This document shows positions 1 to 64,000 of a stretch of 64,000 nucleotides of DNA, piece after piece (position 1 is the stretch's first letter; every line of letters starts with the position of its first letter). The notes beneath the pieces are model-generated. The model did not search any database. It was not told the DNA's origin and worked only from the letters and a program-made list of their open reading frames with translations. Source of the stretch: Spirosoma linguale DSM 74 (GTDB lineage Bacteria > Bacteroidota > Bacteroidia > Cytophagales > Spirosomataceae); the NCBI GenBank assembly GCA_000024525.1, contig CP001769.1, positions 4,621,001 through 4,685,000 of the forward strand, read 5' to 3'. Both the position numbers and the translations under genes were made by a program.

Positions 1-235
1 CGATCAGCTAATAACCATTTACCCCTCTCCCTGCGATGATCAGCTTTCGCTCTGGTCGACGGAGCTTATTCGGCAGGTAAAAATATTCACCATCACCGGC
101 AAGCAGGTCTTTCTGCTCGATTCTGCGCCATCAGAATCGATCAACGTACCGGTAAAGGCATTAGCGGCCGGCCTGTATGTTTTACAGGCCGAAACCACCT
201 CAGGCTCCATATCAAAACGATTCCTTAAACGATGA
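1..235 (+). CDS. C-terminal part of a T9SS-secreted protein (sorting domain)
   Basis: The frame open from base 2 to a TGA at 233-235 encodes about 77 residues and has no start inside the window. The segment YPSPCDDQLSLWS, then KIFTITGKQVF, then LAAGLYVLQAETTSG and a basic end (SKRFLKR) follows the layout of the Por-type (type A) sorting domain. That domain directs cargo through the type IX system to the cell surface or outside. The function of the missing N-terminal part cannot be told. Confidence 0.85.
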   Translation, partial: DQLITIYPSPCDDQLSLWSTELIRQVKIFTITGKQVFLLDSAPSESINVPVKALAAGLYVLQAETTSGSISKRFLKR

Positions 236-333
236 TTTACTCAACGCATTCACTTTTTACCGCTTAACCTTCCGGCAGCTTCTGTTTCGGTTGCTCAAAA
301 CTCGATTTATCACATTCAATCAACCTGTAAAAA

Positions 334-810
334 ATGAACTATAACTTTTCCTCTCTGGCTCCGGCTTCATCAACCATCTTACTCGTCGATGAAGATCGTT
401 TTATCGCAGGTATCCTCCGTCAAACCCTACAGGCCGAATTTACCATCAAGTATGTGTCGAATGGCATGGAGGCCATGCACTGGCTTGAGCAGGGTAACTC
501 GCCTGCACTCATTATTACCGAGCTGAAAATGGCACAGCTGGATGGCCGTAAACTGATCCGGCTCATTAGAGACAGTACGTTCCTGAGCCATCTGCCCATC
601 ATTGTTCTGTCGGATAGTGATGATAGTAATACGCGCATTGAATGCCTTGAGAGTGGGGCCGACGGGTATCTGGTGAAACCCTTCAACCCACTGGAAGTGA
701 AAGCAAAAGTCCGCGCAATTCTGCGTCGTTCTACCATTGAAAAGACTTCCGTGAAGCATTTCCCCGAACGACTGACGACTACTCAGTGGATCTTGCCATC
801 TGCCAGCTAG
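334..810 (+). CDS. Stand-alone receiver-domain protein with Glu at the phospho-site
   Basis: The 158-aa protein is a single CheY-like receiver with no output domain. Acidic pocket residues are visible at D19-E20-D21, the switch Ser at S93 and the conserved Lys at K115 (VKPF). The residue where the phosphorylated Asp is expected (IITELKMAQLDG) is Glu63. Glu in that place often mimics the phosphorylated state, so the protein may be locked on; this is inference. It lies 47 bp before a sugar transferase that carries its own degenerate receiver, which suggests a role in exopolysaccharide control. The C-terminal tail of about 25 residues has no recognisable domain. Confidence 0.85.
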   Translation: MNYNFSSLAPASSTILLVDEDRFIAGILRQTLQAEFTIKYVSNGMEAMHWLEQGNSPALIITELKMAQLDGRKLIRLIRDSTFLSHLPIIVLSDSDDSNTRIECLESGADGYLVKPFNPLEVKAKVRAILRRSTIEKTSVKHFPERLTTTQWILPSAS

Positions 811-857
811 CCTCCTTCGAATGCAGCGCCTACTTCACACACCTTACAACCATTGCA

Positions 858-2045
858 ATGAAAACGTACGGAATTTCGCTAACGAAGAGTAAGTTCCTGA
901 TCGTTTACCTGGATTCAGATACGGCCATTCCGGCTTCTTTTATTGAAACATTCAGTCCACAGGCAACCATTATCTGCTTTAGCAGTGCAGAAATGGCCTG
1001 GGGCTGGATTCAAGTCGGCAACCGTGCAGATTTGGTAATCGCCAATGTTGACGTGGGCGGACTTTCAGTATTGGAAAAGCTACGCTTATCGAAAATTGTG
1101 CCCGCACCACCAGTTATTCTGATCACTAAAATAATAACGTCGCAACTTCAGGATAAAGCTCGTCGGCTGACAGCTCTGGATGTCTTTTCTATCATATCAG
1201 ACATCGACAAGCTCACCATGCGTGTCGACTACCTGATTCAGAAACAAGCGTATCTGCATTCTGCCGCCCGCTGGGAAAATGTAGACCTGCCCGAACTAAA
1301 AATACCGATCTGGAAGCGGGTGCTGGACGTGACTGTCTCGCTGACCGTTCTGATTATGCTATCGCCCATCCTGCTGGTAGCGGCAATCCTGGTCTACATC
1401 GACCATCCCGGCCCGGTTTTTTACAGCTCAAAACGAGTGGGTAAGAACTACAAGGTTTTTGATATGTACAAGTTCCGCAGTATGCGTCCCAACGCCGATA
1501 AACTCCTGGCCGACATGTCGGCCCACAATATCTACGGCACGGCAGAAGCTTCGCCAACCGACAGTACACGGTGCGAAAACTGCGTTCGGGCGGGCATTCC
1601 GTGTCAGCAACCACTTTTTCTGAAAGAAAAGATGATCTGCGAGCGGGAATACGTCAACGCCAAGAAGGCAAAGGCCATGTTCAGCAAGTTTCGGAATGAC
1701 CCCCGGGTTACGCGGATTGGCAGTTTCCTGCGCAACAGTAGCATTGACGAACTTCCGCAACTGTTTAATATTCTGCGGGGTGATATGTCGTTGGTGGGCA
1801 ATCGTCCATTACCGATCTACGAAGCCGAACGGCTTACCACATCCGGCCACGTACAGCGCTTTGCGGCACCCGCCGGGTTAACGGGCCTCTGGCAGGTTAC
1901 CAAACGAGGAAAATCGAAAGGGGTGATGTCAGACCAGGAACGCATCCAGCTCGATATTCAGTACGCAGAGAAGTTTTCATTCAAAACGGATATGACCATT
2001 ATGCTCCGCACCGTAACGGCCGTATTTCAACAGGAGAACGTATAA
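858..2045 (+). CDS. Initiating sugar transferase fused to a degenerate receiver domain
   Basis: The start at 858 (MKTYGIS) is preferred over 786, which would overlap the receiver gene. Residues from about 10 to 125 look like a worn receiver domain: [10 protein letters not shown], then [11 protein letters not shown] with Asn where the phospho-Asp should be. From about 150 on it is a bacterial sugar transferase (WcaJ/WbaP type): one membrane segment after [10 protein letters not shown], then [18 protein letters not shown], and [22 protein letters not shown]. These enzymes move a sugar-1-phosphate onto undecaprenyl phosphate and begin repeat-unit synthesis. A four-Cys insert (CENC...C...C), like those known in Bacteroidota homologues, may bind metal. 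Confidence 0.88.
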
Positions 2046-2128
2046 CCAAGTCTTTGCTGCCCTTGCGGCTTTTCTACACCTACCTGCTCTTTTCGTCGAA
2101 AACGCAGAGCACGAATCTGCCAGACATT

Positions 2129-3019
2129 ATGCAACCTTTAGTATCCATAATTACTGTTAACTACGATCAGCCCGAGGTGACCAGCCAATTGCTCAGGTCG
2201 CTCCAGCAGATTGACTACCCCAATACCGAAGTGTTCGTGGTTGACAATGGTAGTCCTAACCGGGGTATCGACTCGCTAATCAGTGAATTTCCAGATACAC
2301 ACTTTATAAAAAGCACGAAAAATCTGGGGTTTGCCGGTGGCAACAATCTGGCGATAGAACATTGTAAAGGAAAGTATCTGCTCTTTCTGAACAATGATAC
2401 CGAGGTCGCACCCGATTTTTTACAGCCGCTGGTCGACTGTCTTGAAACGCAGCCTAACGCGGGCATGGCCAGTCCTAAAATAAAGTTCTTTCACGAAGAA
2501 AACATGATCCAGTATGCAGGTTCGGGCAAAATGAATCCCTATACAGGACGTAGCTTTTTTGTAGGAAACCGGCAGGTCGACCAGGGGCAGTTTGACACAA
2601 CCCAGCTAACCCCTTTCATCCACGGGGCGGCCATGCTGATCTCCCGTAAAGTACTGCAAACCAGCGGGCTGATGGATGATGAATTCTTTCTTTATTATGA
2701 AGAATTCGACTGGTGTGCCCGTGCTCAGCGCGACGGATTTACAACCTGGTACGTAGCCGAATCCGTAGTCTGGCACAAAGAGTCTGTATCAACGGGCAAG
2801 TACAGCCCTTTAAAGCTGTATTACCTGACCCGTAACCGGCTGTATTTCATGCGCCGAAACTTTCCTCTTGCTCAAAAATTGATGTTTCTCAGCTTCTTCA
2901 CGCTGGTTTCAGTTCCCAAAAACTCACTCTCATTTCTATTGACTCGTCGCTTCGACTACCTGAATGCATTTTGGAGCGGCCTGATGTGGAATATCACCCG
3001 GAAATCCTCTTTGTTATGA
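2129..3019 (+). CDS. Glycosyltransferase family 2 (rhamnosyltransferase-like)
   Basis: The start at 2129 (MQPLVSIITVNYDQ) puts the first beta strand of a GT-A fold at the N-terminus; the upstream start at 2054 would add 25 unrelated residues. Visible are VVDNGS, NLGFAGGNNLAI, FLNNDTEVAPDFL (DxD-like metal site) and EEFDWCARAQRDGF, the pattern of WbbL-like GT2 enzymes that add one sugar to a lipid-linked acceptor. A short hydrophobic stretch follows near the C-terminus. Its stop overlaps the start of the next glycosyltransferase in the form ATGA, so translation is probably coupled. Sugar specificity cannot be read from sequence. Confidence 0.88.
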   Translation: MQPLVSIITVNYDQPEVTSQLLRSLQQIDYPNTEVFVVDNGSPNRGIDSLISEFPDTHFIKSTKNLGFAGGNNLAIEHCKGKYLLFLNNDTEVAPDFLQPLVDCLETQPNAGMASPKIKFFHEENMIQYAGSGKMNPYTGRSFFVGNRQVDQGQFDTTQLTPFIHGAAMLISRKVLQTSGLMDDEFFLYYEEFDWCARAQRDGFTTWYVAESVVWHKESVSTGKYSPLKLYYLTRNRLYFMRRNFPLAQKLMFLSFFTLVSVPKNSLSFLLTRRFDYLNAFWSGLMWNITRKSSLL

Positions 3020-4206
3020 CTATTGCCCTTAGCTTATTAACTCTACTTTTCTTTTTGACGGCTGTTGAAACGATCTACCTGCTCGTTTTCACGATGGCCG
3101 GCCGGTTCGGACACCTGCAAGCCCCTCCGGTAAATCCAAATCCTGTCGCCAAGCGGATGGCCGTGCTGATTCCGGCCTATAAGGAAGATGCCGTTATTAC
3201 CGACACAGCCGAACAGGCCCTCAAACAGGATTATCCGCGTGATGCCTACGATGTTATTGTCATTGCCGATTCACTCCAGCAAGATACGCTCGACAAACTA
3301 GCCGCCCTGCCTATTACGGTTGTTGAGGTAAGTTTTGACGTTTCGACGAAAGCCAAGGCGCTGAATGCGACCATGAGTAAGCTCAGTGCCGCGTACGATG
3401 TGGCCGTCATTCTGGACGCCGACAATGTGATGGCCACCAACTTCCTGACCCATATCAATGCCGCATTCAACGGCGGCTGGAAAGCGGTACAAGGCCACCG
3501 GGTAGCTAAAAACACCAATACCAGCGTGGCTATTCTGGATGCCGTCAGTGAAGAAATCAACACCTACATACTCCGTCGTGGCCACCGGGCCCTGGGGCTG
3601 TCGGGTAGTTTGATGGGCTCCGGTATGGCGTTTGACTATACCTTATTCAAGCAGTATATGGGTCAGATTAACACTACAGGCGGATTCGATAAAGAACTGG
3701 AAATGCGGCTCATCCACGACCACCACCGGATCGACTACATCGATGAGGCCTTGTGTTACGACGAGAAAGTACAAAGCGGGGCCGTATTTGAACGGCAACG
3801 GGCCCGGTGGATTGCCGCTCAGCTCAAGTACCTGCGCCGTAACCTGCCCTCGGGCATCGTTCAGTTACTGAAAGGCAATCTGGATTACTTCGATAAGGTT
3901 TTCCAGACCATGTTTTTACCCCGGGTAATTCTGCTGGGCTTCCTCACCATTGGTACGGGTGCAGCGCTTGTCTTGCAGGATTCCAACCTGCTTATGCTCG
4001 CGGGAGGGCAGCTCCTGATTCTCTTACTTACCTTTTACATCGCCACGCCGAATGAGCTGCTGGCCCTGATCACCTGGAAAGAAATAAGCCAGATTCCCGG
4101 TTTGTTCTTCCGCTTTTTACGGTCGATAACCCGCCTGGGCGAAGCAAGCAAGAAGTTTATCAATACCCCTCATTCAACCACAAGTACAGCCATAAACGAA
4201 GGATGA
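3016..4206 (+). CDS. Membrane glycosyltransferase family 2 (processive-type)
   Basis: The start at 3016 is chosen because its ATG overlaps the TGA of the preceding gene (ATGA); an upstream start at 2971 is possible. The protein has an N-terminal membrane helix, the nucleotide-binding VLIPAYKEDAVI, the metal site VAVILDADN, a base region ELEMRLI and the motif ERQRARW, equivalent to QxxRW of processive GT2 enzymes. C-terminal hydrophobic segments follow. It is a clear paralogue of the protein at 12811-14004, with shared phrases such as NTNTSVAILDA versus NLNTSVAILDA. It probably acts at the cytoplasmic membrane in exopolysaccharide assembly. Confidence 0.87.
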   Translation: MTIALSLLTLLFFLTAVETIYLLVFTMAGRFGHLQAPPVNPNPVAKRMAVLIPAYKEDAVITDTAEQALKQDYPRDAYDVIVIADSLQQDTLDKLAALPITVVEVSFDVSTKAKALNATMSKLSAAYDVAVILDADNVMATNFLTHINAAFNGGWKAVQGHRVAKNTNTSVAILDAVSEEINTYILRRGHRALGLSGSLMGSGMAFDYTLFKQYMGQINTTGGFDKELEMRLIHDHHRIDYIDEALCYDEKVQSGAVFERQRARWIAAQLKYLRRNLPSGIVQLLKGNLDYFDKVFQTMFLPRVILLGFLTIGTGAALVLQDSNLLMLAGGQLLILLLTFYIATPNELLALITWKEISQIPGLFFRFLRSITRLGEASKKFINTPHSTTSTAINEG

Positions 4207-4246
4207 GCACCGAGTCATCTGCTTCACGTTCACTACTTTTTCACTC

Positions 4247-5470
4247 ATGCAAGACAGGAACTTCATCATTTGTATAAGTCAAACGTCCTGGGAAGGGGTC
4301 TTCCAGAAGACGATCGTTCAACTCATGACTGAGCTGGCTCCCCGACATCGGGTCCTGTTTGTTGACTATCAATACACCCTAAAAGACTGGATCATGGGAC
4401 TGCTGGGACGTGTGCAGGTTCCTCTCCTGGAAGCTGTCCGGCTCAAGAACCCCCTCAACCGTAAGACCCTGGCCAACGGTGCTCAGCTCTATCTATGGAC
4501 ACCCCCCGTCAGCCTGCCCGTCAACTGGATGCCTGACCGCTGGCATGATCGCTTCATGAAGTGGAACGCCAACCGGATGCTCAAAAGCCTCCGCAAAGTG
4601 ATCCCCCTGATTGACAACCAGCCCCCGCTGGTCGTTAACGCCTTCAACCCCGTTTGGGGACTGCCCATGCTGGGAAAGCTCAACGAAAAGGCTACCATCT
4701 ATTACTGCTTCGACGAGATAACGATCGAATCATGGATTGCCCGGCACGGTGGCCGTTGCGAGAAGGAATACCTGCCTAAGGTTGATGCCGTTGTGACCAC
4801 CTCCGTGACCCTGCGCTCGGCCAAAAGCAAGCTTCAGCCCAGGGCTTTCTGTGTGAAGAACGGTGCCAACTATGACCTCTTCAGCCAGGCCCGTGAGCTG
4901 GCCCTGACCACCGACCGTAGCCGCCCGATCGTGGGCTATCTGGGCACGGCCGACAACCGCATCGACCTCGATCTGGTGGAATACTGCCTGCAGGCCCTGC
5001 CCCAGGTGACCTTCCAGTTCATTGGCCGCATCACCGACGAGATCGTTACCCAGCGGCTGGGTGGTTATCCTAATGTAGAGTTTATCAAACCCGTACCACC
5101 CGCCGAGCTGGTGCCCCTGATGGCCCGTCTGCACGTAGGCATCATTCCGTTCAACTGTAGTGAGCATACGTATACGATCTATCCTCTGAAGATCAACGAA
5201 TATCTGGCTGCGGGCATCCCCGTCGTGTCTACACGATTCTCCATCCTGGACGACTTCGATAAGGTGGTTGACTTCGTCAATGAACCGGCTGCGTTTGTGG
5301 AGGTCCTTAAGAAGGCACTGGCGGGTGTGAGTGACGAGCGGGTTGAGGAGTTTATCGAAACGGCGGCCTCCAACTCGTGGGTACACCGGGCCGAAGAGTT
5401 TGAAGGCATCATGCAACAGGTGTTCAATGCCAAATTACCCCAACATATTACGCCCGTCGGGCAGATTTAG
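4247..5470 (+). CDS. Glycosyltransferase, GT-B fold (group 1 / GT4-like)
   Basis: The 407-aa protein opens with IICISQTSWEGVFQKT and has the two-domain layout of GT-B enzymes. The C-terminal half shows RPIVGYLGTADNRIDLDLVEY, VTFQFIGRI, VPPAELVPLMARLHVGIIPF and YPLKINEYLAAGIPVVST. The last phrase is the nucleotide-sugar binding region, with Glu in the usual place of the EX7E-type motif. It lacks a signal peptide and membrane segments, so it should be cytoplasmic. It sits in the exopolysaccharide run, 40 bp after a GT2 gene and 37 bp before an acyltransferase. The substrate is unknown. Confidence 0.86.
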   Translation: MQDRNFIICISQTSWEGVFQKTIVQLMTELAPRHRVLFVDYQYTLKDWIMGLLGRVQVPLLEAVRLKNPLNRKTLANGAQLYLWTPPVSLPVNWMPDRWHDRFMKWNANRMLKSLRKVIPLIDNQPPLVVNAFNPVWGLPMLGKLNEKATIYYCFDEITIESWIARHGGRCEKEYLPKVDAVVTTSVTLRSAKSKLQPRAFCVKNGANYDLFSQARELALTTDRSRPIVGYLGTADNRIDLDLVEYCLQALPQVTFQFIGRITDEIVTQRLGGYPNVEFIKPVPPAELVPLMARLHVGIIPFNCSEHTYTIYPLKINEYLAAGIPVVSTRFSILDDFDKVVDFVNEPAAFVEVLKKALAGVSDERVEEFIETAASNSWVHRAEEFEGIMQQVFNAKLPQHITPVGQI

Positions 5471-5507
5471 TCCCTCTTCGACAGAGGTAACAGTAAGCTA
5501 GTAAACT

Positions 5508-6146
5508 ATGAAACCACTCCACATCATAAGGCAGAATACCACTCTTAAACGGTTTGTCCACTACCTGCTTATCCCGACGGGGCAAGCCCGGCCCCGTCGT
5601 TGGGTAAGCTGGTTCGTCAACCCGATTGTACACGACCGGCACCGAACCTCCATAGTACGTAGTACAGCGCGGCTCGATGTACTGCCTTTTCGGGTATTCG
5701 AGCTAGGCATCCAGTCGACAGTTGAAGACTATAGCGTAATAAATAATGGCGTAGGCGATATACAAATCGGTGATTTCTGCCGAATCGGCATTGGGTCGGT
5801 CGTTATTGGCCCGGTCAGCATCGGAGCCCATGTCATTCTGGCCCAGCACGTTGTCATGTCGGGCTTAAATCACGGATACGAAGACATCAATACACCCATC
5901 CGTCTACAGCCCGTTACGACTCAACCCATAGTTGTGGAAGACGAATGCTGGATTGGTGCCAATTCGGTGATTACGGCGGGGGTTAAAATTGGAAAGCATT
6001 CCGTGGTGGCCGGAGGCAGCGTAGTGACCAAAGATGTGCCACCCTATTGCATTGTAGCGGGGAATCCGGCACGAATAATAAAACAGTACGATTTCAGCCA
6101 GAATGAATGGGTGAAAGTAACAAGCGTCAGTAAAATACCAGCCTAA
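5508..6146 (+). CDS. Hexapeptide-repeat acyltransferase (left-handed beta-helix)
   Basis: The middle of this 212-aa protein is built of hexapeptide turns (IQIGDF, IGIGSV, VIGPVS, IGAHVI), with the catalytic-type His in MSGLNHGYEDINTPI. It ends in the family signature WIGANSVITAGVKIG...VVAGGSVVTKDVPPYCIVAGNPARII. Such WcaF/LacA-like enzymes acetylate sugars using acetyl-CoA. Within this locus it probably decorates a sugar of the repeat unit before export. The N-terminal 60 residues are basic and not part of the helix. Confidence 0.88.
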   Translation: MKPLHIIRQNTTLKRFVHYLLIPTGQARPRRWVSWFVNPIVHDRHRTSIVRSTARLDVLPFRVFELGIQSTVEDYSVINNGVGDIQIGDFCRIGIGSVVIGPVSIGAHVILAQHVVMSGLNHGYEDINTPIRLQPVTTQPIVVEDECWIGANSVITAGVKIGKHSVVAGGSVVTKDVPPYCIVAGNPARIIKQYDFSQNEWVKVTSVSKIPA

Positions 6147-6181
6147 TTAACGACTAAAGCGCCCGGTGGGCACAAAACGAC

Positions 6182-6736
6182 ATGAAAAAACTTCTATTCA
6201 TTCTATTAATTGCCGTCACAGGTTGTCAGCAAAAACTACCTCCACCAGAAGTAGACTTCACCAGCGTCGATGATGGTAAAGGGTTCATTCAGTTTACGAC
6301 CACATCCATGAACGCAACAAGTTATGCGTGGGATTTTGGCGATAAAGGGGCAACCAGTAAAGAGAAGAACGCTAACCACGCCTACAGTGCTAACGGGATT
6401 TATCAGGTAAAACTGGACGCAACGGGTCCCTGGGGCACTACCACCGTTACCAGGCCGGTGTCTGTAACGGGCGTGCGTGGCTCCATTATGTTCTGGATGC
6501 CCAAAGGGTCCAATAGCGTAGAAGTCTTTGTCAGGGATGTACGGATTGGAAGCGTCTTCAACTTTTTCCCTAATGGCGTCACGTACTGCGGCACAGTAGG
6601 GTGCGCATTGGCGAATAACCTACCCGAAGGAGACCATCCGTTCACGGCTCGTGAAACGGGAAGTACCGAAATCAAATGGAGCGGTGTCGTCAGTGTAGTG
6701 GGTGGTCAGTGTATTAAAAAAGCATTGACGTATTAA
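6182..6736 (+). CDS. PKD-domain lipoprotein
   Basis: The N-terminus MKKLLFILLIAVTGCQQ is a lipoprotein signal with Cys at residue 15. Residues of about 25-100 form a PKD-like beta domain, marked by SYAWDFGDKG and the strand HAYSANGIYQVKL. The remaining 80 residues are not recognised. It is predicted to be anchored to a membrane facing the periplasm or cell surface. Its stop (6734-6736) is followed immediately by the next open frame, and it lies inside the exopolysaccharide gene run, so a role in export or attachment of polymer is possible but unproven. Confidence 0.75.
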   Translation: MKKLLFILLIAVTGCQQKLPPPEVDFTSVDDGKGFIQFTTTSMNATSYAWDFGDKGATSKEKNANHAYSANGIYQVKLDATGPWGTTTVTRPVSVTGVRGSIMFWMPKGSNSVEVFVRDVRIGSVFNFFPNGVTYCGTVGCALANNLPEGDHPFTARETGSTEIKWSGVVSVVGGQCIKKALTY

Positions 6737-6784
6737 ATGAAAGGTCTCCGAATTTCTCAAACCAGCCGTCGAAAAAACAATCCG

Positions 6785-7564
6785 ATGAAAATTTCACTAC
6801 CCTTTGCCTGTCCTGTATGGATAGGGCTTCTATTTCTCAGTTTAGGCAACAGCTTCACCCTCTCTGCTCAACAAACCAAGGTTAAAAGTGAGATAGTCGT
6901 CAATGACACGGCTTACTTCGACTTAAACAGAGACATCACCGAGCAGCTGATTCCGTTTGAGGAAATCTATCAGATTGCGCTGCAATACTCCCCCATGATG
7001 AAAGTGCAGGGAGCTATGGCCAACAGTAAACTGGAAGCCTTCCGCTATTCCAAAGTAGTTGCGCTGGACAATATCTATCCGTACGTGAACTACGCACAGG
7101 GCAATCAAACCCTCCTGGCCACGGGCACTAATCCAACCGATGCCTTTCAGCTGAGCAATGGTACCCGGTGGGGCTTTAATGTACAGGTGCCCTTATCCAC
7201 ACTATTCGGCCGACATAACCTTGTTCAGCAGGCCAAAGCGGAGTACCAGGTTACCCAACACCAGAAATCGGTGGTAGCCCTTGCTCTGAAACGTGAACTT
7301 ATCCATATCTATCAGGACCTTCTGGTTGCCCAGCGTGTCATGAACGCCCGCCTGCGCGACGAGCAGGTAGCGTTGACCACTTATCGGGTCACGGAGGTTG
7401 AGCTACAACAAGGCAAGGCCCAACCCGCTCAACTGTCGCAGATCAGCACCATTTATACGCAGGCCAAATCGTATGCAGAGCGCGCACGGGGCGACTTCAT
7501 GATTAACTACTATGATCTTGAAGCACTTATTGGCACCCCACTACGGACGTTGATGGTCAAATAG
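6785..7564 (+). CDS. Half-length TolC-like outer membrane protein
   Basis: The start at 6785 gives a normal signal peptide (MKISLPFACPVWIGLL...TLSAQ); the earlier ATG at 6737 would bury it. The mature part has one outer-membrane-efflux repeat: IPFEEIYQIALQYSP, a helix with many Lys and Ala, WGFNVQVPLSTLFGR, then a second long helix ending LEALIGTPL. Full TolC family members carry two such repeats in about 450 residues; this one has about 235 mature residues, so it holds a single copy. No frameshift or trailing second half is visible before the next gene. It could form the outer membrane exit for the polymer made here. Confidence 0.78.
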   Translation: MKISLPFACPVWIGLLFLSLGNSFTLSAQQTKVKSEIVVNDTAYFDLNRDITEQLIPFEEIYQIALQYSPMMKVQGAMANSKLEAFRYSKVVALDNIYPYVNYAQGNQTLLATGTNPTDAFQLSNGTRWGFNVQVPLSTLFGRHNLVQQAKAEYQVTQHQKSVVALALKRELIHIYQDLLVAQRVMNARLRDEQVALTTYRVTEVELQQGKAQPAQLSQISTIYTQAKSYAERARGDFMINYYDLEALIGTPLRTLMVK

Positions 7565-7634
7565 CACCGATCCACCAACGCCTTGAGAGATTACTCACTT
7601 CTATAACCGTTCAAACCAGTCAGTCCATCCGTTT

Positions 7635-9842
7635 ATGAACTCTCAACTTATTAATCGCCTTCTAAGACAAAATATTTTCTGGCTGATATTGATGCCGGTC
7701 ATTGCTGCCTGTACGGCCTACTACTTCACGCGTAGTCTGCCTCGTGTTTACGAATCAACCGCTACCCTTTATACGGGCCTTACCTCCGGCTATTCGATAC
7801 TATCGAACGAATCGAACGCCCGCGTTGACCACGAAGCAGTAGACAATGCCTTCGAGAACCTGCTCTCGACCATCTCCTCCCGCGAAACAATGGCCCAGGT
7901 ATCTATCCGGCTCCTGAGCCGTCACCTGATGCTGGAATCGCCCGATTCGATGGTTATGGACAACCACAATTTTAAAGAGCTGCGCAAAGCCGTTCCGGAA
8001 GAGCTGCGTGCTAACCTGGTTGCCAGCCGAAACGAGCAACTTATTTATCGTCGTATCGACAGTATGGCGCATACGATAAGCGACAACCCGATTAAAAAGC
8101 TGCTGAGTAACCCCACGTCAGATTATTCAACGGCCAGGATTACCAAACAACTGAAAGCCATCCGGAAGAAAGACAGTGATATGCTCGAACTGTCTTTTCA
8201 GGCCGACGATGCCGCTTTGACGTATGCGACACTAACGGAACTGATCGACGTGTTCAGCAACCGGTATGCAGGCTTCAAAACATCCGAAACAAGCCCGGTT
8301 GTCAGCTACTACAATAACCGTAATCAGGAAGCCATTCAAAAACTACAACAGGCTGAGCAACGACTTAAGGCATTTGAGGAAACCAACCAGATTATCAATT
8401 ACGACGAAGAAAGCCGCAGTATTGCCCTCAACAAAGACGCGCTCCAGGGTCAGTACAACGAAGAGTTGATGAAATTAAAGGCGGCCAAAGCCTCGATGGA
8501 TGCACTCGGCAAACGCCTTGACGACCGGATGAACGCGTTATCCGTAAACGACGAGCTCCTAACCAAACGGCAGGAACTCACCACAGCAACCAGCCAGTTA
8601 TCGCAGGCCCGAATGGCTGGCCGACCCAAAGAAACGATTGATCAGCTTTTGGGAAAAGTTAACCGGCTTACCGACGATCTGAGAGTTACGGCTCAAAAAT
8701 ATTACAAAGCCGGCAACTCCACCGAGTCGATCCCCCAAATGCACCTGCTGGACGAATGGCTCAACCGGGTCATCCTGTACGAAGAATCCAAAGCGCGGCT
8801 GGCCACCTACGAAAAACGCCTGGTCGACTTCAAAGATATGGCCGCTAAGTTTACGCCCCTGGGATCGACACTTACCCAAATTAAGCGTGATGTTAGTGTA
8901 GCCGAAAAAGATTATCTGGCTACCATGGTAGCTCTGAGCCAGGCTAAAACCCGGCAGAAAAATGCGGAAATGACCGGCCCGCTCAAGTTGCTCGACGCGC
9001 CCCAGTTTCCGCTGCATCCGCTACCCTCCAAGCGTTGGATGATTCTCGGTGCTGCCTTTGGCGTTGGGCTGGTGCTGGCGCTGCTGCTGCTCCTGATTCG
9101 TTACCTCATAGACGGACGTATTTATGACGCAACCCGTTTTGAAGAGGTAGCCAAACTACCGGTTGCCGCATCATTTCCCGCCGTTCCGGCACGGAGCCGT
9201 AATAAGAAAACGCGCATCATGCTGCAATACATGCTGGACAATCTGCGCAGTAGAGCCGAAGTCGACATGAGTTCGATGCCCGATTACCGGCCTTATGTAC
9301 TGATCTCCGTCTGGAGTACGCGGCCTAAACAGGGTAAAACCTGGCTGGCCAGCCAACTGGCCGAACAGTATGCAGTTGCCGGAAAACGCGTGGCCCTGCT
9401 TTCGCCCTATACACTGAGCGAGGGGAACCAACTGCCCGAAGAGGTTACCACCATCGCCTACGAAGTACGAAGTGATTTTGCCTACGCCAAAACCGTCGAT
9501 CAGGTTGTTGGCAACCTGATGCCGTTCGACTCGCAGCAGTACGATATCATTTTGCTGGAACTACCCGACCTGAGCATCACACCCATTGCAACGCACCTGG
9601 TAGCCCAGAGTAATCTGCTGCTGATGGTCGTAAATGCCCGAATCACCTGGAACAGTACAGACCAGAATCTTTATCAGCTGTACCGGAAAGCCACCAAGGC
9701 CCCCATTCTGTCGGTTCTGAACTATGTTCATCCCAGCCTGATCAGAGTAAGTCCAATTGCCGATGCCCCCGTAGTCGTTGCCACGGGTGTACATCAACCC
9801 AGTGCATTACCAGCCCATCTACCCACCCAAGAAACTGTTTAA
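7635..9842 (+). CDS. Wzc/GNVR-type polysaccharide co-polymerase with degenerate kinase domain
   Basis: The 735-aa protein has an N-terminal membrane helix (about residues 14-32), a long periplasmic coiled-coil part with GNVR character, a second helix at about 470-495 (MILGAAFGVGLVLALLLLL) and a C-terminal P-loop domain. The nucleotide site reads SVWSTRPKQGKTWLA, so a Walker A is present. The second Walker motif, normally a LIDxD-type strand, is RVALLSPYTLSEG, and the Walker B position reads IILLELPD. The Tyr-rich tail of bacterial tyrosine kinases is missing. It probably sets chain length without kinase activity. It follows the TolC-like gene and is 3 bp from the flippase gene. Confidence 0.85.
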   Translation: MNSQLINRLLRQNIFWLILMPVIAACTAYYFTRSLPRVYESTATLYTGLTSGYSILSNESNARVDHEAVDNAFENLLSTISSRETMAQVSIRLLSRHLMLESPDSMVMDNHNFKELRKAVPEELRANLVASRNEQLIYRRIDSMAHTISDNPIKKLLSNPTSDYSTARITKQLKAIRKKDSDMLELSFQADDAALTYATLTELIDVFSNRYAGFKTSETSPVVSYYNNRNQEAIQKLQQAEQRLKAFEETNQIINYDEESRSIALNKDALQGQYNEELMKLKAAKASMDALGKRLDDRMNALSVNDELLTKRQELTTATSQLSQARMAGRPKETIDQLLGKVNRLTDDLRVTAQKYYKAGNSTESIPQMHLLDEWLNRVILYEESKARLATYEKRLVDFKDMAAKFTPLGSTLTQIKRDVSVAEKDYLATMVALSQAKTRQKNAEMTGPLKLLDAPQFPLHPLPSKRWMILGAAFGVGLVLALLLLLIRYLIDGRIYDATRFEEVAKLPVAASFPAVPARSRNKKTRIMLQYMLDNLRSRAEVDMSSMPDYRPYVLISVWSTRPKQGKTWLASQLAEQYAVAGKRVALLSPYTLSEGNQLPEEVTTIAYEVRSDFAYAKTVDQVVGNLMPFDSQQYDIILLELPDLSITPIATHLVAQSNLLLMVVNARITWNSTDQNLYQLYRKATKAPILSVLNYVHPSLIRVSPIADAPVVVATGVHQPSALPAHLPTQETV

Positions 9843-9845
9843 CAA

Positions 9846-11231
9846 ATGATTAACCGAACACTAAATGCTGTCCAGACAATACTGCGAAAAAACGCAGCCG
9901 TGTCTTTACTAGGCAACGGCACGGCTGCCATTATCTCGCTCACCACAACGGGTCTGCTGGCGCGTTGGATGCCTCGTGAAGCATTTGGTACCTGGGTACT
10001 CTTTTTGGTTACCTATACATTGTTTGATACGCTTCGGTCCGGCTTACTGCTCAACGGAATGATTCAGTACACGGCCGACCTGCGCGTGGAAGCCCGGACG
10101 TTTGAAGCAAGCCTGAAACGCTGGGAAGGGGCTGTCTGGCAGCTTGGTTTGCTCATGACAATGGTTGTGGGGCCCTTCCTGATTGGCTTGACCTACTATT
10201 TTCCCATGATCAGCGAATGGGTCGGCAACTCCGAAACAGCCGTTTGGTTCTGGATCATCAGCCTGGTATCGTTACCTGCCAACATTGCCACCTGGTTTCT
10301 GCACGCCCGGTCGCAGTTCAAACCTCTGCAATGGATACGGGTGCTTACCCAACTGGTGTTTCTATTGCTTATCATTGGGTGTTATCAGTTCCAGCTGTTT
10401 CCGGGCAATAGCCTGTACGGTTTGTTTGCCGTTGCCAACGGGGCTATCAGCCTTTGGTCCTTATTTATTGGATGGAGCCGGTGGCGCTCCATTCCGGCGG
10501 GCAGAACTGCCCAACGGAACGCACTCTTTCATTTTGGCAAGTATACCATTGGCACGCTCGTCGGCTCCAATTTACAACGCAGTGCAGACACCCTGCTGCT
10601 GGGGGCCATACTGGGTCCGGAAGCGGTAGCGCTGTACGCCATTCCACAACGACTTACTCAACTCCTCGATATGCCGGTACGCAGTGTCGTCGTAACAGCC
10701 ATGCCACGTCTGGTGAAACTACAGCAGCAGGGAAAGTCTGGCGAACTAGCCGCTTATTTTCAGCAAAGTGCGGGCCTGCTCTGGCTGGTTATGCTGCCGT
10801 TATCAATCGCCGGATTTGTACTTGCCGAACCCCTGGTTACGCTGTTGGGTGGTGGACACTACCGCGATGGGGCCACGTTAATGCGCTGTTTTATGCTGTA
10901 TGGTGCCCTGCTTCCTCTCGACCGGTATTCCGGCGTTGGCCTCGATGCCATCGGCAAACCGCAGTTCAACCTGGTTAAGGTACTGTTCATGCTCTGCATA
11001 CAGGTGGGAGGTGCTCTGGTAGCTCTGCTCGTATTCAGATCGACCACGGCGCTGGCCGGTGTTTCAATTGTCACGTTTGCCATGGGTATGCTGCTGGGCT
11101 TCCGCCTGCTGAAGCGCCATGTTCCTATATCATTAACTGGTTGTATACAAACTGGGTGGACCGAGCTGGTCGGCCTCATTACCCGATTTCGTCATGAATG
11201 GATACGTTCAACAGTTAAAAATTTCCGTTGA
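9846..11231 (+). CDS. Wzx-like polysaccharide flippase
   Basis: The 461-aa protein is almost wholly hydrophobic with about 12 predicted membrane helices, starting at NAAVSLLGNGTAAIISLTTT. A phrase such as ARWMPREAFGTWVLF and a central loop with GPEAVALYAIPQRLTQLLDMPVRS are typical of the Wzx/MATE-like polysaccharide exporters that flip lipid-linked repeat units across the inner membrane. It begins 3 bp after the Wzc-like gene and overlaps the polymerase gene by 38 bp, which fits a Wzx/Wzy-type operon. Confidence 0.87.
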   Translation: MINRTLNAVQTILRKNAAVSLLGNGTAAIISLTTTGLLARWMPREAFGTWVLFLVTYTLFDTLRSGLLLNGMIQYTADLRVEARTFEASLKRWEGAVWQLGLLMTMVVGPFLIGLTYYFPMISEWVGNSETAVWFWIISLVSLPANIATWFLHARSQFKPLQWIRVLTQLVFLLLIIGCYQFQLFPGNSLYGLFAVANGAISLWSLFIGWSRWRSIPAGRTAQRNALFHFGKYTIGTLVGSNLQRSADTLLLGAILGPEAVALYAIPQRLTQLLDMPVRSVVVTAMPRLVKLQQQGKSGELAAYFQQSAGLLWLVMLPLSIAGFVLAEPLVTLLGGGHYRDGATLMRCFMLYGALLPLDRYSGVGLDAIGKPQFNLVKVLFMLCIQVGGALVALLVFRSTTALAGVSIVTFAMGMLLGFRLLKRHVPISLTGCIQTGWTELVGLITRFRHEWIRSTVKNFR

Positions 11232-12678
11232 CCGCCAGACCGTCCTATTTGCCTTTTTAGGGGCGTTAGTGGCGCTGGGCACCGGCTTAATTATTGCCGA
11301 GCGAGAATTAAAAGGAGCCGTCATCATCCTGCTGATTCCCATGGCGCTGGCAGTAGTATTCCTATGTTTGTATAGACCTAAATTAGGGTTGTTCATTTAC
11401 CTGCAATACGCCTTTATCGTTAACGGCATACAGCGCTTCAGTCCGGTCGTAGCGCCGTATGGGTTGCTGGCCGACGGGCTGCTGTTATTGCTGCTGATTG
11501 GCGTTGTGATCAACTACAAACAGTTCGACTGGAAAAACCTGCATAACCCGGCGTTCTATTTGATTCTTTTCTGGACGCTATACACCTTTCTGCAATTATT
11601 CAATACGGAGTTACCCGTGCTGGGAGCCTGGTTCTTTGCCGTACGTGCCGAATCACTATACTGGTTCCAACTAACCATTCTGGGGCTGGTGTTGATTCGA
11701 ACCAAAAAAGACATCGACACTATCTTCACCATCTGGCTGATCTGGTCGGTCGTAGCGGCAATCTGGGCGTTCAGACAACGCTACATCGGTCTGACAGCCG
11801 GCGAACAGCAGTGGCTTGATGCGGGAGCCAGCGTAACACACGTTTTGTTTGGGCAGTTACGCTGCTTTTCGTTCTACTCAGATGCCGGGCAGTTTGGGGC
11901 CGAAATGGCCTATGCTACTCTGCTCTGCATAATACGGGTACTGGATGAGCGTGTATTGCGCGTAAAGCTCCTGTATCTGGGAATTGGCCTGATCGTGTTT
12001 TGGGGCTTTGCCGTATCGGGCACCCGGGGTGCTTTATTCGTTATTCTGGCCGGTCTTCCCGTGTATATTATTTTACGGCGCAACTTCGCAATTCTCATTA
12101 TTGGTATCCTGATTGGCGGCTCTTTGTTTGGCATGTTAAAGTACACCTCCATAGGCAGCAGCTTATACGAGATTGAACGGATGCGCACCGCACTGGACCC
12201 CGAGAACGACTCCTTCCAGGTGCGGTTGGATAATCAGAAAAAGCTGGTGGACTATCTGGCAACACGGCCTTTCGGCGGTGGTATTGGCAGCTCGGGAGAC
12301 TGGGCCCGCCGATTTACGCCCAATAGCTTTCTGGCCGCAACACCGCCTGACAGCTGGTATGTGAAAATCTGGATTGAGAACGGCATCGTGGGCCTTGTCA
12401 TCCACCTGGGTATGCTGCTGTTCTTTCTGGCACTGGGTATCTATAACACAACAAGGCCCGAACTGGCAACCTACGCCCCCGATCTGAAGCTTTTACTGCT
12501 ATCGCTTATCTGTGGCTACGCTGGCATATTGGTTGCCTGTTATGGTAATCCAATCTTTGGTCAGTTTCCCACTAATTCAATTATGTCGATTACCATTGTC
12601 CTGCTGTGTTCCACTCATGTGAGTAGAGCATACATAGAACAGGAAAAGAAACAGGTGCTTCAACCCCAGGTAGTGTGA
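11194..12678 (+). CDS. O-antigen ligase/polymerase family protein (Wzy-like)
   Basis: The 494-aa protein has about ten or more membrane segments and one large external loop near the C-terminal third (IERMRTALDPENDSFQVRLDN...FGGGIGSSGDW...NSFLAATPPDSWYVKIWIENG). That loop with Arg, conserved Gly-rich segment and PDSWYVKIWIENGIVG is typical of the Wzy_C/O-antigen ligase family. It most likely joins repeat units into polymer in the periplasm. Its start lies within the end of the flippase gene, implying coupled translation. A ligase role cannot be excluded. Confidence 0.86.
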   Translation: MNGYVQQLKISVDRQTVLFAFLGALVALGTGLIIAERELKGAVIILLIPMALAVVFLCLYRPKLGLFIYLQYAFIVNGIQRFSPVVAPYGLLADGLLLLLLIGVVINYKQFDWKNLHNPAFYLILFWTLYTFLQLFNTELPVLGAWFFAVRAESLYWFQLTILGLVLIRTKKDIDTIFTIWLIWSVVAAIWAFRQRYIGLTAGEQQWLDAGASVTHVLFGQLRCFSFYSDAGQFGAEMAYATLLCIIRVLDERVLRVKLLYLGIGLIVFWGFAVSGTRGALFVILAGLPVYIILRRNFAILIIGILIGGSLFGMLKYTSIGSSLYEIERMRTALDPENDSFQVRLDNQKKLVDYLATRPFGGGIGSSGDWARRFTPNSFLAATPPDSWYVKIWIENGIVGLVIHLGMLLFFLALGIYNTTRPELATYAPDLKLLLLSLICGYAGILVACYGNPIFGQFPTNSIMSITIVLLCSTHVSRAYIEQEKKQVLQPQVV

Positions 12679-12810
12679 TCAACCGGCTTCTGTGGTTTTC
12701 GCGAACCATTTAGCCAGTTTATTCACCCCTATCGATCCACCCGTCTACCACACCTGTCCTACCTTTTCATTTGGCTGCATGACATTTACCACACTCGTAT
12801 CGAATTTTAT

Positions 12811-14004
12811 ATGAATGCTATTTTTAACCTGTTTGCTATACTCATTGGCGGCTATACAGTGGTTAACACTCTGAACCTTCTGCTGTGGTCGGTGGGTGGA
12901 CTTTTTGGCCATGCCGACGATGTTTCCATTGACTCACCGCCTAAAACATTCCGGCGCATTCTGGTCCTGATTCCGGCGTATAAGGAAGATACGGTAATCA
13001 TTGACTCAGTCAAAGCTAACTTAAAGCAGACCTACCCGAGCGACCGGTACGATCTGGTTGTTATTGCCGACTCCTTTAAAGCGCATACCATCAGTGAGCT
13101 AAAGCAGTTGCCCATTAAAGTGGTGGAGGTCTCGTTTGCGGTATCGTCGGTTAGCAAAGCATTGAATGCCGCACTAATGCACTTCCCCGTTGGTAGTTAC
13201 GATATTGCCGTAGTGGCCGATGCGGATAACCACATGGCTCCCGATTTCCTGACGCGCATCAATGCCGCTTTTGAAAACGGCTGGCGAGTGGTTCAGGGGC
13301 ATCGAATTGCGAAGAATCTGAACACCAGCGTAGCCATTCTTGATGCCATCAGCGAAGAAGTGAACAACCATATCTTTCGGAAAGGTCATCGGGCATTTGG
13401 TTTCTCCTCTACCCTGATCGGGTCGGGAATGGCATTCGAGCTGCCTCTCCTGAAAAAGAACCTGAGTCAGATCCAAACCATCGGCGGATACGACAAAGAC
13501 CTGGAAATGAGAATTTTACAGAGCAAAATACCGATTGGCTACCTGGAGGATGCATTTATCTTCGACGAGAAGGTGCAAACCTCAGGGATGTTTGAACGCC
13601 AGCGTACGCGTTGGGTAGAATCGCAGATTAACCAGGCGCGATTACACCTGGTACAGGGCCTTAGAGAGGGCATAAATCAAAATTTCGATTATGTTGAAAA
13701 AGCGATCCAGACACTCGCTTTACCCCGGATTCTGCTCCTGGGCACAATCACCTTTAGCCTTATAATCAGCCTGTTGCTGAATAAAACCTGGTTTGCCGAA
13801 TTGATGGGGGTTCAGTTACTGCTCTTTCTGATTACCCTGGCCATTGCGTTGCCCGCTTATTTACGAAGACTCATTGGTATCAATGAGTTACTGATGGTGC
13901 CGGTATTGTTGTTTCGCTTCGTTCGGTCGGTTATCAACTTCCGTCAGGCGAGAGGTCGTTTTTTACACACAACCCATGGGACTGACTCTGAAGTTATTGT
14001 TTAG
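12811..14004 (+). CDS. Membrane glycosyltransferase family 2, paralogue of 3016-4206
   Basis: Length (397 aa), order of motifs and many phrases match the protein at 3016-4206: LIPAYKEDTVI, IAVVADADN, RIAKNLNTSVAILDAISEE, GSGMAFE, DKDLEMRIL and ERQRTRW. An N-terminal membrane helix and C-terminal hydrophobic segments frame the GT-A core. The two genes likely arose by duplication within the locus and may add different sugars. It is separated from the polymerase gene by about 130 bp and followed by a stretch rich in hairpins, so it may end a transcript. Confidence 0.87.
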   Translation: MNAIFNLFAILIGGYTVVNTLNLLLWSVGGLFGHADDVSIDSPPKTFRRILVLIPAYKEDTVIIDSVKANLKQTYPSDRYDLVVIADSFKAHTISELKQLPIKVVEVSFAVSSVSKALNAALMHFPVGSYDIAVVADADNHMAPDFLTRINAAFENGWRVVQGHRIAKNLNTSVAILDAISEEVNNHIFRKGHRAFGFSSTLIGSGMAFELPLLKKNLSQIQTIGGYDKDLEMRILQSKIPIGYLEDAFIFDEKVQTSGMFERQRTRWVESQINQARLHLVQGLREGINQNFDYVEKAIQTLALPRILLLGTITFSLIISLLLNKTWFAELMGVQLLLFLITLAIALPAYLRRLIGINELLMVPVLLFRFVRSVINFRQARGRFLHTTHGTDSEVIV

Positions 14005-14325
14005 CGCTGTATGGTGAACGTTTACTTTTGAAGGCGCCAGTGTCAACGGAGACACTGGCGATAACACGACACCAGTCACGGCTGGTATGCCTGCGGGCAG
14101 TCTAGCATAGCCTGACTGGCGCTTTATGGAGTAGCCAGTCAGGTTAAAATTGCCCTAATCACACCCTTAGTCGATATAAAAAGCCTAGTTCAAGACCTAC
14201 TATCCCGGAGAATATCGTATGCCCCGATCTTGGGCTATAGCCTGTTCGACCTGGTAAAATGGCCGGTGTAGCTCCCCTCTCAGGCCGCAAGGCGAACAAC
14301 TTTATAAATTCCTCAAAACCAGACT
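14005..14325. repeat. Gene-free stretch with three hairpins
   Basis: No coding frame is convincing here. Three inverted repeats were found. One pairs CGCCAGTGTC (14035-14044) with GACACTGGCG (14051-14060), a perfect 10-bp stem with a 6-nt loop. A weaker one pairs ACCAG (14071-14075) with CTGGT (14082-14086). A third pairs CCTGACTGGC (14111-14120) with GCCAGTCAGG (14134-14143), a perfect 10-bp stem. None is followed by a run of T, so they are not standard terminators. They could be RNA-processing or repeat elements. Confidence 0.7.
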
Positions 14326-15537
14326 ATGAAACTACTGATTGAATTATTCCTGCTATTGATGCTGCTAGCCGTATTCTACACCTACCTGGGATACGGACTG
14401 GTAATATACCTGATTGTCAGGCTGCGTAATCTTATGGGTAAGAAACGCCCTGTACCGAACGATAGCTCATTTGTGCCCGACGTTATGCTCGTTGTACCCG
14501 CTTATAACGAACGGGATTGTATCGACGAAAAGGTCAATAATTCGCTGGCGCTCGACTACCCGTCCGATAAGCTGCACATCCTTTTCGTAACGGAGGGCTC
14601 AACAGACGGCACAACAGAACTGGTTGAGCAGTATGCGGCCACTAACCCGCGCGTTCATGTTATGGGTGGCCGTCAACGACTGGGTAAAATTGAAGCCGTT
14701 AATCAGGCGATGCATGGAATTAAAGCACCTTTTGTCATCTTTACCGATGCCAACACAACGCTCAATTCAGCCTCTATCAAGCACATAATCCGGCACTTTG
14801 CCGACCCCAATGTGGGGGCTGTAGCGGGCGAAAAACGAATTCAGCTCTTAAGCAGCGAAGCCGCCGTTGGGTCAGGTGAAGGTCTCTACTGGAAGTATGA
14901 GTCGTTTTTGAAGCGCCTGGACACCGAACTTTACAGTGTAGTGGGTGCTGCCGGCGAATTGTTTGCCATACGCACGGAGTTGTACGAACAGGTCGAAAAA
15001 GATACCCTGCTCGATGATTTTGTGATTTCACTGCGAATTGCCGAACGAGGCTACCGGGTGGTTTATGAGCCGGATGCCTATGCGCTGGAACGGCCCTCTT
15101 TTTCAGTCGGCGACGAGAAAAAAAGGAAAGTACGTATTGCGGCTGGTGGCTTTCAGGCTATCTCCCGGCTGCAGCCCCTGCTGAATATATTCCGCTACGG
15201 CTGGCTGTCTTTTCAGTACACCTCCCACCGGGTTATGCGCTGGGCGATAGCCCCGTTTTGCCTGCCGCTTATTCTTGTCCTCAATGCCTTGCTGCTCACC
15301 CTGCCGGGTAATGGCCTGTTCCCCGATACGGTCTATCAGGGCTTATTCGTGGCTCAGCTTGGGTTTTACTCAGCCGCCCTTCTGGGATACTATCTGGAAG
15401 ACCGGCAAATACGAGTCAAGATGCTATTTGTCCCTTATTATTTCTCCTTCATGAACGGTTGTGCCCTGTTGGGCTATGTTCGCTACCGACGCGGCAACGA
15501 CAACGGCATCTGGGAGAAAGTCCGCCGAGCGGCCTAG
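14326..15537 (+). CDS. Membrane glycosyltransferase family 2
   Basis: The 403-aa protein has an N-terminal membrane helix, then the GT-A core: VMLVVPAYNERDCI, ILFVTEGSTDGT, VIFTDANTTL (metal-binding DxN), a Gly-rich acceptor loop GAAGELFAIRTEL, and DDFVISLRIAERGYRVVYEPDA. Three or four helices follow. The order resembles synthases of the N-acetylglucosaminyl or hyaluronan type, although a clear QxxRW is not seen; KVRIAAGGFQ occupies the place. It starts a second block of the exopolysaccharide locus with the MBOAT gene 37 bp downstream. Confidence 0.86.
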   Translation: MKLLIELFLLLMLLAVFYTYLGYGLVIYLIVRLRNLMGKKRPVPNDSSFVPDVMLVVPAYNERDCIDEKVNNSLALDYPSDKLHILFVTEGSTDGTTELVEQYAATNPRVHVMGGRQRLGKIEAVNQAMHGIKAPFVIFTDANTTLNSASIKHIIRHFADPNVGAVAGEKRIQLLSSEAAVGSGEGLYWKYESFLKRLDTELYSVVGAAGELFAIRTELYEQVEKDTLLDDFVISLRIAERGYRVVYEPDAYALERPSFSVGDEKKRKVRIAAGGFQAISRLQPLLNIFRYGWLSFQYTSHRVMRWAIAPFCLPLILVLNALLLTLPGNGLFPDTVYQGLFVAQLGFYSAALLGYYLEDRQIRVKMLFVPYYFSFMNGCALLGYVRYRRGNDNGIWEKVRRAA

Positions 15538-15574
15538 TAGCTCTCAGTGACCCTTCACACTCAATTGTACTGCA

Positions 15575-17002
15575 ATGGTTTTTAATAGCTTAACGTTTCT
15601 GGTATTTATTACGATTTTTCTGCTGGTTTATTTCTCACTGGAAGGCAGAGCCCGGTTGTGGGTTTGTTTACTAGGCAGCTATATCTTTTATGGCTGGTGG
15701 GACTGGCGTTTTCTGGGGCTCATTGGCTTTACCACCCTTATGGATTACACCCTGGGGATTCTGATGGCAAGCTCAGACGACGAGCGTTTTCGAAAACGGC
15801 TGATTTATTTCAGCGTAACGGCCAACCTCCTCTTTCTCGGGTTTTTCAAGTATTTCAACTTCTTCGCCGACTCACTGCGCCAATTGATACAGGCGTTTGG
15901 GTTTCATCCCAGCGATACGACACTGACAATTCTCTTGCCGATTGGCATTTCGTTTTACACGTTCCAGTCCATGAGTTACACCGTCGACATTTACCGCCGT
16001 GAAATTGAACCCGAACGCGACCTGGTTCGCTTTGCCGCTTTCGTTTCTCTGTTTCCGCAACTGGTGGCCGGGCCTATTGTACGGGCAAAAGACTTTCTGC
16101 CCCAGTTCAAATCCGACAAGCGCTGGGATTGGGATCGGTTCATGTCGGGGCTCACGCGGGTGTTGTGGGGGTTCTTTAAAAAGGTAGCCATTGCCGATTC
16201 GCTGGCTCCGTTTGTTGAGCAGTGTTTTTCATTACCAGCCACGTTATCGTCTTCACACGTTCTGCTGGGCATCATTTTCTATTCATTCCAGATCTACTGC
16301 GATTTTTCGGGCTACTCCGACATTGCCATTGGTCTGGCCCGCATTCTTGGGTTTACGTTCATCGAAAACTTCCGAACGCCCTATTTCTCCCGGAGCTTTA
16401 CCGAGTTCTGGACACGATGGCACATCTCCCTGTCATCCTGGCTGCGTGATTATCTGTACATTCCGTTGGGCGGCAACCGGGGCGGTAAACTCAAAACGTA
16501 CCGAAACATGATGCTCACCATGCTGATCGGCGGGCTCTGGCATGGCGCCAACTGGACATTCCTTTTCTGGGGGTTCCTGCACGGCTCCTACCAGGTCATC
16601 CAACGCATGATCCAGCCCTTTGGCCGTCGGATTTATCAGGCATTGCATTTACCCGTGGTGGTTCGGCAGGGTCTGGATATACTGCTTGTTTATAGCCTGA
16701 CCTGTTTTGCCTGGATCTACTTCCGCAGTCCAACATTCGCCATTGCCGATCAGGTAATTCACACTGTTCTTGCTTTCGAAAACTTCAACTGGGCCAGTGT
16801 GATCAACAAGTTTGTTGCCATAAAAGGGATACTGCTGATTGCCATTTTACTGACCGTGGAGGTTACAAACTTTCGGCTGCACTATGCCCAGCTGCTGATC
16901 CGTCGTCCGGTACTGAGGCTCGTTGCCTACGCGTGTATCTTCTGGATTATTGCCCTGATGGGCACTTTCGGCGCGAACTCGTTCATTTACTTCCAGTTCT
17001 GA
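15575..17002 (+). CDS. MBOAT-family O-acyltransferase (AlgI-like)
   Basis: The 475-aa membrane protein begins MVFNSLTFLVFITIFLLVYF and carries the features of AlgI-type MBOAT enzymes: PIGISFYTFQSMSYTVDIYRR, RFAAFVSLFPQLVAGPI, FWTRWHISLSSWLRDYLYIPLGGNR and the catalytic His in LIGGLWHGANWTFLFWG. These proteins pass acetyl groups across the membrane for O-acetylation of alginate, cellulose or other polymers. The next gene encodes an SGNH-like exported protein, the usual periplasmic partner, so acetylation of the polymer made by this locus is likely. Confidence 0.92.
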   Translation: MVFNSLTFLVFITIFLLVYFSLEGRARLWVCLLGSYIFYGWWDWRFLGLIGFTTLMDYTLGILMASSDDERFRKRLIYFSVTANLLFLGFFKYFNFFADSLRQLIQAFGFHPSDTTLTILLPIGISFYTFQSMSYTVDIYRREIEPERDLVRFAAFVSLFPQLVAGPIVRAKDFLPQFKSDKRWDWDRFMSGLTRVLWGFFKKVAIADSLAPFVEQCFSLPATLSSSHVLLGIIFYSFQIYCDFSGYSDIAIGLARILGFTFIENFRTPYFSRSFTEFWTRWHISLSSWLRDYLYIPLGGNRGGKLKTYRNMMLTMLIGGLWHGANWTFLFWGFLHGSYQVIQRMIQPFGRRIYQALHLPVVVRQGLDILLVYSLTCFAWIYFRSPTFAIADQVIHTVLAFENFNWASVINKFVAIKGILLIAILLTVEVTNFRLHYAQLLIRRPVLRLVAYACIFWIIALMGTFGANSFIYFQF

Positions 17003-17053
17003 CCAACGTATGTAAACGTAAAACTCATTGTATCATTTAAAATTTCTCTTTTC

Positions 17054-17929
17054 ATGAAACACGCACTCTGGCTTATTACACTCGTCGTTTTTACGTTACT
17101 CGGCGACCGATTAGGCGGATCTTTACTTAATCGGTTTGTCAATAACAGTCACTTTCGCTATTCGCGTCTGTACAAAGGCGAAGCAAAAGCGCAGATTGCC
17201 TTTTTGGGCAACTCACGCGGGTTGTCGTTCTGTGAACCGTATGTTCAACAGATTACCGGCCGCACGAGCTTCAACCTGAGTTACAATGCCATGCCCATGG
17301 ATCTGGGATATACCCTCTTTCGGGATTATCTGGAACGGAACCCCGCTCCCAAAAAACTGATCATTGAGGTATCGATGTGTGGCCTGCCCAACAAAGAGCT
17401 TATTCTGATATTTGGTTGCTACGCCCCTTTTTCCAAGAGTTTATCGGATCTTATTACGGCGCATGATGCGAAGATTGGTATCGCAGGCCAGCTGATTAAC
17501 CTTATTCGCTATAACGGCGAAGTATTTCAACGCACGCTCTATTACTTAAATCGTTCTGATGATAACTGGCTGGCCAACCGCACTATTTCGCCGGGTATGA
17601 TTGAGGGGTTAGCGGTACAGAAACCGTATCGTTTTGCATTTGCCTCAGAAGACATTTTACTGAATCTGGTAAAAACGGTAAAGCTGGCTCAGCAAAAGGG
17701 AATCGACGTGAAATTAGTTCTTAACCCTTATCTGCCTGCTTTCGCCAAGGATAAAATCAAACAGCTTCAGCCCTGGAAAGACAAAATAACAGCCGCTACC
17801 GGTCTGCCAGTAGCCGATTACTCAAGCGCTATTCAGGGGAATGAGTTCTTTACCGACTACCAGCACCTCAACTTAAACGGCAGCCTCAAATACCTCTCGC
17901 TCCTGAAGAAAGATGCTGTTTTTGAGTAG
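17054..17929 (+). CDS. SGNH-like exported protein, probable polysaccharide O-acetylation partner
   Basis: The 291-aa protein starts with a single hydrophobic helix (MKHALWLITLVVFTLLG) that should act as signal or anchor. The core shows IAFLGNSRGLSF, with a Ser in the position of the SGNH nucleophile, and near the end FFTDYQHLNLNGSLKY, with a DxxH pair typical of SGNH hydrolases and AlgJ/AlgX-like acetyltransferases. It lies 51 bp after the MBOAT gene, which is the known pairing for transferring acetyl groups to an exported polymer. No other conserved domain was seen. Confidence 0.72.
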   Translation: MKHALWLITLVVFTLLGDRLGGSLLNRFVNNSHFRYSRLYKGEAKAQIAFLGNSRGLSFCEPYVQQITGRTSFNLSYNAMPMDLGYTLFRDYLERNPAPKKLIIEVSMCGLPNKELILIFGCYAPFSKSLSDLITAHDAKIGIAGQLINLIRYNGEVFQRTLYYLNRSDDNWLANRTISPGMIEGLAVQKPYRFAFASEDILLNLVKTVKLAQQKGIDVKLVLNPYLPAFAKDKIKQLQPWKDKITAATGLPVADYSSAIQGNEFFTDYQHLNLNGSLKYLSLLKKDAVFE

Positions 17930-18037
17930 GCGAATTCAAAACGCCTTTACTCGTTCATCCGAACGGGTCAACCGGATACTGTGATCAGAGTCGCCTTAGC
18001 CAGTGAATATCGACCGTCATCTTAAGTCAAGACATTA

Positions 18038-20506
18038 ATGAAATCTGTTAATTTCTCTACAGAAGATAAGGCTTTCATCCATTGGTGGCCCGCATCGCTG
18101 GCTTTACTGTGTGCCTACGTTTGGCGGCCACGGCAAAACTACCTGACTGCGGCCATGACCCTGTTGCTGCCCGCGATTACGTTTGCAACCCACATTGTTG
18201 GCGGGCAGCTTGAGATGGTGACGATCAACAGTACAGTAGGTCATTTTCGGCTGAAAATGACCTACTACTATAACGAAGCTCAAACGGCTAACCTGCCACA
18301 AGCCAGCAGCGATGTCGCCATTTTCCGAAAATCGGATGGTCAGAAAATGGCGGAATTCACCCTCTTAAACAGCACAACGACCAACCGCCCTGCGGTTGCA
18401 TTTATCAACCCAAGTTGTGCACTGAGCAACAACCTTCGTATCAGTCAGGTAATCTACCAGGCCGACATTCAGCTCGACGTAAACACGTACAGTGACCCGC
18501 TGGGCTATTACATGATCCAGCAAAACTGTTGTCGTAACGCCAACATTGCCAACATTAACAGTCCGCAAACAACACCTTTCCTCTTTTATCTGGAGTTTCC
18601 GGCCCTCCAGCGGTCAGGCCAGGCATTCATCAACTCGTCGCCCGTTTTCCAGCCACTCGTTGGCGATTATATATGTGTGGGTAGTCCGTTCACGTTCTCT
18701 ACTGTTGCCGCAGATGCCGACGGTGATGAACTTCGTTACTCGCTGGTTTCTCCCTTGGCCGGGACGTTTGTTGTCAGTTCAAGTACGCCGGTTGTCAAAC
18801 CGGCCCCCTATCCTGAAGTTAGCTGGCGTACCGGATTCGGGCCGCAGCAAGCCATACCCGGCAACCCACCGCTGTCGATCGATGCCCGAACTGGTATTCT
18901 TTCCGTCAAAGCCAGCCAAACGGGCCTTTATGTGTTTTCCATTCGGGTGGAAGAGTTTCGGAACGGGATAAAAATAGGAGAAATTCGCCGTGACCTTCAG
19001 CTGCTGGTTCTGGACTGTCCGACGGCGGCTTTACCAACCCCGGCCATACGTATTCAGAACCGTCCTATAAATACGACAGTAGCCAGCTTATGCACGGGCA
19101 AAATAATTCAACTGGAAACGACCGATAATGCCGCCTGGACGTACCAGTGGAGCAGAAACAGCGTGCCCATCACTGGTGCTAACACCGCCCGGCTAACGGC
19201 CTCCCAACCAGGCGACTATACTGTTACAATTTCACTTGCTTCCGGATGTAGCCAACGGGTAAGTTCGGAAAAAGTGATTCTGAATGATGCATCTGTCGTA
19301 GCGGTACTTACGCACAAAGGCCCTGCGGCCATTTGCAATAGCGGAGGAACAGTTCCGCTAACGGCCCCGGCAGGCTATACCTACCGTTGGTTCCGGAATG
19401 GAACTGAACTACCTAACGAGACAGGAGAAACCCTGACGGCAACCCAAAGCGGACATTATAGTGCATTGCTGTATGACACTGACCAGGGATGCATTATCGG
19501 CACCGACACAATACCTGTAACCCAGCGGCCCGACCCTGTGATTACGCTAACGTCGGCCTCGTCCCTAACCCTCATCTGTCCGGGCGACTCCCTGTTGTTA
19601 CTGGCCAGTGGAGCAAGCAGTTATCAGTGGCAGGTCGACGGTCAGGCGATTGCTTCAGCCAATAAGGCATCGTTTTATGTCAGGGCTCCCGGCGCAATCA
19701 CCGTAACCGGAAACGATACAGCAGGCTGCGAAGCCACCTCCCCTCCGCTCCTGATCGGGCAATCGACTAAACCGGCCATCACGTTCGACTCCATTCCCCC
19801 AATTTGTGGTACCAATGGCCCACTTATTACCCTGAAAGCCAGTCCGGCAGGCGGATTATTTTCGGGCAACGGCGTAACTGGTGATCAATTCAATCCCAAA
19901 ACGGCAGGCATAGGCAGCCATGAATTAACGTACACCATTCAAAATTCGGCCAATTCCTGCGCTACGGGACTCATTCAGCGACAGGTAGACGTAGTTTCAC
20001 CGCCCACCGTTGGCTTACCAGCCGAAATAACCGTCTACAAAGGCAGCAATGTTGATTTAGAACCCATTTTAACGGGCCAACCCATACGGTTCTCCTGGGA
20101 ACCCGGCACGTATTTATCCGCTACTGATCAACCTTATGTACAGGCGCTTGCTCCACAGGATGAAATTCAGTATACCCTGACAGCAACCGACAGTACAGGT
20201 TGCCACGGCTCAGGCACTGTGCAGGTAAAGCTGATCAGGCCTATCTGGATACCGGATGCGTTCAGCCCGAATGGCGATGGGTTGAATGATACCTGGCAAT
20301 TGACAGGGATCGACGACTACCCCAAGGCACAACTTACAGTTTTTAACCGCTGGGGAAACATTGTTTACCATACAGAAAACGGATATAGTCAAGTTTTCGA
20401 TGGAACGTATACAGGTACGTTACTTCCAACCGGGACGTATACTTACATTCTGCGCCCTTCATCTTCCTCTCCCCCATTAAAAGGGCGTGTGTTGCTCTTG
20501 CGTTAG
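18038..20506 (+). CDS. Large secreted Ig-like protein with gliding-motility (T9SS type B) C-terminal domain
   Basis: The 822-aa protein has a hydrophobic segment at about residues 36-50 (LTAAMTLLLPAITFATHIVGG) that could be the signal peptide; the real start may be the ATG at 18155. The middle contains several Ig-like or PKD-like units with repeated WxxNxxxxxxAxxxxLxxxxxGxY patterns such as TYQWSRNSVPITG, TYRWFRNGTELPN and SYQWQVDGQAIAS. The last 85 residues (IPDAFSPNGDGLNDTW, LTVFNRWGNIVY, TGTYTYILRP) form the CHU_C/gliding-motility C-terminal domain used for T9SS export. It is likely a surface adhesin-like protein. Confidence 0.86.
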   Translation: MKSVNFSTEDKAFIHWWPASLALLCAYVWRPRQNYLTAAMTLLLPAITFATHIVGGQLEMVTINSTVGHFRLKMTYYYNEAQTANLPQASSDVAIFRKSDGQKMAEFTLLNSTTTNRPAVAFINPSCALSNNLRISQVIYQADIQLDVNTYSDPLGYYMIQQNCCRNANIANINSPQTTPFLFYLEFPALQRSGQAFINSSPVFQPLVGDYICVGSPFTFSTVAADADGDELRYSLVSPLAGTFVVSSSTPVVKPAPYPEVSWRTGFGPQQAIPGNPPLSIDARTGILSVKASQTGLYVFSIRVEEFRNGIKIGEIRRDLQLLVLDCPTAALPTPAIRIQNRPINTTVASLCTGKIIQLETTDNAAWTYQWSRNSVPITGANTARLTASQPGDYTVTISLASGCSQRVSSEKVILNDASVVAVLTHKGPAAICNSGGTVPLTAPAGYTYRWFRNGTELPNETGETLTATQSGHYSALLYDTDQGCIIGTDTIPVTQRPDPVITLTSASSLTLICPGDSLLLLASGASSYQWQVDGQAIASANKASFYVRAPGAITVTGNDTAGCEATSPPLLIGQSTKPAITFDSIPPICGTNGPLITLKASPAGGLFSGNGVTGDQFNPKTAGIGSHELTYTIQNSANSCATGLIQRQVDVVSPPTVGLPAEITVYKGSNVDLEPILTGQPIRFSWEPGTYLSATDQPYVQALAPQDEIQYTLTATDSTGCHGSGTVQVKLIRPIWIPDAFSPNGDGLNDTWQLTGIDDYPKAQLTVFNRWGNIVYHTENGYSQVFDGTYTGTLLPTGTYTYILRPSSSSPPLKGRVLLLR

Positions 20507-20915
20507 CCTCAATTACACATAACGTCTCAAATGCTATAATGCGATTACCTGGTTACTCTTTGTAAATGATATAGCTGATTTATAGCGTTAATGACCTTCA
20601 AATAAATTTATTTTGATAGCACCTACTTAAGGGCATTATTAGTAAATTTAATATACACAAACTTTACAGTAATTTACTTAGCGGAAAAACTCATAGAATA
20701 ATTATATTTATTGTATAAATCATATATATATACCCCTAGTTTGATCACAAGAAATCCCTATACATTTGCTTTATATCTATCCTATAGCTACGAAAATCAC
20801 CAAATTATTAACTTATTGTATTATAAATTACAGAATAAAGTAATTAATAATATACTCGATCAATCTGCATTCTTAATCCAGTTTAAATCCATAATTAGTG
20901 TAAAACGTAACAAAT
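20507..20915. other. AT-rich intergenic region
   Basis: About 400 bp clearly richer in A and T than the genes on both sides. An open frame at 20711-20989 overlaps the start of the next real gene and has no recognisable composition or motif, so it is treated as chance. The region probably holds the promoter of the beta-helix gene. Confidence 0.6.
20740..20768 (+). promoter_or_regulatory. Candidate Bacteroidota promoter for the beta-helix gene
   Basis: TTTG at 20740-20743 and TACATTTG at 20761-20768 match the -33 (TTTG) and -7 (TAnnTTTG) boxes with a 17-nt gap, slightly shorter than usual. It would give a leader of about 140 nt before the ATG at 20916. In AT-rich DNA a chance match is possible. 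Confidence 0.4.
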
Positions 20916-22523
20916 ATGAAGTTTGTACTAACGTCGATTTTATTTGTAATTTCTCTCACCTACACAGTTGCCCAGAGTTGCGATTGTGACATTACCATCT
21001 CAAAAGCAGCCATGTATGATGGCGATGCACTGGACTACAAACCTGGCCAGACCATTTGTATTAAAGCTGGCAACTACCCCTATCTCTACTTTAAAAATAT
21101 AGTAGGAAAAAGCAACAAACCCATTACGATCATTAACTGTGGAGGGCTCGTTACGGTCGGCACCTCGACTGGCACAAACGGCATCCAGTTCTACGACAGC
21201 AAGTACGTTAAGCTTACCGGCTCGGGCGATGACCGCTACAAATACGGCATTAAGCTCACTAAAACCCCCAGCGGAGCATCGGGCATTAACGTAACAAGCT
21301 TTAGCTCCGACTTCGAGATTGAGCGGGTCGAAGTCTCGGGTACCGGATTTGCCGGGATCATGATCAAGATGGACCCTACCTGCGATCCAGCCACCTGGCG
21401 GGGCAACTTCTCGATGTACAACATCAAGATACACGACAACTACGTACACGATACCTACGGCGAGGGGATGTATATCGGTAACTCGTTCTGGAACAGCGGC
21501 ATTACCAAGACCTGCGATGGGGAGAGTCAGGTGGTTTATCCGCACAACATTTATGGTCTGGCCATTTACAACAATCTGGTCGAGCGCACCGGTGCCGAAG
21601 GCATACAGTATGGCTGCGCTCCAGAGTATCGGGTATACAACAATGTGGTGAAAAATACCGGTATCTCTCCGTTTGCCAAGTACCAGAACAACGGCATTCA
21701 GGCGTCGGGGGGCGTGTCGGGCCGACTATACAATAACGTCGTACAGAATGTAAGCGGCAACGGTATTATTATTCTTGGCCATACAGGGACGAACATTATT
21801 TATAATAACCTGGTCACGAATATTGGCGGGATAGGTGTTTTCTGCGACAACCGGCCCGGAACTCCCGCTGGCAACAGCATTATATTCACGAATAACACAC
21901 TGGTTAATTGCGGACAGGAAGGATTTGCGCTGTATAACAAGCTGGATAAAAGCACACTGGCCAACAATGCGGTGATTCAGACAGGGTCGGGTAAATTAGT
22001 AGCTACGCTGCCCGGAGTTCAGGTAACGCAGACAGCCAATTACTACGAAGCGACATTAGGATCGGCCCAATCGAACGGACTATTCGATGACGACTTTAAG
22101 CCGGTATCTGGCTCTCCGCTCATTGACAAAGGTGTCAATAACGGCTATTGGGGTGTTAAGCAGGATCTCGATGGCAAAAGTCGCCCAAAAGGAAAGAGTA
22201 TTGATATTGGCGCTTATGAATTTGAGCCGGGTGGCGGCCGACTGGGCGCTGACCTAGGAGGTGTAGAAGCAGGCGTTCGGGAGGTGTTATCGTTTCCTTC
22301 GCCCTGTGTCAACGAAGTGTTTCTCAAGCTGACCGGCTATGAACTAACCATTTCTAAGGTGACTATTTACACTGTTGATGGCAAGCCGGTTATGAACGTG
22401 GCCCCTGCTACTCTAAGCGATGAGGTCCGGTTAGAAACGGAGTCTCTGGCAACGGGTGTCTATGTGTATAAAGTAGTCACTTCAGATCTTAAGGTGTTAC
22501 AGGGCCGATTTGTGAAACAGTAA
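20916..22523 (+). CDS. Secreted parallel beta-helix protein with T9SS sorting domain
   Basis: The 535-aa protein starts with a signal peptide (MKFVLTSILFVISLTYTVAQ). Residues of about 60-420 contain the repeating turns of a right-handed beta-helix, rich in Asn and Gly: IYNNLVERTGAEGIQYG, VYNNVVKNTGISPF, LYNNVVQNVSGNGI, IYNNLVTNIGGIGVF. This fold is common in polysaccharide lyases and related enzymes; no catalytic site is assigned. The last 80 residues (SFPSPCVNEVFLKL...GVYVYKVVTSDLKVLQGRFVKQ) are a type A sorting domain. It may act on extracellular polysaccharide, possibly the polymer encoded upstream. Confidence 0.88.
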   Translation: MKFVLTSILFVISLTYTVAQSCDCDITISKAAMYDGDALDYKPGQTICIKAGNYPYLYFKNIVGKSNKPITIINCGGLVTVGTSTGTNGIQFYDSKYVKLTGSGDDRYKYGIKLTKTPSGASGINVTSFSSDFEIERVEVSGTGFAGIMIKMDPTCDPATWRGNFSMYNIKIHDNYVHDTYGEGMYIGNSFWNSGITKTCDGESQVVYPHNIYGLAIYNNLVERTGAEGIQYGCAPEYRVYNNVVKNTGISPFAKYQNNGIQASGGVSGRLYNNVVQNVSGNGIIILGHTGTNIIYNNLVTNIGGIGVFCDNRPGTPAGNSIIFTNNTLVNCGQEGFALYNKLDKSTLANNAVIQTGSGKLVATLPGVQVTQTANYYEATLGSAQSNGLFDDDFKPVSGSPLIDKGVNNGYWGVKQDLDGKSRPKGKSIDIGAYEFEPGGGRLGADLGGVEAGVREVLSFPSPCVNEVFLKLTGYELTISKVTIYTVDGKPVMNVAPATLSDEVRLETESLATGVYVYKVVTSDLKVLQGRFVKQ

Positions 22524-22551
22524 GCCAACACCAGCAAGACGCACAATAAAC

Positions 22552-22605
22552 AAAATCTTCGGGGTTCGGGAAATGTATACGTTTCCTGAACCCCGAAGAT
22601 TTTTT
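22552..22605. terminator. Strong intrinsic terminator between convergent units
   Basis: A stem of about 22 bp pairs 22552-22573 with 22582-22603 around an 8-nt loop, with one G-T mismatch. The arm contains CTTCGGGGTTCGGG and its complement CCTGAACCCCGAAG. T-runs occur at the end on the + strand, and an A/T-rich end exists on the other strand, so it can serve the + strand beta-helix gene and the minus-strand cas unit. Confidence 0.88.
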
Positions 22606-22688
22606 AATTCCTGTATGGTACGATTAAAAAAAGATAGCTAATGAGCATCCTTTCCAAAATTTCAATTCCTTTCTGGTACGATTAATGG
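22601..22688 (-). CRISPR. Two-repeat, one-spacer mini CRISPR-like array after cas5
   Basis: Two related 30-nt copies lie at 22659-22688 and 22601-22630. Read on the minus strand both contain TAATCGTACCA...GGAATT; the first ends GGAATTGAAAT, close to the ATTGAAAC end known from type I-B repeats, and the second ends GGAATTAAAAA. A 28-nt spacer (22631-22658) sits between. The array starts about 48 nt after the cas5 stop, in the same direction, and runs into the terminator at 22552-22605. Only 22 nt (22606-22627 and 22664-22685) are shared with two or three mismatches, and the outer bases differ, so the array is degenerate. The assignment relies on neighbouring cas genes and repeat-like sequence. 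Confidence 0.62.
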
Positions 22689-22736
22689 GTAATTCCAAAT
22701 TTACCAAAAAACCCTGTATAACTTCAATACAAAAGA

Positions 22737-23576
22737 TCACATAAGCTGTGCATACGAATTCGTTTGATTGAGCTGGTATAAATTCGCCAGTTGAGTGGGC
22801 GCTTTGATCAAGTAATCTGTGTACGCGAAGTTCACCAGATCATACTGAAACAACTCTTCATTAAAACCTGCCGGTAATCGTTCGAAGTAGATATAGCTGC
22901 CTTTCTGATTAGACATGTCAACTAAATCAAGTTGGTCGCTTTCTCTCGTCATTGACTTTCGGTCGGTCTTCAGACGCTTATCAAATAGTGTCACCAGCTC
23001 AAAAGACTGAGTTGGCCTTGTTCGGTCAACCTCATATTCGTTTACATTATCCCACCAGGCCGTAAACTCATTTTTTCCCAGGTAAGGTATAAACTCGGCT
23101 TCATGCTGTCTTATACGAGCGGCTAATCGAGACTGCAACTCGTCGGCCTGATCGAGAAGTACAAAAACCCGGTATGCAGGGCACCTCAGTGTATTTTCGT
23201 GTACAATGAGAGTTCCATCGGCATTGGCATAACCAACGGTATTTGTATAGGTGATTGCCACCTTCGTGAAGCTTCCTCGCTCATGGTTAAGTGGTGCAAT
23301 ACCGACTAAAACCGACTTCAGCAGCGTGTAATATTGGGGCCATTGGCCTTTCTGCTGGTGCCCTTTTAGACCGGCTATAGCACCCATAATACCCAACAGA
23401 GCAGGCTTATGAAGCATGTTGTACGAATACTGAATTCCTTCGTTAACATCCGGCTTACGAAAAAAGCCAAAGTCGGCCTGCAAATCGAAAGACAGTAATT
23501 CTTCCCGGCGCTTCTTTTCTAACGATCTGGAAGACAATCCCTTTTCCATCGACTTAATCATGATTTTTGTACTCAT
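22737..23576 (-). CDS. cas5: CRISPR-associated Cas5, type I-B
   Basis: The 279-aa protein carries the Cas5 beginning LLSFDLQADFGFFRKPDVNEGI, followed by YNMLHKPALLGIMGAIAGLKG, the pattern in which a Cas5 N-terminal RAMP strand leads to the phrase PxRTALLGLIGAILG in type I-B proteins. Cas5 caps the 5' handle of the crRNA and touches Cas8 and Cas7 in Cascade. The start overlaps the stop of cas7 by 4 bp (ATGA), supporting coupled translation. The C-terminal third is less typical. No cas3 or adaptation gene follows; instead the mini array and terminator come next. Confidence 0.85.
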   Translation of the reverse strand: MSTKIMIKSMEKGLSSRSLEKKRREELLSFDLQADFGFFRKPDVNEGIQYSYNMLHKPALLGIMGAIAGLKGHQQKGQWPQYYTLLKSVLVGIAPLNHERGSFTKVAITYTNTVGYANADGTLIVHENTLRCPAYRVFVLLDQADELQSRLAARIRQHEAEFIPYLGKNEFTAWWDNVNEYEVDRTRPTQSFELVTLFDKRLKTDRKSMTRESDQLDLVDMSNQKGSYIYFERLPAGFNEELFQYDLVNFAYTDYLIKAPTQLANLYQLNQTNSYAQLM

Positions 23577-24496
23577 GGGTTCAACTCCAGGAAGACGGCA
23601 CTACTGAGCGCACCGATCACCTCCGATACGGTAGGGTCGTAATAAAGCTCAATAGTTTCAATCTGTTTAGCCACCGAAGGCCGTTCCAGGATTTCTGTAA
23701 CCCTGGACAGATCAATCTTTCGATCTTCACCTATCCGAATCAGGTCAACGAAAGAGGGCAAAACCAGCATAGAGCCTTCCTTGAGCTGCACCCATAACAT
23801 CAATTCGTTTTCTGTGCCCACTTTAGCTGCCGAGTCGTAGAGAGTAGCCCCCTGCGTCAGGGCTTTTTTGACTCTGGCTATGTCCTCTTCACTAATCGAT
23901 TTCCCACCACATAATTCGACAAGATCGCTGCTGTTGTGCGGATTTAACGAAAAACTATGTACGTAATGACCCTCTTTTAACTTAGACTGCGTACCCAGTG
24001 AACTCATCGTAGACTCGGCACTGCTTACGTTAGGATTCCGGAAAGGCGTCATGATCTGTTCAAAGTAGATAACACCTTCAACAAACCGATTGACACCATG
24101 AGTTACCTGCAAAGGACCGTGAATTGACAAACTGGTTTTGCCGGCATACGTCCCGCCAAACAGGCGAACATCCAGGCATTCGAATAGATTTCGGGCTACC
24201 GTTCGGCGCAGTTGAGCGTCTTTTTCCTTAGGATATGTACCAAAATAGTGTTCGTAACTCTCGTCCAGCGTTCTGGGCTGCAATTCCGAATTGAGCGTTT
24301 TCAGGTAAAAAATTTTCTCACCGGGGTATACCTTTTTAAAGTAATTCCGTATGGTATATTTCAGGGCTTTATCCGTAGCATAAATAGTCCCGTCCGGTAA
24401 AGTGCGCGGCTGATGAGTGAAATCGGCATTGTAATTAGAGTTAACAGACTTTATAATGACACACCCGAATACACGGTTTGAAAAAAAGTTTCCCAT
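23573..24496 (-). CDS. cas7: CRISPR-associated Cas7, type I-B (Csh2 family)
   Basis: The 307-aa protein shows the Csh2/Cas7 layout: VFGCVIIKSVNSNYNADF near the N-terminus, DKALKYTIRNYF, the signature CLDVRLFGGTYAGK, and SIHGPLQVTHGVNRF, then EGHYVHSFSLNPH. Cas7 subunits line up along the guide RNA and form the backbone of Cascade. Length is normal for the family and no frame disruption is seen. It is 63 bp downstream of cas8b and overlaps cas5 by 4 bp, giving the order cas8b-cas7-cas5 seen in type I-B operons. Confidence 0.9.
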   Translation of the reverse strand: MGNFFSNRVFGCVIIKSVNSNYNADFTHQPRTLPDGTIYATDKALKYTIRNYFKKVYPGEKIFYLKTLNSELQPRTLDESYEHYFGTYPKEKDAQLRRTVARNLFECLDVRLFGGTYAGKTSLSIHGPLQVTHGVNRFVEGVIYFEQIMTPFRNPNVSSAESTMSSLGTQSKLKEGHYVHSFSLNPHNSSDLVELCGGKSISEEDIARVKKALTQGATLYDSAAKVGTENELMLWVQLKEGSMLVLPSFVDLIRIGEDRKIDLSRVTEILERPSVAKQIETIELYYDPTVSEVIGALSSAVFLELNP

Positions 24497-24559
24497 AACA
24501 GGGTTTATAGTAAGAGACTATTAACTGGCGAAGCTGGCCCATAAAAATTTGTAGCCACT

Positions 24560-26449
24560 TCAATTCCCGCGTGAAAAGAACGTCGGGCTGAAGTATCCAG
24601 CAAGGATAAACACATATAGCTTTTTCAAATCAACCCGTTTATCAAAAGCCATCAACTCACGCATCAGGTTAGCAACCCTATTCCTTTTCAGATTGGCCGG
24701 GCGTTCTACTTCATGCTTATGCTTAAGAAATAAGCGCCCTATCTCCTGCTTGAAGAGCTCAATATCTGTTTTTTGAACAAAGGTTTCCAGAGCAGCGTGT
24801 GAATCGTCGGAAGAGTTACTTAAACTCATTAAATAATCAATTATCTGCCCCGAAACAAACGCAAACTCGTATTCATCCTCCAGCGGAATACGTTCAAAAC
24901 TATCCGCAATCCGCAGCGTTTTTTCCGTTAATGAATCAAGTTTATCTGGCATATACAATCCGTTAAAATTCTCATTATTGACATCAAAAAAATGATTGAC
25001 ACTAAAAAGAATATTGAGTTTTTCTTTTATTTGTTTATCTCTCCTGCATTTCAAATCATCCTGAAGTGTAGAGACAAGCATATGACAGAAAGCAGGCCCC
25101 TTTATAGCATCATGTTTTGATTTAAACACAAAATCATAAATAGATTTCCTATACGTTAACGCGCTAAGATACGTATAGGTAAGGTGATGCGAGTTAGACG
25201 TGGCAGAAACTATAAAATCTTCTGTTTTCAAATCACCGAGAATATTCTCCGACTGCATATTCTTATGACTGATCAAGGGCATAAAAACGACATCTAACAG
25301 TTGAAATACGTTATTCAGACGAGGGTATTTCTTCTGTTTCCTAGATATTGTTAATACGCCCATTATATTTTTAATGTCCAGCCAGTTTTGCTTATTATAT
25401 TCATCCCATATGTAGTAATCAAACTTACTGACGAAATCAAAATCCTTTATTTGACCCTGTTGGTAGTATAAAAGGTAATAATTGGAAAGGCCAGTATCAG
25501 AGCTCATATAAAGATCCGTTATAAGCTGCTCGTACGACTTACGCTGTGCCGGCGCCTTACGTGCTTCTTCTTTGAAAAGGCTCAGAACGGTTCTGCATAG
25601 CGCTGCGCCCGACGCTTCATCGGAAAACGTGAAGATGGGCAATGGCCTCGGCAAAATATTACGGTCTAGTATTTTCTGAGCTTCAAATATTGTTTCAGCA
25701 AATTCGTGCGTTACAGAACCATTAAACAGAAAGGTAGCCGTCTGGTGCTTTAAAAAAGGCTTCTCTTCATTGAATCCGTTTTTGAAATTGCTAACTCCAA
25801 TAGATTCTCCATGTACAGATGGCAGCTTACGGTTAAATAAGTACTCTTTCAGGTAGGCAGAATAAGCCTTTTTATAAACTGCCAATGGCAGATCCAAGTG
25901 CAGTATTATGTGAGCGTCTTCGCTAAGTTTGTCAAACCCATCAATGGTAGTAAGGAACTGCTCAAACGTAGTCCAGGAGTGTAAATAATCCTGAAGCCAA
26001 TCAGCATATTTATAAAACTCATAGTCAATCAATGTCTTGGCCTTTTTAAAATAACGTGGCACTCGCTCATTGATCTTTACTTTATCTTTTTCAATATATT
26101 TTGACCCGCCGGTTAATGACTTTTTTTTAGTAGCAAAGCAAAACGGCGAAACTGTTAATATCCCCTTTTGCGGCAGGTCAAAGCACTTTTGATAGAATGG
26201 TTTTTTTTCAAAATCGAGCGTCCAGCTTACTTCCTGAATTTCTGCACACCGAATCAAAAAATCAGAAAGATTACCGGCTTGTTTTCGGCGGTTGTATACT
26301 TCATAGTCAACGCCGGATAAGCGCGCACCGGATGCACCATCAGCGAAGTCAACCTTTACCAGTATATTTAGTCCTTCTTTAGGTTGTATACCAATTCGTT
26401 TAAACTCTGGATCAAGCACCTGAGCAAAACTGGAAAGTTCTTTAAGCAT
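24560..26449 (-). CDS. cas8b: CRISPR-associated Cas8b-like large subunit (Csh1/TM1802 family)
   Basis: The 629-aa protein starts MLKELSSFAQVL, as many Csh1 proteins do, and has PQKGILTVSPFCFATKKKSLTGG in the region that resembles the N-terminal phrase of TM1802-family large subunits. The rest is poorly conserved, as usual for Cas8. Six Cys residues are visible but no CxxC pair, so the zinc finger found in many Csh1 proteins appears to be absent. The identification rests mostly on size and position before Cas7 and Cas5. Cas8b normally recognises the PAM and recruits Cas3; no Cas3 is encoded in this window. The gene is visibly richer in A and T than its surroundings. Confidence 0.75.
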   Translation of the reverse strand: MLKELSSFAQVLDPEFKRIGIQPKEGLNILVKVDFADGASGARLSGVDYEVYNRRKQAGNLSDFLIRCAEIQEVSWTLDFEKKPFYQKCFDLPQKGILTVSPFCFATKKKSLTGGSKYIEKDKVKINERVPRYFKKAKTLIDYEFYKYADWLQDYLHSWTTFEQFLTTIDGFDKLSEDAHIILHLDLPLAVYKKAYSAYLKEYLFNRKLPSVHGESIGVSNFKNGFNEEKPFLKHQTATFLFNGSVTHEFAETIFEAQKILDRNILPRPLPIFTFSDEASGAALCRTVLSLFKEEARKAPAQRKSYEQLITDLYMSSDTGLSNYYLLYYQQGQIKDFDFVSKFDYYIWDEYNKQNWLDIKNIMGVLTISRKQKKYPRLNNVFQLLDVVFMPLISHKNMQSENILGDLKTEDFIVSATSNSHHLTYTYLSALTYRKSIYDFVFKSKHDAIKGPAFCHMLVSTLQDDLKCRRDKQIKEKLNILFSVNHFFDVNNENFNGLYMPDKLDSLTEKTLRIADSFERIPLEDEYEFAFVSGQIIDYLMSLSNSSDDSHAALETFVQKTDIELFKQEIGRLFLKHKHEVERPANLKRNRVANLMRELMAFDKRVDLKKLYVFILAGYFSPTFFSRGN

Positions 26450-27312
26450 AATTAATTACATATTCAGCCAGCATAAAGAATGGCTACTCAACAGTACACG
26501 CCAGCCTTAGTAGAACTAACACGACGGTCGGCTATTGATCACATTCTTTTCTTAACCCTGACACATCTTAGTATCGTAGCCAATAAACAGGCATTTTTCC
26601 GGTAATTAATGATTGGCAAAAAATACCAAATTTTAAATTCGCTTTGTTATATATACCAGTAACCAAAACCATAAATAACGACAGCTACCCGTCCAAAAAA
26701 TAGGTATTCCCTCTACTTTTCACAGCTCAATAAACTGTTACGTCTAGCAATTCTTTTAACATTTATAAAAGAATTTTGTGTAATAAAACTTTATTTATCC
26801 TTAAATAAGATATAGTTCATTACCTAAAAACTAATTCATGTTCAATATTAAACCCTGATGCATTTCACAACAATTATTCGTTGACTTATTTATTGTATAG
26901 TTTCTTTTTTCAACTAAAGATAAACTTATAATATTTCGTAACTTTTATCTGTTTATCAAGATACGTTGTCATTACTACTTCACTTGTAACCAGATATATC
27001 AATTTTATTGTAAGTAATGTTAATACCACTTACCGAGAGGTATACTCTAGTATGTACATATACTTATAATAGCTGATTATTCTCTTTACTAGTTACAGGG
27101 TAGTTCCCTAAAGAGGTGTTCTTAAAGTAGATAACGAATTAACAAACTGTTACTAATCCTAAGCCAATCCACCTTTTATTATGTTAACCATTAATTCATT
27201 TGCAACTACCCCTAACGGAAGTGAAGTTGTAAGACAGCTTTACAGGGTATTCGCAACGAATATCGGGCTTGAATTATATTTATGAACCACTTACTGTATA
27301 ACCTCAACGCTT
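26450..27312. other. AT-rich stretch without convincing genes
   Basis: About 860 bp of very AT-rich DNA upstream of cas8b. No coding frame longer than a few dozen codons is convincing on either strand, and no CRISPR repeat, tRNA or insertion sequence end was recognised. The cas8b promoter should lie in the low-coordinate part. The composition suggests acquired or decaying DNA. Confidence 0.6.
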
Positions 27313-27579
27313 ATGACTATTTCTCGTGCTTGTTTCGATCGCCAACCCTTATTCATTCGGGAAGGAGCTTTACGCCTTTGGGGAGTACCGCTAGCTCATC
27401 GAGTTGACGTTTGTCGGGATCGCCAGCTATACAGTTTTAATGATTTCTTCGCGGAACTCTGCTACGACAAGAATGATGGTAGCCTAACATGCGTCTGTAC
27501 GTTTACCAGACCTCAGCGCCTGGAGCCCTATTTGGAACAAGTTAATTTGGACAAGTTAGCCGACTTCAAGCCCTTGTAA
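27313..27579 (+). CDS. Small protein of unknown function
   Basis: An 88-aa frame (MTISRACFDRQPLFIREGAL...) with mixed, soluble composition and four Cys residues. No signal peptide, membrane segment or family motif is seen. Its GC content is higher than the AT-rich DNA just upstream, which favours a real gene. It points toward the inverted-repeat element at 27601-27741, which may end its transcript. Function not recognised. Confidence 0.45.
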   Translation: MTISRACFDRQPLFIREGALRLWGVPLAHRVDVCRDRQLYSFNDFFAELCYDKNDGSLTCVCTFTRPQRLEPYLEQVNLDKLADFKPL

Positions 27580-27600
27580 CTACTGGCTAATTAATTGCAA

Positions 27601-27741
27601 CATGAGTATCCCGAATTTTCGTACCCCTAAAGTTGGCCTTTTTGGTAGCCTTATAGAAGTTTACTGGCTGGCGGATCACCCACCCGGCTCATGCGGAGCC
27701 GTAAAGCGAGTCTGGTCTTCTAAAATTCGGGATGACTCATG
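27601..27741. repeat. 141-bp element with 19-20 bp terminal inverted repeats
   Basis: CATGAGTATCCCGAATTTT (27601-27619) pairs with AAAATTCGGGATGACTCATG (27722-27741), with a single unpaired G. A smaller hairpin CGGCTC/GAGCCG lies inside at about 27692-27708. The element fills the gap between the 88-aa gene and the stop codon of the hydrolase gene on the other strand. It has no coding capacity. It may be a miniature inverted-repeat transposable element or a structured RNA/terminator; no clear target-site duplication was found. Confidence 0.7.
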
Positions 27742-28647
27742 CTAATGGGTTAAAAGCGCTTTCAATGCTGGCGGAACCGAAGGGCAGGTCTGAACACCAT
27801 GCCCTAAAGTTGGCAAAACAGTTATGCTTACCAAAGAAGGCAAGTATTGAATAGAACGCTCCAGTGTAGCCTGGTAGGAATACAACTTGTCCTGAGCGCC
27901 CAGCAGCATATAGAGCGGAGTCTTAATTGCCAGTAGCTCTTCTTTAGGCAAGGCCAGATGCCACCAGGAAGTAAGTTGAAAATTAGAGAAAGCGTTTATC
28001 TGAAAATCGATCAACAACTTTTCCTGAGCAGATGGTATGTCGGTATACGTCGGGCTAAAAACGACCTCCCGTAAAAAAGACTGCACAGATTCATGTGATG
28101 GCGCGTGATAAGCCAGCCAATAGTACCTCAGCAGATGGAAAGAAAGCGTAAGTGACTGGATACCTGCCGGATTTATTAGGATGGCTCTCTTTATTAGCTG
28201 GGGAGCCATCCGGCATACTTTCAGGCTAATCAGTGCTCCTAGTGAATGAGCAATTAAGGTAACGCGTGCAACACCGAGTTGCTCCAGTACCTGCTGAGCC
28301 CAAATCCCGTATTCATCTGTATTGATGCTCGGGCTTAAACCGTCACTAAAACCCGGCTGCCCATTAATTTCGATGAGACAAAGTCGATAGTTTTTACTTA
28401 AACCGGCCAGACTCCGATTGATAGCCCAGGTTAAGGCACTAGAATTAAATCCAGGGAAGAATACCAGGGTTTCGTACACCCGTCTTTTTGGCGTATGAAC
28501 CCATACCACGGTTTTTCCCCAGGTCGTCAGTACTGTAACTGACTCAAATATGAGCCCGTTTGAGTCCTGAACATGACGCGCCCACATGTCATTAAACTCG
28601 GTAGCTTGCTGAGGATTTTTATAGCGCGAGTAATTAGCTGAACTCAT
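27742..28647 (-). CDS. Alpha/beta hydrolase
   Basis: The 301-aa protein has a complete alpha/beta hydrolase triad: nucleophile Ser in LIAHSLGALISL, Asp in LLGAQDKLYSY and His in LPTLGHGVQ. FFPGFNSSALTW is the oxyanion region. There is no signal peptide, so it should be cytoplasmic. Substrate cannot be predicted; thioesterase, esterase and haloperoxidase-like members look alike. The gene is separated by about 220 bp from the DUF151 gene and is probably not part of the hydrogenase operon. Confidence 0.85.
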   Translation of the reverse strand: MSSANYSRYKNPQQATEFNDMWARHVQDSNGLIFESVTVLTTWGKTVVWVHTPKRRVYETLVFFPGFNSSALTWAINRSLAGLSKNYRLCLIEINGQPGFSDGLSPSINTDEYGIWAQQVLEQLGVARVTLIAHSLGALISLKVCRMAPQLIKRAILINPAGIQSLTLSFHLLRYYWLAYHAPSHESVQSFLREVVFSPTYTDIPSAQEKLLIDFQINAFSNFQLTSWWHLALPKEELLAIKTPLYMLLGAQDKLYSYQATLERSIQYLPSLVSITVLPTLGHGVQTCPSVPPALKALLTH

Positions 28648-28870
28648 AAATAAGTGGCAAAGTGGGTAGCTGAATTTGATTACCCATGCCGATGTATACT
28701 ACTGTTTATCGACCGAAAAGGCCTAATAATATCCTATTAATTACTAAACATCCTTAGCTACATAATTAGTATATTCTCTCAGCACGATCGATAAACACAA
28801 AAGCTTACACTAGCTACCCACATAGCAGCTAACCGACGAACATCAACAGTGTGTAGAATTGTGTCCTGTA

Positions 28871-29422
28871 TTACTTTAAGCCCTTGCGCCGGTCGATGGC
28901 GTCCCGGACGCGTGCGGCACTTTCGTAATCTTCTTTTTTTATGATTTTTGCCAATAGTTCCTCCAACTCAGCTAGTGTGTACTCGGCATAAGATCCTTTT
29001 TTATCGCGGGTTTTATCATCGACGAAATAGCCCGACATGTCTATAACGTCAGTCGTAGCACGCAGTGGACAATTGAAGCGAACGGCCAGGGCAATGGCGT
29101 CGGAAGGACGGGCATCCAGGGCGAGACGTTCTCCCGAAGTAGTCAGGAGACTAATGGTAGCATAAAAAATCTCATCCTTAACATGGGTAATAATGGCCTC
29201 TTTCATGATAACTCCCGTTTGCGTCAACGCCTGATAAAACAGATCGTGCGTAAAAGGCCGTAAGGGCTGCATTTTTTCCATGGCGACGGCAATAGCCTGG
29301 GCTTCGGAGGCCCCGATAATCAGCGGGATCCGTCGTTTTCCAACAACATCCTCCAGAATCAATGCATAATTTCCCGGCTTCGAGATGCTTTCCGAGAGGG
29401 CAATAATCGACAAATCAATCAT
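28871..29422 (-). CDS. DUF151 bifunctional nuclease-like protein with UVR motif
   Basis: The start at 29422 (MIDLSIIALSES) is preferred; the longer frame from 29476 adds residues that belong to the overlapping upstream gene. The first about 130 residues are the DUF151 fold: GKRRIPLIIGASEAQAIAVAME, RPFTHDLF and LDARPSDAIALAVRFNCPL. The C-terminus has a UvrB/UvrC-like helix pair (LEELLAKIIKKEDYESAARVRDAIDRRK). Members are known as bifunctional nucleases and are common in Bacteroidota. It overlaps the 77-aa gene by 8 bp and closes the hydrogenase-linked unit; a functional tie is not known. Confidence 0.87.
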   Translation of the reverse strand: MIDLSIIALSESISKPGNYALILEDVVGKRRIPLIIGASEAQAIAVAMEKMQPLRPFTHDLFYQALTQTGVIMKEAIITHVKDEIFYATISLLTTSGERLALDARPSDAIALAVRFNCPLRATTDVIDMSGYFVDDKTRDKKGSYAEYTLAELEELLAKIIKKEDYESAARVRDAIDRRKGLK

Positions 29423-29648
29423 CCTGTTCAGGTGCTCCGTTCCGTTGAATAAACTGGCAAAGCTCACCCATATCATCGAAAGGTGAAATCACAAAGCCAT
29501 CCACACTTAGTCGGTATAAATCCCGCTTTTCAACTTCGATCTGGTACCCATTGGTCAGGGTAATATGCTTACCCGTATGGTGCTGCACCGGAATCTTCAT
29601 TTCGGCCAGTGCGTAAAGCACGAAATCCGTTTCGTCGTAACTCTCCAT
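29415..29648 (-). CDS. Small conserved-looking protein of unknown function
   Basis: A 77-aa acidic protein (MESYDETDFVLYALAEMKIPV...) without signal or membrane segment. Its stop overlaps the start of the DUF151 gene by 8 bp, which argues that it is translated. It lies about 140 bp downstream of the nickel transporter gene, separated by an imperfect inverted repeat. No family recognised. Confidence 0.65.
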   Translation of the reverse strand: MESYDETDFVLYALAEMKIPVQHHTGKHITLTNGYQIEVEKRDLYRLSVDGFVISPFDDMGELCQFIQRNGAPEQDD

Positions 29649-29657
29649 TGGGGAAGG

Positions 29658-29776
29658 GTTAGTGTTTATTAGTGATTCGTTATTGAGTAATTGATTACTG
29701 GTTATTAGACTGTTAGCAAATTATCGCTAGCCAGCAGCCGAATAACTATTAACCTAATAACTAATCACTACTAACC
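29658..29776. repeat. Imperfect inverted repeat in the hydrogenase-linked unit
   Basis: The AT-rich left part (about 29658-29700) is partly complementary to the right part (about 29743-29776), for example GGTTAG with CTAACC and TAGTGATT with AATCACTA. It uses the same short words (GGTTATT, TTAGTGATT) as the perfect repeat at 32620-32770. Confidence 0.5.
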
Positions 29777-29785
29777 AACAACCAA

Positions 29786-30412
29786 TTACATTGCGTTTTC
29801 ATAAATAACCGTGGCACCAAGGCCAATACAAATCACCGACGATACTACAACCAGCGTAGTGCGAACCAATGGGTTGGTTGCCATGCGAACAGAAAACGGT
29901 ACGCTGAATGCGCTAGCTGCTACCATCATACCCGCGATGGAGCCAATACCAAACAGCCCGAGGTAGATCATGCCTGCGCCTGTGCTCTTTATTTGCGTCA
30001 GCACAGAGAGGATCAACGCGCCACTACCCGCCAGCCCATGTATCAGGCCAACTCCGTAAGCTAATCGGTGCGCGTGTCCTTCGTGGACACGGCTATGTGC
30101 ATCCGCTACTTCCCGGAATACCGTCAATTTGTAGAGCCGCAGGCCACCCAGTGTAACGAGCATCACGCCAACCCCCGCTTCGAGATAGCGAAAGTCACCC
30201 GCACGAAGGGCAAACTTTCCCAGCATAAAAATACTGCCGATCAGCAGAATGGTGGACGTATGGCCCAATCCCCAGAAGACGCCGTCTTTTAAGGCCAGCC
30301 AGATATTGTTTCGCCGGGTGACAATGGTACTGACAGCCACTAAATGATCGGCTTCAAACGCGTGGGCAAAACCAACGCTTAGGGCCAGAAAAAGGGGAAA
30401 TACCGTTTGCAT
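29786..30412 (-). CDS. Nickel/cobalt-type transporter (NiCoT/UreH-like)
   Basis: The start at 30412 (MQTVFPLFLALSVGF) is chosen; the longer frame from 30598 would overlap the NHL gene by almost 180 bp. The first helix contains HAFEADH, the HX4DH signature that binds nickel in NiCoT permeases. Further helices include GLGHTSTILLIGSIFML and GLIHGLAGSGALILSVLTQI. Six helices in about 209 residues fit a small permease. Placed directly after the hydrogenase maturation genes, it most likely supplies Ni for the [NiFe] centre. Similar proteins have been annotated as HupE/UreJ or UreH. Confidence 0.82.
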   Translation of the reverse strand: MQTVFPLFLALSVGFAHAFEADHLVAVSTIVTRRNNIWLALKDGVFWGLGHTSTILLIGSIFMLGKFALRAGDFRYLEAGVGVMLVTLGGLRLYKLTVFREVADAHSRVHEGHAHRLAYGVGLIHGLAGSGALILSVLTQIKSTGAGMIYLGLFGIGSIAGMMVAASAFSVPFSVRMATNPLVRTTLVVVSSVICIGLGATVIYENAM

Positions 30413-30419
30413 GTCGGGT

Positions 30420-31559
30420 TTACATAAGGTCAATTGAGGGGACCGGCAGCTTGCCAATAATAATCCGATGGTTACCGGTATCGGCAATGACGAGCTGGTT
30501 GCTATCGGTGCTAATCGAAAATGGCCAGTACAACTGCTTATCCGTACCGAAACGTGTGTTGGCATTCTCACTGCCCGTTGCGAAACTGGCATGACCAATC
30601 AGATTATCCGCCGGTTGGTTGTGTTGCGTTGGTACCGCATCGAACCACAGAATCCGGCTGTTGCCCGTGTCGGCGATGAGTAAGCCGTCGCCATAAAAAT
30701 GCACGTCGTAGGTCCAGCTTAGTGTTTGCTGAGCTGGAAATAGACCGTACTGATTTTGCCCGTTACTCTCAAAATCAGCCTGACCGATCAGAACATCGGC
30801 TGGTTGCTGAGGGGCTGTTCGCCAGTCTTGCCAGAGCAGCGTACGGTAATATTGTGTATCAGCCACGGCCATCTGCCCTTTTGGACCAATTTTAACAGAA
30901 TACGGCCAGATCGGATTAGCCGAATCGTAATCCCGCTCCGTAAAACCCGATTGACCAACTACGGCCGTAGCCGCAGCAAACGACTCGGTCGGGATCTGGT
31001 CGTAAAACAGCACCCGCCGATTGCCCGTATCGGCAATCCAGAGCCGCTGCCCGTCGGAGGTTACGCCATACGGCCAGTTTAACGTTCGTTCGGTTGGAGA
31101 GGCTCCAATGCCTTTGGTATTGGGCTGATTGTGGCTAAAATCTACCTGCCCCAGCACCACATCAGCCACTTGGCCGTGCTGCGTGGGAAATTGATTCCAG
31201 ATCAGAACGCGGTGGTTCCAGGCATCGGCCACGATGAGCCGTTCGCCATCCGACCACAGTCCCGATGGGTACTGCAACGTATCGGCATCAACGCTGCCCC
31301 CCGCATTTCGGCCGGTTTCGACCGCGTCTACCTGCCCCAGCACCACATCCGGTTCAGCGTATTCCATAGTGGGCATCCGGTTCCAGATAAAAACACGATT
31401 CTGCCCCGTATCGGACACAATCAGTCGCCCATTTATTGTCCAGACACCACGCGGAGCCAGAAACGGATGACCCGAACTTCCCCGAAAAACGGTATTTAAT
31501 TCCACCAATGGGGAACGTGTGGGTAAGGATTGGGTAAGATTGGGTGTTGTCAGTAGCAT
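30420..31559 (-). CDS. NHL-repeat protein linked to the hydrogenase operon
   Basis: The start at 31559 (MLLTTPNLTQSL) lies 4 bp after the hypE stop; the upstream start would overlap hypE. The roughly 380-aa protein consists of about six NHL-type beta-propeller units with repeated phrases: LIVSDTGQNRVFIWN, LIVADAWNHRVLIWN, LWIADTGNRRVLFYD, LLIADTGNSRILWFD, LVIADTGNHRIIIG, each followed by a segment such as PADVLIGQADF. No signal peptide is seen. Such propellers usually bind proteins. Placement inside the hyp run suggests a role in assembly or in contact of the hydrogenase with partners; this is inference. Confidence 0.82.
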   Translation of the reverse strand: MLLTTPNLTQSLPTRSPLVELNTVFRGSSGHPFLAPRGVWTINGRLIVSDTGQNRVFIWNRMPTMEYAEPDVVLGQVDAVETGRNAGGSVDADTLQYPSGLWSDGERLIVADAWNHRVLIWNQFPTQHGQVADVVLGQVDFSHNQPNTKGIGASPTERTLNWPYGVTSDGQRLWIADTGNRRVLFYDQIPTESFAAATAVVGQSGFTERDYDSANPIWPYSVKIGPKGQMAVADTQYYRTLLWQDWRTAPQQPADVLIGQADFESNGQNQYGLFPAQQTLSWTYDVHFYGDGLLIADTGNSRILWFDAVPTQHNQPADNLIGHASFATGSENANTRFGTDKQLYWPFSISTDSNQLVIADTGNHRIIIGKLPVPSIDLM

Positions 31560-31563
31560 ATAC

Positions 31564-32616
31564 TTAACAAATTCTCGGTAATTGCTCACCGACGAGCATA
31601 TTGACCACCCGACGACCACCGATTCGGCTTGTCAGCACGACCTGACCCGGATGTTCCGCTACGACTTCACCGATTATTGCAGCCGATTGCCCATATTCCA
31701 GTGTTCGTAGTTTCTGGACAAAGGCGTCCGCTACTTCGGGGGCTACAATCGCCAGAAAAACGCCTTCGTTGGCAACATAAAGTGGGTCCAGGCCCAGCAA
31801 TTCGCAGGCTCCGGCTACTTCGTCGAGTACCGGAATGGCGGCTTGCTTCAGGTCGATTCCCAGGCGGGTTGCACCCACGTTTCGGTCGCGGGCAATTTCG
31901 TTCAGGACGGTAGCCACGCCACCACGCGTCGGGTCACGCAGGAGATGAACAGCGGGGCCAAACTCATCCAGCAGGGCCAGAACGGCATGATTCAGCGGGG
32001 CGGTATCGCTGGTCAGGGTGGTTTCGAACTCCAGTCCTTCCCGCACCGACATGATCGCCATACCATGCGTAGCAATGTTGCCACTGACAACTATTTTATC
32101 CCCCACCCGAACGTTTTTTACGCTGATGTCGGCCTTAGGATGCAGTTCGCCGATGCCGGAGGTGTTGATAAAAATCTTGTCGCCTTTTCCCCGTTCGACA
32201 ACTTTGGTATCGCCCGTCACGATTTGCACACCGGCCCGTTCAGATGCCCCCTTTATGCTGACCAGAATATCCCAGAACTCGGCCATAGTCAGGCCTTCTT
32301 CCAGAATAAATCCCAGTGATAAGTATTTGGGGACAGCCCCGCACATCGCCAGATCGTTGACGGTACCGTTAACGGCCAGTTCGCCAATGTTGCCGCCGGG
32401 AAAAAATACGGGTGAGATAACATAGCTATCGGTCGTGAAAGCCACGCGCCCCGTCAGGTTTAGTAAAGCTCCGTCGTGGTGTGTATCGAGCAATGGGTTG
32501 CTGAGCAGATCGAAAACACCCGCTTCGAGCAATTTATTGGTCAGAATGCCCCCGCTGCCGTGCCCGAGCGTAATGATGTCGAAGTCCAGTTTCGGCATTG
32601 GACAGTGAAGTTGCAT
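31564..32616 (-). CDS. hypE: Hydrogenase maturation protein HypE
   Basis: HypE turns the carbamoyl group on its C-terminal Cys into a thiocyanate, the source of the CN ligands of the [NiFe] centre. The protein shows ITLGHGSGGILTNKLL, DTHHDGALL, FTTDSYVISPVFFPGGNIGELAVNGTVNDLAMCGAVP, DPTRGGVATVLNEIA and the required C-terminal end PRIC. The length (350 aa) is normal. An internal ATG at 32598 (MPKLDFDII) is an alternative start. It is preceded by a 150-bp palindromic gap after hypD. Confidence 0.94.
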   Translation of the reverse strand: MQLHCPMPKLDFDIITLGHGSGGILTNKLLEAGVFDLLSNPLLDTHHDGALLNLTGRVAFTTDSYVISPVFFPGGNIGELAVNGTVNDLAMCGAVPKYLSLGFILEEGLTMAEFWDILVSIKGASERAGVQIVTGDTKVVERGKGDKIFINTSGIGELHPKADISVKNVRVGDKIVVSGNIATHGMAIMSVREGLEFETTLTSDTAPLNHAVLALLDEFGPAVHLLRDPTRGGVATVLNEIARDRNVGATRLGIDLKQAAIPVLDEVAGACELLGLDPLYVANEGVFLAIVAPEVADAFVQKLRTLEYGQSAAIIGEVVAEHPGQVVLTSRIGGRRVVNMLVGEQLPRIC

Positions 32617-32619
32617 GTT

Positions 32620-32770
32620 GGTTAATGGTTAGTATGTTATTGGTTATTCATTACTGATCAATGGTATTGCGTTAGTAGTGATTGGTCAATGGTTAATGGT
32701 GATTGGGTGCTCAATAACGAATAACTCAATAACCATTAACGAATAACCAATAACATACTAACCATTAACC
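32620..32770. repeat. Perfect 30-bp inverted repeat between hypD and hypE
   Basis: The left arm (32620-32649, starting GGTTAATGGTTAGTATG) is the exact reverse complement of the right arm (32741-32770). The arms are 91 bp apart, and the inside carries more of the same words (GGTTAATGG, CCATTAAC). As RNA it would form a very long hairpin within the hyp transcript. Confidence 0.88.
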
Positions 32771-32775
32771 CATCA

Positions 32776-33873
32776 CTAATAACTAACCTCCGTATTGGCG
32801 AAATGGTAGTAAGCCGCGCAGGCGCCCTCCGACGATACCATAGGCGCTCCCAATGGACGCTCAGGCGTGCAGGCGCGTCCGAATTGACTGCATTCGTGCG
32901 GCTTTTTGATGCCTTTCAGCACCAGACCGGCAATGCAATCGGGGCATTCGGGCGCTTTGGCGATGGAGACCGAAAATTTACGATCAGCGTCGAAAGCGGC
33001 CAGTTCGGGACGTACTGACCAGCCGCTGCCGGGAATGGTACCAATGCCCCGCCACTCACGGTCGACCGTCTCGAACACCTGTTCGATGATGCGCCGGGCT
33101 TCGGGGTTTCCTTCCGGACGTACCACCCGGGCATACTGATTTTCGAGCCGGTACTCGCCCCGTTCCAGTTGCCGCACCACCATCAGAATTCCCTGCAACA
33201 GATCGACCGGCTCGAATCCGGTTACGACCATCGGCATTTTGTACCGATCGACGAGTGGCCCGTAAGCATCAATGCCCATGATGGCGCAAACGTGACCAGC
33301 GGCCAGAAAACCCTGAATATGGGTATCATCGTCCTGAATCACCGCTTCCATAGCCGGAGGCACCAACACATGCGACGCCAGTATTGAAAAGTTTGTCAGC
33401 CCCAGTTTCTGCGCCTGTACTACCGCCAGTGCATTGGCGGGAGCCGTTGTTTCGAAGCCTACTGCAAAGAACACGACCTCCCGGTCGGGGTTTTCGCGCG
33501 CCAGCCGAACGGCCTCCAGCGGTGAGTACAGAATCCGAACATCGGCCCCGCCCGCTTTCGCGTCGAGCAGGCTCTTTGTGGAACCCGGCACCCGAATCAT
33601 GTCGCCAAATGAGCACAGAATAACGGCTTTCTCCTCGGCCAGATACACGGCTTTATCAATCAGGTTAACGGGCGTCACGCAGACCGGGCAACCCGGTCCG
33701 TGTACCATCGTAACCAACTCAGGCAATAGGTTCAGGATGCCATTTTTGACCAGTCCGTGCGTTTGCCCGCCACACACTTCCATAATCGTCCAGGGACGGG
33801 TGGCGGTTCGGTGCAGTTCCTGAATATACTGCTCTACCAGTTCGGGGTCGCGGTATTCGGTGAGGTGTTTCAT
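32776..33873 (-). CDS. hypD: Hydrogenase maturation protein HypD
   Basis: HypD is the Fe-S protein scaffold on which the Fe(CN)2CO unit is built together with HypC. Conserved features seen: MEVCGGQTHGLVKNGI, HGPGCPVCVTP, FFAVGFETTAP, GFEPVDLLQGILM, and the C-terminal Cys cluster region CPDCIAGLVLKGIKKPHECSQFGRACTPERPLGAPMVSSEGACAAYY. The length (365 aa) matches the family. Its start overlaps hypC by 4 bp (ATGA). Confidence 0.96.
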   Translation of the reverse strand: MKHLTEYRDPELVEQYIQELHRTATRPWTIMEVCGGQTHGLVKNGILNLLPELVTMVHGPGCPVCVTPVNLIDKAVYLAEEKAVILCSFGDMIRVPGSTKSLLDAKAGGADVRILYSPLEAVRLARENPDREVVFFAVGFETTAPANALAVVQAQKLGLTNFSILASHVLVPPAMEAVIQDDDTHIQGFLAAGHVCAIMGIDAYGPLVDRYKMPMVVTGFEPVDLLQGILMVVRQLERGEYRLENQYARVVRPEGNPEARRIIEQVFETVDREWRGIGTIPGSGWSVRPELAAFDADRKFSVSIAKAPECPDCIAGLVLKGIKKPHECSQFGRACTPERPLGAPMVSSEGACAAYYHFANTEVSY

Positions 33874-34145
33874 AGAGCGTGACGATCAATTTGGCTGCTT
33901 TCCGTTAATTCATCCAGTTCGCCGATCTCGCGGAGGTAGGCAAAGGTTTTTTCGGCCTCTTCTTCATCGACAATACTGATGGCGACCCCCACGTGAACCA
34001 GTACGTAGTCGCCCTCTTTCGCCTGAGGAACCATGTCTAGGCTAGCCTCTTTTACAATACCGCCAAAAGCTACGCGGGCCATACGAACGAGGCCATCGTA
34101 CTGATATTCAATGGATTTTATTTTACCGGGAATGGCTAAGCACAT
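33870..34145 (-). CDS. hypC: Hydrogenase maturation chaperone HypC
   Basis: HypC/HupF-type chaperone that carries the Fe ligand unit to the large-subunit precursor. The N-terminal MCLAIPG with Cys2 is diagnostic, followed by ARVAFGGIVKEASLDMVP and GDYVLVHVGVAISIVDEEEA. The length is 91 aa. It overlaps hypD by 4 bp and hypF by 23 bp. Confidence 0.95.
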   Translation of the reverse strand: MCLAIPGKIKSIEYQYDGLVRMARVAFGGIVKEASLDMVPQAKEGDYVLVHVGVAISIVDEEEAEKTFAYLREIGELDELTESSQIDRHAL

Positions 34146-36459
34146 GAGCAGTTTCGGTTTTGACGTGTACAGTGTTTGTTGTAATCAATGTATACTGAGC
34201 GATCTGCCCGAACGAAATGCATTCGTCGTTGGGCGAAAGCTGTTGATGAAAATGGAGTTGATACGCCGGTTCGAGTTCGTACCGCAGCCAGTCGACCAGC
34301 AACGCGTTTTGAAAAACACCCCCGCTAAAGGCCAGTTGCTGAACACCCATTTGCCGGGCCACAGCCGCGACGGCCTGCACCAGTGTGTAATGAAACGTAG
34401 CGGCAATCTGACCGACTGGCAGACCAGCCTGAAGATCGTTCACAACACCCGCTACGATAGCCTGCGTTGGAACCTGAGCCTTTAAAAGGGTTTCGGGCAA
34501 ATAGTGTTGAGACGTCGTGTAGCCATTCACCCGAACGTATCGGGCAGCACAGCTTTCAAGTAGCAGGGCGGCTTCACCCTCATAACTGACTTTATCGGCA
34601 AGACCCAGCAGAGCGGCCACTGCATCGAAGAGCCGCCCAACGCTACTGGTTTTCAGTTTATTCTGGACACCTACCTTTGTATACAGATTCCATTCTTTCT
34701 CGGTGAACTTTGGTCGCAACAGTTCATCAGCACCCGGTATATTAAAGGCTAGTGACAGCGCCGAAAGCCGGGGTTCGCGGGGCATCTTGTCACCTAGCAG
34801 CGCATCGAAATAGGCGAAGTGCCCTACCCGCTCGAAGCCTCCGTGCTGGTACTTTATAAACTCGCCACCCCAGATTTGCCCATCTGTCCCATAGCCGGTT
34901 CCATCCCAGATGACGCCCAATACGGGCTCAGCCTGCTCCATCAACTTGTTTTCAGCCAGCACGGCCGCCAGATGCGCTTCGTGGTGCTGAATGGATACGA
35001 GCGGAATACCCCAGATGTTGGCCAGTTCGTGGGCCAGTTGGGTGGAAAAATAACCTTCGTGTTGGTCGGCTAGAACGGCGTCGGGTTTGGCGTCGAAGAG
35101 CGTCAGGAAATGGTCGAGTGTGGCACGAAAGCTGGTTTGTGTATCATAGCTTTCCAGGTCGCCAAGGTACTGACTAACGTAGGTGTTACCCCGTAATTGC
35201 CAGGCAAATGTACTTTTGAGCGATGCTCCGAGGGCCAAAACATTTGCATTCGAATGCGGAATGTCCGTCATCATGACCGTCGGTGCCAATCCTCGCGAGC
35301 GACGCAGGATAATGGGTTGACGAAAAACAGGCGATAAGCGAACCACCGAATCGTCCTGTGGCACAACAATATCCCGGTTATGAGTTACGATCAGATCTGC
35401 TACGGCGGACAATTGGTCGAGCGCCTGTTCATTGGTATAGCAAATGGGCGACCCACTGCGGTTTCCACTCGTGGCAACCAGTGGTTTACCAAACGCATCG
35501 GCTAGCAACGCCAGCAAGGGTGTATACGGCAACATGACGCCCAACTGGTTTAAGCCGGGGGCAATCTGATCGGCAACCAGCCCTGAGGGTAGTTCAGGTC
35601 GTTTATCGAGTGCCACAATGGGCGATGCCGGACTTGTCAGTAAAGCCCGTTCGTCATCAGCGAGGAAGCAGTCCTGCTGTAGCTGGTCTATGTTGGGATA
35701 TAAGACAGCCAGTGGTTTTGTGGGTCGGTGTTTGCGTTCGCGGAGTTGATGAATCGCATCGGCGTTCGTTGCATCGCATAGCAACAGAAAGCCGCCGATT
35801 CCTTTTACAGCTATCGTCCTTCCACTTGCAAGGACATCAATACTTTGTTGGATAATGTTGGACTGATCACGGGTTATGCACTGTCCTGATGCCAGAAACA
35901 AGCTCAATTCCACTAGACAATTCGGGCAGGAGTTCGTCTGTGCGTAGAACCGTCGGTTGGATGGATCGTGGTACTCCCGTTCGCAGTCGGCGCACATACC
36001 AAACGGGGCCATGGTCGTCGTTGGCCGGTCGTACGGGAGTCGGCGAAGAATGGAGTAACGCGGGCCGCAATGCGTACAGGTTGTGAACGCATACCCAAAC
36101 CGCCGGTTGGCCGGGTCGCTTATCTCGGCCCGGCAGGCATCGCAAAGTGCCAGATCGGGCGTTAGCAGCAGCGATGCCTGACCCACAGCCTGACTTTCCA
36201 CAATGGTAAAATCACCGAAATCAATTGGTTCAACTTCGGCAAGTTTTACCGATTGAATCCGGGCCAGTGCAGGCGCTTCGGCCCGAATACGACGGGTGAG
36301 CACCCTGACCGTTTGCAAATCGGCATTAACATAAATATGTACTCCATCGGCCCCGTTACTCACAGTCCCTTTCAGTTTCATCGACCGCGCCAACTGCCAG
36401 ACGAATGGCCGAAAACCCACGCCCTGCACTTGTCCGGTAAGATGAAGATGGAATGTCAT
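34123..36459 (-). CDS. hypF: Carbamoyltransferase HypF
   Basis: HypF makes the carbamoyl adenylate used for CN ligand synthesis and passes it to HypE. The start at 36459 (MTFHLHLTGQVQGVGFRPFVW) begins directly with the acylphosphatase domain; the longer frame to 36522 would run through a hairpin in the hypB-hypF gap. Next come two zinc-finger pairs (CDACRAE...CTHCGPRYS and CADCEREY...CPNC), a YrdC-like domain (KGIGGFLLLCDATN, TKPLAVLYP) and a Kae1-like domain (QHHEAHLAAVLAE, WDGTGYGTDGQIWGGEF, FSGGVFQNALL). All expected parts are present. Confidence 0.94.
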   Translation of the reverse strand: MTFHLHLTGQVQGVGFRPFVWQLARSMKLKGTVSNGADGVHIYVNADLQTVRVLTRRIRAEAPALARIQSVKLAEVEPIDFGDFTIVESQAVGQASLLLTPDLALCDACRAEISDPANRRFGYAFTTCTHCGPRYSILRRLPYDRPTTTMAPFGMCADCEREYHDPSNRRFYAQTNSCPNCLVELSLFLASGQCITRDQSNIIQQSIDVLASGRTIAVKGIGGFLLLCDATNADAIHQLRERKHRPTKPLAVLYPNIDQLQQDCFLADDERALLTSPASPIVALDKRPELPSGLVADQIAPGLNQLGVMLPYTPLLALLADAFGKPLVATSGNRSGSPICYTNEQALDQLSAVADLIVTHNRDIVVPQDDSVVRLSPVFRQPIILRRSRGLAPTVMMTDIPHSNANVLALGASLKSTFAWQLRGNTYVSQYLGDLESYDTQTSFRATLDHFLTLFDAKPDAVLADQHEGYFSTQLAHELANIWGIPLVSIQHHEAHLAAVLAENKLMEQAEPVLGVIWDGTGYGTDGQIWGGEFIKYQHGGFERVGHFAYFDALLGDKMPREPRLSALSLAFNIPGADELLRPKFTEKEWNLYTKVGVQNKLKTSSVGRLFDAVAALLGLADKVSYEGEAALLLESCAARYVRVNGYTTSQHYLPETLLKAQVPTQAIVAGVVNDLQAGLPVGQIAATFHYTLVQAVAAVARQMGVQQLAFSGGVFQNALLVDWLRYELEPAYQLHFHQQLSPNDECISFGQIAQYTLITTNTVHVKTETAHVLSHSR

Positions 36460-36473
36460 GGGAGTTTTTTGTA

Positions 36474-36559
36474 GAGCCGCAATACCTTGCGGCTCATGAC
36501 CGGATGGTTTTTCTATGGGCACAAATTGCTGACGCCTAGGAGACGCAACTATGCGTCTC
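36474..36559. repeat. Two hairpins between hypB and hypF
   Basis: GAGCCGCAA (36474-36482) pairs with TTGCGGCTC (36487-36495) around 4 nt. GAGACGCA (36540-36547) pairs with TGCGTCTC (36552-36559) around ACTA, the second touching the hypB stop codon. Hairpins of this kind could modulate expression along the operon. Confidence 0.8.
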
Positions 36560-37266
36560 TACGCAACAACGCCTTTCTTCTGCTCAACTTTGGCCAGCAG
36601 CCAGTTGCACCAGGCGTCGAGGCCTTCGCCGGTAGTGCTCGAAATAGTGAGTACCTCAATATCGGGATTCACATCGCGGGCGTCCTGAATCACATTTTCT
36701 ACCTTAAAGGGAACGTAGGGTAGTAAATCGGCTTTCGACACGACCATTAGTTCGCTGGTCAGGAACATGCGCGGGTACTTTTTGGGCTTATCGTCGCCTT
36801 CGGTCGATGCCAGCAGTGTGACGCGGAAGTCTTCACCCAGGTCGAAAGCGGCCGGACAAACGAGGTTGCCTACGTTTTCGATGAACAGCAGGTCAACACC
36901 CGTCAGGTCGATGTGATCGAGCGCCTGATAGATCATCTGCGCTTCGATATGGCACATGCCGCCCGTTACGATTTGCAGGGCGTTGATACCCACGTCGCGC
37001 ATCCGGATAGCGTCGCGTTCGGTTTCGGGATCGCCCACCAGAACGGCCATGTTCAGTCGCCCCCGGAGCCGCTTGCCGGTTTCCTGCATGAGGGTGGTCT
37101 TACCACTTCCCGGCGATGAACACACGTTAATCACCAGTACATCGGGCAGGCGATCCCGAATGGCTTTTGCTACAAAATCATTGACTTTAAGCAAGTTAAG
37201 TGTTGTATTTTCGCACTGTACGGCTCCTACAGAAGCCTGGTTGGATTTCGGTCTGGCAGTTGTCAT
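36559..37266 (-). CDS. hypB: Hydrogenase nickel incorporation GTPase HypB
   Basis: HypB is the GTPase that works with HypA to insert Ni into the large subunit. Visible are the P-loop NVCSSPGSGKTTLM, VLVGDPETERDAIRM, the metal-binding phrase GGMCHIEAQMI, LLFIENVGNLVCPAAFDLGE and VVSKADLLPYV. The N-terminus lacks a His-rich stretch and lacks the CxxCGC nickel motif, so this HypB probably has no Ni storage role. The start at 37266 (MTTARPKSNQ) leaves 13 bp to hypA; the ATG at 37296 would overlap hypA by 17 bp and cannot be excluded. Confidence 0.92.
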   Translation of the reverse strand: MTTARPKSNQASVGAVQCENTTLNLLKVNDFVAKAIRDRLPDVLVINVCSSPGSGKTTLMQETGKRLRGRLNMAVLVGDPETERDAIRMRDVGINALQIVTGGMCHIEAQMIYQALDHIDLTGVDLLFIENVGNLVCPAAFDLGEDFRVTLLASTEGDDKPKKYPRMFLTSELMVVSKADLLPYVPFKVENVIQDARDVNPDIEVLTISSTTGEGLDAWCNWLLAKVEQKKGVVA

Positions 37267-37279
37267 AGTTTTGGTTAGT

Positions 37280-37621
37280 TCAATCATCGAACTCAACTTT
37301 GCTGATCAGCAGTTCTTCGCCCTGTACGACGTTTCGGCTGGGTTTACCGCAGGAGCACACAAACTTATACTGCTGCACTTCGGTCGTCTTGTCGCACACA
37401 TTGCAATGAATCAGAATCGGCAGCACTTCGACGTGCAGCGTCGTTTGCTGATAGCGGGGCTCATCTTCCAGCACGGCGGCAAAGGCATTCTGCATCAAAA
37501 TGGGTTGCACGTTCGAGAGGAGTCCGGCCTTAAGGTAAATTCCCCGTATCCGGCTCATATCCGCCGGAAATTCTTCTTCCAGCGTTCGAAAAATGTTACG
37601 GACCAGAGAAATTTCGTGCAT
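37280..37621 (-). CDS. hypA: Hydrogenase maturation nickel metallochaperone HypA
   Basis: A 113-aa protein beginning MHEISLVRNIF, where the N-terminal Met-His-Glu forms the Ni site. The zinc site is made of CNVC and CSCG near the C-terminus. It delivers nickel together with HypB. It follows the TPR gene by about 96 bp, a gap filled by a perfect inverted repeat. Confidence 0.93.
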   Translation of the reverse strand: MHEISLVRNIFRTLEEEFPADMSRIRGIYLKAGLLSNVQPILMQNAFAAVLEDEPRYQQTTLHVEVLPILIHCNVCDKTTEVQQYKFVCSCGKPSRNVVQGEELLISKVEFDD

Positions 37622-37649
37622 ACTGGTGGTTGGTTCTTGAGTTATTAGG

Positions 37650-37717
37650 TTGTACCTACGGGCTTCAGCCCATAATTCAGACTACTGTTATATACGGGCT
37701 GAAGCCCGTAGGTACAA
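37650..37717. repeat. Perfect 22-bp inverted repeat between the TPR gene and hypA
   Basis: The left arm (37650-37671, containing TACGGGCTTCAGCCC) is the exact reverse complement of the right arm (37696-37717). The loop is 24 nt. The right arm ends directly at the stop codon of the TPR gene. Short tandem copies of CACCAAT follow at the gene's end. Confidence 0.88.
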
Positions 37718-39223
37718 TCACCAATCACCAATCACCAACTCACCCAGTCGCTCCAGATGATTTTCTGCATCGTTGATGAGGGCTTCGTCCGTAACCAGAA
37801 AGCGTACTTCGCTCGCCTTTTTGACCATGTCGTTGTACAGGGCGCGCTGGTTTTCCGGATCATCTTCGCCCACGTACCAGCCCGCTTCCAGGTAGTTCAG
37901 GATCGTTAGTGCCCGTTCGTAAGGGTACGCTTCGGCAGTACGGACGCGCAGGGCATCGCGGTAATAGCCAATGGCTTTGGCATAATTGTCGGACTTCGCG
38001 GCCTGCGGGTATTTTGTCAGGGCGTTGGCGTAGTGATTACAGATGGTAGCGTATTCGTACGGAAACTCCTCCCGGGTAAAATAAGCCAGCGCCTGCTGAA
38101 ACGAGCTTGACGATACAGCAGCCCAGATGCTCTTCTTCTTGACTTCGTCGGGAATCTCGGCAAAGATCACCCCGAGGTGATGCTGAATCTCGGCGAAAAC
38201 GGCCGGGGCATTTTGCTGGGTAAACACCTTGAGTGCCTCCTGGTAGGCTTCCATAGCCGGTCGGTAAAACTGCGGATTACCGCTTTGTGCCCAGGTATAC
38301 AGCAGTATTCCTTTACGGTATAACGCATTGGCCAGCAACTCGGTCATCTCTTCATTCCGGAAGATGGTCACCGCACGACTGATGTAGCCCAGCGCTTCGG
38401 AAAAGCTGTTGGTAAAGTTGGCTACCTGAGCCGCATCGACCAGCAACAGCCCTACCTGAATGGTACGCTGCTGAGTTTCATAGTACTGCAATACCTGCCA
38501 GAGGGCCGTTTTGGTCTGTTCGAGCAGAGAGGCATCGTAGGGAACGACTAGTTGCTGCAACCAGACGGCATACTGAACCGCCAGTAATTCATGGCTTGCA
38601 GCATCGCTAAGTTCGGCGTTAGCAGCCTCTGCCAGCACCTGATTCGCGGCTGTTAGCTGTCCGGTATCGAGCAGCAGCGTGGCGTAGTGTTTTGCGGTGA
38701 AGACCTGATAATCAGAATCGGGAGCATGGTTCAGGGCTGTCTGATACGCTTCCGATACGTCAGTATTATCGACGTCCGTTTCGAGGTTGCCGTAATGCAA
38801 CGCGACCGCCCGGTTATGCCACTGCCGATAGGTTTCAAACGTACCAACCCCGTTGACGGGCCGCGCCGGTGCCTCCACCAATACGCCCGCTTGTAGTCGG
38901 TTCGTCAGGTCGACAGCATCGGCCAGTGATCGATCGTGCCGCCCATACTCATACGCTTTCTCCCAGTTATCTAACTGCATAAACAGCACCGTCAGCAGGT
39001 TTTCGGGCGAGAAGGGTAACGGACGGGGTAAGAGAACCGGCGGCAGCGATTCGCTCCAGTCGAGCGGCAGTTGAATAGCTCCTTCAGCAACGGTTATGGC
39101 GTCAGGATCGGTCGCCGTATCGGCGATTGACGTAACCTGCACCAGTTCACCAAGCCTGAACTCAGATTCAATGGCCTGGTGAACGGAAGGGCAGTCGTCG
39201 GTTCGGATAGTTAGATAAAGCAT
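37718..39223 (-). CDS. TPR-repeat protein in the hydrogenase operon
   Basis: A 501-aa soluble protein made mostly of helix pairs of TPR type, e.g. ALGYISRAVTIFRNEEMTELLANALYRKGILLY, AMEAYQEALKVFTQQ and AIGYYRDALRVRTAEAYPYERALTILNYLEAGWYVG. The N-terminal 80 residues look beta-rich (LYLTIRTDDCPSVHQAIE) and are not recognised. It sits between the small 102-aa gene (9 bp away) and hypA, and so belongs to the hydrogenase unit. A scaffold role in maturation or regulation is plausible. Confidence 0.82.
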   Translation of the reverse strand: MLYLTIRTDDCPSVHQAIESEFRLGELVQVTSIADTATDPDAITVAEGAIQLPLDWSESLPPVLLPRPLPFSPENLLTVLFMQLDNWEKAYEYGRHDRSLADAVDLTNRLQAGVLVEAPARPVNGVGTFETYRQWHNRAVALHYGNLETDVDNTDVSEAYQTALNHAPDSDYQVFTAKHYATLLLDTGQLTAANQVLAEAANAELSDAASHELLAVQYAVWLQQLVVPYDASLLEQTKTALWQVLQYYETQQRTIQVGLLLVDAAQVANFTNSFSEALGYISRAVTIFRNEEMTELLANALYRKGILLYTWAQSGNPQFYRPAMEAYQEALKVFTQQNAPAVFAEIQHHLGVIFAEIPDEVKKKSIWAAVSSSSFQQALAYFTREEFPYEYATICNHYANALTKYPQAAKSDNYAKAIGYYRDALRVRTAEAYPYERALTILNYLEAGWYVGEDDPENQRALYNDMVKKASEVRFLVTDEALINDAENHLERLGELVIGDW

Positions 39224-39232
39224 AAAGCAGGA

Positions 39233-39541
39233 TTAAAGCGTGACGCTTAAAATTCCGGTAGTTTTCAAGTCGTAAGTCAGGTCACGATCTGTATCGTCGA
39301 GGTCGTTGTCGATTAGCAATTCGCGGATATTGAGCGATTTGTCACCCAGCAGGTTACGGTCTTTCAGTAGTAGCCAGCTGGTTTTGTGCATCTTCTCGAA
39401 AAACGCTTTCGACTTCCCCGCCACCAGCAGCGTTTGCCGGTCGGGATAGTACACGACACTCACCTGCGGATCATCGCCGAAAGCTTCTTTAGCTACCGAT
39501 GCCGCGATAAGTAAATAGCTATTTTTCAGATTGATCATCAA
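39233..39541 (-). CDS. Small hydrogenase-linked protein of unknown function
   Basis: A 102-aa soluble protein (MMINLKNSYLLIAASVAKEAFGDDPQ...), with phrase VVYYPDRQTLLVAGKSKAFFEK and an acidic end. It overlaps the maturation protease gene by 4 bp (ATGA) and ends 9 bp before the TPR gene, so it is clearly part of the operon. No Cys or His pattern for metal binding is visible. It could be a hydrogenase assembly factor; no family is recognised. Confidence 0.75.
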   Translation of the reverse strand: MMINLKNSYLLIAASVAKEAFGDDPQVSVVYYPDRQTLLVAGKSKAFFEKMHKTSWLLLKDRNLLGDKSLNIRELLIDNDLDDTDRDLTYDLKTTGILSVTL

Positions 39542-40014
39542 CCATTAACCAACAATGATTCCTCAATTAAGGCAACAACGCGGTCACCGGCGGCTTTTAC
39601 GGCATCGGACAGGCTGACTTCCAGCTTCGTATTATCGACCGCAATCAGATAGACCTGTACATCGTCGGGATAGTCGTTGAGCAGAATCTTCCGGGCGTAC
39701 GACAGTGCCTGGTTCCATTTCAGACTATGGAGAAACACCATCGGATCGTCTTCAATGGCGGCTTCCACCTCGTGAGCGGGCAGTTTGTAAAGTGTACCAG
39801 GTTCTTCGCCCGTATTAACTACCGCATCGACGATCAGAATCCGCCCGTGACCCCGCAGCTGAAACAGTACTTCGAAGGCCGATGTACCCATATCGAACAG
39901 ACCAATATCGGGCTGCTCACCCAGTGATTCCCGGAGCCGGTCGATCACGTAACAACCCACGCCGTCGTCAGAACGAACCGGATTGCCGAAACCCATAATG
40001 GCAGTTTTTTTCAT
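39538..40014 (-). CDS. hupW: Hydrogenase maturation endopeptidase (HupW/HyaD family)
   Basis: A 158-aa protein beginning MKKTAIMGFGNPVRSDDGVGCYVIDRL, the GxGNxxxxDDGVG signature of [NiFe] hydrogenase proteases; FDMGTSAF and ILIVDAV carry the second metal-binding Asp region. It should remove the 15-residue tail from the large subunit after nickel insertion. It follows hupL directly, across a perfect palindrome at 40024-40092. Confidence 0.9.
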   Translation of the reverse strand: MKKTAIMGFGNPVRSDDGVGCYVIDRLRESLGEQPDIGLFDMGTSAFEVLFQLRGHGRILIVDAVVNTGEEPGTLYKLPAHEVEAAIEDDPMVFLHSLKWNQALSYARKILLNDYPDDVQVYLIAVDNTKLEVSLSDAVKAAGDRVVALIEESLLVNG

Positions 40015-40023
40015 GAGAATGAG

Positions 40024-40092
40024 TGAATGAGTGAATGTAGAATGAGTGAATGGTTTCCATACCTATTCACTCATTCTACATTCACTCATTCA
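40024..40092. repeat. Perfect 28-bp inverted repeat at the end of hupL
   Basis: The left arm 40024-40051 (TGAATGAGTGAATGTAGAAT...) is the exact reverse complement of the right arm 40065-40092, with a 13-nt loop. The right arm includes the hupL stop codon (40090-40092). It is a very strong hairpin within the operon, where it could cause partial termination or protect the hupSL messenger. Confidence 0.9.
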
Positions 40093-41685
40093 TAATTTAA
40101 ATTTGGCCAGTTGCTCACCCGATTTGCCGTCGTGGGCGTGGACGGTACAAACCAGACAGGAATCGAATGAACGGGCTACCATACCCACTTCGACGGGGTC
40201 GTGCGGGTCCTCGATTTCGGTGCCTTCGAGAGCCGCTTCGATTGGGCCGGGGTTGCCCCGATCGTCGTTGGGTCCTACGTTCCAGGTTGTAGGAGCCATG
40301 ACCTGGTAGTTTTTAATAACGCCGTTCTCAATTTCAATCCAGTGGGCAAGCGCCCCACGGGCCGCTTCGGTAGCGCCGAACCCTTTGCCGTCGCGCTCCT
40401 CCGGTTTGATATAGAACTCGCTGTTGAGGTCGATCTGCCGGAGCCACTCATCAATTTGGGTGTACAGGCGGGCCGCTTCGTGAACACGGGCTAACGTTCG
40501 CGTAAATACGTTAGCGCCCATTTTGTCCAGCACATCGCCAAACAGCGGATCGTAGACCTGATGCGGCAGCAGATTATCCGGATTGGCGTTCATGATCACG
40601 CGGGCCAGCGGTCCGGCTTCGGCCGCCATATCCATGTAACGGGGTGCTTTTGACCAGCTATATTTCTCATTGAAATTCGAATCGTGCAGCGTGTGCGACT
40701 GCAGGGGCGTTGGCATAGGCTCGTCCCAGGGGTGAGCCGCCGGCACATCCTTATACCAGGCATGGCCCACGTGTTCTTTAATGCTCAGGTGATCGAAAAC
40801 GTGATACTTGCTGCCATCGAAGAAGCCACTTCGGCTAATCAGTGCGGCATTGCGGCCTTCTACGGTTGGTTTCTGGTAATGGTCTTTGTGCAGATACGTT
40901 CCGTACGCAACGAACTTGCCCACACCCTGCCCGAACTTATGCAGGCCAAACTCCAGACTGGCCCGGATAAACAGGCCCAGGTCTGAATTCCGTTGCGAGT
41001 CGTTTTCCTCCACCCAGGCCATTAGGTCGTCCCAGGTTTTGATCTGCATGTATCGCTCGATGGAACAGCCCAGCCATAGTGTTTCGAGCCAGTCTTTCCG
41101 GAACTGGTTCATGATGGCATGGGCGCGGGTGATGTCTTTGAGCGTAGGCGCACACATGACGCCACCGGGCACCATGTAACTCGAATGCGGCCACTGCCCA
41201 CCGAAAAGCGCGTACACCTCTACCGGACGTCCGCTGGCGGTAACGCCCCGCTGAAATGACGTTCCTACATAAGCCGCAAACCGCTTCACAACTTCATCGT
41301 AGAGTGGTTTGTTGGCGAATTTTTTGTTCGCCATGTCCGTAGCGAAAATGGCGTAGAACCAGCGGGGGATACTCTGAATGGTTTCGGTAGCCTGCCCAAT
41401 GGCGCGCAGCAACAGCGCATTGGGCGGCAGGGTCGTTTTCCAGGCCGTATCCAGCGCCGACGAAGCGCAGTAAAGGTGCGACCCTCCGCAGATTCCGCAG
41501 ATACGAGGGGTTACAATCAACCCTGCCTGCGGGTCTTTGCCCTCCATAATTTTCTCGAAGCCCCGGAACATGGCCGCCTGTGTATGCGCCCGCGTCACGA
41601 CACCGTCTTCCATATATACCTTCACATCGAGGTCGCCCTCGACCCGCCCTACCGGCGAAATATTTAGTTCTTTCTGAGTTGCCAT
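40090..41685 (-). CDS. hupL: [NiFe] uptake hydrogenase large subunit, group 2a-like
   Basis: The 531-aa protein holds the Ni-Fe centre. The L1 motif is RICGICGGSH (Cys63, Cys66, His70). The L2 motif is FDSCLVCTVH, ending with His516, the cleavage point that leaves a tail of 15 residues (AHDGKSGEQLAKFKL). D-S-C instead of D-P-C fits group 2 enzymes. The four Cys ligands are present. With the leaderless small subunit upstream this points to a cytoplasmic-side uptake enzyme as in cyanobacterial HupL or mycobacterial Huc. Group 2a members often use H2 at low levels; that property is inferred here. Confidence 0.94.
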   Translation of the reverse strand: MATQKELNISPVGRVEGDLDVKVYMEDGVVTRAHTQAAMFRGFEKIMEGKDPQAGLIVTPRICGICGGSHLYCASSALDTAWKTTLPPNALLLRAIGQATETIQSIPRWFYAIFATDMANKKFANKPLYDEVVKRFAAYVGTSFQRGVTASGRPVEVYALFGGQWPHSSYMVPGGVMCAPTLKDITRAHAIMNQFRKDWLETLWLGCSIERYMQIKTWDDLMAWVEENDSQRNSDLGLFIRASLEFGLHKFGQGVGKFVAYGTYLHKDHYQKPTVEGRNAALISRSGFFDGSKYHVFDHLSIKEHVGHAWYKDVPAAHPWDEPMPTPLQSHTLHDSNFNEKYSWSKAPRYMDMAAEAGPLARVIMNANPDNLLPHQVYDPLFGDVLDKMGANVFTRTLARVHEAARLYTQIDEWLRQIDLNSEFYIKPEERDGKGFGATEAARGALAHWIEIENGVIKNYQVMAPTTWNVGPNDDRGNPGPIEAALEGTEIEDPHDPVEVGMVARSFDSCLVCTVHAHDGKSGEQLAKFKL

Positions 41686-41739
41686 GTCTGATTATTGGTA
41701 ATTAGTGGGTGGTGGGGGTTATTGGTGATTAACCAATAC

Positions 41740-42720
41740 CTATTTTGATGAAGAAAACTGCGGCTGATCGACGCCAACTATACGCTCACTGCCCGAAACA
41801 ACTTTCTCGAAACCGGCCCTGAGGTAGTAACCTAGTTTCGACGTTCCGGTGGGCGTTTCCTTGGGGAGGAAACCGAGGTAATGCATCGTTTTGAAAACAC
41901 TACCCTTCTCCAGATCATGGTGAGGGAAGCCCGGCTCCGTACAGCCCAAACATGGGTGATTGGCGCGGGTCTTGCTCGATTGCCGGTTCCAGAGAATCCG
42001 GTTGCAGCTGGCGCGGGTCATGGGTCCGCGGCAACCGACTTCATAAAATAAACACCCACCCCGCTTACCAAATCCGCCATCAACTTTCTGGGCGAAACTC
42101 ACGACGTTCGTACAGCCCGTTTGCACAAAGTCGGTGAAGAACGTTTTGGGGCGATGGTACTCGTCGATGAGCACATCGCCGATACGCCCGGTAGCAATAG
42201 CCACCAGAATCTGCGTAATCCAGTCGGGGTGAGCCGGGCAACCGGGAATATTGATAACGGGCAAACCGCCCTTCGATACGTAATCAGAACCCAGGAAACC
42301 GCCTTTGGCTTTCTTCAAAAACTGCATCCCCGTTGATTCGCTGGGGTTGGGTGCCACGGCCGGAATACCTCCCCAGGTAGCACAGTCGCCGATAGCGACT
42401 ACATAGCCAACTACTTTGGATAAATCCCGAACCCAGTCCTGCATGGGGCGATCCGCAAAGTAGTTCATGGTTCCGGTCCCATTTGGTCCCTGAATGATAC
42501 TACCTTCATAAACGAGAATGTCGCACTGTGTACGGCCACTGACAATATCGTTGAGCAGGTGCGTTACCTGATCGCCGATTTCAAGGCCAATAGAGGGGTG
42601 CCAGAGGATGTTGACACCAAAATCGGTTACTAAATCGACAACCGTGGGCTCCTCAGCATTAAGGAACGACATTGTGTTGCCACTGCACGCTCCTCCCTGA
42701 AGCCATAATACATTAGCCAT
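41740..42720 (-). CDS. hupS: [NiFe] uptake hydrogenase small subunit, group 2a-like
   Basis: The 326-aa protein begins MANVLWLQGGACSGNTMSFL with no Tat signal peptide, matching group 2a HupS. Fe-S cluster regions seen: Cys12, GDCATWGGIPA, PGCPAHPDW, then TFFTDFVQTGCTNVVSFAQ, GGCLFYEVGCRGPMTRASCN and HPCLGCTEPGFPHHDL. The single-Cys variant of the first motif (ACSGN rather than CTGC) is standard for this group. It starts the operon, 54 bp before hupL with a small TATTGGT/ACCAATA hairpin (41720-41738) in the gap. Confidence 0.94.
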   Translation of the reverse strand: MANVLWLQGGACSGNTMSFLNAEEPTVVDLVTDFGVNILWHPSIGLEIGDQVTHLLNDIVSGRTQCDILVYEGSIIQGPNGTGTMNYFADRPMQDWVRDLSKVVGYVVAIGDCATWGGIPAVAPNPSESTGMQFLKKAKGGFLGSDYVSKGGLPVINIPGCPAHPDWITQILVAIATGRIGDVLIDEYHRPKTFFTDFVQTGCTNVVSFAQKVDGGFGKRGGCLFYEVGCRGPMTRASCNRILWNRQSSKTRANHPCLGCTEPGFPHHDLEKGSVFKTMHYLGFLPKETPTGTSKLGYYLRAGFEKVVSGSERIVGVDQPQFSSSK

Positions 42721-42766
42721 GCGAAACGGGGGTGTAAGGGTTCGGAATTTTGAATTATAGGAAGTA

Positions 42767-42809
42767 CAAATATAATTATAATTCTGAATTAGAAAATTTT
42801 TTCTAATTC
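42767..42809 (-). promoter_or_regulatory. Candidate hupS promoter with overlapping palindromic operator
   Basis: On the minus strand TATATTTG (42767-42774) is an exact -7 box (TAnnTTTG). Just upstream lies TAATTCTGAATTA (42779-42791), a perfect 13-bp palindrome, overlapped by a larger palindrome at 42786-42809 (GAATTAGAA...TTCTAATTC). These cover the spacer and -33 region. A repressor bound there would block RNA polymerase. The TetR-family gene directly upstream is the obvious candidate. No good -33 TTTG was found. Confidence 0.55.
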
Positions 42810-42932
42810 TTTTCTAAGCAGTAAGCAAGGTTGATTTCCTGTCAGTAAAAAGGAATGAGCGCCGTCAGCTTAGTAGCTGATTTTTGACAATAGAAGGAAA
42901 AAATTATATGTAATGAAGGATATCCGACGGCA

Positions 42933-43553
42933 TCAGGCCAGGGTTGGCAGCACCAGCGTTTCGAATTCATCGACGCCTTCTTCGGTGAGATGGGGCTTTA
43001 GGTGGTCCCAAACGGATTGCTTGTAGCTTCGTTCATCAACGGCAGTACCACGCATGGCCGAGAAAACAGGCAGGAATACGAGCGTCATCCAAAGCGACTG
43101 GGCTAATTGGTCGTATTGCCCCAGGCTGGTTTCGGGCCGAATAATATGCCGCTGCACATGAAAATCGAGCCAGCTGCGCAGTTGCATGAGCATTTTATTG
43201 ACCGCCCGCTGCCATTGGATCTGTTGGCTTGTCTGCTCTGAATTTGTCTTAAAAAACTCCGCCAGATAGAACTGATAGTTTCGAAAGAATTGATAGTACA
43301 GACTTATCTGCTGATCGAACGCGGCCAGTTCGGGAGCTTGTAGATACTGACGGAAAATGTGGGCAAACTCGTCGAGTACCTGTTCGTAAACCGATTCGAT
43401 GATGGCGTCTTTCGTCTTGAAATGGTACGCCAGATTACCAACGCTGATCCCAATTTCCTCGGCTATCTGCTGGAGCCGCACAGCATCGACTCCGTGCTCA
43501 TTAAAGAGCCGGAGCGATGCGTTCAGAATGCGTTCCTTGGTAGATAGCGGCAT
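42933..43553 (-). CDS. TetR-family transcriptional regulator
   Basis: The 206-aa protein has the TetR N-terminus: TKERILNASLRLFNEHGVDAVRLQQIAEEIGISVGNLAYHFKTKDAIIESVYEQV, with the helix-turn-helix at about residues 26-46. The rest is helical with aromatic residues, as in ligand domains of this class. It lies about 210 bp upstream of hupS on the same strand. It probably controls hupS through the palindromes at 42779-42809; the signal is unknown. Confidence 0.9.
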   Translation of the reverse strand: MPLSTKERILNASLRLFNEHGVDAVRLQQIAEEIGISVGNLAYHFKTKDAIIESVYEQVLDEFAHIFRQYLQAPELAAFDQQISLYYQFFRNYQFYLAEFFKTNSEQTSQQIQWQRAVNKMLMQLRSWLDFHVQRHIIRPETSLGQYDQLAQSLWMTLVFLPVFSAMRGTAVDERSYKQSVWDHLKPHLTEEGVDEFETLVLPTLA

Positions 43554-43559
43554 AGCAGA

Positions 43560-43919
43560 TTAATTCAGACAGGTATTTAGTTGATCGGCCGAGACGGTGA
43601 GCGTTCCCCGCTGGTCTTTGGCAGCTAACCGGCGCATAAAATGGGCCTGCTGCGCGGCCCGCTTTGGACAGGAATGCGAGGTAATTCGCCGTTTAATGAA
43701 CTTAAGCGGATTGACCGTATGCGCAAAAATCAATTCCACTTCCCACTCGCCCCGATACAGCCGCAGGTTCTCAATAACCGCCGTATCCGACAGCCATAAG
43801 TCATCGTAATACAGCCGAAAATCCGTTAAATTCCCCTTCCGCTCCGTAAAGTGAAGACTGTTCAGCCCGGCAAGCAAGTTGGCATAAGCCGACTTATCCA
43901 TCGTAAAGAGAGGATTCAT
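43560..43919 (-). CDS. Hypothetical protein upstream of the TetR gene
   Basis: A 119-aa basic protein without signal or membrane segment (MNPLFTMDKSAYANLLAGLNSL...). An alternative start is the ATG at 43901 (MDKSAYANLL). A Cys-containing phrase ITSHSCPKRAAQQAHFMRRLAAK is seen. It ends 6 bp before the TetR gene and is probably in one transcript with it. Function not recognised. Confidence 0.65.
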   Translation of the reverse strand: MNPLFTMDKSAYANLLAGLNSLHFTERKGNLTDFRLYYDDLWLSDTAVIENLRLYRGEWEVELIFAHTVNPLKFIKRRITSHSCPKRAAQQAHFMRRLAAKDQRGTLTVSADQLNTCLN

Positions 43920-44003
43920 AACGTTTTCGATAAGATTGATCCTGAGTTCGTTAGAACGAATGTATAATGATTAGCGCGTTAAAGCCACTTTTTCCGCAAA
44001 AAA

Positions 44004-45026
44004 CTATCGTAGCAAAGGTTTTACCCGGGTACCGAGCAATTCGATTGACGACATGAACTTTTCGTGCGATAACCCCGCGCTGTCCATCTGAAACGTAACC
44101 CTGGAAATCCCACCGAGGGCTTCACTATGCCGTAAAATCTTCTGAGCTACCTCGTCGGGATTTCCCACCAGCAGGGCGCCTTGTTTACCAATCAAGGCAT
44201 CGAAATGGGCTTTGGTAACGGGTGGCCATCCTCGCTCCCGACCAATTCGGGTAAACGTTTCGGCATAGCCCGGATAATAATGCTGAATAGCCTCCTCAGT
44301 CGTATTAGCTACATAGCCCAGCGAATGAAGCCCCACCTGTAACTGCTCCGGCGAATGCCCAGCCCGCCGACCCGCTTCCCGGTACAGATCGACCAGCGGC
44401 CGAAAACGGTGGGTTTCGCCCCCAATTACGGCTACCATAAGCGGCAGCCCCAGCATACCGGCCCGGACAAATGACTGCGGAGTGCCGCCAACGCCCAACC
44501 AGATAGGCAGCAGATCCTGCAGCGGTCTTGGATAAATTCCTTCGCCGTTAAGTGCCGGACGAAACTGCCCCGACCACTCAACGAACTCGTTGTCCCGAAT
44601 AGCAAGCAGCAAGTCGAGCTTTTCGGAGAACAGGGCATCGTAGTCTTTCAGCTTCAAACCGAACAGCGGAAACGCTTCGGTAAACGAACCGCGTCCAACC
44701 ACGAGTTCGGCCCGCCCGTTGGAAATAAGGTCGAGGGTAGCGAACTGCTGAAATACACGAACCGGATCGGCGGCACTCAGCACAGTAACCGCGCTGGTCA
44801 GGCGAATTTGCCGGGTGCGGGCAGCCGCAGCGGCTAGAATCAGTGTGGGGGCCGAGTCGAGAAACTCCGGGCGGTGGTGCTCGCCGATACCAAACACGTC
44901 AAGACCAACCTGATCGGCCCGCTCAATACGGTCGAGCAGCTGGTTCAATGAGGCCGCATCGCTAATGCCCGATTGACTCCCCTCCTGTTGGCCTTTGGCC
45001 GCAAAACTATCTATCCCAATTTGCAT
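44004..45026 (-). CDS. LLM-class flavin-dependent oxidoreductase (luciferase-like)
   Basis: The 340-aa protein has the bacterial-luciferase fold: MQIGIDSFA, IERADQVGLDVFGIGEHHRPEFLDSAP, TRQIRLTSAVTVLSAADPVRVFQQFATLDLISNGRAELVVGRGSFTEAFPLFG, PIWLGVGGTPQSFVRAG. These enzymes use reduced flavin for mono-oxygenation. No flavin reductase gene is next to it, and the substrate cannot be predicted. It is a single gene between the hydrogenase region and the carbohydrate block. Confidence 0.9.
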   Translation of the reverse strand: MQIGIDSFAAKGQQEGSQSGISDAASLNQLLDRIERADQVGLDVFGIGEHHRPEFLDSAPTLILAAAAARTRQIRLTSAVTVLSAADPVRVFQQFATLDLISNGRAELVVGRGSFTEAFPLFGLKLKDYDALFSEKLDLLLAIRDNEFVEWSGQFRPALNGEGIYPRPLQDLLPIWLGVGGTPQSFVRAGMLGLPLMVAVIGGETHRFRPLVDLYREAGRRAGHSPEQLQVGLHSLGYVANTTEEAIQHYYPGYAETFTRIGRERGWPPVTKAHFDALIGKQGALLVGNPDEVAQKILRHSEALGGISRVTFQMDSAGLSHEKFMSSIELLGTRVKPLLR

Positions 45027-45109
45027 GATACTGACTTGTTATATCGACCCTCCTGGCCGGATTCCTACCTGTTGTCTTTATCACCAACCGGCCCTGTGAA
45101 GCCAGTCAA

Positions 45110-46006
45110 TCACCTCCCGATCTGCCGCATGAAAAAGCGCAGTGCTTCCACATGAACGTCAATGTCGTTGGGGTAGTCGTGTTTTCCACCAATCACTTTC
45201 AGGAGCACAATTTCGGGCTTTCCTTTCTCTTTGTAGGTATACCGTTCAATGGTTTTCCCGTCGGTCGGGTCGGTATCGGGCAGGTTTTCCTGGGTTGGTT
45301 TGCCTTTATAGCGAGCCAGATCGGCCCAGTAGGCCAGAGTGCGGTCGGTGGATCGCACGGCCCCCATAGTCATGTTTTTGCCCAGCACGACAACGCCACC
45401 CTCGTAGGGATTTGTTTTATCCAGCGTGCCGTTGACGATCATGACCGGCACAGCCTTGCCGGATGGCGTACAGTCCATATTCGTTGTATCGGGCAGATTG
45501 GCGATAATGGCCGTGATGGCCCGGAACGTACGCGGCATGGTCAGGGCCAGTTTATACGCCATATGCCCACCGCCCGATGTACCCACGGCAAATACGTGCG
45601 ACCGGTCCACGTTATAGCGTTTCTCGAAGTACTGAATCATGCCTTCGAAGAAAGCCTGCTCATTCACATTTTCGACATTGGCCTCTGCCGGCGAGGCTTT
45701 CCGGCATTCGTTCCAGTAACGCTTGTAGCCATCCGGATAAACGACCAGCATATTTTCCGCATTGGCCTGCTGCTCCATTTTTGCAGCGGATTTTATCTGC
45801 CCCTGCCCGTTACCACCGGACCCATGCAGGACAAAAATCAGCCCCGGCCGCTTAACCGACGCTACGGAGACATTGTTATAATGAAACGACCGATAATGGC
45901 CTTCAATCAGTACAGAATCACTAATGACCTCCGCGCTCGCCGACGAGAGCCCAAGACCGACCAGAAAAAACAGGAAAGTTACTTTTAACATACGAGCGTA
46001 GAGCAT
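45110..46006 (-). CDS. Secreted PHB-depolymerase/feruloyl-esterase-like hydrolase
   Basis: The N-terminus (MLYARMLKVTFLFFLVGLGLSSASA) is a signal peptide; the ATG at 45991 is an alternative start. The core has LIFVLHGSGGNGQ (oxyanion), nucleophile in VFAVGTSGGGHMAYKLAL, Asp in MIVNGTLDKTNPYEGG and His in GGKHDYPN. This is the LpqC-type family including polyhydroxybutyrate depolymerases and feruloyl esterases. With the nearby glycosidases it probably removes ester groups from plant or microbial polymers in the periplasm or outside. Confidence 0.86.
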   Translation of the reverse strand: MLYARMLKVTFLFFLVGLGLSSASAEVISDSVLIEGHYRSFHYNNVSVASVKRPGLIFVLHGSGGNGQGQIKSAAKMEQQANAENMLVVYPDGYKRYWNECRKASPAEANVENVNEQAFFEGMIQYFEKRYNVDRSHVFAVGTSGGGHMAYKLALTMPRTFRAITAIIANLPDTTNMDCTPSGKAVPVMIVNGTLDKTNPYEGGVVVLGKNMTMGAVRSTDRTLAYWADLARYKGKPTQENLPDTDPTDGKTIERYTYKEKGKPEIVLLKVIGGKHDYPNDIDVHVEALRFFMRQIGR

Positions 46007-46158
46007 TTAATTGTTAGTTGTTAGACGTGGCCCTTGAAAGACAAGCAAAGGCCCGCTAGTTAATTTAATACCTGTTTAGCGGCTCCATTCTATGGTGGGC
46101 TAGTAGTGTCAGTTTTAAGAAATGGACACTACAACATCTACCTTGTTTTGTAATCCCA

Positions 46159-48438
46159 TTAATAATCTGACCTGGCCCTGTCTTCGGGTTGGATACCCCA
46201 ATCGGTGCCCGGTTTATTGCTCATTTCGATGGTCATCGTTCCGCCATTCAGAATGGTCTGGTGGCGCAGATAGGCTTTGGCATACGGTTTTCCGTTCAGC
46301 AGGATGCGTTTTATGTACCGATTTGTGGGGCTGTTATTGACCGTTTTTATCTGGAACGACTTCCCGTTTTCCAGGTTGAGGATTACCTCGTCAAAAACCG
46401 GGCTGCCAAATACGTAGGCTCCATTGGCCGGGTTGACCGGGTAAAAACCCATGGCCGACAGCACATACCAGGCCGACATTTGCCCAACATCTTCGTTGCC
46501 GATCAGGCCGTCTGGTCGGGTGGTGTACAGGCTATCGAGGATGTACCGCACTTTGTCGGCGGTTTTCCAGGGCTGGCCTACGTACCCATACAAATACGTA
46601 ATATGATGGCTCGGCTCGTTGCCGTGCGCGTATTGCCCGATCAATCCGGTAATATCGTTAGAGGCTTCGCTGCCCATATCGCCGTGAACTACAAACAGAG
46701 AATCCAGCTTCTGCGTGAACGCTTTCTCGCCCGAAAACAACGAAATCAGCCCTTCCACATCGTGCGGCACCAGCCAGGTGTATTGCCAACTGTTCCCTTC
46801 GGCAAAATCATCTTTCATGTGTCGCGATACCAGCGGGCTAAAGGGCGTCCGGCGTTCATTGTCAGACACCCGGCCGCGCATGAATTTGATCTGCGGGTCG
46901 AAATACTGCTGATAGGCCCTGGCCCGCTTACTGAAATAAGCATAGTCGGCGTTTTTCCCAAGTTTCTTCGCTACCTGCGCAATGGCCCAGTCGTCGATGG
47001 CGTATTCGAGTCCGCGGGCTACACTCTCCACCAGCGTATCGGCGGGAATATACCCTTTTGTTTTCACGAATTTCAGCCCCCGTTCGTCCAGCATGGCGCT
47101 CGCCTTCATGGCGTCGAAGGCGCGGTTGACGTCGATACCGTCAATGCCCTTCAAACAGGCATCGGCAATAACAGGCATGGCGCTGTTGCCGGGCATGGTA
47201 TTCGTTTCGTTGCCCACCAGATGCCAGACGGGCAGCTTTCCCTGCTGTTCGAAGATAGCAAGCATGGAGTTGATCATGTCGGCCACGCGCCGGGGCTGCG
47301 TCAGCGTGAACAGCGGGTGAGCGCTCCGGTAGGTGTCCCAGAGCGAAAACGTTGTCATGTTGTTGAACGCAGCCTTCGGGTAGACCTGCTTGTCCGTACC
47401 ACGATAATCGCCGTTGTGGTCGTTGAACAGCGACGGAGCCACCTGCGTATGAAACAGGGCGGTATAGAAGATTTTGAGCCGGTTCTGATTTTTCGTCTTA
47501 ACCGAAATCTTGCTCAGTTCCCGGTTCCAGGCCGCATCGGCCTCCTGCGCCACTTTCGCAAAATTCCAGTGTGGCAGTTCGGCCCGAATGTTGCCCAGCG
47601 CATTCGCCGAACTAACCGGCGAGATGCCGACTTTCAACAACACCTTTTCATTGGCCTGCGTAGAAAAATTTACCACGCCTTTGACCCGATTCCCTTTGAC
47701 TGATGTACCCGCTGCCGGAGTCTGGTCGGTGTACAGCGCCAGTTGCTGAATGGGCTTGGCAAAGACAATTGCGAAATAGAGCCGCTGGTCGGGCGCCCAC
47801 CCTTTCGAAAAACGGTAGCCAACGAGGGTCGAATCATTGAGTTTTTCGAGATAGGTTTCTGTCGGTCTATCGCCCACGCCTTCCCCCAGATCAATCACGA
47901 TGTGCGCGTCGCTGGTTTTGGGAAAGGTGTACTGATGCAGCCCCACCCGCTCGGTAGCGGTCAACGCCACGTCGATGTTGTACCGCTGTAATTTGACGGC
48001 ATAGTAACCCGGACGAGCCGTTTCCTGCGTATGCGAAAACCGGGATGCGTAGCCACTGCGGCTGTCTTTGCTTGTGCCCCGGCTGAGTTTTACCGGACCA
48101 GTTGTGGGCATAATCTGCACATCCCCCAGATCGCCGATGCCCGTTCCGTTCAGGTGCGTGTGCGCAAACCCGACAATCAACGAATCAGAATAATGATAGC
48201 CCGAACACCAGTCCCACCCCTGCGACATCTGGGTAGGCCCAAGCTGAACGGCCCCGAACGGCACGTTGGCACCCATAAAAACGTGCCCGTGAAAGCCCGT
48301 TCCAATAAACGGATCGACGTAACGAGTCAGGCCGGTGGGTACTTTGGGAACGACGCCCGACTGGCTGTTACCGGGCAAAGGCTGCAACAACCCGATGGCG
48401 ATGCCTAGCGCAAAGAGATAGTTGGGGGATAAACGCAT
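46159..48438 (-). CDS. GH92 alpha-mannosidase
   Basis: The start at 48438 (MRLSPNYLFALGIAIGLL...) gives a signal peptide; an earlier ATG at 48471 would precede it. The protein of about 759 aa matches family GH92: TRYVDPFIGTGFHGHVFMGANVPFGAVQLGP, GFAHTHLNGTGIGDLGDV, FSLWDTYRSAHPLFTL and the calcium/catalytic end GNEDVGQMSAWYVLSAMGFYPVNP. GH92 enzymes are Ca-dependent exo-alpha-mannosidases acting on N-glycans. It is followed downstream by the esterase gene and preceded by the GH20 gene. Confidence 0.93.
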   Translation of the reverse strand: MRLSPNYLFALGIAIGLLQPLPGNSQSGVVPKVPTGLTRYVDPFIGTGFHGHVFMGANVPFGAVQLGPTQMSQGWDWCSGYHYSDSLIVGFAHTHLNGTGIGDLGDVQIMPTTGPVKLSRGTSKDSRSGYASRFSHTQETARPGYYAVKLQRYNIDVALTATERVGLHQYTFPKTSDAHIVIDLGEGVGDRPTETYLEKLNDSTLVGYRFSKGWAPDQRLYFAIVFAKPIQQLALYTDQTPAAGTSVKGNRVKGVVNFSTQANEKVLLKVGISPVSSANALGNIRAELPHWNFAKVAQEADAAWNRELSKISVKTKNQNRLKIFYTALFHTQVAPSLFNDHNGDYRGTDKQVYPKAAFNNMTTFSLWDTYRSAHPLFTLTQPRRVADMINSMLAIFEQQGKLPVWHLVGNETNTMPGNSAMPVIADACLKGIDGIDVNRAFDAMKASAMLDERGLKFVKTKGYIPADTLVESVARGLEYAIDDWAIAQVAKKLGKNADYAYFSKRARAYQQYFDPQIKFMRGRVSDNERRTPFSPLVSRHMKDDFAEGNSWQYTWLVPHDVEGLISLFSGEKAFTQKLDSLFVVHGDMGSEASNDITGLIGQYAHGNEPSHHITYLYGYVGQPWKTADKVRYILDSLYTTRPDGLIGNEDVGQMSAWYVLSAMGFYPVNPANGAYVFGSPVFDEVILNLENGKSFQIKTVNNSPTNRYIKRILLNGKPYAKAYLRHQTILNGGTMTIEMSNKPGTDWGIQPEDRARSDY

Positions 48439-48503
48439 AGAGTAGCAAAAATTGGCGTTGTCGCCGGTCAATAACGTAAATGATGATTAGAGCGGTTAAG
48501 TGA

Positions 48504-48608
48504 TGTCGGGTTCTCAAACCCGACACGTGAGGTTTCTCAAAACCTCGTTTCTTAACCGGCCGCATGAGGTTTTAAGAAACCTCGCCTGTCAGGTTTAAGG
48601 ACCTGACA
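48504..48608. repeat. Four tandem hairpins upstream of the GH92 gene
   Basis: Perfect stems: TGTCGGGTT/AACCCGACA (48504-48525), GAGGTTT/AAACCTC (48529-48546), GAGGTTT/AAACCTC (48566-48583) and TGTCAGGT/ACCTGACA (48587-48608), with loops of 4-6 nt. They sit between the GH20 stop and the GH92 start. No T-run follows any of them, so they are repeat-type hairpins rather than classic terminators. Confidence 0.85.
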
Positions 48609-48657
48609 TCACGCTCAGGCACAGAATCCGACACCGCAGGAAAATTAATACCGTCGG

Positions 48658-50940
48658 TCAATGCCCCAGCCAGTCGGCGGGTACGGGTTGTGGATCACTA
48701 CCGTCGCGGCTGTACAGCAGCTTTAGGGTATACCCGCCACCCGCTTCGATGAAGTCGAGGGCGAAAGGATGCGTACCCCGTTTGAGGGCCACCTGACCGC
48801 TTTTTTCAATGGGGCCGTGGTTACCGTCGTTGTCGATAACCGTCCGGTTGGCAATGTGCAGCACACCCCCATCGTCGGCTACCAGGAAAAAGCTGTAAAT
48901 ACCCGTGGCGGGAACGCTGATGTAACCCCGAAACCGAACGCCGAAACTACCCGCTCCGGCCATTTCCGGCACCTTTACCTGATTCACCACCACCGAATCG
49001 GAAGCCGGTGCCTTTAGCATGGCGGCTACATTTTTAAACTGTCCCTTCACATAGGTACTCATCAATCCGGCCCCGACGGACGATACTCCCACCGGTTCAG
49101 CAAGCGATTGCTGTTGATACCGAAGCGTATACACATCGCCCTGCAAGCCGCTATTCGTAAAAGCCGCCAGCTTTACCGTCGTTGGCTGGCTGATCGGCAA
49201 CGACTCGGGAAGTAGCGCCGAAGCCGCCTTCGGCAAGCTCCCATCGATGGTGTAGCGAACAACCAGATTATCCGTCGGTTTGCGGATGCGCAGGGCCGTT
49301 TGGTCCGTAAACACATTCTCTTCGGCAAAGCCGCTCAGATCGGGCACGCGGTAGTGAACCCCCAGCGCATCCAGACGCGGGTAGTGCCGGGTAAGGCGCT
49401 GCCGGTAAGTGTCATACTGATTCTGATTGGTCCACAGCCGTTCGGCCAGGGCCGTCATGCGGGGCATCACCATGTAATCGACCCGATTTTCGGAGGGAAT
49501 ATATTCCGTCCAGGTGTTGGCCTGTGCGCCCAGAATGGATGTCGCTTCGGCGGGTGTCAGCCCGGTTGGAACGGGATTGAATTGATAGACATTTGCGAGC
49601 GAATTTTTGTCGGGCAACACGTCGAAATAAAGGGTGTTAACGGGCGTCATAACCACCGGGTTGCCATTCCGAACAGCTTTCACGGGCGCATCGGTCACCC
49701 AGCTCCGCCAGTACATGACCGTGGCCGAGGGTGCCAGTCCGCCCTCCAGAGCGTCGTCCCAGACCATGAGTTTTTTCCCTTTCGACAGCAGAAACTTTTC
49801 GGTGCGGTGTACGAAATAACTTTGCAGTTCCTCCACGCTTTTGATTCCCTCCCGCTTCATCAACGCCTGACAGGCCGTCGACTGCGCCCAGGTCGATTTC
49901 TCCACTTCATCGGCCCCGATGTGGATGTACTGGCTCGGGAACAGCGCGGCTACTTCGCTCAGTACGGTTTCGGTAAACGTGTAGGTGGGTTCGTTGCAGG
50001 GGCAGATGGGCACCGAAAACGTTTTGCCCCAGCCTTCCTGACCCGTACAGCTTAGAAATGGATACGCTTTGATGGCCGCCGTCAAATGGCCGGGCATGTC
50101 GATTTCCGGAATGATTTCGATATGGCGGGCGGCTGCGTACGCGATGAGTTCGCGCATCTGGTTCTGAGTATAAAACCCGCCATATTGCGTCTTCCCGTCT
50201 TTCTGCCGGAGGTATTGCTTCGGCAGGTCGAAGTCGGGATTTGTGGTGGCCCGTTTCAGCACGACAGAATCCTGGTTATTGAACGTCCGCCAGGCTCCTT
50301 CGCTGGTTAGCTTGGGGTACGCCTTTATCTCCAGCCGCCAGCCCTGGTCGTCGGTGAGGTGCAGGTGAAATTTATTAAACTTGTAAAGAGCCAGCAGATC
50401 GACGAATTTATGCAGGTAATCCATCGAGAAAAAGTGCCGCGACACATCGAGGTGCATGCCCCGCCAGGCATAGGCGGGCTGGTCGCGGATCTGCACCGCC
50501 GGGAGGGTCAGTGGGCCGGTTGTTTTTTTCTGCTCAAGGCTCACGGGCAGCAGTTGCCGGATGGTCTGAATGGCCCGAAACATGCCCACCGGCTCTCTGG
50601 CCGCCAGGGTTATGCGCTGGGGGGCGATGGTAAGCTGGTAGCCTTCCGGTGACGTGATGGATGGGTCGTAATTGAGCACGATCTGCGCGTTGCCTCCACG
50701 GGCAGGCAGTGGCTTGCCCAAAACCGGTTTCAGCAATTGCTGTAACTGACCGGCCTCGCTCTGGAAACGACCATCCTGGACAACCAGCGCGGTATTTTGG
50801 GTGATAACAAACTGCCCCTGACCCGGTACCAGCGAAGTCGGGTACGGGATAATGGGGTATGGATCGGGCGTTTGCGATTGACCTATACCGGCCATCAGCA
50901 GACTGAGCCCGACGATGAAAATGATCGGTTTGATTTGCAT
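48658..50940 (-). CDS. GH20 beta-N-acetylhexosaminidase with PA14-type C-terminal domain
   Basis: The 760-aa protein has a signal peptide (MQIKPIIFIVGLSLLMAGIGQS), the GH20b domain, and the GH20 barrel: WRGMHLDVSRHFFSMDYLHKFVDLLALYKFNKFHLHLTDDQGWRLEI, with the catalytic Asp-Glu in YIHIGADEVEKSTW. After the barrel come a chitobiase C-terminal-like domain (DNLVVRYTIDGSLP) and a PA14-like domain (FRGYISVPATGIYSFFLVADDGGVLHI). It removes terminal beta-GlcNAc or GalNAc from glycans. It is 23 bp from the GH29 gene upstream. Confidence 0.94.
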   Translation of the reverse strand: MQIKPIIFIVGLSLLMAGIGQSQTPDPYPIIPYPTSLVPGQGQFVITQNTALVVQDGRFQSEAGQLQQLLKPVLGKPLPARGGNAQIVLNYDPSITSPEGYQLTIAPQRITLAAREPVGMFRAIQTIRQLLPVSLEQKKTTGPLTLPAVQIRDQPAYAWRGMHLDVSRHFFSMDYLHKFVDLLALYKFNKFHLHLTDDQGWRLEIKAYPKLTSEGAWRTFNNQDSVVLKRATTNPDFDLPKQYLRQKDGKTQYGGFYTQNQMRELIAYAAARHIEIIPEIDMPGHLTAAIKAYPFLSCTGQEGWGKTFSVPICPCNEPTYTFTETVLSEVAALFPSQYIHIGADEVEKSTWAQSTACQALMKREGIKSVEELQSYFVHRTEKFLLSKGKKLMVWDDALEGGLAPSATVMYWRSWVTDAPVKAVRNGNPVVMTPVNTLYFDVLPDKNSLANVYQFNPVPTGLTPAEATSILGAQANTWTEYIPSENRVDYMVMPRMTALAERLWTNQNQYDTYRQRLTRHYPRLDALGVHYRVPDLSGFAEENVFTDQTALRIRKPTDNLVVRYTIDGSLPKAASALLPESLPISQPTTVKLAAFTNSGLQGDVYTLRYQQQSLAEPVGVSSVGAGLMSTYVKGQFKNVAAMLKAPASDSVVVNQVKVPEMAGAGSFGVRFRGYISVPATGIYSFFLVADDGGVLHIANRTVIDNDGNHGPIEKSGQVALKRGTHPFALDFIEAGGGYTLKLLYSRDGSDPQPVPADWLGH

Positions 50941-50963
50941 TTTTCGATACTTAACTCAAAAAA

Positions 50964-53030
50964 TCAGCGGGTCAGTACACCCAGTTCGGCAATGGATACG
51001 GTGGCGTCGCTGGCCTCGGTTGTTTCGAGGGCGTCGAACTTCAGGAACCGGGCCGTTTGTGGTTTGTCGAAGCGGACGGCTTGCCCAACGGGGTTATTAT
51101 TGATGTTGTTGAACGCTCCCTGACTTACCGGTGCCGACCATGTTTTCCCATCCTGGCTTACGGAAACGGCATATCGGTACACGATACCCGCCTTTTTCCC
51201 ATCCTGACGCGGCAGGTACGTGAAGCCTTTCAGCGGCAGCTCCTCGCCCAAATCCAGCACCACCGATGTTGGACTTTCGGCCTGTTTACGTTGCTGCCAG
51301 AACGAGTCCGCGTTGCCGTCGATTAGCCGGACAGCTTCTTTTTTGGGTACTGCGTCGCCGGTCGACACAACCGTCCATTTCGCCGAACTAATGTCGAATT
51401 CGGCCGTTACGGGGCTGCTCGCTTTTTTCATGTTATCGACAAAGGCGCGGGCTTTTATAACCCCGCCCTGCGGCAAAGCAACGGCCTGGGTAAAGCGCTT
51501 ACTCTGGGCGGTCGGTTCCGAGCCGTCGGTGGTGTAGGTAATGACCGGGTCGGTCGTTTTGGGGCAGACAATCGTAACCATACCCTCTTTATTCCGGCTG
51601 ATCACGGGCGTTACGATCAGTTCGGGCGCGTTGTACATCTCGATATGCCGAATCAGCGGACTGGCTTTCGACTCGTCGATGCTCACCCGAATTTTGGTGG
51701 TCGTAACGGTCGGGAATCGCAGAATCCGCCGGTTCCCAATGGTCGTTCCGCTGGCAATGGTCTGGTAGCCATCTTTCTGCCAGGCGGCTACCGAGAACTT
51801 CTTTACCCGCTGGCCCAACGCAATATACTCTTCAATCAGCAGCCGGTTGAGGGTTGTAGGCTTGCCCAGGTCAATATCCAGCGTCGCCTGTTTGGCGCCT
51901 TCGGCAGCGGCCCAGTAGGTATCCCGGCTAGCATCGAGCACGTTACCGGCGGCAAAGGTCGAAGCCTTGCTGAACACACTGTTGCTCGTGATTTTCTTCC
52001 CTCCGGCGAGGTTGTGCGTAGCCTTGTCGGTGTAGGCTTTCAGCGCCATGAGCTGTTTTACGTCGTTTTCATGCACCAGCCCACGCCGATCGACGGGCAA
52101 GTTCAGGAGCCAGTTGCCGTTGCGGCCGATGGAGCTGTAATAAATATCGACCAGGTGTTCCAGCGACTTCTCTTTGTTGTCTTCGCTGGCGTGGTAATAC
52201 CAGCCCGGCCGGATGGAGCAGTTTACCTCCGTAGGCACCCAATGCGTACCGTCCTCGTGACCCAGCGTCAACTCCCAGTAGTTTGGATAAGCCGGGTAGA
52301 CCTTATCGCGGTTGAGCGTGCTCCAGTTGGTTTCGCCCGCGTACCCATCTTCGTTGCCTACCCACCGAATGTCGGGACCGGCATCGCTGAAGATAACGGC
52401 GTTGGGCTGGTATTTGCGTACGGTTTCGATAAAGCCGGGCCAGTCGTAGACCTGTTTTTTGCCGTTTGGCCCTTCTCCGTTTGCGCCGTCGAACCAGACC
52501 TCAAACACATCGCCGTACTGGGTCAGCACTTCCTGAAGGGTTTTCTTGAACACCTCGTTGTATTCCGGCGTCCCGTAGGCCGGGTGATTGCGGTCCCAGG
52601 GGGACAGGTACACGCCGAACTTCAGACCGTACTCCTTACAGGCTTCCGACAGATCCTTCAGCACATCGCCCTTCCCGTTCCGCCATTTGCTGTTTTTGAC
52701 CGAGTGCTCCGTGTATTTCGACGGCCACAGACAGAAGCCGTCGTGGTGCTTGGCCGTAATGACAATCCCTTCCATCCCGGCTTCTTTTGCCACCTTCGCC
52801 CACTGCCGACAGTCGAGTTGAGTGGGGTTAAACATATCGGGGGTTTCGGTGCCGTGTCCCCACTCTTCATTGGTGAAGGTGTTCATATTGAAATGGACGA
52901 AGGCATAGTACTTGAGCTTATGCCAGGCAAGCTGGCGGGGCGATGGAACGGCACCGTACGGGGCTGGTGTCTGAGCTATCGATAAAAGAGAAAAACTGAC
53001 GAAAGCGGCAAGAAGTGTGAGTCGACGCAT
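50964..53030 (-). CDS. GH29 alpha-L-fucosidase with discoidin-type domains
   Basis: The 688-aa protein has a signal peptide (MRRLTLLAAFVSFSLLSIAQ) and a GH29 barrel: WHKLKYYAFVHFNMNTFTNEEWGHG, VITAKHHDGFCLWPSKYTEHSV, GLKFGVYLSPWDRNHPAYG, and VFEVWFDGANGEGP with the nucleophile Asp. After it come an F5/8 discoidin-like domain (NVLDASRDTYWAAAEG), a chitobiase-C-like stretch (TDPVITYTTDGSEPTAQS) and a second discoidin-like domain. It should release terminal fucose from glycoconjugates, together with GH20 and GH92. It starts this minus-strand unit. Confidence 0.94.
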   Translation of the reverse strand: MRRLTLLAAFVSFSLLSIAQTPAPYGAVPSPRQLAWHKLKYYAFVHFNMNTFTNEEWGHGTETPDMFNPTQLDCRQWAKVAKEAGMEGIVITAKHHDGFCLWPSKYTEHSVKNSKWRNGKGDVLKDLSEACKEYGLKFGVYLSPWDRNHPAYGTPEYNEVFKKTLQEVLTQYGDVFEVWFDGANGEGPNGKKQVYDWPGFIETVRKYQPNAVIFSDAGPDIRWVGNEDGYAGETNWSTLNRDKVYPAYPNYWELTLGHEDGTHWVPTEVNCSIRPGWYYHASEDNKEKSLEHLVDIYYSSIGRNGNWLLNLPVDRRGLVHENDVKQLMALKAYTDKATHNLAGGKKITSNSVFSKASTFAAGNVLDASRDTYWAAAEGAKQATLDIDLGKPTTLNRLLIEEYIALGQRVKKFSVAAWQKDGYQTIASGTTIGNRRILRFPTVTTTKIRVSIDESKASPLIRHIEMYNAPELIVTPVISRNKEGMVTIVCPKTTDPVITYTTDGSEPTAQSKRFTQAVALPQGGVIKARAFVDNMKKASSPVTAEFDISSAKWTVVSTGDAVPKKEAVRLIDGNADSFWQQRKQAESPTSVVLDLGEELPLKGFTYLPRQDGKKAGIVYRYAVSVSQDGKTWSAPVSQGAFNNINNNPVGQAVRFDKPQTARFLKFDALETTEASDATVSIAELGVLTR

Positions 53031-53305
53031 AGATTGAGAACTGTGGGCTGGGGACTACTACTGTCTGTACTCGAAAAACAGACAATTTTGAATACGTTAA
53101 TTTACATTATTGCTGGAGTAGATGGGATTTCAGCGGCTTACCGCAAAAATACCCCGTTTCCTGATAGTATTTCGCTGGGAATCTTTTTTGAACAGCCGTC
53201 GGCATAAGTAACCCCTTACCAATATCCGGCTTTACAGTTATACGCCATTACGGCAGCGTAGCGGCCAAACCGGATTGATTCATCCCGAAGATCCTCTGAG
53301 AAATC

Positions 53306-54418
53306 GTGAAAAACTCGCGTCGTCATTTCCTGAAAAATAGTGCCTCTGCAGCCGCCCTATCGCTGGCGGGTCCGCAACCCGGTGCGCTCAGCCAACAGAC
53401 TTCTTCTCCCCTCGCTTACGTCAAAGACGGCGGCATGCAGCTTTGTCTGGCTCATTTTTACGGCATGGATAAACGGCGCATCGAACTGTCGAAACAGCTT
53501 CAGGTGCTGAACGCGGTAGGGGGCATTAACGCCCGGCCGCTGGGCATTACCGACGCTCAGCCGTGGGAGTACAAAGCCATCATGGCGGTTAAAGAGGCCT
53601 GGGCCAAAGAAGGGCTGACGTTTAAGGTCGTTGAAGGGCCACCAGCCCTCTACGAAAAAACCAAGCTGGGGCTACCCGGTCGGGATGAAGAGATCGACAA
53701 CTTCATTCTATTTATCCGAAACCTGGCCAAAACGGGCATCGATACCATCTGCTACAACTGGATGCCCGTTATCAGTTGGGCGCGTACCAGTCTGGACCGG
53801 CCCAGCCGGGGCGGGGCGCTGGTGAGTGCGTTCGATATCGACAACATTAAAGACAATAGTCTGACGACCTTCGGCGCCTTTACAAAGGACGCCATGTGGA
53901 AAAACCTGGAGTACTTCCTGAAAGCCGTGGTGCCGGAAGCCGAGAAGAACGGCATCAAACTGGCCCTTCACCCCGACGACCCGCCAGTGGATGCCATCCG
54001 GGGAATTCCGCGGATCATGACCTCAGCCGATGCCTTCAAGCGAATGATCGAACTGGTACCCAGCCCCAGCAATGGCATTACACTCTGTCAGGGTACGTTT
54101 GCGACCATGGGCGAGGATATCCCATCGGTCATCAACTACTTTGGCAAACGCGGTAAGATCCATTTCGTGCATTTCCGCGACGTGCGGGGCGACCGTAATC
54201 ACTTTGAGGAAACCTTCCACGACGACGGCAAAACCAATATGTACGAAGCCATGAAAACCTACTATGACATTGGTTTCCGGGGACCCATGCGCCCCGACCA
54301 CGTGCCGACCATGGCTGGCGACAGCAACGAACACCCCGGCTACAGCAACATAGGGGTGCTCTTTGCCATTGGGTACATGCGCGGCTTACTCGAAGCTATT
54401 GCCAGACAACACCGGTAG
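53306..54418 (+). CDS. Exported mannonate dehydratase-like protein (UxuA family)
   Basis: Translation starts at a GTG (53306). The N-terminus KNSRRHFLKNSASAAALSLAGPQ is a twin-arginine signal, unusual for UxuA, which is normally cytoplasmic. The rest of the 370-aa protein fits the family: GINARPLGITDAQPWEY, LHPDDPPVDAIRGIPRIM, HFVHFRDVRGDRNHFEETFHDDGK and GPMRPDHVPTMAG, giving the metal-binding His, Asp and Cys (LCQGTF) residues. Mannonate dehydratase converts D-mannonate to 2-dehydro-3-deoxygluconate. The exported version may work on other sugar acids. The divergent gap (53031-53305) holds a TGTCTGT/ACAGACA hairpin at 53062-53084. Confidence 0.82.
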   Translation: MKNSRRHFLKNSASAAALSLAGPQPGALSQQTSSPLAYVKDGGMQLCLAHFYGMDKRRIELSKQLQVLNAVGGINARPLGITDAQPWEYKAIMAVKEAWAKEGLTFKVVEGPPALYEKTKLGLPGRDEEIDNFILFIRNLAKTGIDTICYNWMPVISWARTSLDRPSRGGALVSAFDIDNIKDNSLTTFGAFTKDAMWKNLEYFLKAVVPEAEKNGIKLALHPDDPPVDAIRGIPRIMTSADAFKRMIELVPSPSNGITLCQGTFATMGEDIPSVINYFGKRGKIHFVHFRDVRGDRNHFEETFHDDGKTNMYEAMKTYYDIGFRGPMRPDHVPTMAGDSNEHPGYSNIGVLFAIGYMRGLLEAIARQHR

Positions 54419-54851
54419 CAAGCCGTTCGTTTGCCTGACCATGATACTGCCGCTGGTCGGGCATAGGATACTTGCATCGCGTAACTTTCTATTTCACTCA
54501 ATTAATCCCTTATAAGGTAAATAATTATGAACTACTAAAGTGAACGGTTTTTCTGAACGCAAAAAAGGACCATTTCCAGCCCTTCCCTCCTATCCGGTCA
54601 CCGTTCAGAAAACCTCAAAATAAATCACGGTCAAGACAGGGTATAAAACTTAATCTTTTTGATAAGTTTACTGAATGTCACAAATCCTGCTTATCCCAAT
54701 GGTTTTGCTTAATTAAGTTATTGCTTTCCAAAACCATAAAATTTGAGTTTACTTCGTATCGGCTTTACAGTGTTGATTACCCTGCCAGCGATACGAAGTC
54801 TAACCTTCGGTACGCGCGTAATGATTACTTGACGAATGATCAACAAATAGA
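54419..54851. other. Gene-free stretch with inverted repeats
   Basis: No convincing gene. Visible inverted repeats: GGTTTTTCTGAACG (54546-54559) with CGTTCAGAAAACC (54602-54614), one base bulged; and ACTTCGTATCG (54751-54761) with CGATACGAAGT (54789-54799), a perfect 11-bp pair with a 27-nt gap. The second lies about 50 bp before the LytTR regulator gene and may be a binding site. Confidence 0.6.
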
Positions 54852-55589
54852 ATGGACACCCCTTTGAAGTTGCTCGTCGTGGAGGACGACATGATCATTG
54901 CCGCCAACATCGCCCTGCAACTCACTAAACTTGGCTATGAGGTGAGCGGGATTGTACCCAGGGGCGAAGAAGCCATCCTAAATGCCGAAACCAACCGACC
55001 CGACCTGATTCTGCTCGATATTAGTCTCAAAGGCTCACTCGACGGTATCGACACAGCCCATGCTATCCACCAGCAGTGGAACATTCCGATTATTTACGTC
55101 ACGGCCAATACCGACGAGGCCACCTTTAACCGGGCAAAAAAAACGCATCCCTACGCTTACATCGCCAAGCCGATCCGGGCAATTGAGCTACAACGGGCTA
55201 TCGAGCTGGCTCTGAGCCGCCTGGCCGACGAGCCGCCCACCTCGGCCAACCCTGCCCCCGACGCGCCCTTTGTGCTCAGCGACCGGATTTTTGTGCGGCA
55301 CCGCGAAAAGATCGTTAAAATTTTCATCGCCGATATTCTCTACGTAGAAGCCGACCGCAACTATTGCCACCTCTACACGGCCGAAAAAGAATACCTGCTG
55401 ACAACGACTCTGAAGGTGATGGAAGACAAACTACCGGTCAACTATTTTGTGCGGGTGCACCGCTCCTATCTGGCAAATCTGACCCAGGTCGATGAGGTAG
55501 GCGAAGGCCATGTTGGAATCGGGGGTAAAACGATTCCGCTCAGCCACCTCCTGCGCGAGACACTACTGAAACGAATCCGGACCATTTGA
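54852..55589 (+). CDS. LytTR-type response regulator
   Basis: The 245-aa protein has a receiver domain (KLLVVEDDMIIAANIALQL, phospho-Asp in DLILLDISLKGSLDG, conserved Lys in YIAKPI) and, from about residue 145, a LytTR DNA-binding domain (FVRHREKIVKIFIADILYVEADRNYCHLYTAEKEYLLTTTLKVMEDKL...RVHRSYLANLTQVDEV). It should bind DNA when phosphorylated by a sensor kinase, which is not in this window. It stands alone, and its targets are unknown. Confidence 0.93.
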   Translation: MDTPLKLLVVEDDMIIAANIALQLTKLGYEVSGIVPRGEEAILNAETNRPDLILLDISLKGSLDGIDTAHAIHQQWNIPIIYVTANTDEATFNRAKKTHPYAYIAKPIRAIELQRAIELALSRLADEPPTSANPAPDAPFVLSDRIFVRHREKIVKIFIADILYVEADRNYCHLYTAEKEYLLTTTLKVMEDKLPVNYFVRVHRSYLANLTQVDEVGEGHVGIGGKTIPLSHLLRETLLKRIRTI

Positions 55590-56149
55590 GGCCGCCGGGC
55601 AAAAGCGGCATTACCGTTCACACATCCGGTAAGAAAATACCCCCTTTCGGACAGTAAAAGGATGCGCTCGTCCGGGCGAACTAGGTTGGGAAATACGCTG
55701 GCGATAGTTTAGATCCGTTGTCGGCCAGATCGCTTTGCCGGGCTTATTAGACCGCTCCGCTTCAGACCACACCCAAACTATGCTCAACCATGCCATTCCT
55801 GTTTGCCACTATTCGTTCGCTGGCGCTTTTTGCTTTCTGTGGCTCGTGCCGGCAGCCGTATTGCAGGCGCAGGTCCCACCCTGCCAAACCTCAGCACTTC
55901 CACATCCACGAGGGCTCGTCAGGCCGACGATCGTGGCCGTACAAATACAATCCCAACGCACTTAGAACAGAGGTTCAGAAATTCTTCGCTGAGTTGAAAT
56001 ACCTTACCCGGCGCACTGAATCGCGAATTGGTTACGTCCGGCCTGATTTGCCGTGTTCGACTACAAACAGAATAATTATTCTTCATTAACCAATCCGCGT
56101 CAATTTCCACCGGACTATAAATTACCCGGTGGTTTATACCCATAACTTT
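55590..56149. other. Intergenic stretch with no supported gene
   Basis: Several short overlapping frames occur here in all directions, the longest about 99-121 codons. None has a recognised motif or typical codon use for this genome, and they contradict each other. One frame starting at 55790 has a hydrophobic start followed by CGSC, which could be the trace of a lipoprotein, but the rest is not protein-like. Confidence 0.5.
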
Positions 56150-57091
56150 ATGCAAACGGTAGGCATCCTTGGCGGAGCTGGCTTCATTGGCAGCTACGTC
56201 ACCCAAAAATTTCTGAATGAGGGCTACATCGTGAAGGTATCCACTACTGACCTTGCCAAGCCCGAAAAATACCAGCATCTGCATCAGCTTTCGCTCGCTG
56301 AAAACCTGACCATCAGGGAAGTGGACGTAACCAACGAAGCGGCCCTGGGCGAGTTTCTACGGGATTGCAACATTGTGGTTCATAGCGGCACTCCCTTTCA
56401 ATTAGCCGCCGAGAATCCGCAGAAAGAGGTGTTCGAGCCGACCGTCCGCGGAACCGAGAACTTCCTGAAGGTTGTCAGCCAAACGCCTTCGGTCCAGAAA
56501 GTGGTGTTTGTGGCTTCAGTAGGTGCGCTCAACACCGCTTACCCGATGCCTGTCCCCTACTACCCTGTCGACCACTTGTATACCGAAGCTGACGAGCCGT
56601 ACCTGGACCCCGAAGCCATTCCCTACGCGCGGGCCAAGTACTACGCCGACCAGGCCGTCCGAACATTCGTGGCCACGTATCCCCAACCCGGTTTCGAGAT
56701 CGTGAGCGTGTCGCCCACGGGCGTGATGGGTAAACCGCTGTCGGCCCGTGAGGATTCGACGTCGGTGGGCCTGCAATACCTTATCAAGCATAAAATTGCG
56801 CCCAATCCGTTCGTGCAGATGATGTTTGACCACGACGTGGAGATGGCCATTGTGTCGGTTTCCGACGTGGCCGAGGGGATTTTTCGGGCCGCAACCACCG
56901 CCGGTCTGCATGGCAGGAACTACCTGATCAACAGCGAAAGCTATAAAATATCGGACATGACGCTCATGCTGAACGGCAGATCCCCGATCAACGCTGCCCG
57001 AAACGTGTATAGCTATGCGTTGGCTGCTCAGGAGCTGGGAATGCAGTTCCAACCCGCCTACGTACCGCTCAGCGAGTGGGCCGACGTTTGA
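56150..57091 (+). CDS. NAD-dependent epimerase/dehydratase (dihydroflavonol-reductase-like SDR)
   Basis: The start at 56150 (MQTVGILGGAGFIGSYV) places the Rossmann GxxGxxG at the N-terminus, seven residues shorter than the longest frame. The extended SDR pattern continues: VDVTNEAAL, NIVVHSGTPF, RGTENFLKVV, VVFVASVGALN and YARAKYYADQAV, where Tyr and Lys form the catalytic pair. SPTGVMGKPL supports the family. It is a cytoplasmic oxidoreductase acting on an unknown carbonyl or sugar substrate. It precedes the run of lipoprotein genes. Confidence 0.88.
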   Translation: MQTVGILGGAGFIGSYVTQKFLNEGYIVKVSTTDLAKPEKYQHLHQLSLAENLTIREVDVTNEAALGEFLRDCNIVVHSGTPFQLAAENPQKEVFEPTVRGTENFLKVVSQTPSVQKVVFVASVGALNTAYPMPVPYYPVDHLYTEADEPYLDPEAIPYARAKYYADQAVRTFVATYPQPGFEIVSVSPTGVMGKPLSAREDSTSVGLQYLIKHKIAPNPFVQMMFDHDVEMAIVSVSDVAEGIFRAATTAGLHGRNYLINSESYKISDMTLMLNGRSPINAARNVYSYALAAQELGMQFQPAYVPLSEWADV

Positions 57092-57171
57092 TGCTGATAA
57101 AGGCGTCTAACGTTCGGCTAATCCCGTTTTTTCAGCCAACCTAAATCTCCAGAACTAATCAAACTAACCTA

Positions 57172-57666
57172 ATGAAAACCAACCAGGTACCACTGATGTT
57201 GGCTGCACTTGCGGCTACGCTTGTATTCACTACCGGCTGCAACTCGCCCGCCAAAGAAAGTGTCGCGACAGTCGATAACTCCACACTCAAAAAAGAAATC
57301 GAAGCCGCCAATATTGTGTTCGCGGGCTTCATCGCCAAAGGCGACTCGGTGGGCATGGCCAATTTTTATACTGAGGACGCGAAACTGATGTTCTCGAACG
57401 CACCAGCCATCGTGGGCCGCAAAAATATTCAGACGGCTATACACAACGTCCTCGGTTCGGGAATCGCCAAAGCTGAGTTTACTACCATCGACGTATGGGG
57501 AACCGGCGACTTCGTGTCGGAAGAGGGCCAAGCTAGCTTGTTCGATAAAGCCGGTACGCAGGTAATCAAGGACAAGTACATCCTCCTCTGGAAAAAGGAA
57601 GCGGGTAAATGGAAGCCCTTCCGCGACATAACCAACTCCGATTTACCCCCGTCTGCGGCTAAGTAA
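57172..57666 (+). CDS. DUF4440/SnoaL-like lipoprotein
   Basis: The N-terminus MKTNQVPLMLAALAATLVFTTGCNS is a lipoprotein signal with Cys at residue 24. The rest is an NTF2-like (DUF4440/SnoaL) domain: IEAANIVFAGFIAKGDSVGMANFYTEDAKLMFSNAPAIVGRKNIQTAI and the closing strands YILLWKKEAGKWKPFRDITNSD. Such domains bind small molecules or serve as enzyme-like pockets; the role is not known. It is the first of several genes sharing this leader. Confidence 0.88.
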   Translation: MKTNQVPLMLAALAATLVFTTGCNSPAKESVATVDNSTLKKEIEAANIVFAGFIAKGDSVGMANFYTEDAKLMFSNAPAIVGRKNIQTAIHNVLGSGIAKAEFTTIDVWGTGDFVSEEGQASLFDKAGTQVIKDKYILLWKKEAGKWKPFRDITNSDLPPSAAK

Positions 57667-57708
57667 ATCAACGTAGTCAGTCAATTAACCCTCTTTAAAA
57701 ATAGTCCA

Positions 57709-58197
57709 TTGAAAACTCATCAAGTACCCCAGATGCTGGCCGTTGTTACGGCCCTATTCATCTTGGCCTCCGGTTGTAGTTCACCTGCCAAAGAAAAGCC
57801 AGCCACTGCCGAGGAGCTCTCACAGGTAAACCGCGATTTCGTGAAAGCGTTAAACGCCAAGGATGCCGCAGCAGCCGCTAATTGTTATGCCGAAGATGCC
57901 GTAATACTACCTCCCGGCCAACCTAATGTAACGGGTCACGAAGCCATTCAGAAATACTGGCAGGGCTTCCTGGATGGTGCAGGCTACGTTGATGGCACCG
58001 TCTCGACGATCGCCACGGGCAGCAACGGCGACTTAGGTTATGAAATCGGGACGGCTGACCTGCACCTGAAAGGCCCTGACGGGAAAATTGTGACCGAAAA
58101 AATAAAATATACCATCGTTCTTAAACGCAATGCCGAGGGCAAGTGGCTCCAAACCTACGATATGTGGAATCCGGTTGCTGAACCTACGGCTAAGTAG
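57709..58197 (+). CDS. DUF4440/SnoaL-like lipoprotein (TTG start)
   Basis: The start is a TTG at 57709: KTHQVPQMLAVVTALFILASGCSSPAKEK matches the leader of the gene before it, and no ATG is available upstream in frame. The mature part is a DUF4440 domain: VNRDFVKALNAKDAAAAANCYAEDAVILPPGQPNVTGHEAIQKYWQGFL and YTIVLKRNAEGKWLQTYDMWN. It is a paralogue of the proteins at 57172 and 60089. The cell location is an outer or inner membrane facing the periplasm. Confidence 0.87.
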   Translation: MKTHQVPQMLAVVTALFILASGCSSPAKEKPATAEELSQVNRDFVKALNAKDAAAAANCYAEDAVILPPGQPNVTGHEAIQKYWQGFLDGAGYVDGTVSTIATGSNGDLGYEIGTADLHLKGPDGKIVTEKIKYTIVLKRNAEGKWLQTYDMWNPVAEPTAK

Positions 58198-58253
58198 GTC
58201 AATAACCTCAATCAATCCTGCCGACAAAGCTCCATTTTACTTCGCAAACCCTA

Positions 58254-58793
58254 ATGAAAGCCCAATCTACTTCGCCCATCCTGGCCATTTTTGCCGCCCT
58301 GCTCCTGTTTGCCGCCGGTTGCAACGCCCCCGCTAAAGAAACGCCTACCCAGACGACCGACGTGTCGACAATGACAACCGAAAACAAGCAAGCGATTGAA
58401 ACCGAAATTTCTGGCCTTGTGAAAGAATTCTTCCAGCAGGTCGAAAAACTGGACATTGAAAAATGCATGACCTACTTTGAAAATACGCCTGATTTTCAGG
58501 CCGTCAATCCCGATGGCACCCTGGGCGATTACAACGCCCTCAAGAAACTGAACGCAGACGGTTTTAGCCAGATGAAGACGTTGAGTGTCGTACCAAAGAA
58601 GGAAGTGATTCGGGTTTTGACTGACTCGCTGGTGCTTTATACGTACACGATGGAGCAGAATGCAACGCTTAAAACCGGCCAGAAAATAAAGTTCGAACAC
58701 GTAGCGGGAACGATGCTCTTTACCAAAATCAACGGCGCGTGGAAAGCGACCTTTTACCAGGAGTCTGCAGCGGCACCTGTTGCGGTAAAGTAG
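58254..58793 (+). CDS. SnoaL-like lipoprotein
   Basis: The lipoprotein leader is MKAQSTSPILAIFAALLLFAAGCNAPAKET. The mature domain (about 150 aa) is NTF2-like: IEKCMTYFENTPDFQAVNPDGTLGDYNALKKLNADGF, LYTYTMEQNATLKTGQKIKFEHVAGTMLFTKINGAWKATFYQES. It is more distant from the two proteins before it, although the leader is shared. Function unknown. Confidence 0.85.
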   Translation: MKAQSTSPILAIFAALLLFAAGCNAPAKETPTQTTDVSTMTTENKQAIETEISGLVKEFFQQVEKLDIEKCMTYFENTPDFQAVNPDGTLGDYNALKKLNADGFSQMKTLSVVPKKEVIRVLTDSLVLYTYTMEQNATLKTGQKIKFEHVAGTMLFTKINGAWKATFYQESAAAPVAVK

Positions 58794-59007
58794 ATCGTCG
58801 GTATGCAGGGCGGATCGAAGGTTTGCCCTTTTTGCCCGCCCTGCTCCTGGCCGCCACCATGCAGAAAGACGGCGTTCAGGGCAAACCAACCGTCATGGTT
58901 CTGAGCAAAAAATAAGTCGCGGCCTTTCCGTCTATATCCACACCTGCCGGGTGGCACGGGTTGCCCGGCAGGTCACAAATTCAAATCAATTCAACTCTAA
59001 AATCCCC

Positions 59008-60060
59008 TTGAAAACCAATCGCTTCCCTTTACTTCTGGCCGCTTTTAATATCGTGCTCATTAGCCTGACCGTTACAGGCTGTAACCCAACTACAAACGGT
59101 AGCGAGGCTAACACGCGCCAAACCTACTTTACCCCGGCCGACACGGGTGTGCAAACCGGGGGCGTGACCGTAATCCCGATCAAGACACCTAAAGGCACAT
59201 TCAACGTATGGACAAAGCGGATTGGCAACAACCCGAAAATTAAGGTGTTGATTCTGCACGGGGGGCCCGGTGTCAACCATGACCCCTACGAGTGTTTCGA
59301 GAATTTTCTGCCCAAAGAAGGCATTGAGTTCATTTATTACGATCAGCTCGGCGCGGGCAACAGCGACCGACCAACTGACAAGAGCCTGTGGGTGTTACCC
59401 CGTTTTGTGGAAGAAGTAGAGCAGGTTCGGATGGCGTTGGGGTTAAACAAAGACAACTTTTACCTATACGGTCAGTCGTGGGGGGGCATTTTGGGTATTG
59501 AATACGCGCTTAAATACGGCCAAAACATCAAGGGTTTAATTATCTCGAACATGATGAGCAGCGCGCCCGCCTACAGCCAGTACGCCACCGACGTACTCGC
59601 CAAACAAATGGATCCGAAGGTGCTGGCCGAGATCAAAACCCTTGAAGCAAAAGGCGACTTCACCAACCCGCGCTATATGGAACTGTTGCTGCCCAATTTT
59701 TACGAAAAGCATATCTGCCGGTTTCCAACGGCGCAGTGGCCCGAACCGGTGAATCGGGGGTTGGCCAAACTGAACCAGGAGCAGTATGTGACTATGCAGG
59801 GACCAAGCGAGTTTGGCATGGCGGGTGATGCTAACCTAAAGAACTGGGATCGTACCAAAGACCTGCCCAAAATCACAGTGCCGACGCTTGTTATCGGCGC
59901 CACCTACGACACGATGGACCCCAAACACATGGCGATGATGGCCAGACAGGTCAAAAATGGCACTTTCCTGCTCTGTACCAAGGGTAGCCATCTGGCGATG
60001 TACGACGACCAGCAAACGTATTTCACCGGATTGATCTCTTTTTTAAAAAAAGGGAATTGA
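59008..60060 (+). CDS. Proline iminopeptidase-like lipoprotein hydrolase (TTG start)
   Basis: The TTG at 59008 is chosen because it starts the shared leader (KTNRFPLLLAAFNIVLISLTVTGCNP), like the neighbouring genes; an upstream GTG at 58951 would add 19 residues that do not fit. The mature part is an alpha/beta hydrolase of the proline iminopeptidase family: ILHGGPGVNHDPYE (HGGPG oxyanion), YDQLGAGNSDRP, nucleophile in LYGQSWGGILGIEY, Asp in GATYDTMDP and His in CTKGSHLAMYDDQ. Such enzymes cleave N-terminal proline or act as esterases. Anchoring as a lipoprotein is unusual. Confidence 0.88.
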   Translation: MKTNRFPLLLAAFNIVLISLTVTGCNPTTNGSEANTRQTYFTPADTGVQTGGVTVIPIKTPKGTFNVWTKRIGNNPKIKVLILHGGPGVNHDPYECFENFLPKEGIEFIYYDQLGAGNSDRPTDKSLWVLPRFVEEVEQVRMALGLNKDNFYLYGQSWGGILGIEYALKYGQNIKGLIISNMMSSAPAYSQYATDVLAKQMDPKVLAEIKTLEAKGDFTNPRYMELLLPNFYEKHICRFPTAQWPEPVNRGLAKLNQEQYVTMQGPSEFGMAGDANLKNWDRTKDLPKITVPTLVIGATYDTMDPKHMAMMARQVKNGTFLLCTKGSHLAMYDDQQTYFTGLISFLKKGN

Positions 60061-60088
60061 TCTCTTCACATTAACCAACCAAATCCCA

Positions 60089-60601
60089 ATGAAAACCAAC
60101 CAATCCGCCCTGATGCTGGCCGCTTTTGCCGCCCTGATTATAGTTGCCGCCGGTTGCAACGCCCCCACCCAAAAACAGGAAACTGCGACGGAACAGGCAG
60201 CTGCTAAACCCGACATGGCCGCGCTGAAAGCAGAGATTCAGGCCATCGAAACCGAATGGGCCAGCGCAACAACAGCTAAGGACATCAACAAAGTAATATC
60301 GTTCTATGCGGACGATGCCGTGGAAATGAATGACGATGAACCGATGCAAGTTGGCAAAGCCGCCATTCAACAGTCATTGCTTAAAAGTATGGAAGCACGC
60401 AAGGCTGGCACTACGGTTTCCTTTGAGACGATGGACGTGTACGGCGATGGTAACGTAGTGACCGAAGTCGGAAAGACGACGACCACCGATGCGGCTGGCA
60501 AGGTGGTCAGTGCCGGAAAGTATGTGGGCATCTTCGAAAAACGCGACGGAAAATTTATCTGCATCCGCGACATCAACAACGAGGATCAGAAGGGCAAGTG
60601 A
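60089..60601 (+). CDS. DUF4440/SnoaL-like lipoprotein
   Basis: The leader MKTNQSALMLAAFAALIIVAAGCNA is nearly the same as at 57172 and the DNA around the start is also alike. The domain follows as IQAIETEWASATTAKDINKVISFYADDAVEMNDDEPMQVGKAAIQQSLL and closes with GIFEKRDGKFICIRDINNEDQ. It starts 28 bp after the peptidase gene. Function unknown. Confidence 0.88.
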   Translation: MKTNQSALMLAAFAALIIVAAGCNAPTQKQETATEQAAAKPDMAALKAEIQAIETEWASATTAKDINKVISFYADDAVEMNDDEPMQVGKAAIQQSLLKSMEARKAGTTVSFETMDVYGDGNVVTEVGKTTTTDAAGKVVSAGKYVGIFEKRDGKFICIRDINNEDQKGK

Positions 60602-60715
60602 GGAGTGCCGGACCATTAAAGCTCCTGAAATGCAACTAATTATCTCTAGGATTGGACTAAGGAAACCGGCCCTACCCGGTTAGCTCATCGACATTGAAAC
60701 GGTTTAATCACAATT

Positions 60716-61699
60716 ATGGAGAAACAACCAAACATCCCCCGTCGAAGCTGGCTCCGCTTGAGCGTTGGCCTGGCTGCCGGTACGGTCGGCACGGCGTTTA
60801 CGCTGACCGATGCCGACAAAGACCGTTGCGCCGTTACGCCCCGTCAGGAACTTGGGCCATTCCCAACCATGCAGTTCCGTTCGCAGGCAGACCATGACGT
60901 TGATCTCACGCAGCTGACCGGACAGGCAGGCATCGCTACGGGTGAGGTCATCATCGTGAAGGGTCAGATACTCGACACCAGTTGCCAGCCTATTGCCGGG
61001 GCTATTGTTGAGATTTGGCAGGCTAATCACCACGGCAAATACCGCCACGAGTATGGCGACTCCGGCCAGTCGGACCCTAACTTTCAGGGCTGGGCGCAGG
61101 CGGTTACCAATGCAAACGGAGAATACCAGTTCAAAACGATATTGCCGGGATTGTATGGTCATCGGGCGCGGCATATTCACTATAAAGTGGCCAAACGCGG
61201 CTACCACGAACTGGTTACGCAACTTTACTTCGATGGCGAGGACCGCAACAGGACCGACGAGATTCTGAACTCGTTTACCCACGAAGAACAAATGCGGCTG
61301 ACGGGTAAACTAGACAAAACTACCCCAACGCCAACCATCGAGTTCACGATCAACCTCGACAAGGTGCAGGTGGGCGCACTGCCCGCGAAGGTCCTGGCCG
61401 ACTACACGGGCGAGTATGTATTGCAGGCGAAAGGCACCGACTACGAACAGCTTCTAAATACGTTTCTGGGCGGACCCTACGACAAGGTTACCATGCAGGT
61501 GGAGCAACAGGATGGTCTGCTTTATCTGACTACCACCAAGGCTCCTAAAGCCGAACTGTTCTGGAAAGCCAAAGATCAGTTCGATGCGGCTTCATTCTAC
61601 GACACGGTGCTGACGTTTGGCCGCAATGCCGCCGGTAAGGTAGTGTCGGCCACGTTTCGGGCGCGGGATGGACAAGAGTTGCACGGCACACGAGTGTAG
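60716..61699 (+). CDS. Exported intradiol dioxygenase-like protein with C-terminal DUF3471-like domain
   Basis: The N-terminus PRRSWLRLSVGLAAGTVGTAFTL looks like a twin-arginine signal. Residues of about 40-200 form an intradiol ring-cleavage dioxygenase domain: ELGPFPT, GQILDTSCQPIAGAIVEIWQANHHGKYRHEYGD and LPGLYGHRARHIHYKVAKRGY, with Tyr and His residues able to bind Fe(III). After a linker, the last about 110 residues (LADYTGEYVLQ, VTMQVEQQDGLLYLTTT, VLTFGRNAAGKVVSATFRARDGQELHG) resemble the DUF3471-type beta domain. This fusion is unusual. The substrate is unknown; catechol-type aromatics are typical for the family. Confidence 0.85.
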   Translation: MEKQPNIPRRSWLRLSVGLAAGTVGTAFTLTDADKDRCAVTPRQELGPFPTMQFRSQADHDVDLTQLTGQAGIATGEVIIVKGQILDTSCQPIAGAIVEIWQANHHGKYRHEYGDSGQSDPNFQGWAQAVTNANGEYQFKTILPGLYGHRARHIHYKVAKRGYHELVTQLYFDGEDRNRTDEILNSFTHEEQMRLTGKLDKTTPTPTIEFTINLDKVQVGALPAKVLADYTGEYVLQAKGTDYEQLLNTFLGGPYDKVTMQVEQQDGLLYLTTTKAPKAELFWKAKDQFDAASFYDTVLTFGRNAAGKVVSATFRARDGQELHGTRV

Positions 61700-61778
61700 A
61701 AAAACGCCCAAACCATGCTTACCCAGAAACCAATCCACTTTGTCTGGCTGGCCGGTACCATTGGCCTGGCACTCGTAG

Positions 61779-61868
61779 AAAAAGGGAAACTACCTGAACG
61801 TTTGGAAGCAAGAAAACGGCGACTGGAAACTCTACGCCAACATCTGGAACACCAGCGCCCCACAGTGA
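61779..61868 (+). pseudogene. C-terminal remnant of a DUF4440 gene
   Basis: One frame from 61779 to a TGA at 61866-61868 encodes KKGNYLNVWKQENGDWKLYANIWNTSAPQ, in two parts a clear match to the closing strands of DUF4440 proteins (compare YILLWKKEAGKWKPF nearby). A stop lies directly upstream in the same frame (61776-61778), and the N-terminal part is missing. The longer frame 61715-61912 in another phase is therefore not the gene. Confidence 0.72.
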
Positions 61869-61908
61869 GCCGCTTTTTTAACGTGAACCCCATGCTCAAA
61901 ACAGCAAA

Positions 61909-62024
61909 ATGAAACCATCAACCTACCCGGTCCTGCTTGTTTCCTTTCTACTTTTTTAGGTAGCTGTAGAGCGGATATAAAACCAATTACCTCACAGCCT
62001 TTTCTCTATTCGATAGACCCATGA
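61909..62024 (+). pseudogene. Frameshifted lipoprotein leader remnant before the RidA gene
   Basis: ATG at 61909 reads MKPSTYPVLLVSFLLF and stops at 61957 within a run of T (61952-61957). One added base would continue the frame as LGSCRADIKPITSQPF, a good lipobox, down to a TGA that overlaps the RidA start (ATGA at 62021). This looks like the front of a lipoprotein gene broken by a slip in a T-run and shortened. A short coincidental frame is the alternative. Confidence 0.4.
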
Positions 62025-62515
62025 AAATCAACCAATTTATTCCTGCTTTTGGCGCCCTGATCCTGTTGACTGTCGGTTGCAATACCGCTCCCCAAAAAGC
62101 AGATGAGAAACCAGCGGCTCAATCCGATGCACCGGAGTATTTTATGTTACGGCCAGAGGTCGAAAAAGCGTATGGCTATTCCCATGCCGTTCGGATTGGC
62201 AATGAACTGAAAATATCGGGTGCGGTCAGTATGGACGAGAAAGGAAACCTGACGGCCAAAGGTGATCTGGGGCAACAAATGAAAAATTGCTACGCCGATC
62301 TGGACAAAATTCTGAAGCACTATGGCTACACCTGGGACGACGTTGTGGTGGAGAATATTCTGACCACGAACATGCCCGAATTTGTGGAACAGTCGGCTTA
62401 CCGAAATACGATCTACAAAAAGCAGTTTCCAACCGGGTCGTGGTTTGGCGTAAAGGAATTAGCACTGCCCGGCCAGTTAATTGAGATTGAGTTAGAAGCC
62501 TATAAAGTGCGCTGA
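62021..62515 (+). CDS. RidA-family (YjgF/YER057c) lipoprotein
   Basis: The leader MKINQFIPAFGALILLTVGCN is a lipoprotein signal related to those of neighbouring genes. The mature domain is RidA-like: HAVRIGNELKISGAVSMDEKGNLTAKGDLGQQMKNCYADLDKILKHYGYTWDDVV...FPTGSWFGVKELALPGQLIEIELEAYK. The catalytic Arg of true RidA enamine deaminases, expected in the PxRxxxxV region, is replaced (PTGSWFGV). Enamine deamination is therefore unlikely. It probably binds small molecules outside the cytoplasm. Confidence 0.88.
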   Translation: MKINQFIPAFGALILLTVGCNTAPQKADEKPAAQSDAPEYFMLRPEVEKAYGYSHAVRIGNELKISGAVSMDEKGNLTAKGDLGQQMKNCYADLDKILKHYGYTWDDVVVENILTTNMPEFVEQSAYRNTIYKKQFPTGSWFGVKELALPGQLIEIELEAYKVR

Positions 62516-62623
62516 TTCAATGAATCGGATTCGATGATGAGCCTCGTCATTTTTACAGATTCCTGCCTGAGGTTATCCAAAATCTCCCATGACACATAGA
62601 CGAGTTTTAGCCGCTATACCGAA

Positions 62624-63868
62624 ATGACCTTTCCGCTCCCTTATACATCGGCAACCGCAGGCTCCCTGAATCCAGCCCCTTCAGTACTCAAAAGCCGCAT
62701 CGAATCCATCGACGTCCTGCGGGGCCTGATTATGGTCATTATGGCGCTGGACCATACGCGGGATTTCTTTCACGCCCAGGCCAATATCGACGATCCGCTC
62801 AACCTCGACACCACCACGCCGGTCCTGTACGCCACCCGCTGGATTACCCACTTCTGCGCCCCTACGTTTGCCTTGCTATCCGGTACGTCCATCTACCTGC
62901 AGGGTTTACGAAAATCACGCAGCGAGTTGAGTATGTTCCTGCTGAAACGGGGTCTGTGGCTCATTGTAGCCGAGGTACTCCTGATTGTGCCAGTGGATAC
63001 ATTTACTCTGTTTAATACCATCACGCTGGTCGTTTTCTGGTCGCTGGGCATCAGCATGGTGTTCATGGCCGGGCTGACATGGCTGCCGTTCCGGGCCATA
63101 CTGAGCATTGGGTTAGCGATTGTTTTAGGCCACAATCTGCTGGATGCAGTGGAACAGGCACCGGGATTTAGGTCGGTTTTTTGGTGGGCGCTGTTTCATG
63201 GTGGCGGTAATCGTGTGTTTGACTACGCGCCTGGTCGGGCCATTGTGGTACTGTACCCATTTCTTCCCTGGCTGGGGCTAATGATACTGGGTTACTGCCT
63301 GGGCCGTTTGTTTGAGCCAGCGGTTGCAGCCACGAAGCGCCAACAATGGCTGGTTTATCTCGGTGCCGGAGCCATTGGGTTATTTGTAGGGCTGCGTTTG
63401 CTGAATAACTACGGCGACCCCTTCCCCTGGAGCGTCCAGAAAGACGGCCTCACCACGTTGTTCTCGTTCCTGAAGGTGCATAAATACCCACCATCGCTGC
63501 TGTATATGTGCATTACGGTAGGGCCGGGACTGCTGGGACTGGCGTTGCTGGAGAACGTACATAATCGCGTTACGGGCGTGCTGCGTACCTACGGACGAAC
63601 GGCCTTTTTTTATTACACAATCCATTTTTTTGTGCTGCATACCCTGCGCATGATTGTCTTTTTTGCCGCTGGCCACAGCATGACGGATGCCGATAAAGCG
63701 CTGCAAACTATACCGATGCGGTTTGTGCTACCCGGCGACGGAGTCTACAATCTCGGGGTAGTTTACCTTATCTGGATAGCCGTTGTCGCGTCGTTGTACC
63801 CCCTGTGTCGCTGGTTTGATGCCTACAAGACAACGCACAAAGCGCAGTGGTGGCTGAGCTATCTGTGA
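62624..63868 (+). CDS. DUF1624-type membrane protein (heparan-alpha-glucosaminide acetyltransferase-like)
   Basis: The 414-aa protein has about ten membrane segments. It begins with RIESIDVLRGLIMVIMALDHTRDFFH, the signature of DUF1624/HGSNAT-like acyltransferases, in which DVLRG and the His are conserved; WITHFCAPTFALLSGTSIYL follows. Related proteins move acetyl groups across membranes to sugars. A modification role for an extracytoplasmic glycan is likely but unproven. It stands about 110 bp after the RidA gene. Confidence 0.87.
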   Translation: MTFPLPYTSATAGSLNPAPSVLKSRIESIDVLRGLIMVIMALDHTRDFFHAQANIDDPLNLDTTTPVLYATRWITHFCAPTFALLSGTSIYLQGLRKSRSELSMFLLKRGLWLIVAEVLLIVPVDTFTLFNTITLVVFWSLGISMVFMAGLTWLPFRAILSIGLAIVLGHNLLDAVEQAPGFRSVFWWALFHGGGNRVFDYAPGRAIVVLYPFLPWLGLMILGYCLGRLFEPAVAATKRQQWLVYLGAGAIGLFVGLRLLNNYGDPFPWSVQKDGLTTLFSFLKVHKYPPSLLYMCITVGPGLLGLALLENVHNRVTGVLRTYGRTAFFYYTIHFFVLHTLRMIVFFAAGHSMTDADKALQTIPMRFVLPGDGVYNLGVVYLIWIAVVASLYPLCRWFDAYKTTHKAQWWLSYL

Positions 63869-63969
63869 TCGATCAATTCGGGATAAAACACCCCATGGCT
63901 GAAGGCAGCAATCGGCGAATTAGCGGCAAGGCTATTACAGAAAGTAACCAATCAAAACCTAGTCAGAAA

Positions 63970-64000
63970 ATGAACACAAGTGAAAAAGTAAAAACAAGAA
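63970..64000 (+). CDS. Start of a gene cut by the window end
   Basis: An ATG at 63970 opens a frame MNTSEKVKTR that runs off the window. Ten codons are too few to name a product. The preceding 100 bp has no recognisable gene. Confidence 0.35.
   Translation, partial: MNTSEKVKTR

Follow-up and report, generated by a model that had tools for sequence, protein, structure and literature searches.

In three Spirosoma, all that seems to be left of one type I-B CRISPR system is its DNA-binding half, together with one conserved guide and no DNA-cutting partner of its own, which suggests a weapon turned into a device for gene control (or for self-addiction). The Cascade probably serves as a stand-alone RNA-guided DNA-binding repressor of the CreA/CreR kind, domesticated and kept after immunity was lost. 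We describe it from the window, a stretch of 64,000 nucleotides of Spirosoma linguale DSM 74 (GenBank assembly GCA_000024525.1, contig CP001769.1, positions 4,621,001 to 4,685,000), in which the relevant features are as follows.

22554..22601, no strand assigned: inverted-repeat terminator between the mini-array (minus strand) and the beta-helix gene (plus strand)
22601..22630, minus strand: repeat 2, last 8 nt deviating from the handle in three species
22631..22658, minus strand: guide (spacer), 28 nt, TTTGGAAAGGATGCTCATTAGCTATCTT
22659..22688, minus strand: repeat 1, last 8 nt ATTGAAAT, the 5' handle of the guide, identical in three species
22737..23576, minus strand: cas5 (279 aa), NCBIfam TIGR02592 (Cas5h) 2.3e-33
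23573..24496, minus strand: cas7 (307 aa), backbone subunit, Pfam PF05107 (Cas_Cas7) 4.5e-35, PADLOC Cas7b 3.2e-43
24560..26449, minus strand: cas8b (629 aa), Cascade large subunit, PADLOC Cas8b 1e-61
27313..27579, plus strand: ORF88, gene for an orphan 88-aa protein, divergent from cas8b
27353..27366, plus strand: candidate target, TCA PAM and 9/10 seed, the seed starting 43 nt inside ORF88

The mini-array and ORF88, like a distant cas6, are features that the first-pass annotation of this DNA had not singled out.

The Cascade genes and their distribution

The trio is cas8b-cas7-cas5 of a Bacteroidota type I-B family, and the effector set of Cas8b, Cas7 and Cas5 is present at the unit. The genes are intact, as first described: three whole ORFs with family matches from PADLOC, Pfam and NCBIfam, cas7 and cas5 being coupled by an ATGA overlap of 4 nt (23573-23576). 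In a profile search of the whole S. linguale genome, PF05107 matched one gene, the cas7 of the window. A sequence search of the PDB gave no match for the Cas8b profile and none for Cas7, and Foldseek on its own gave weak hits (best E 0.14). The surroundings also agree with the earlier description. The beta-helix neighbour (T9SS) and the AT-rich DNA (31 per cent GC at 26500-27299) are both there, and the flanking genes with an assigned family have no CRISPR link. The ORFs tested in 18038-32616 encode beta-helix, CHU_C, hydrolase, bifunctional nuclease, NHL and AIRS proteins, with no family match for ORF88, 29415-29648 or 29786-30598 and no transposon genes (I-B CAST, Tn7-like) among them.

The unit is a fixed feature of a single Spirosoma clade, made up of the window genome, a metagenome-assembled genome (MAG; locus L022) and S. 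fluviale (locus L023), and the same neighbours flank it in all three. Because it is conserved at the same place in three species, it is more than a chance assembly. The four Cascade genes (cas5, cas6, cas7 and cas8b) are intact in all three and under purifying selection, with dN/dS of 0.05-0.16 (0.07-0.11 in neighbouring genes) at a synonymous distance of 1.0-1.6 between the window genome and S. fluviale. A long stem (0.67, support 1.0) leads to the clade, and seven of seventy-one otherwise conserved Cas8b columns are altered in all three members. The control triplets were not clades, so we used only per-sequence counts, given for twenty-two of the fifty-six other Cas8b proteins: P0003-P0006 have zero or one altered column, and two proteins from outside the clade also deviate, P0010 at 9/71 columns (a shorter protein, 551 aa) and P0012 at 6/71.

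Absence of cas3 is not the rule in related genomes, a point that the first-pass annotation had left to be checked. Among the sixty-six assessable loci from the best 80 of 122 GTDB matches, cas3 follows cas5 in sixty-four, and the two cas3-less loci are both from Spirosoma of the window clade. A Cas3 of the unit's own kind was found in none of the window genome, the MAG and S. fluviale. The MAG (99 per cent complete) has no cas3 above cut-off; in the other two genomes, the only cas3 above cut-off belongs to another I-B subfamily. S. fluviale and S. linguale still hold a Cas3 of foreign type.

That no cas3, cas6 or cas1 lies nearby was correctly read, as the window genome's cas6, its cas1 and its only cas3 above cut-off are all outside the window. 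Calling the system one without Cas6 was wrong for the genome as a whole: a cas6 gene is present 26.3 kb downstream of cas5, beyond the window. The distance is the same in all three Spirosoma, where cas6 is co-inherited with the unit and the Cas6 requirement is supplied within the genome. The suggestion that the unit borrows parts from elsewhere therefore fits well, since Cascade can take Cas6 from there. Adaptation genes of the unit's own are absent, Cas2 and Cas4 having been looked for around the loci of the MAG and S. fluviale, and the only Cas1 in the window genome is part of another I-B locus. This second locus is complete and lies 2.65 Mb away, with an array of forty-two repeats. It belongs to another subfamily (Cst2/DevR-type Cas7) and is not the near-identical complete locus that had been named as the case against the first reading. 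S. fluviale has its counterpart, in which cas8, cas7, cas5, cas3, cas6, cas1 and an array were seen.

The mini-array and its guide

The mini-array, two repeats and one spacer, begins 48 nt behind cas5 and is closed by the inverted-repeat terminator. The terminator sequence differs in L022 and L023, yet a long hairpin is predicted there too. The handle is intact in repeat 1 (8/8) and degraded in repeat 2 (6/8, 5/8 and 4/8 across the three species), whose front is also worn (14-16/22 against the L024 repeat). At 28-30 nt, the guides of the clade compare with 34-38 nt for ninety spacers from three relatives.

Between the window guide and that of S. fluviale, nt 1-5 and 7-11 are unchanged, nt 6 and 12 are changed, and 8/16 positions of nt 13-28 are identical. 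The seed is thus retained at 10/10 positions, while fourfold sites are identical at 208/374 (chance 0.003; the pattern at nt 6 and 12 was noticed before it was tested). The window genome and the MAG are too close to be independent, so that conservation of the guide rests on one comparison.

Further arrays, which the first-pass annotation had suggested looking for elsewhere in the genome, did not turn up. In the window genome this repeat family consists of two repeats, none lies within 3 mismatches outside the mini-array, and a multi-spacer array of the unit's own kind is absent. In viral contigs, neither guide was found (22-nt forms, exact) and no Cas8b relative was confirmed.

Single guides also occur in some complete relatives, where the seed is found again upstream of cas8b, preceded by a TCA PAM. 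In four complete relatives, the strand divergent from cas8b begins with a seed-matched target, followed by the guide and by one or two ORFs (DUF6934; DUF3800-like; two orphans). A scan for guide and target within one upstream stretch came out empty for the window clade; needing both in one stretch, it is no test of the guide that the clade actually has, which the searches for TCA and 8/10 sites described below do test.

The search for a target

Database homologues of ORF88 number three (one in S. fluviale, the others in two metagenome clusters), and the MAG locus has the same ORF. It is under purifying selection (dN/dS 0.015-0.087), with nothing convincing for its family in Pfam, NCBIfam, PADLOC or PHROGs and an unusable structure model (pLDDT 52). 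The candidate target inside it is also present in the MAG and is absent in S. fluviale, where the best TCA site matches at 7/10. Shuffled guides equalled such a match somewhere in the interval in 14/5000 cases for the window and 9/5000 for the MAG.

Genome-wide, the seed pattern TTTGGNAAGGA occurs 22 times in the window genome, 19 in S. fluviale and 27 in the MAG, against 14, 21 and 10 for reversed-pattern controls (68 versus 45, a modest excess), and none of these 68 sites has a TCA PAM. When up to one mismatch over PAM and seed is allowed, TCA sites number 8, 9 and 9 (controls 8, 4 and 6; 26 versus 18, again a modest excess), and the ORF88 site alone stands out by its location. No target with a TCA PAM kept in all three species was found. 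Besides the guide itself, four 10/10 sites are common to the three genomes, two of them within long open frames. The two that look non-coding lie 35 nt upstream of a 316-aa ORF (PAM AGT) and near a 117-aa ORF (PAM GCC), and were dropped as main candidates because the relatives use TCA. The first overlaps TAnnTTTG, which we take to be promoter-like, so a chance match comes easily there.

Possible roles

We infer that Cas8b, Cas7 and Cas5 assemble with the distant Cas6, and that the mini-array, placed at the 3' end of the cas operon, would give rise to a single fixed crRNA-like guide. The complex would bind DNA without cutting it, since its own Cas3 and a long array are gone, and would most likely repress transcription somewhere on the chromosome, its seed pairing at nt 1-5 and 7-11 beside a presumed TCA PAM, like CreA/CreR. 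Against this reading count the lack of a TCA target common to the three species, the modest excess of seed matches over controls, the worn front of repeat 2, the foreign-type Cas3 in two of the genomes and the altered columns of P0010 and P0012. The first-pass annotation had likewise proposed binding in place of destruction, and a Cas3-less Cascade kept by selection in three species fits that part; the missing Cas6 that accompanied it does not hold.

A tentative alternative is a free-standing addiction or abortive-infection module, in which Cascade and guide silence ORF88, and loss or inhibition of Cascade releases it, by CreTA/CrePA logic. Immunity would have been lost and Cascade would persist solely for silencing the orphan protein (or controlling one chromosomal gene), using a fixed guide in which selection acts on the seed alone. 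Such a module would account for the survival of exactly cas5, cas6, cas7, cas8 and one guide. The arrangement of target, guide and ORFs in the four relatives points the same way, as do the place of ORF88 relative to cas8b, its orphan status and selection, and a TCA site that shuffled guides rarely match. However, that site is missing in S. fluviale and falls within a coding region instead of at a promoter, and ORF88, having neither a known family nor a useful model, is a putative toxin only.

The excerpts of PMC8501985 describe CreA as pairing at nt 1-5 and 7-11, the very positions unchanged here, and as depending on cascade genes (cas5, 6, 7 and 8 for CreTA), not cas1-4. A further likeness to CreTA/CrePA (PMC8501985, PMC12737573, in part) is the layout of a single guide, its 5' handle intact, flanked by two diverged repeats. 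The known modules of these excerpts adjoin an immune system, whereas the window Cascade has no cas3 of its own or long array, and its toxin and target are putative.

Doubtful, and already disfavoured, is a decaying relic from which a deletion removed cas3-cas4-cas1-cas2 and most of the array, the remainder now disappearing. The disrupted gene order, with cas6 separated, would suit it, and the mini-array could be the array's trailer end, but four intact genes with low dN/dS at such synonymous distances argue against decay, as do the conserved handle and seed. It is also unlikely that the unit is still an immune system to which the other I-B locus lends its foreign-type Cas3 for cutting and its arrays for guides. 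That complete locus in S. linguale, and its counterpart in S. fluviale, could serve; however, no cas3 passes the cut-off in the MAG, the repeats and Cas proteins of the other locus are of another subfamily, and the clade's Cas8b is altered at otherwise conserved positions. Very unlikely is a pure auto-regulator (CreR) repressing its own cas operon: guide targets do lie upstream of cas8b in several complete relatives, and all three species have 8/10 sites there without TCA (window 26827; L022 9622; L023 9385 and 9936), but those of the window and the MAG are not those of S. fluviale, and no TCA site above 7/10 lies between ORF88 and cas8b in any of the three.

Apart from that missing TCA site, a Cre-like repressor resembles CreR as excerpted in PMC12737573, where Cascade uses a crRNA-like guide for binding only, and comparable guides occur in some complete relatives. 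In the Myxococcus dev operon, I-B Cas5-Cas7-Cas8 are reported to regulate devI, though dev retains an adaptation module and an array (PMC8730458, in part). The excerpted 2025 classification (PMC12669027) lists type I variants, I-E2 and I-F4, that have typically lost Cas3, and transposon-associated systems; these have an HNH nuclease or transposon genes, and none was seen beside the window unit. In the open-licence PMC literature, among the matches listed, no account turned up of a free-standing I-B Cascade that lacks Cas3 and has one conserved guide (subscription papers lie outside this scope). TldR proteins derive from TnpB and are unrelated, the window unit being a multi-subunit Cascade. They are likewise an RNA-guided system turned transcription factor (PMC13418256).

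Within the same literature and matches, seen in part, the natural cases of gene control by a type I Cascade adjoin immune systems in which Cas3 is retained. With nothing but the binding half left here, a role in control could be examined separately from immunity, and whether Cascades persist for non-immune reasons becomes testable in the collection strain S. fluviale DSM 29961. The relatives also yield a rule for finding guides at Bacteroidota I-B loci: the handle, the seed at 1-5/7-11, a TCA PAM and a site upstream of cas8b. The genes behind such guides vary among the relatives.

The cas3-less unit in related genomes

The cas8b-cas7-cas5 unit in the window is a domesticated type I-B Cascade that lacks its own Cas3 and carries one fixed guide. 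It lies outside the immune type I-B systems, having no Cas3, Cas1 or array of its own. In the window clade this Cascade most likely acts as an RNA-guided repressor, for which only a candidate target can be named. The same three genes, with a mini-array (two repeats around one guide, 3' of cas5) and a hairpin, also occur in L022 (a Spirosoma MAG; Cas8b 94% identical to the window's) and L023 (S. fluviale DSM 29961; 82%), flanked by the same neighbours. The window-type Cas8b family is present in 6/36 genus genomes: three form the cas3-less clade and three have cas3 behind cas5.

The first-pass annotation had asked whether cas3 is always absent from relatives of the unit. It is absent in L022 and L023, but not more widely. 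Among the best 80 of 122 GTDB loci, leaving out eight contigs without cas5 and six ending just behind it, cas3 follows cas5 in 64 of 66 assessable loci, and the two exceptions are L022 and L023. In the Cas8b tree the three cas3-less proteins form one clade (support 1.0) on a long stem (0.67). Nearest to it are P0003-P0006 (support 0.999), of which P0005 and P0006 come from cas3-bearing systems. Among 71 columns at least 90% conserved across the other 56 sequences, seven are altered in all three cas3-less proteins, which would fit a changed role after the long stem; we infer that they reflect lost contact with Cas3.

Other cas genes, arrays and selection

Having seen neither cas3 nor cas6 nearby, the first pass had suggested that parts might be borrowed from elsewhere in the genome. 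S. linguale does have one cas6, which reads in the same direction as the window cas5 and lies 26.3 kb behind it; related cas6 genes in the MAG and S. fluviale are equally far from cas5. The only true cas3 and the only cas1 of S. linguale are 2.65 Mb away in a complete I-B locus; this belongs to another subfamily, and is thus not a near-identical complete counterpart of the window unit. S. fluviale also has a cas3 of that subfamily. In the MAG no cas3 passes the cut-off: five weaker matches fall short of it, and so do those of 8/14 control genomes. Allowing up to three mismatches, the mini-array repeat family gives two matches in S. linguale, two in the MAG and one in S. fluviale, all inside the mini-arrays; long arrays occur in many other genus genomes. 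Similar beta-helix T9SS genes lie near cas6 (L021:14656-16236) and near Cascade (window 20916-22523), with about 26 kb between them, and this pair may be a clue to how cas6 became separated.

Synonymous distances between the window and S. fluviale are 1.0-1.6 for cas5, cas7 and cas8b and 1.2 for cas6. The dN/dS of these four genes is 0.07-0.12 in this comparison and 0.05-0.16 between the window and the MAG, with 0.07-0.11 for three neighbouring genes in both. Because the Cascade values are low and near those of the neighbours, we consider the complex to be in use.

The guide and its repeats

The handle (last 8 nt of repeat 1) is intact in all three species. The last 8 nt of repeat 2 are not required by any further guide; they match the repeat of L024, a relative's I-B locus, at 6/8, 5/8 and 4/8 positions. 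Over the first 22 nt, repeat 2 has 14, 14 and 16 matches to the L024 repeat and repeat 1 has 17 each. Between the window and S. fluviale, repeat 2 is identical at 19/22 front and 6/8 rear positions. The guides are 28, 28 and 30 nt long, shorter than the 90 spacers (34-38 nt) of the arrays retrieved for L024, L161 and L163.

Guide nt 1-5 and 7-11 (the seed) are the same in the window and S. fluviale, nt 6 and 12 differ, and nt 13-28 agree at 8/16. Given 208/374 identical fourfold sites between the two, the chance of 10/10 seed identity is about 0.003, and that of handle plus seed about 3e-5. We had spotted the nt 6/12 pattern before comparing it with the published pairing rule of CreA, a crRNA-like guide of Cascade: Haloarcula CreA requires exactly nt 1-5 and 7-11, and not nt 6 and 12, and its repression needs the cascade genes, cas1-4 being dispensable (PMC8501985). 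Another Haloarcula study (PMC10989794) reports that plasmids with a self-targeting spacer transformed more efficiently, by "over three" (a figure without a unit), when the spacer was shortened to 28 bp from 36; repression of the target gene persisted with spacers of 28 and 30 bp. With a working system, however, 28-30 bp spacers still gave primed adaptation, lost only at 20-24 bp.

Guide-target pairs in complete relatives

Four complete loci inspected singly (L024, L161, L162 and L163) carry handle plus guide on the strand divergent from cas8b. The seed is repeated just upstream of cas8b, at 10/10 positions in three and 9/10 in one, and the PAM, TCA, precedes the match in 4/4. Low-complexity guides match more easily: 46/2000 shuffled L024 guides hit 9/10, and 2-8/2000 for the other three. 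Beside the L024 guide, between cas6 and cas8b, additional minus-strand repeats of this family lie at L024:8221-8380.

Scanning 72 loci with the PAM free, we found 10/10 pairs in six, each with a TCA site (TCA at 7/8 sites listed), against 0/360 shuffles and none in the opposite orientation. When TCA was required and the span widened, 7/72 loci reached 10/10 and 10/72 at least 9/10 (0/720 shuffles each); with the PAM left free at 9/10, TCA was present in 11/19 pairs. With pairs in only 7-10/72 loci, most loci therefore show none by scan. The genes behind the guides are as follows.

L161: DUF6934 gene
L162, 11152-11931: DUF3800-like gene
L037, upstream of cas8b: ORF resembling the L162 gene, by eye only
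L024 and L163: orphan ORFs with short partners

Behind the guides of L030, L038 and L067 there is no conspicuous ORF of this kind. Guide and genes are arranged as in Cascade-repressed gene modules, and the gene products may be toxic. The DUF3800-like ORFs behind guides in two separate I-B loci (L162, L037) could be novel effectors repressed by Cascade.

Upstream of cas8, the complete I-B locus of S. linguale (L020) carries its own degenerate mini-array of two repeats, whose end resembles a terminator (L020:4558-4646; G000:C1:7294557-7294645). The guide of this mini-array has a match 86 nt further on (8/10 seed positions plus a 7-nt run), and the locus contains other 8/10 seed sites. A search with the same handle found no guide upstream of cas8 in L257, the S. 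fluviale counterpart. The L020 mini-array is a possible CreR.

Candidate target of the window guide

Window 27313-27579, plus strand: ORF88, an orphan gene for an 88-aa protein, divergent from cas8b

In the interval between the hydrolase gene and cas8b, the actual guide has its best TCA-flanked match (9/10) within ORF88 in both the window and the MAG, beginning 43 nt into the gene. Shuffled guides reach this score in the interval in 14/5000 trials, and as S. linguale has six such sites in all, one falling here by chance is improbable. The site stays a candidate because S. fluviale fails to have it, its best TCA site in the interval reaching only 7/10. Sites matching 8/10 of the seed without TCA occur in all three species, at a different place in S. 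fluviale. ORF88 has three homologues among 5.77 billion proteins, one being that of S. fluviale in the same place.

The window unit agrees with the way CreA and CreR complexes work. It may belong to CreTA and CrePA, the known Cascade-repressed toxin modules, with ORF88 as a candidate target and putative toxin. Between ORF88 and cas8b, a block of about 120 nt (window 26850-26970) is kept in the three species, the surrounding DNA less so.
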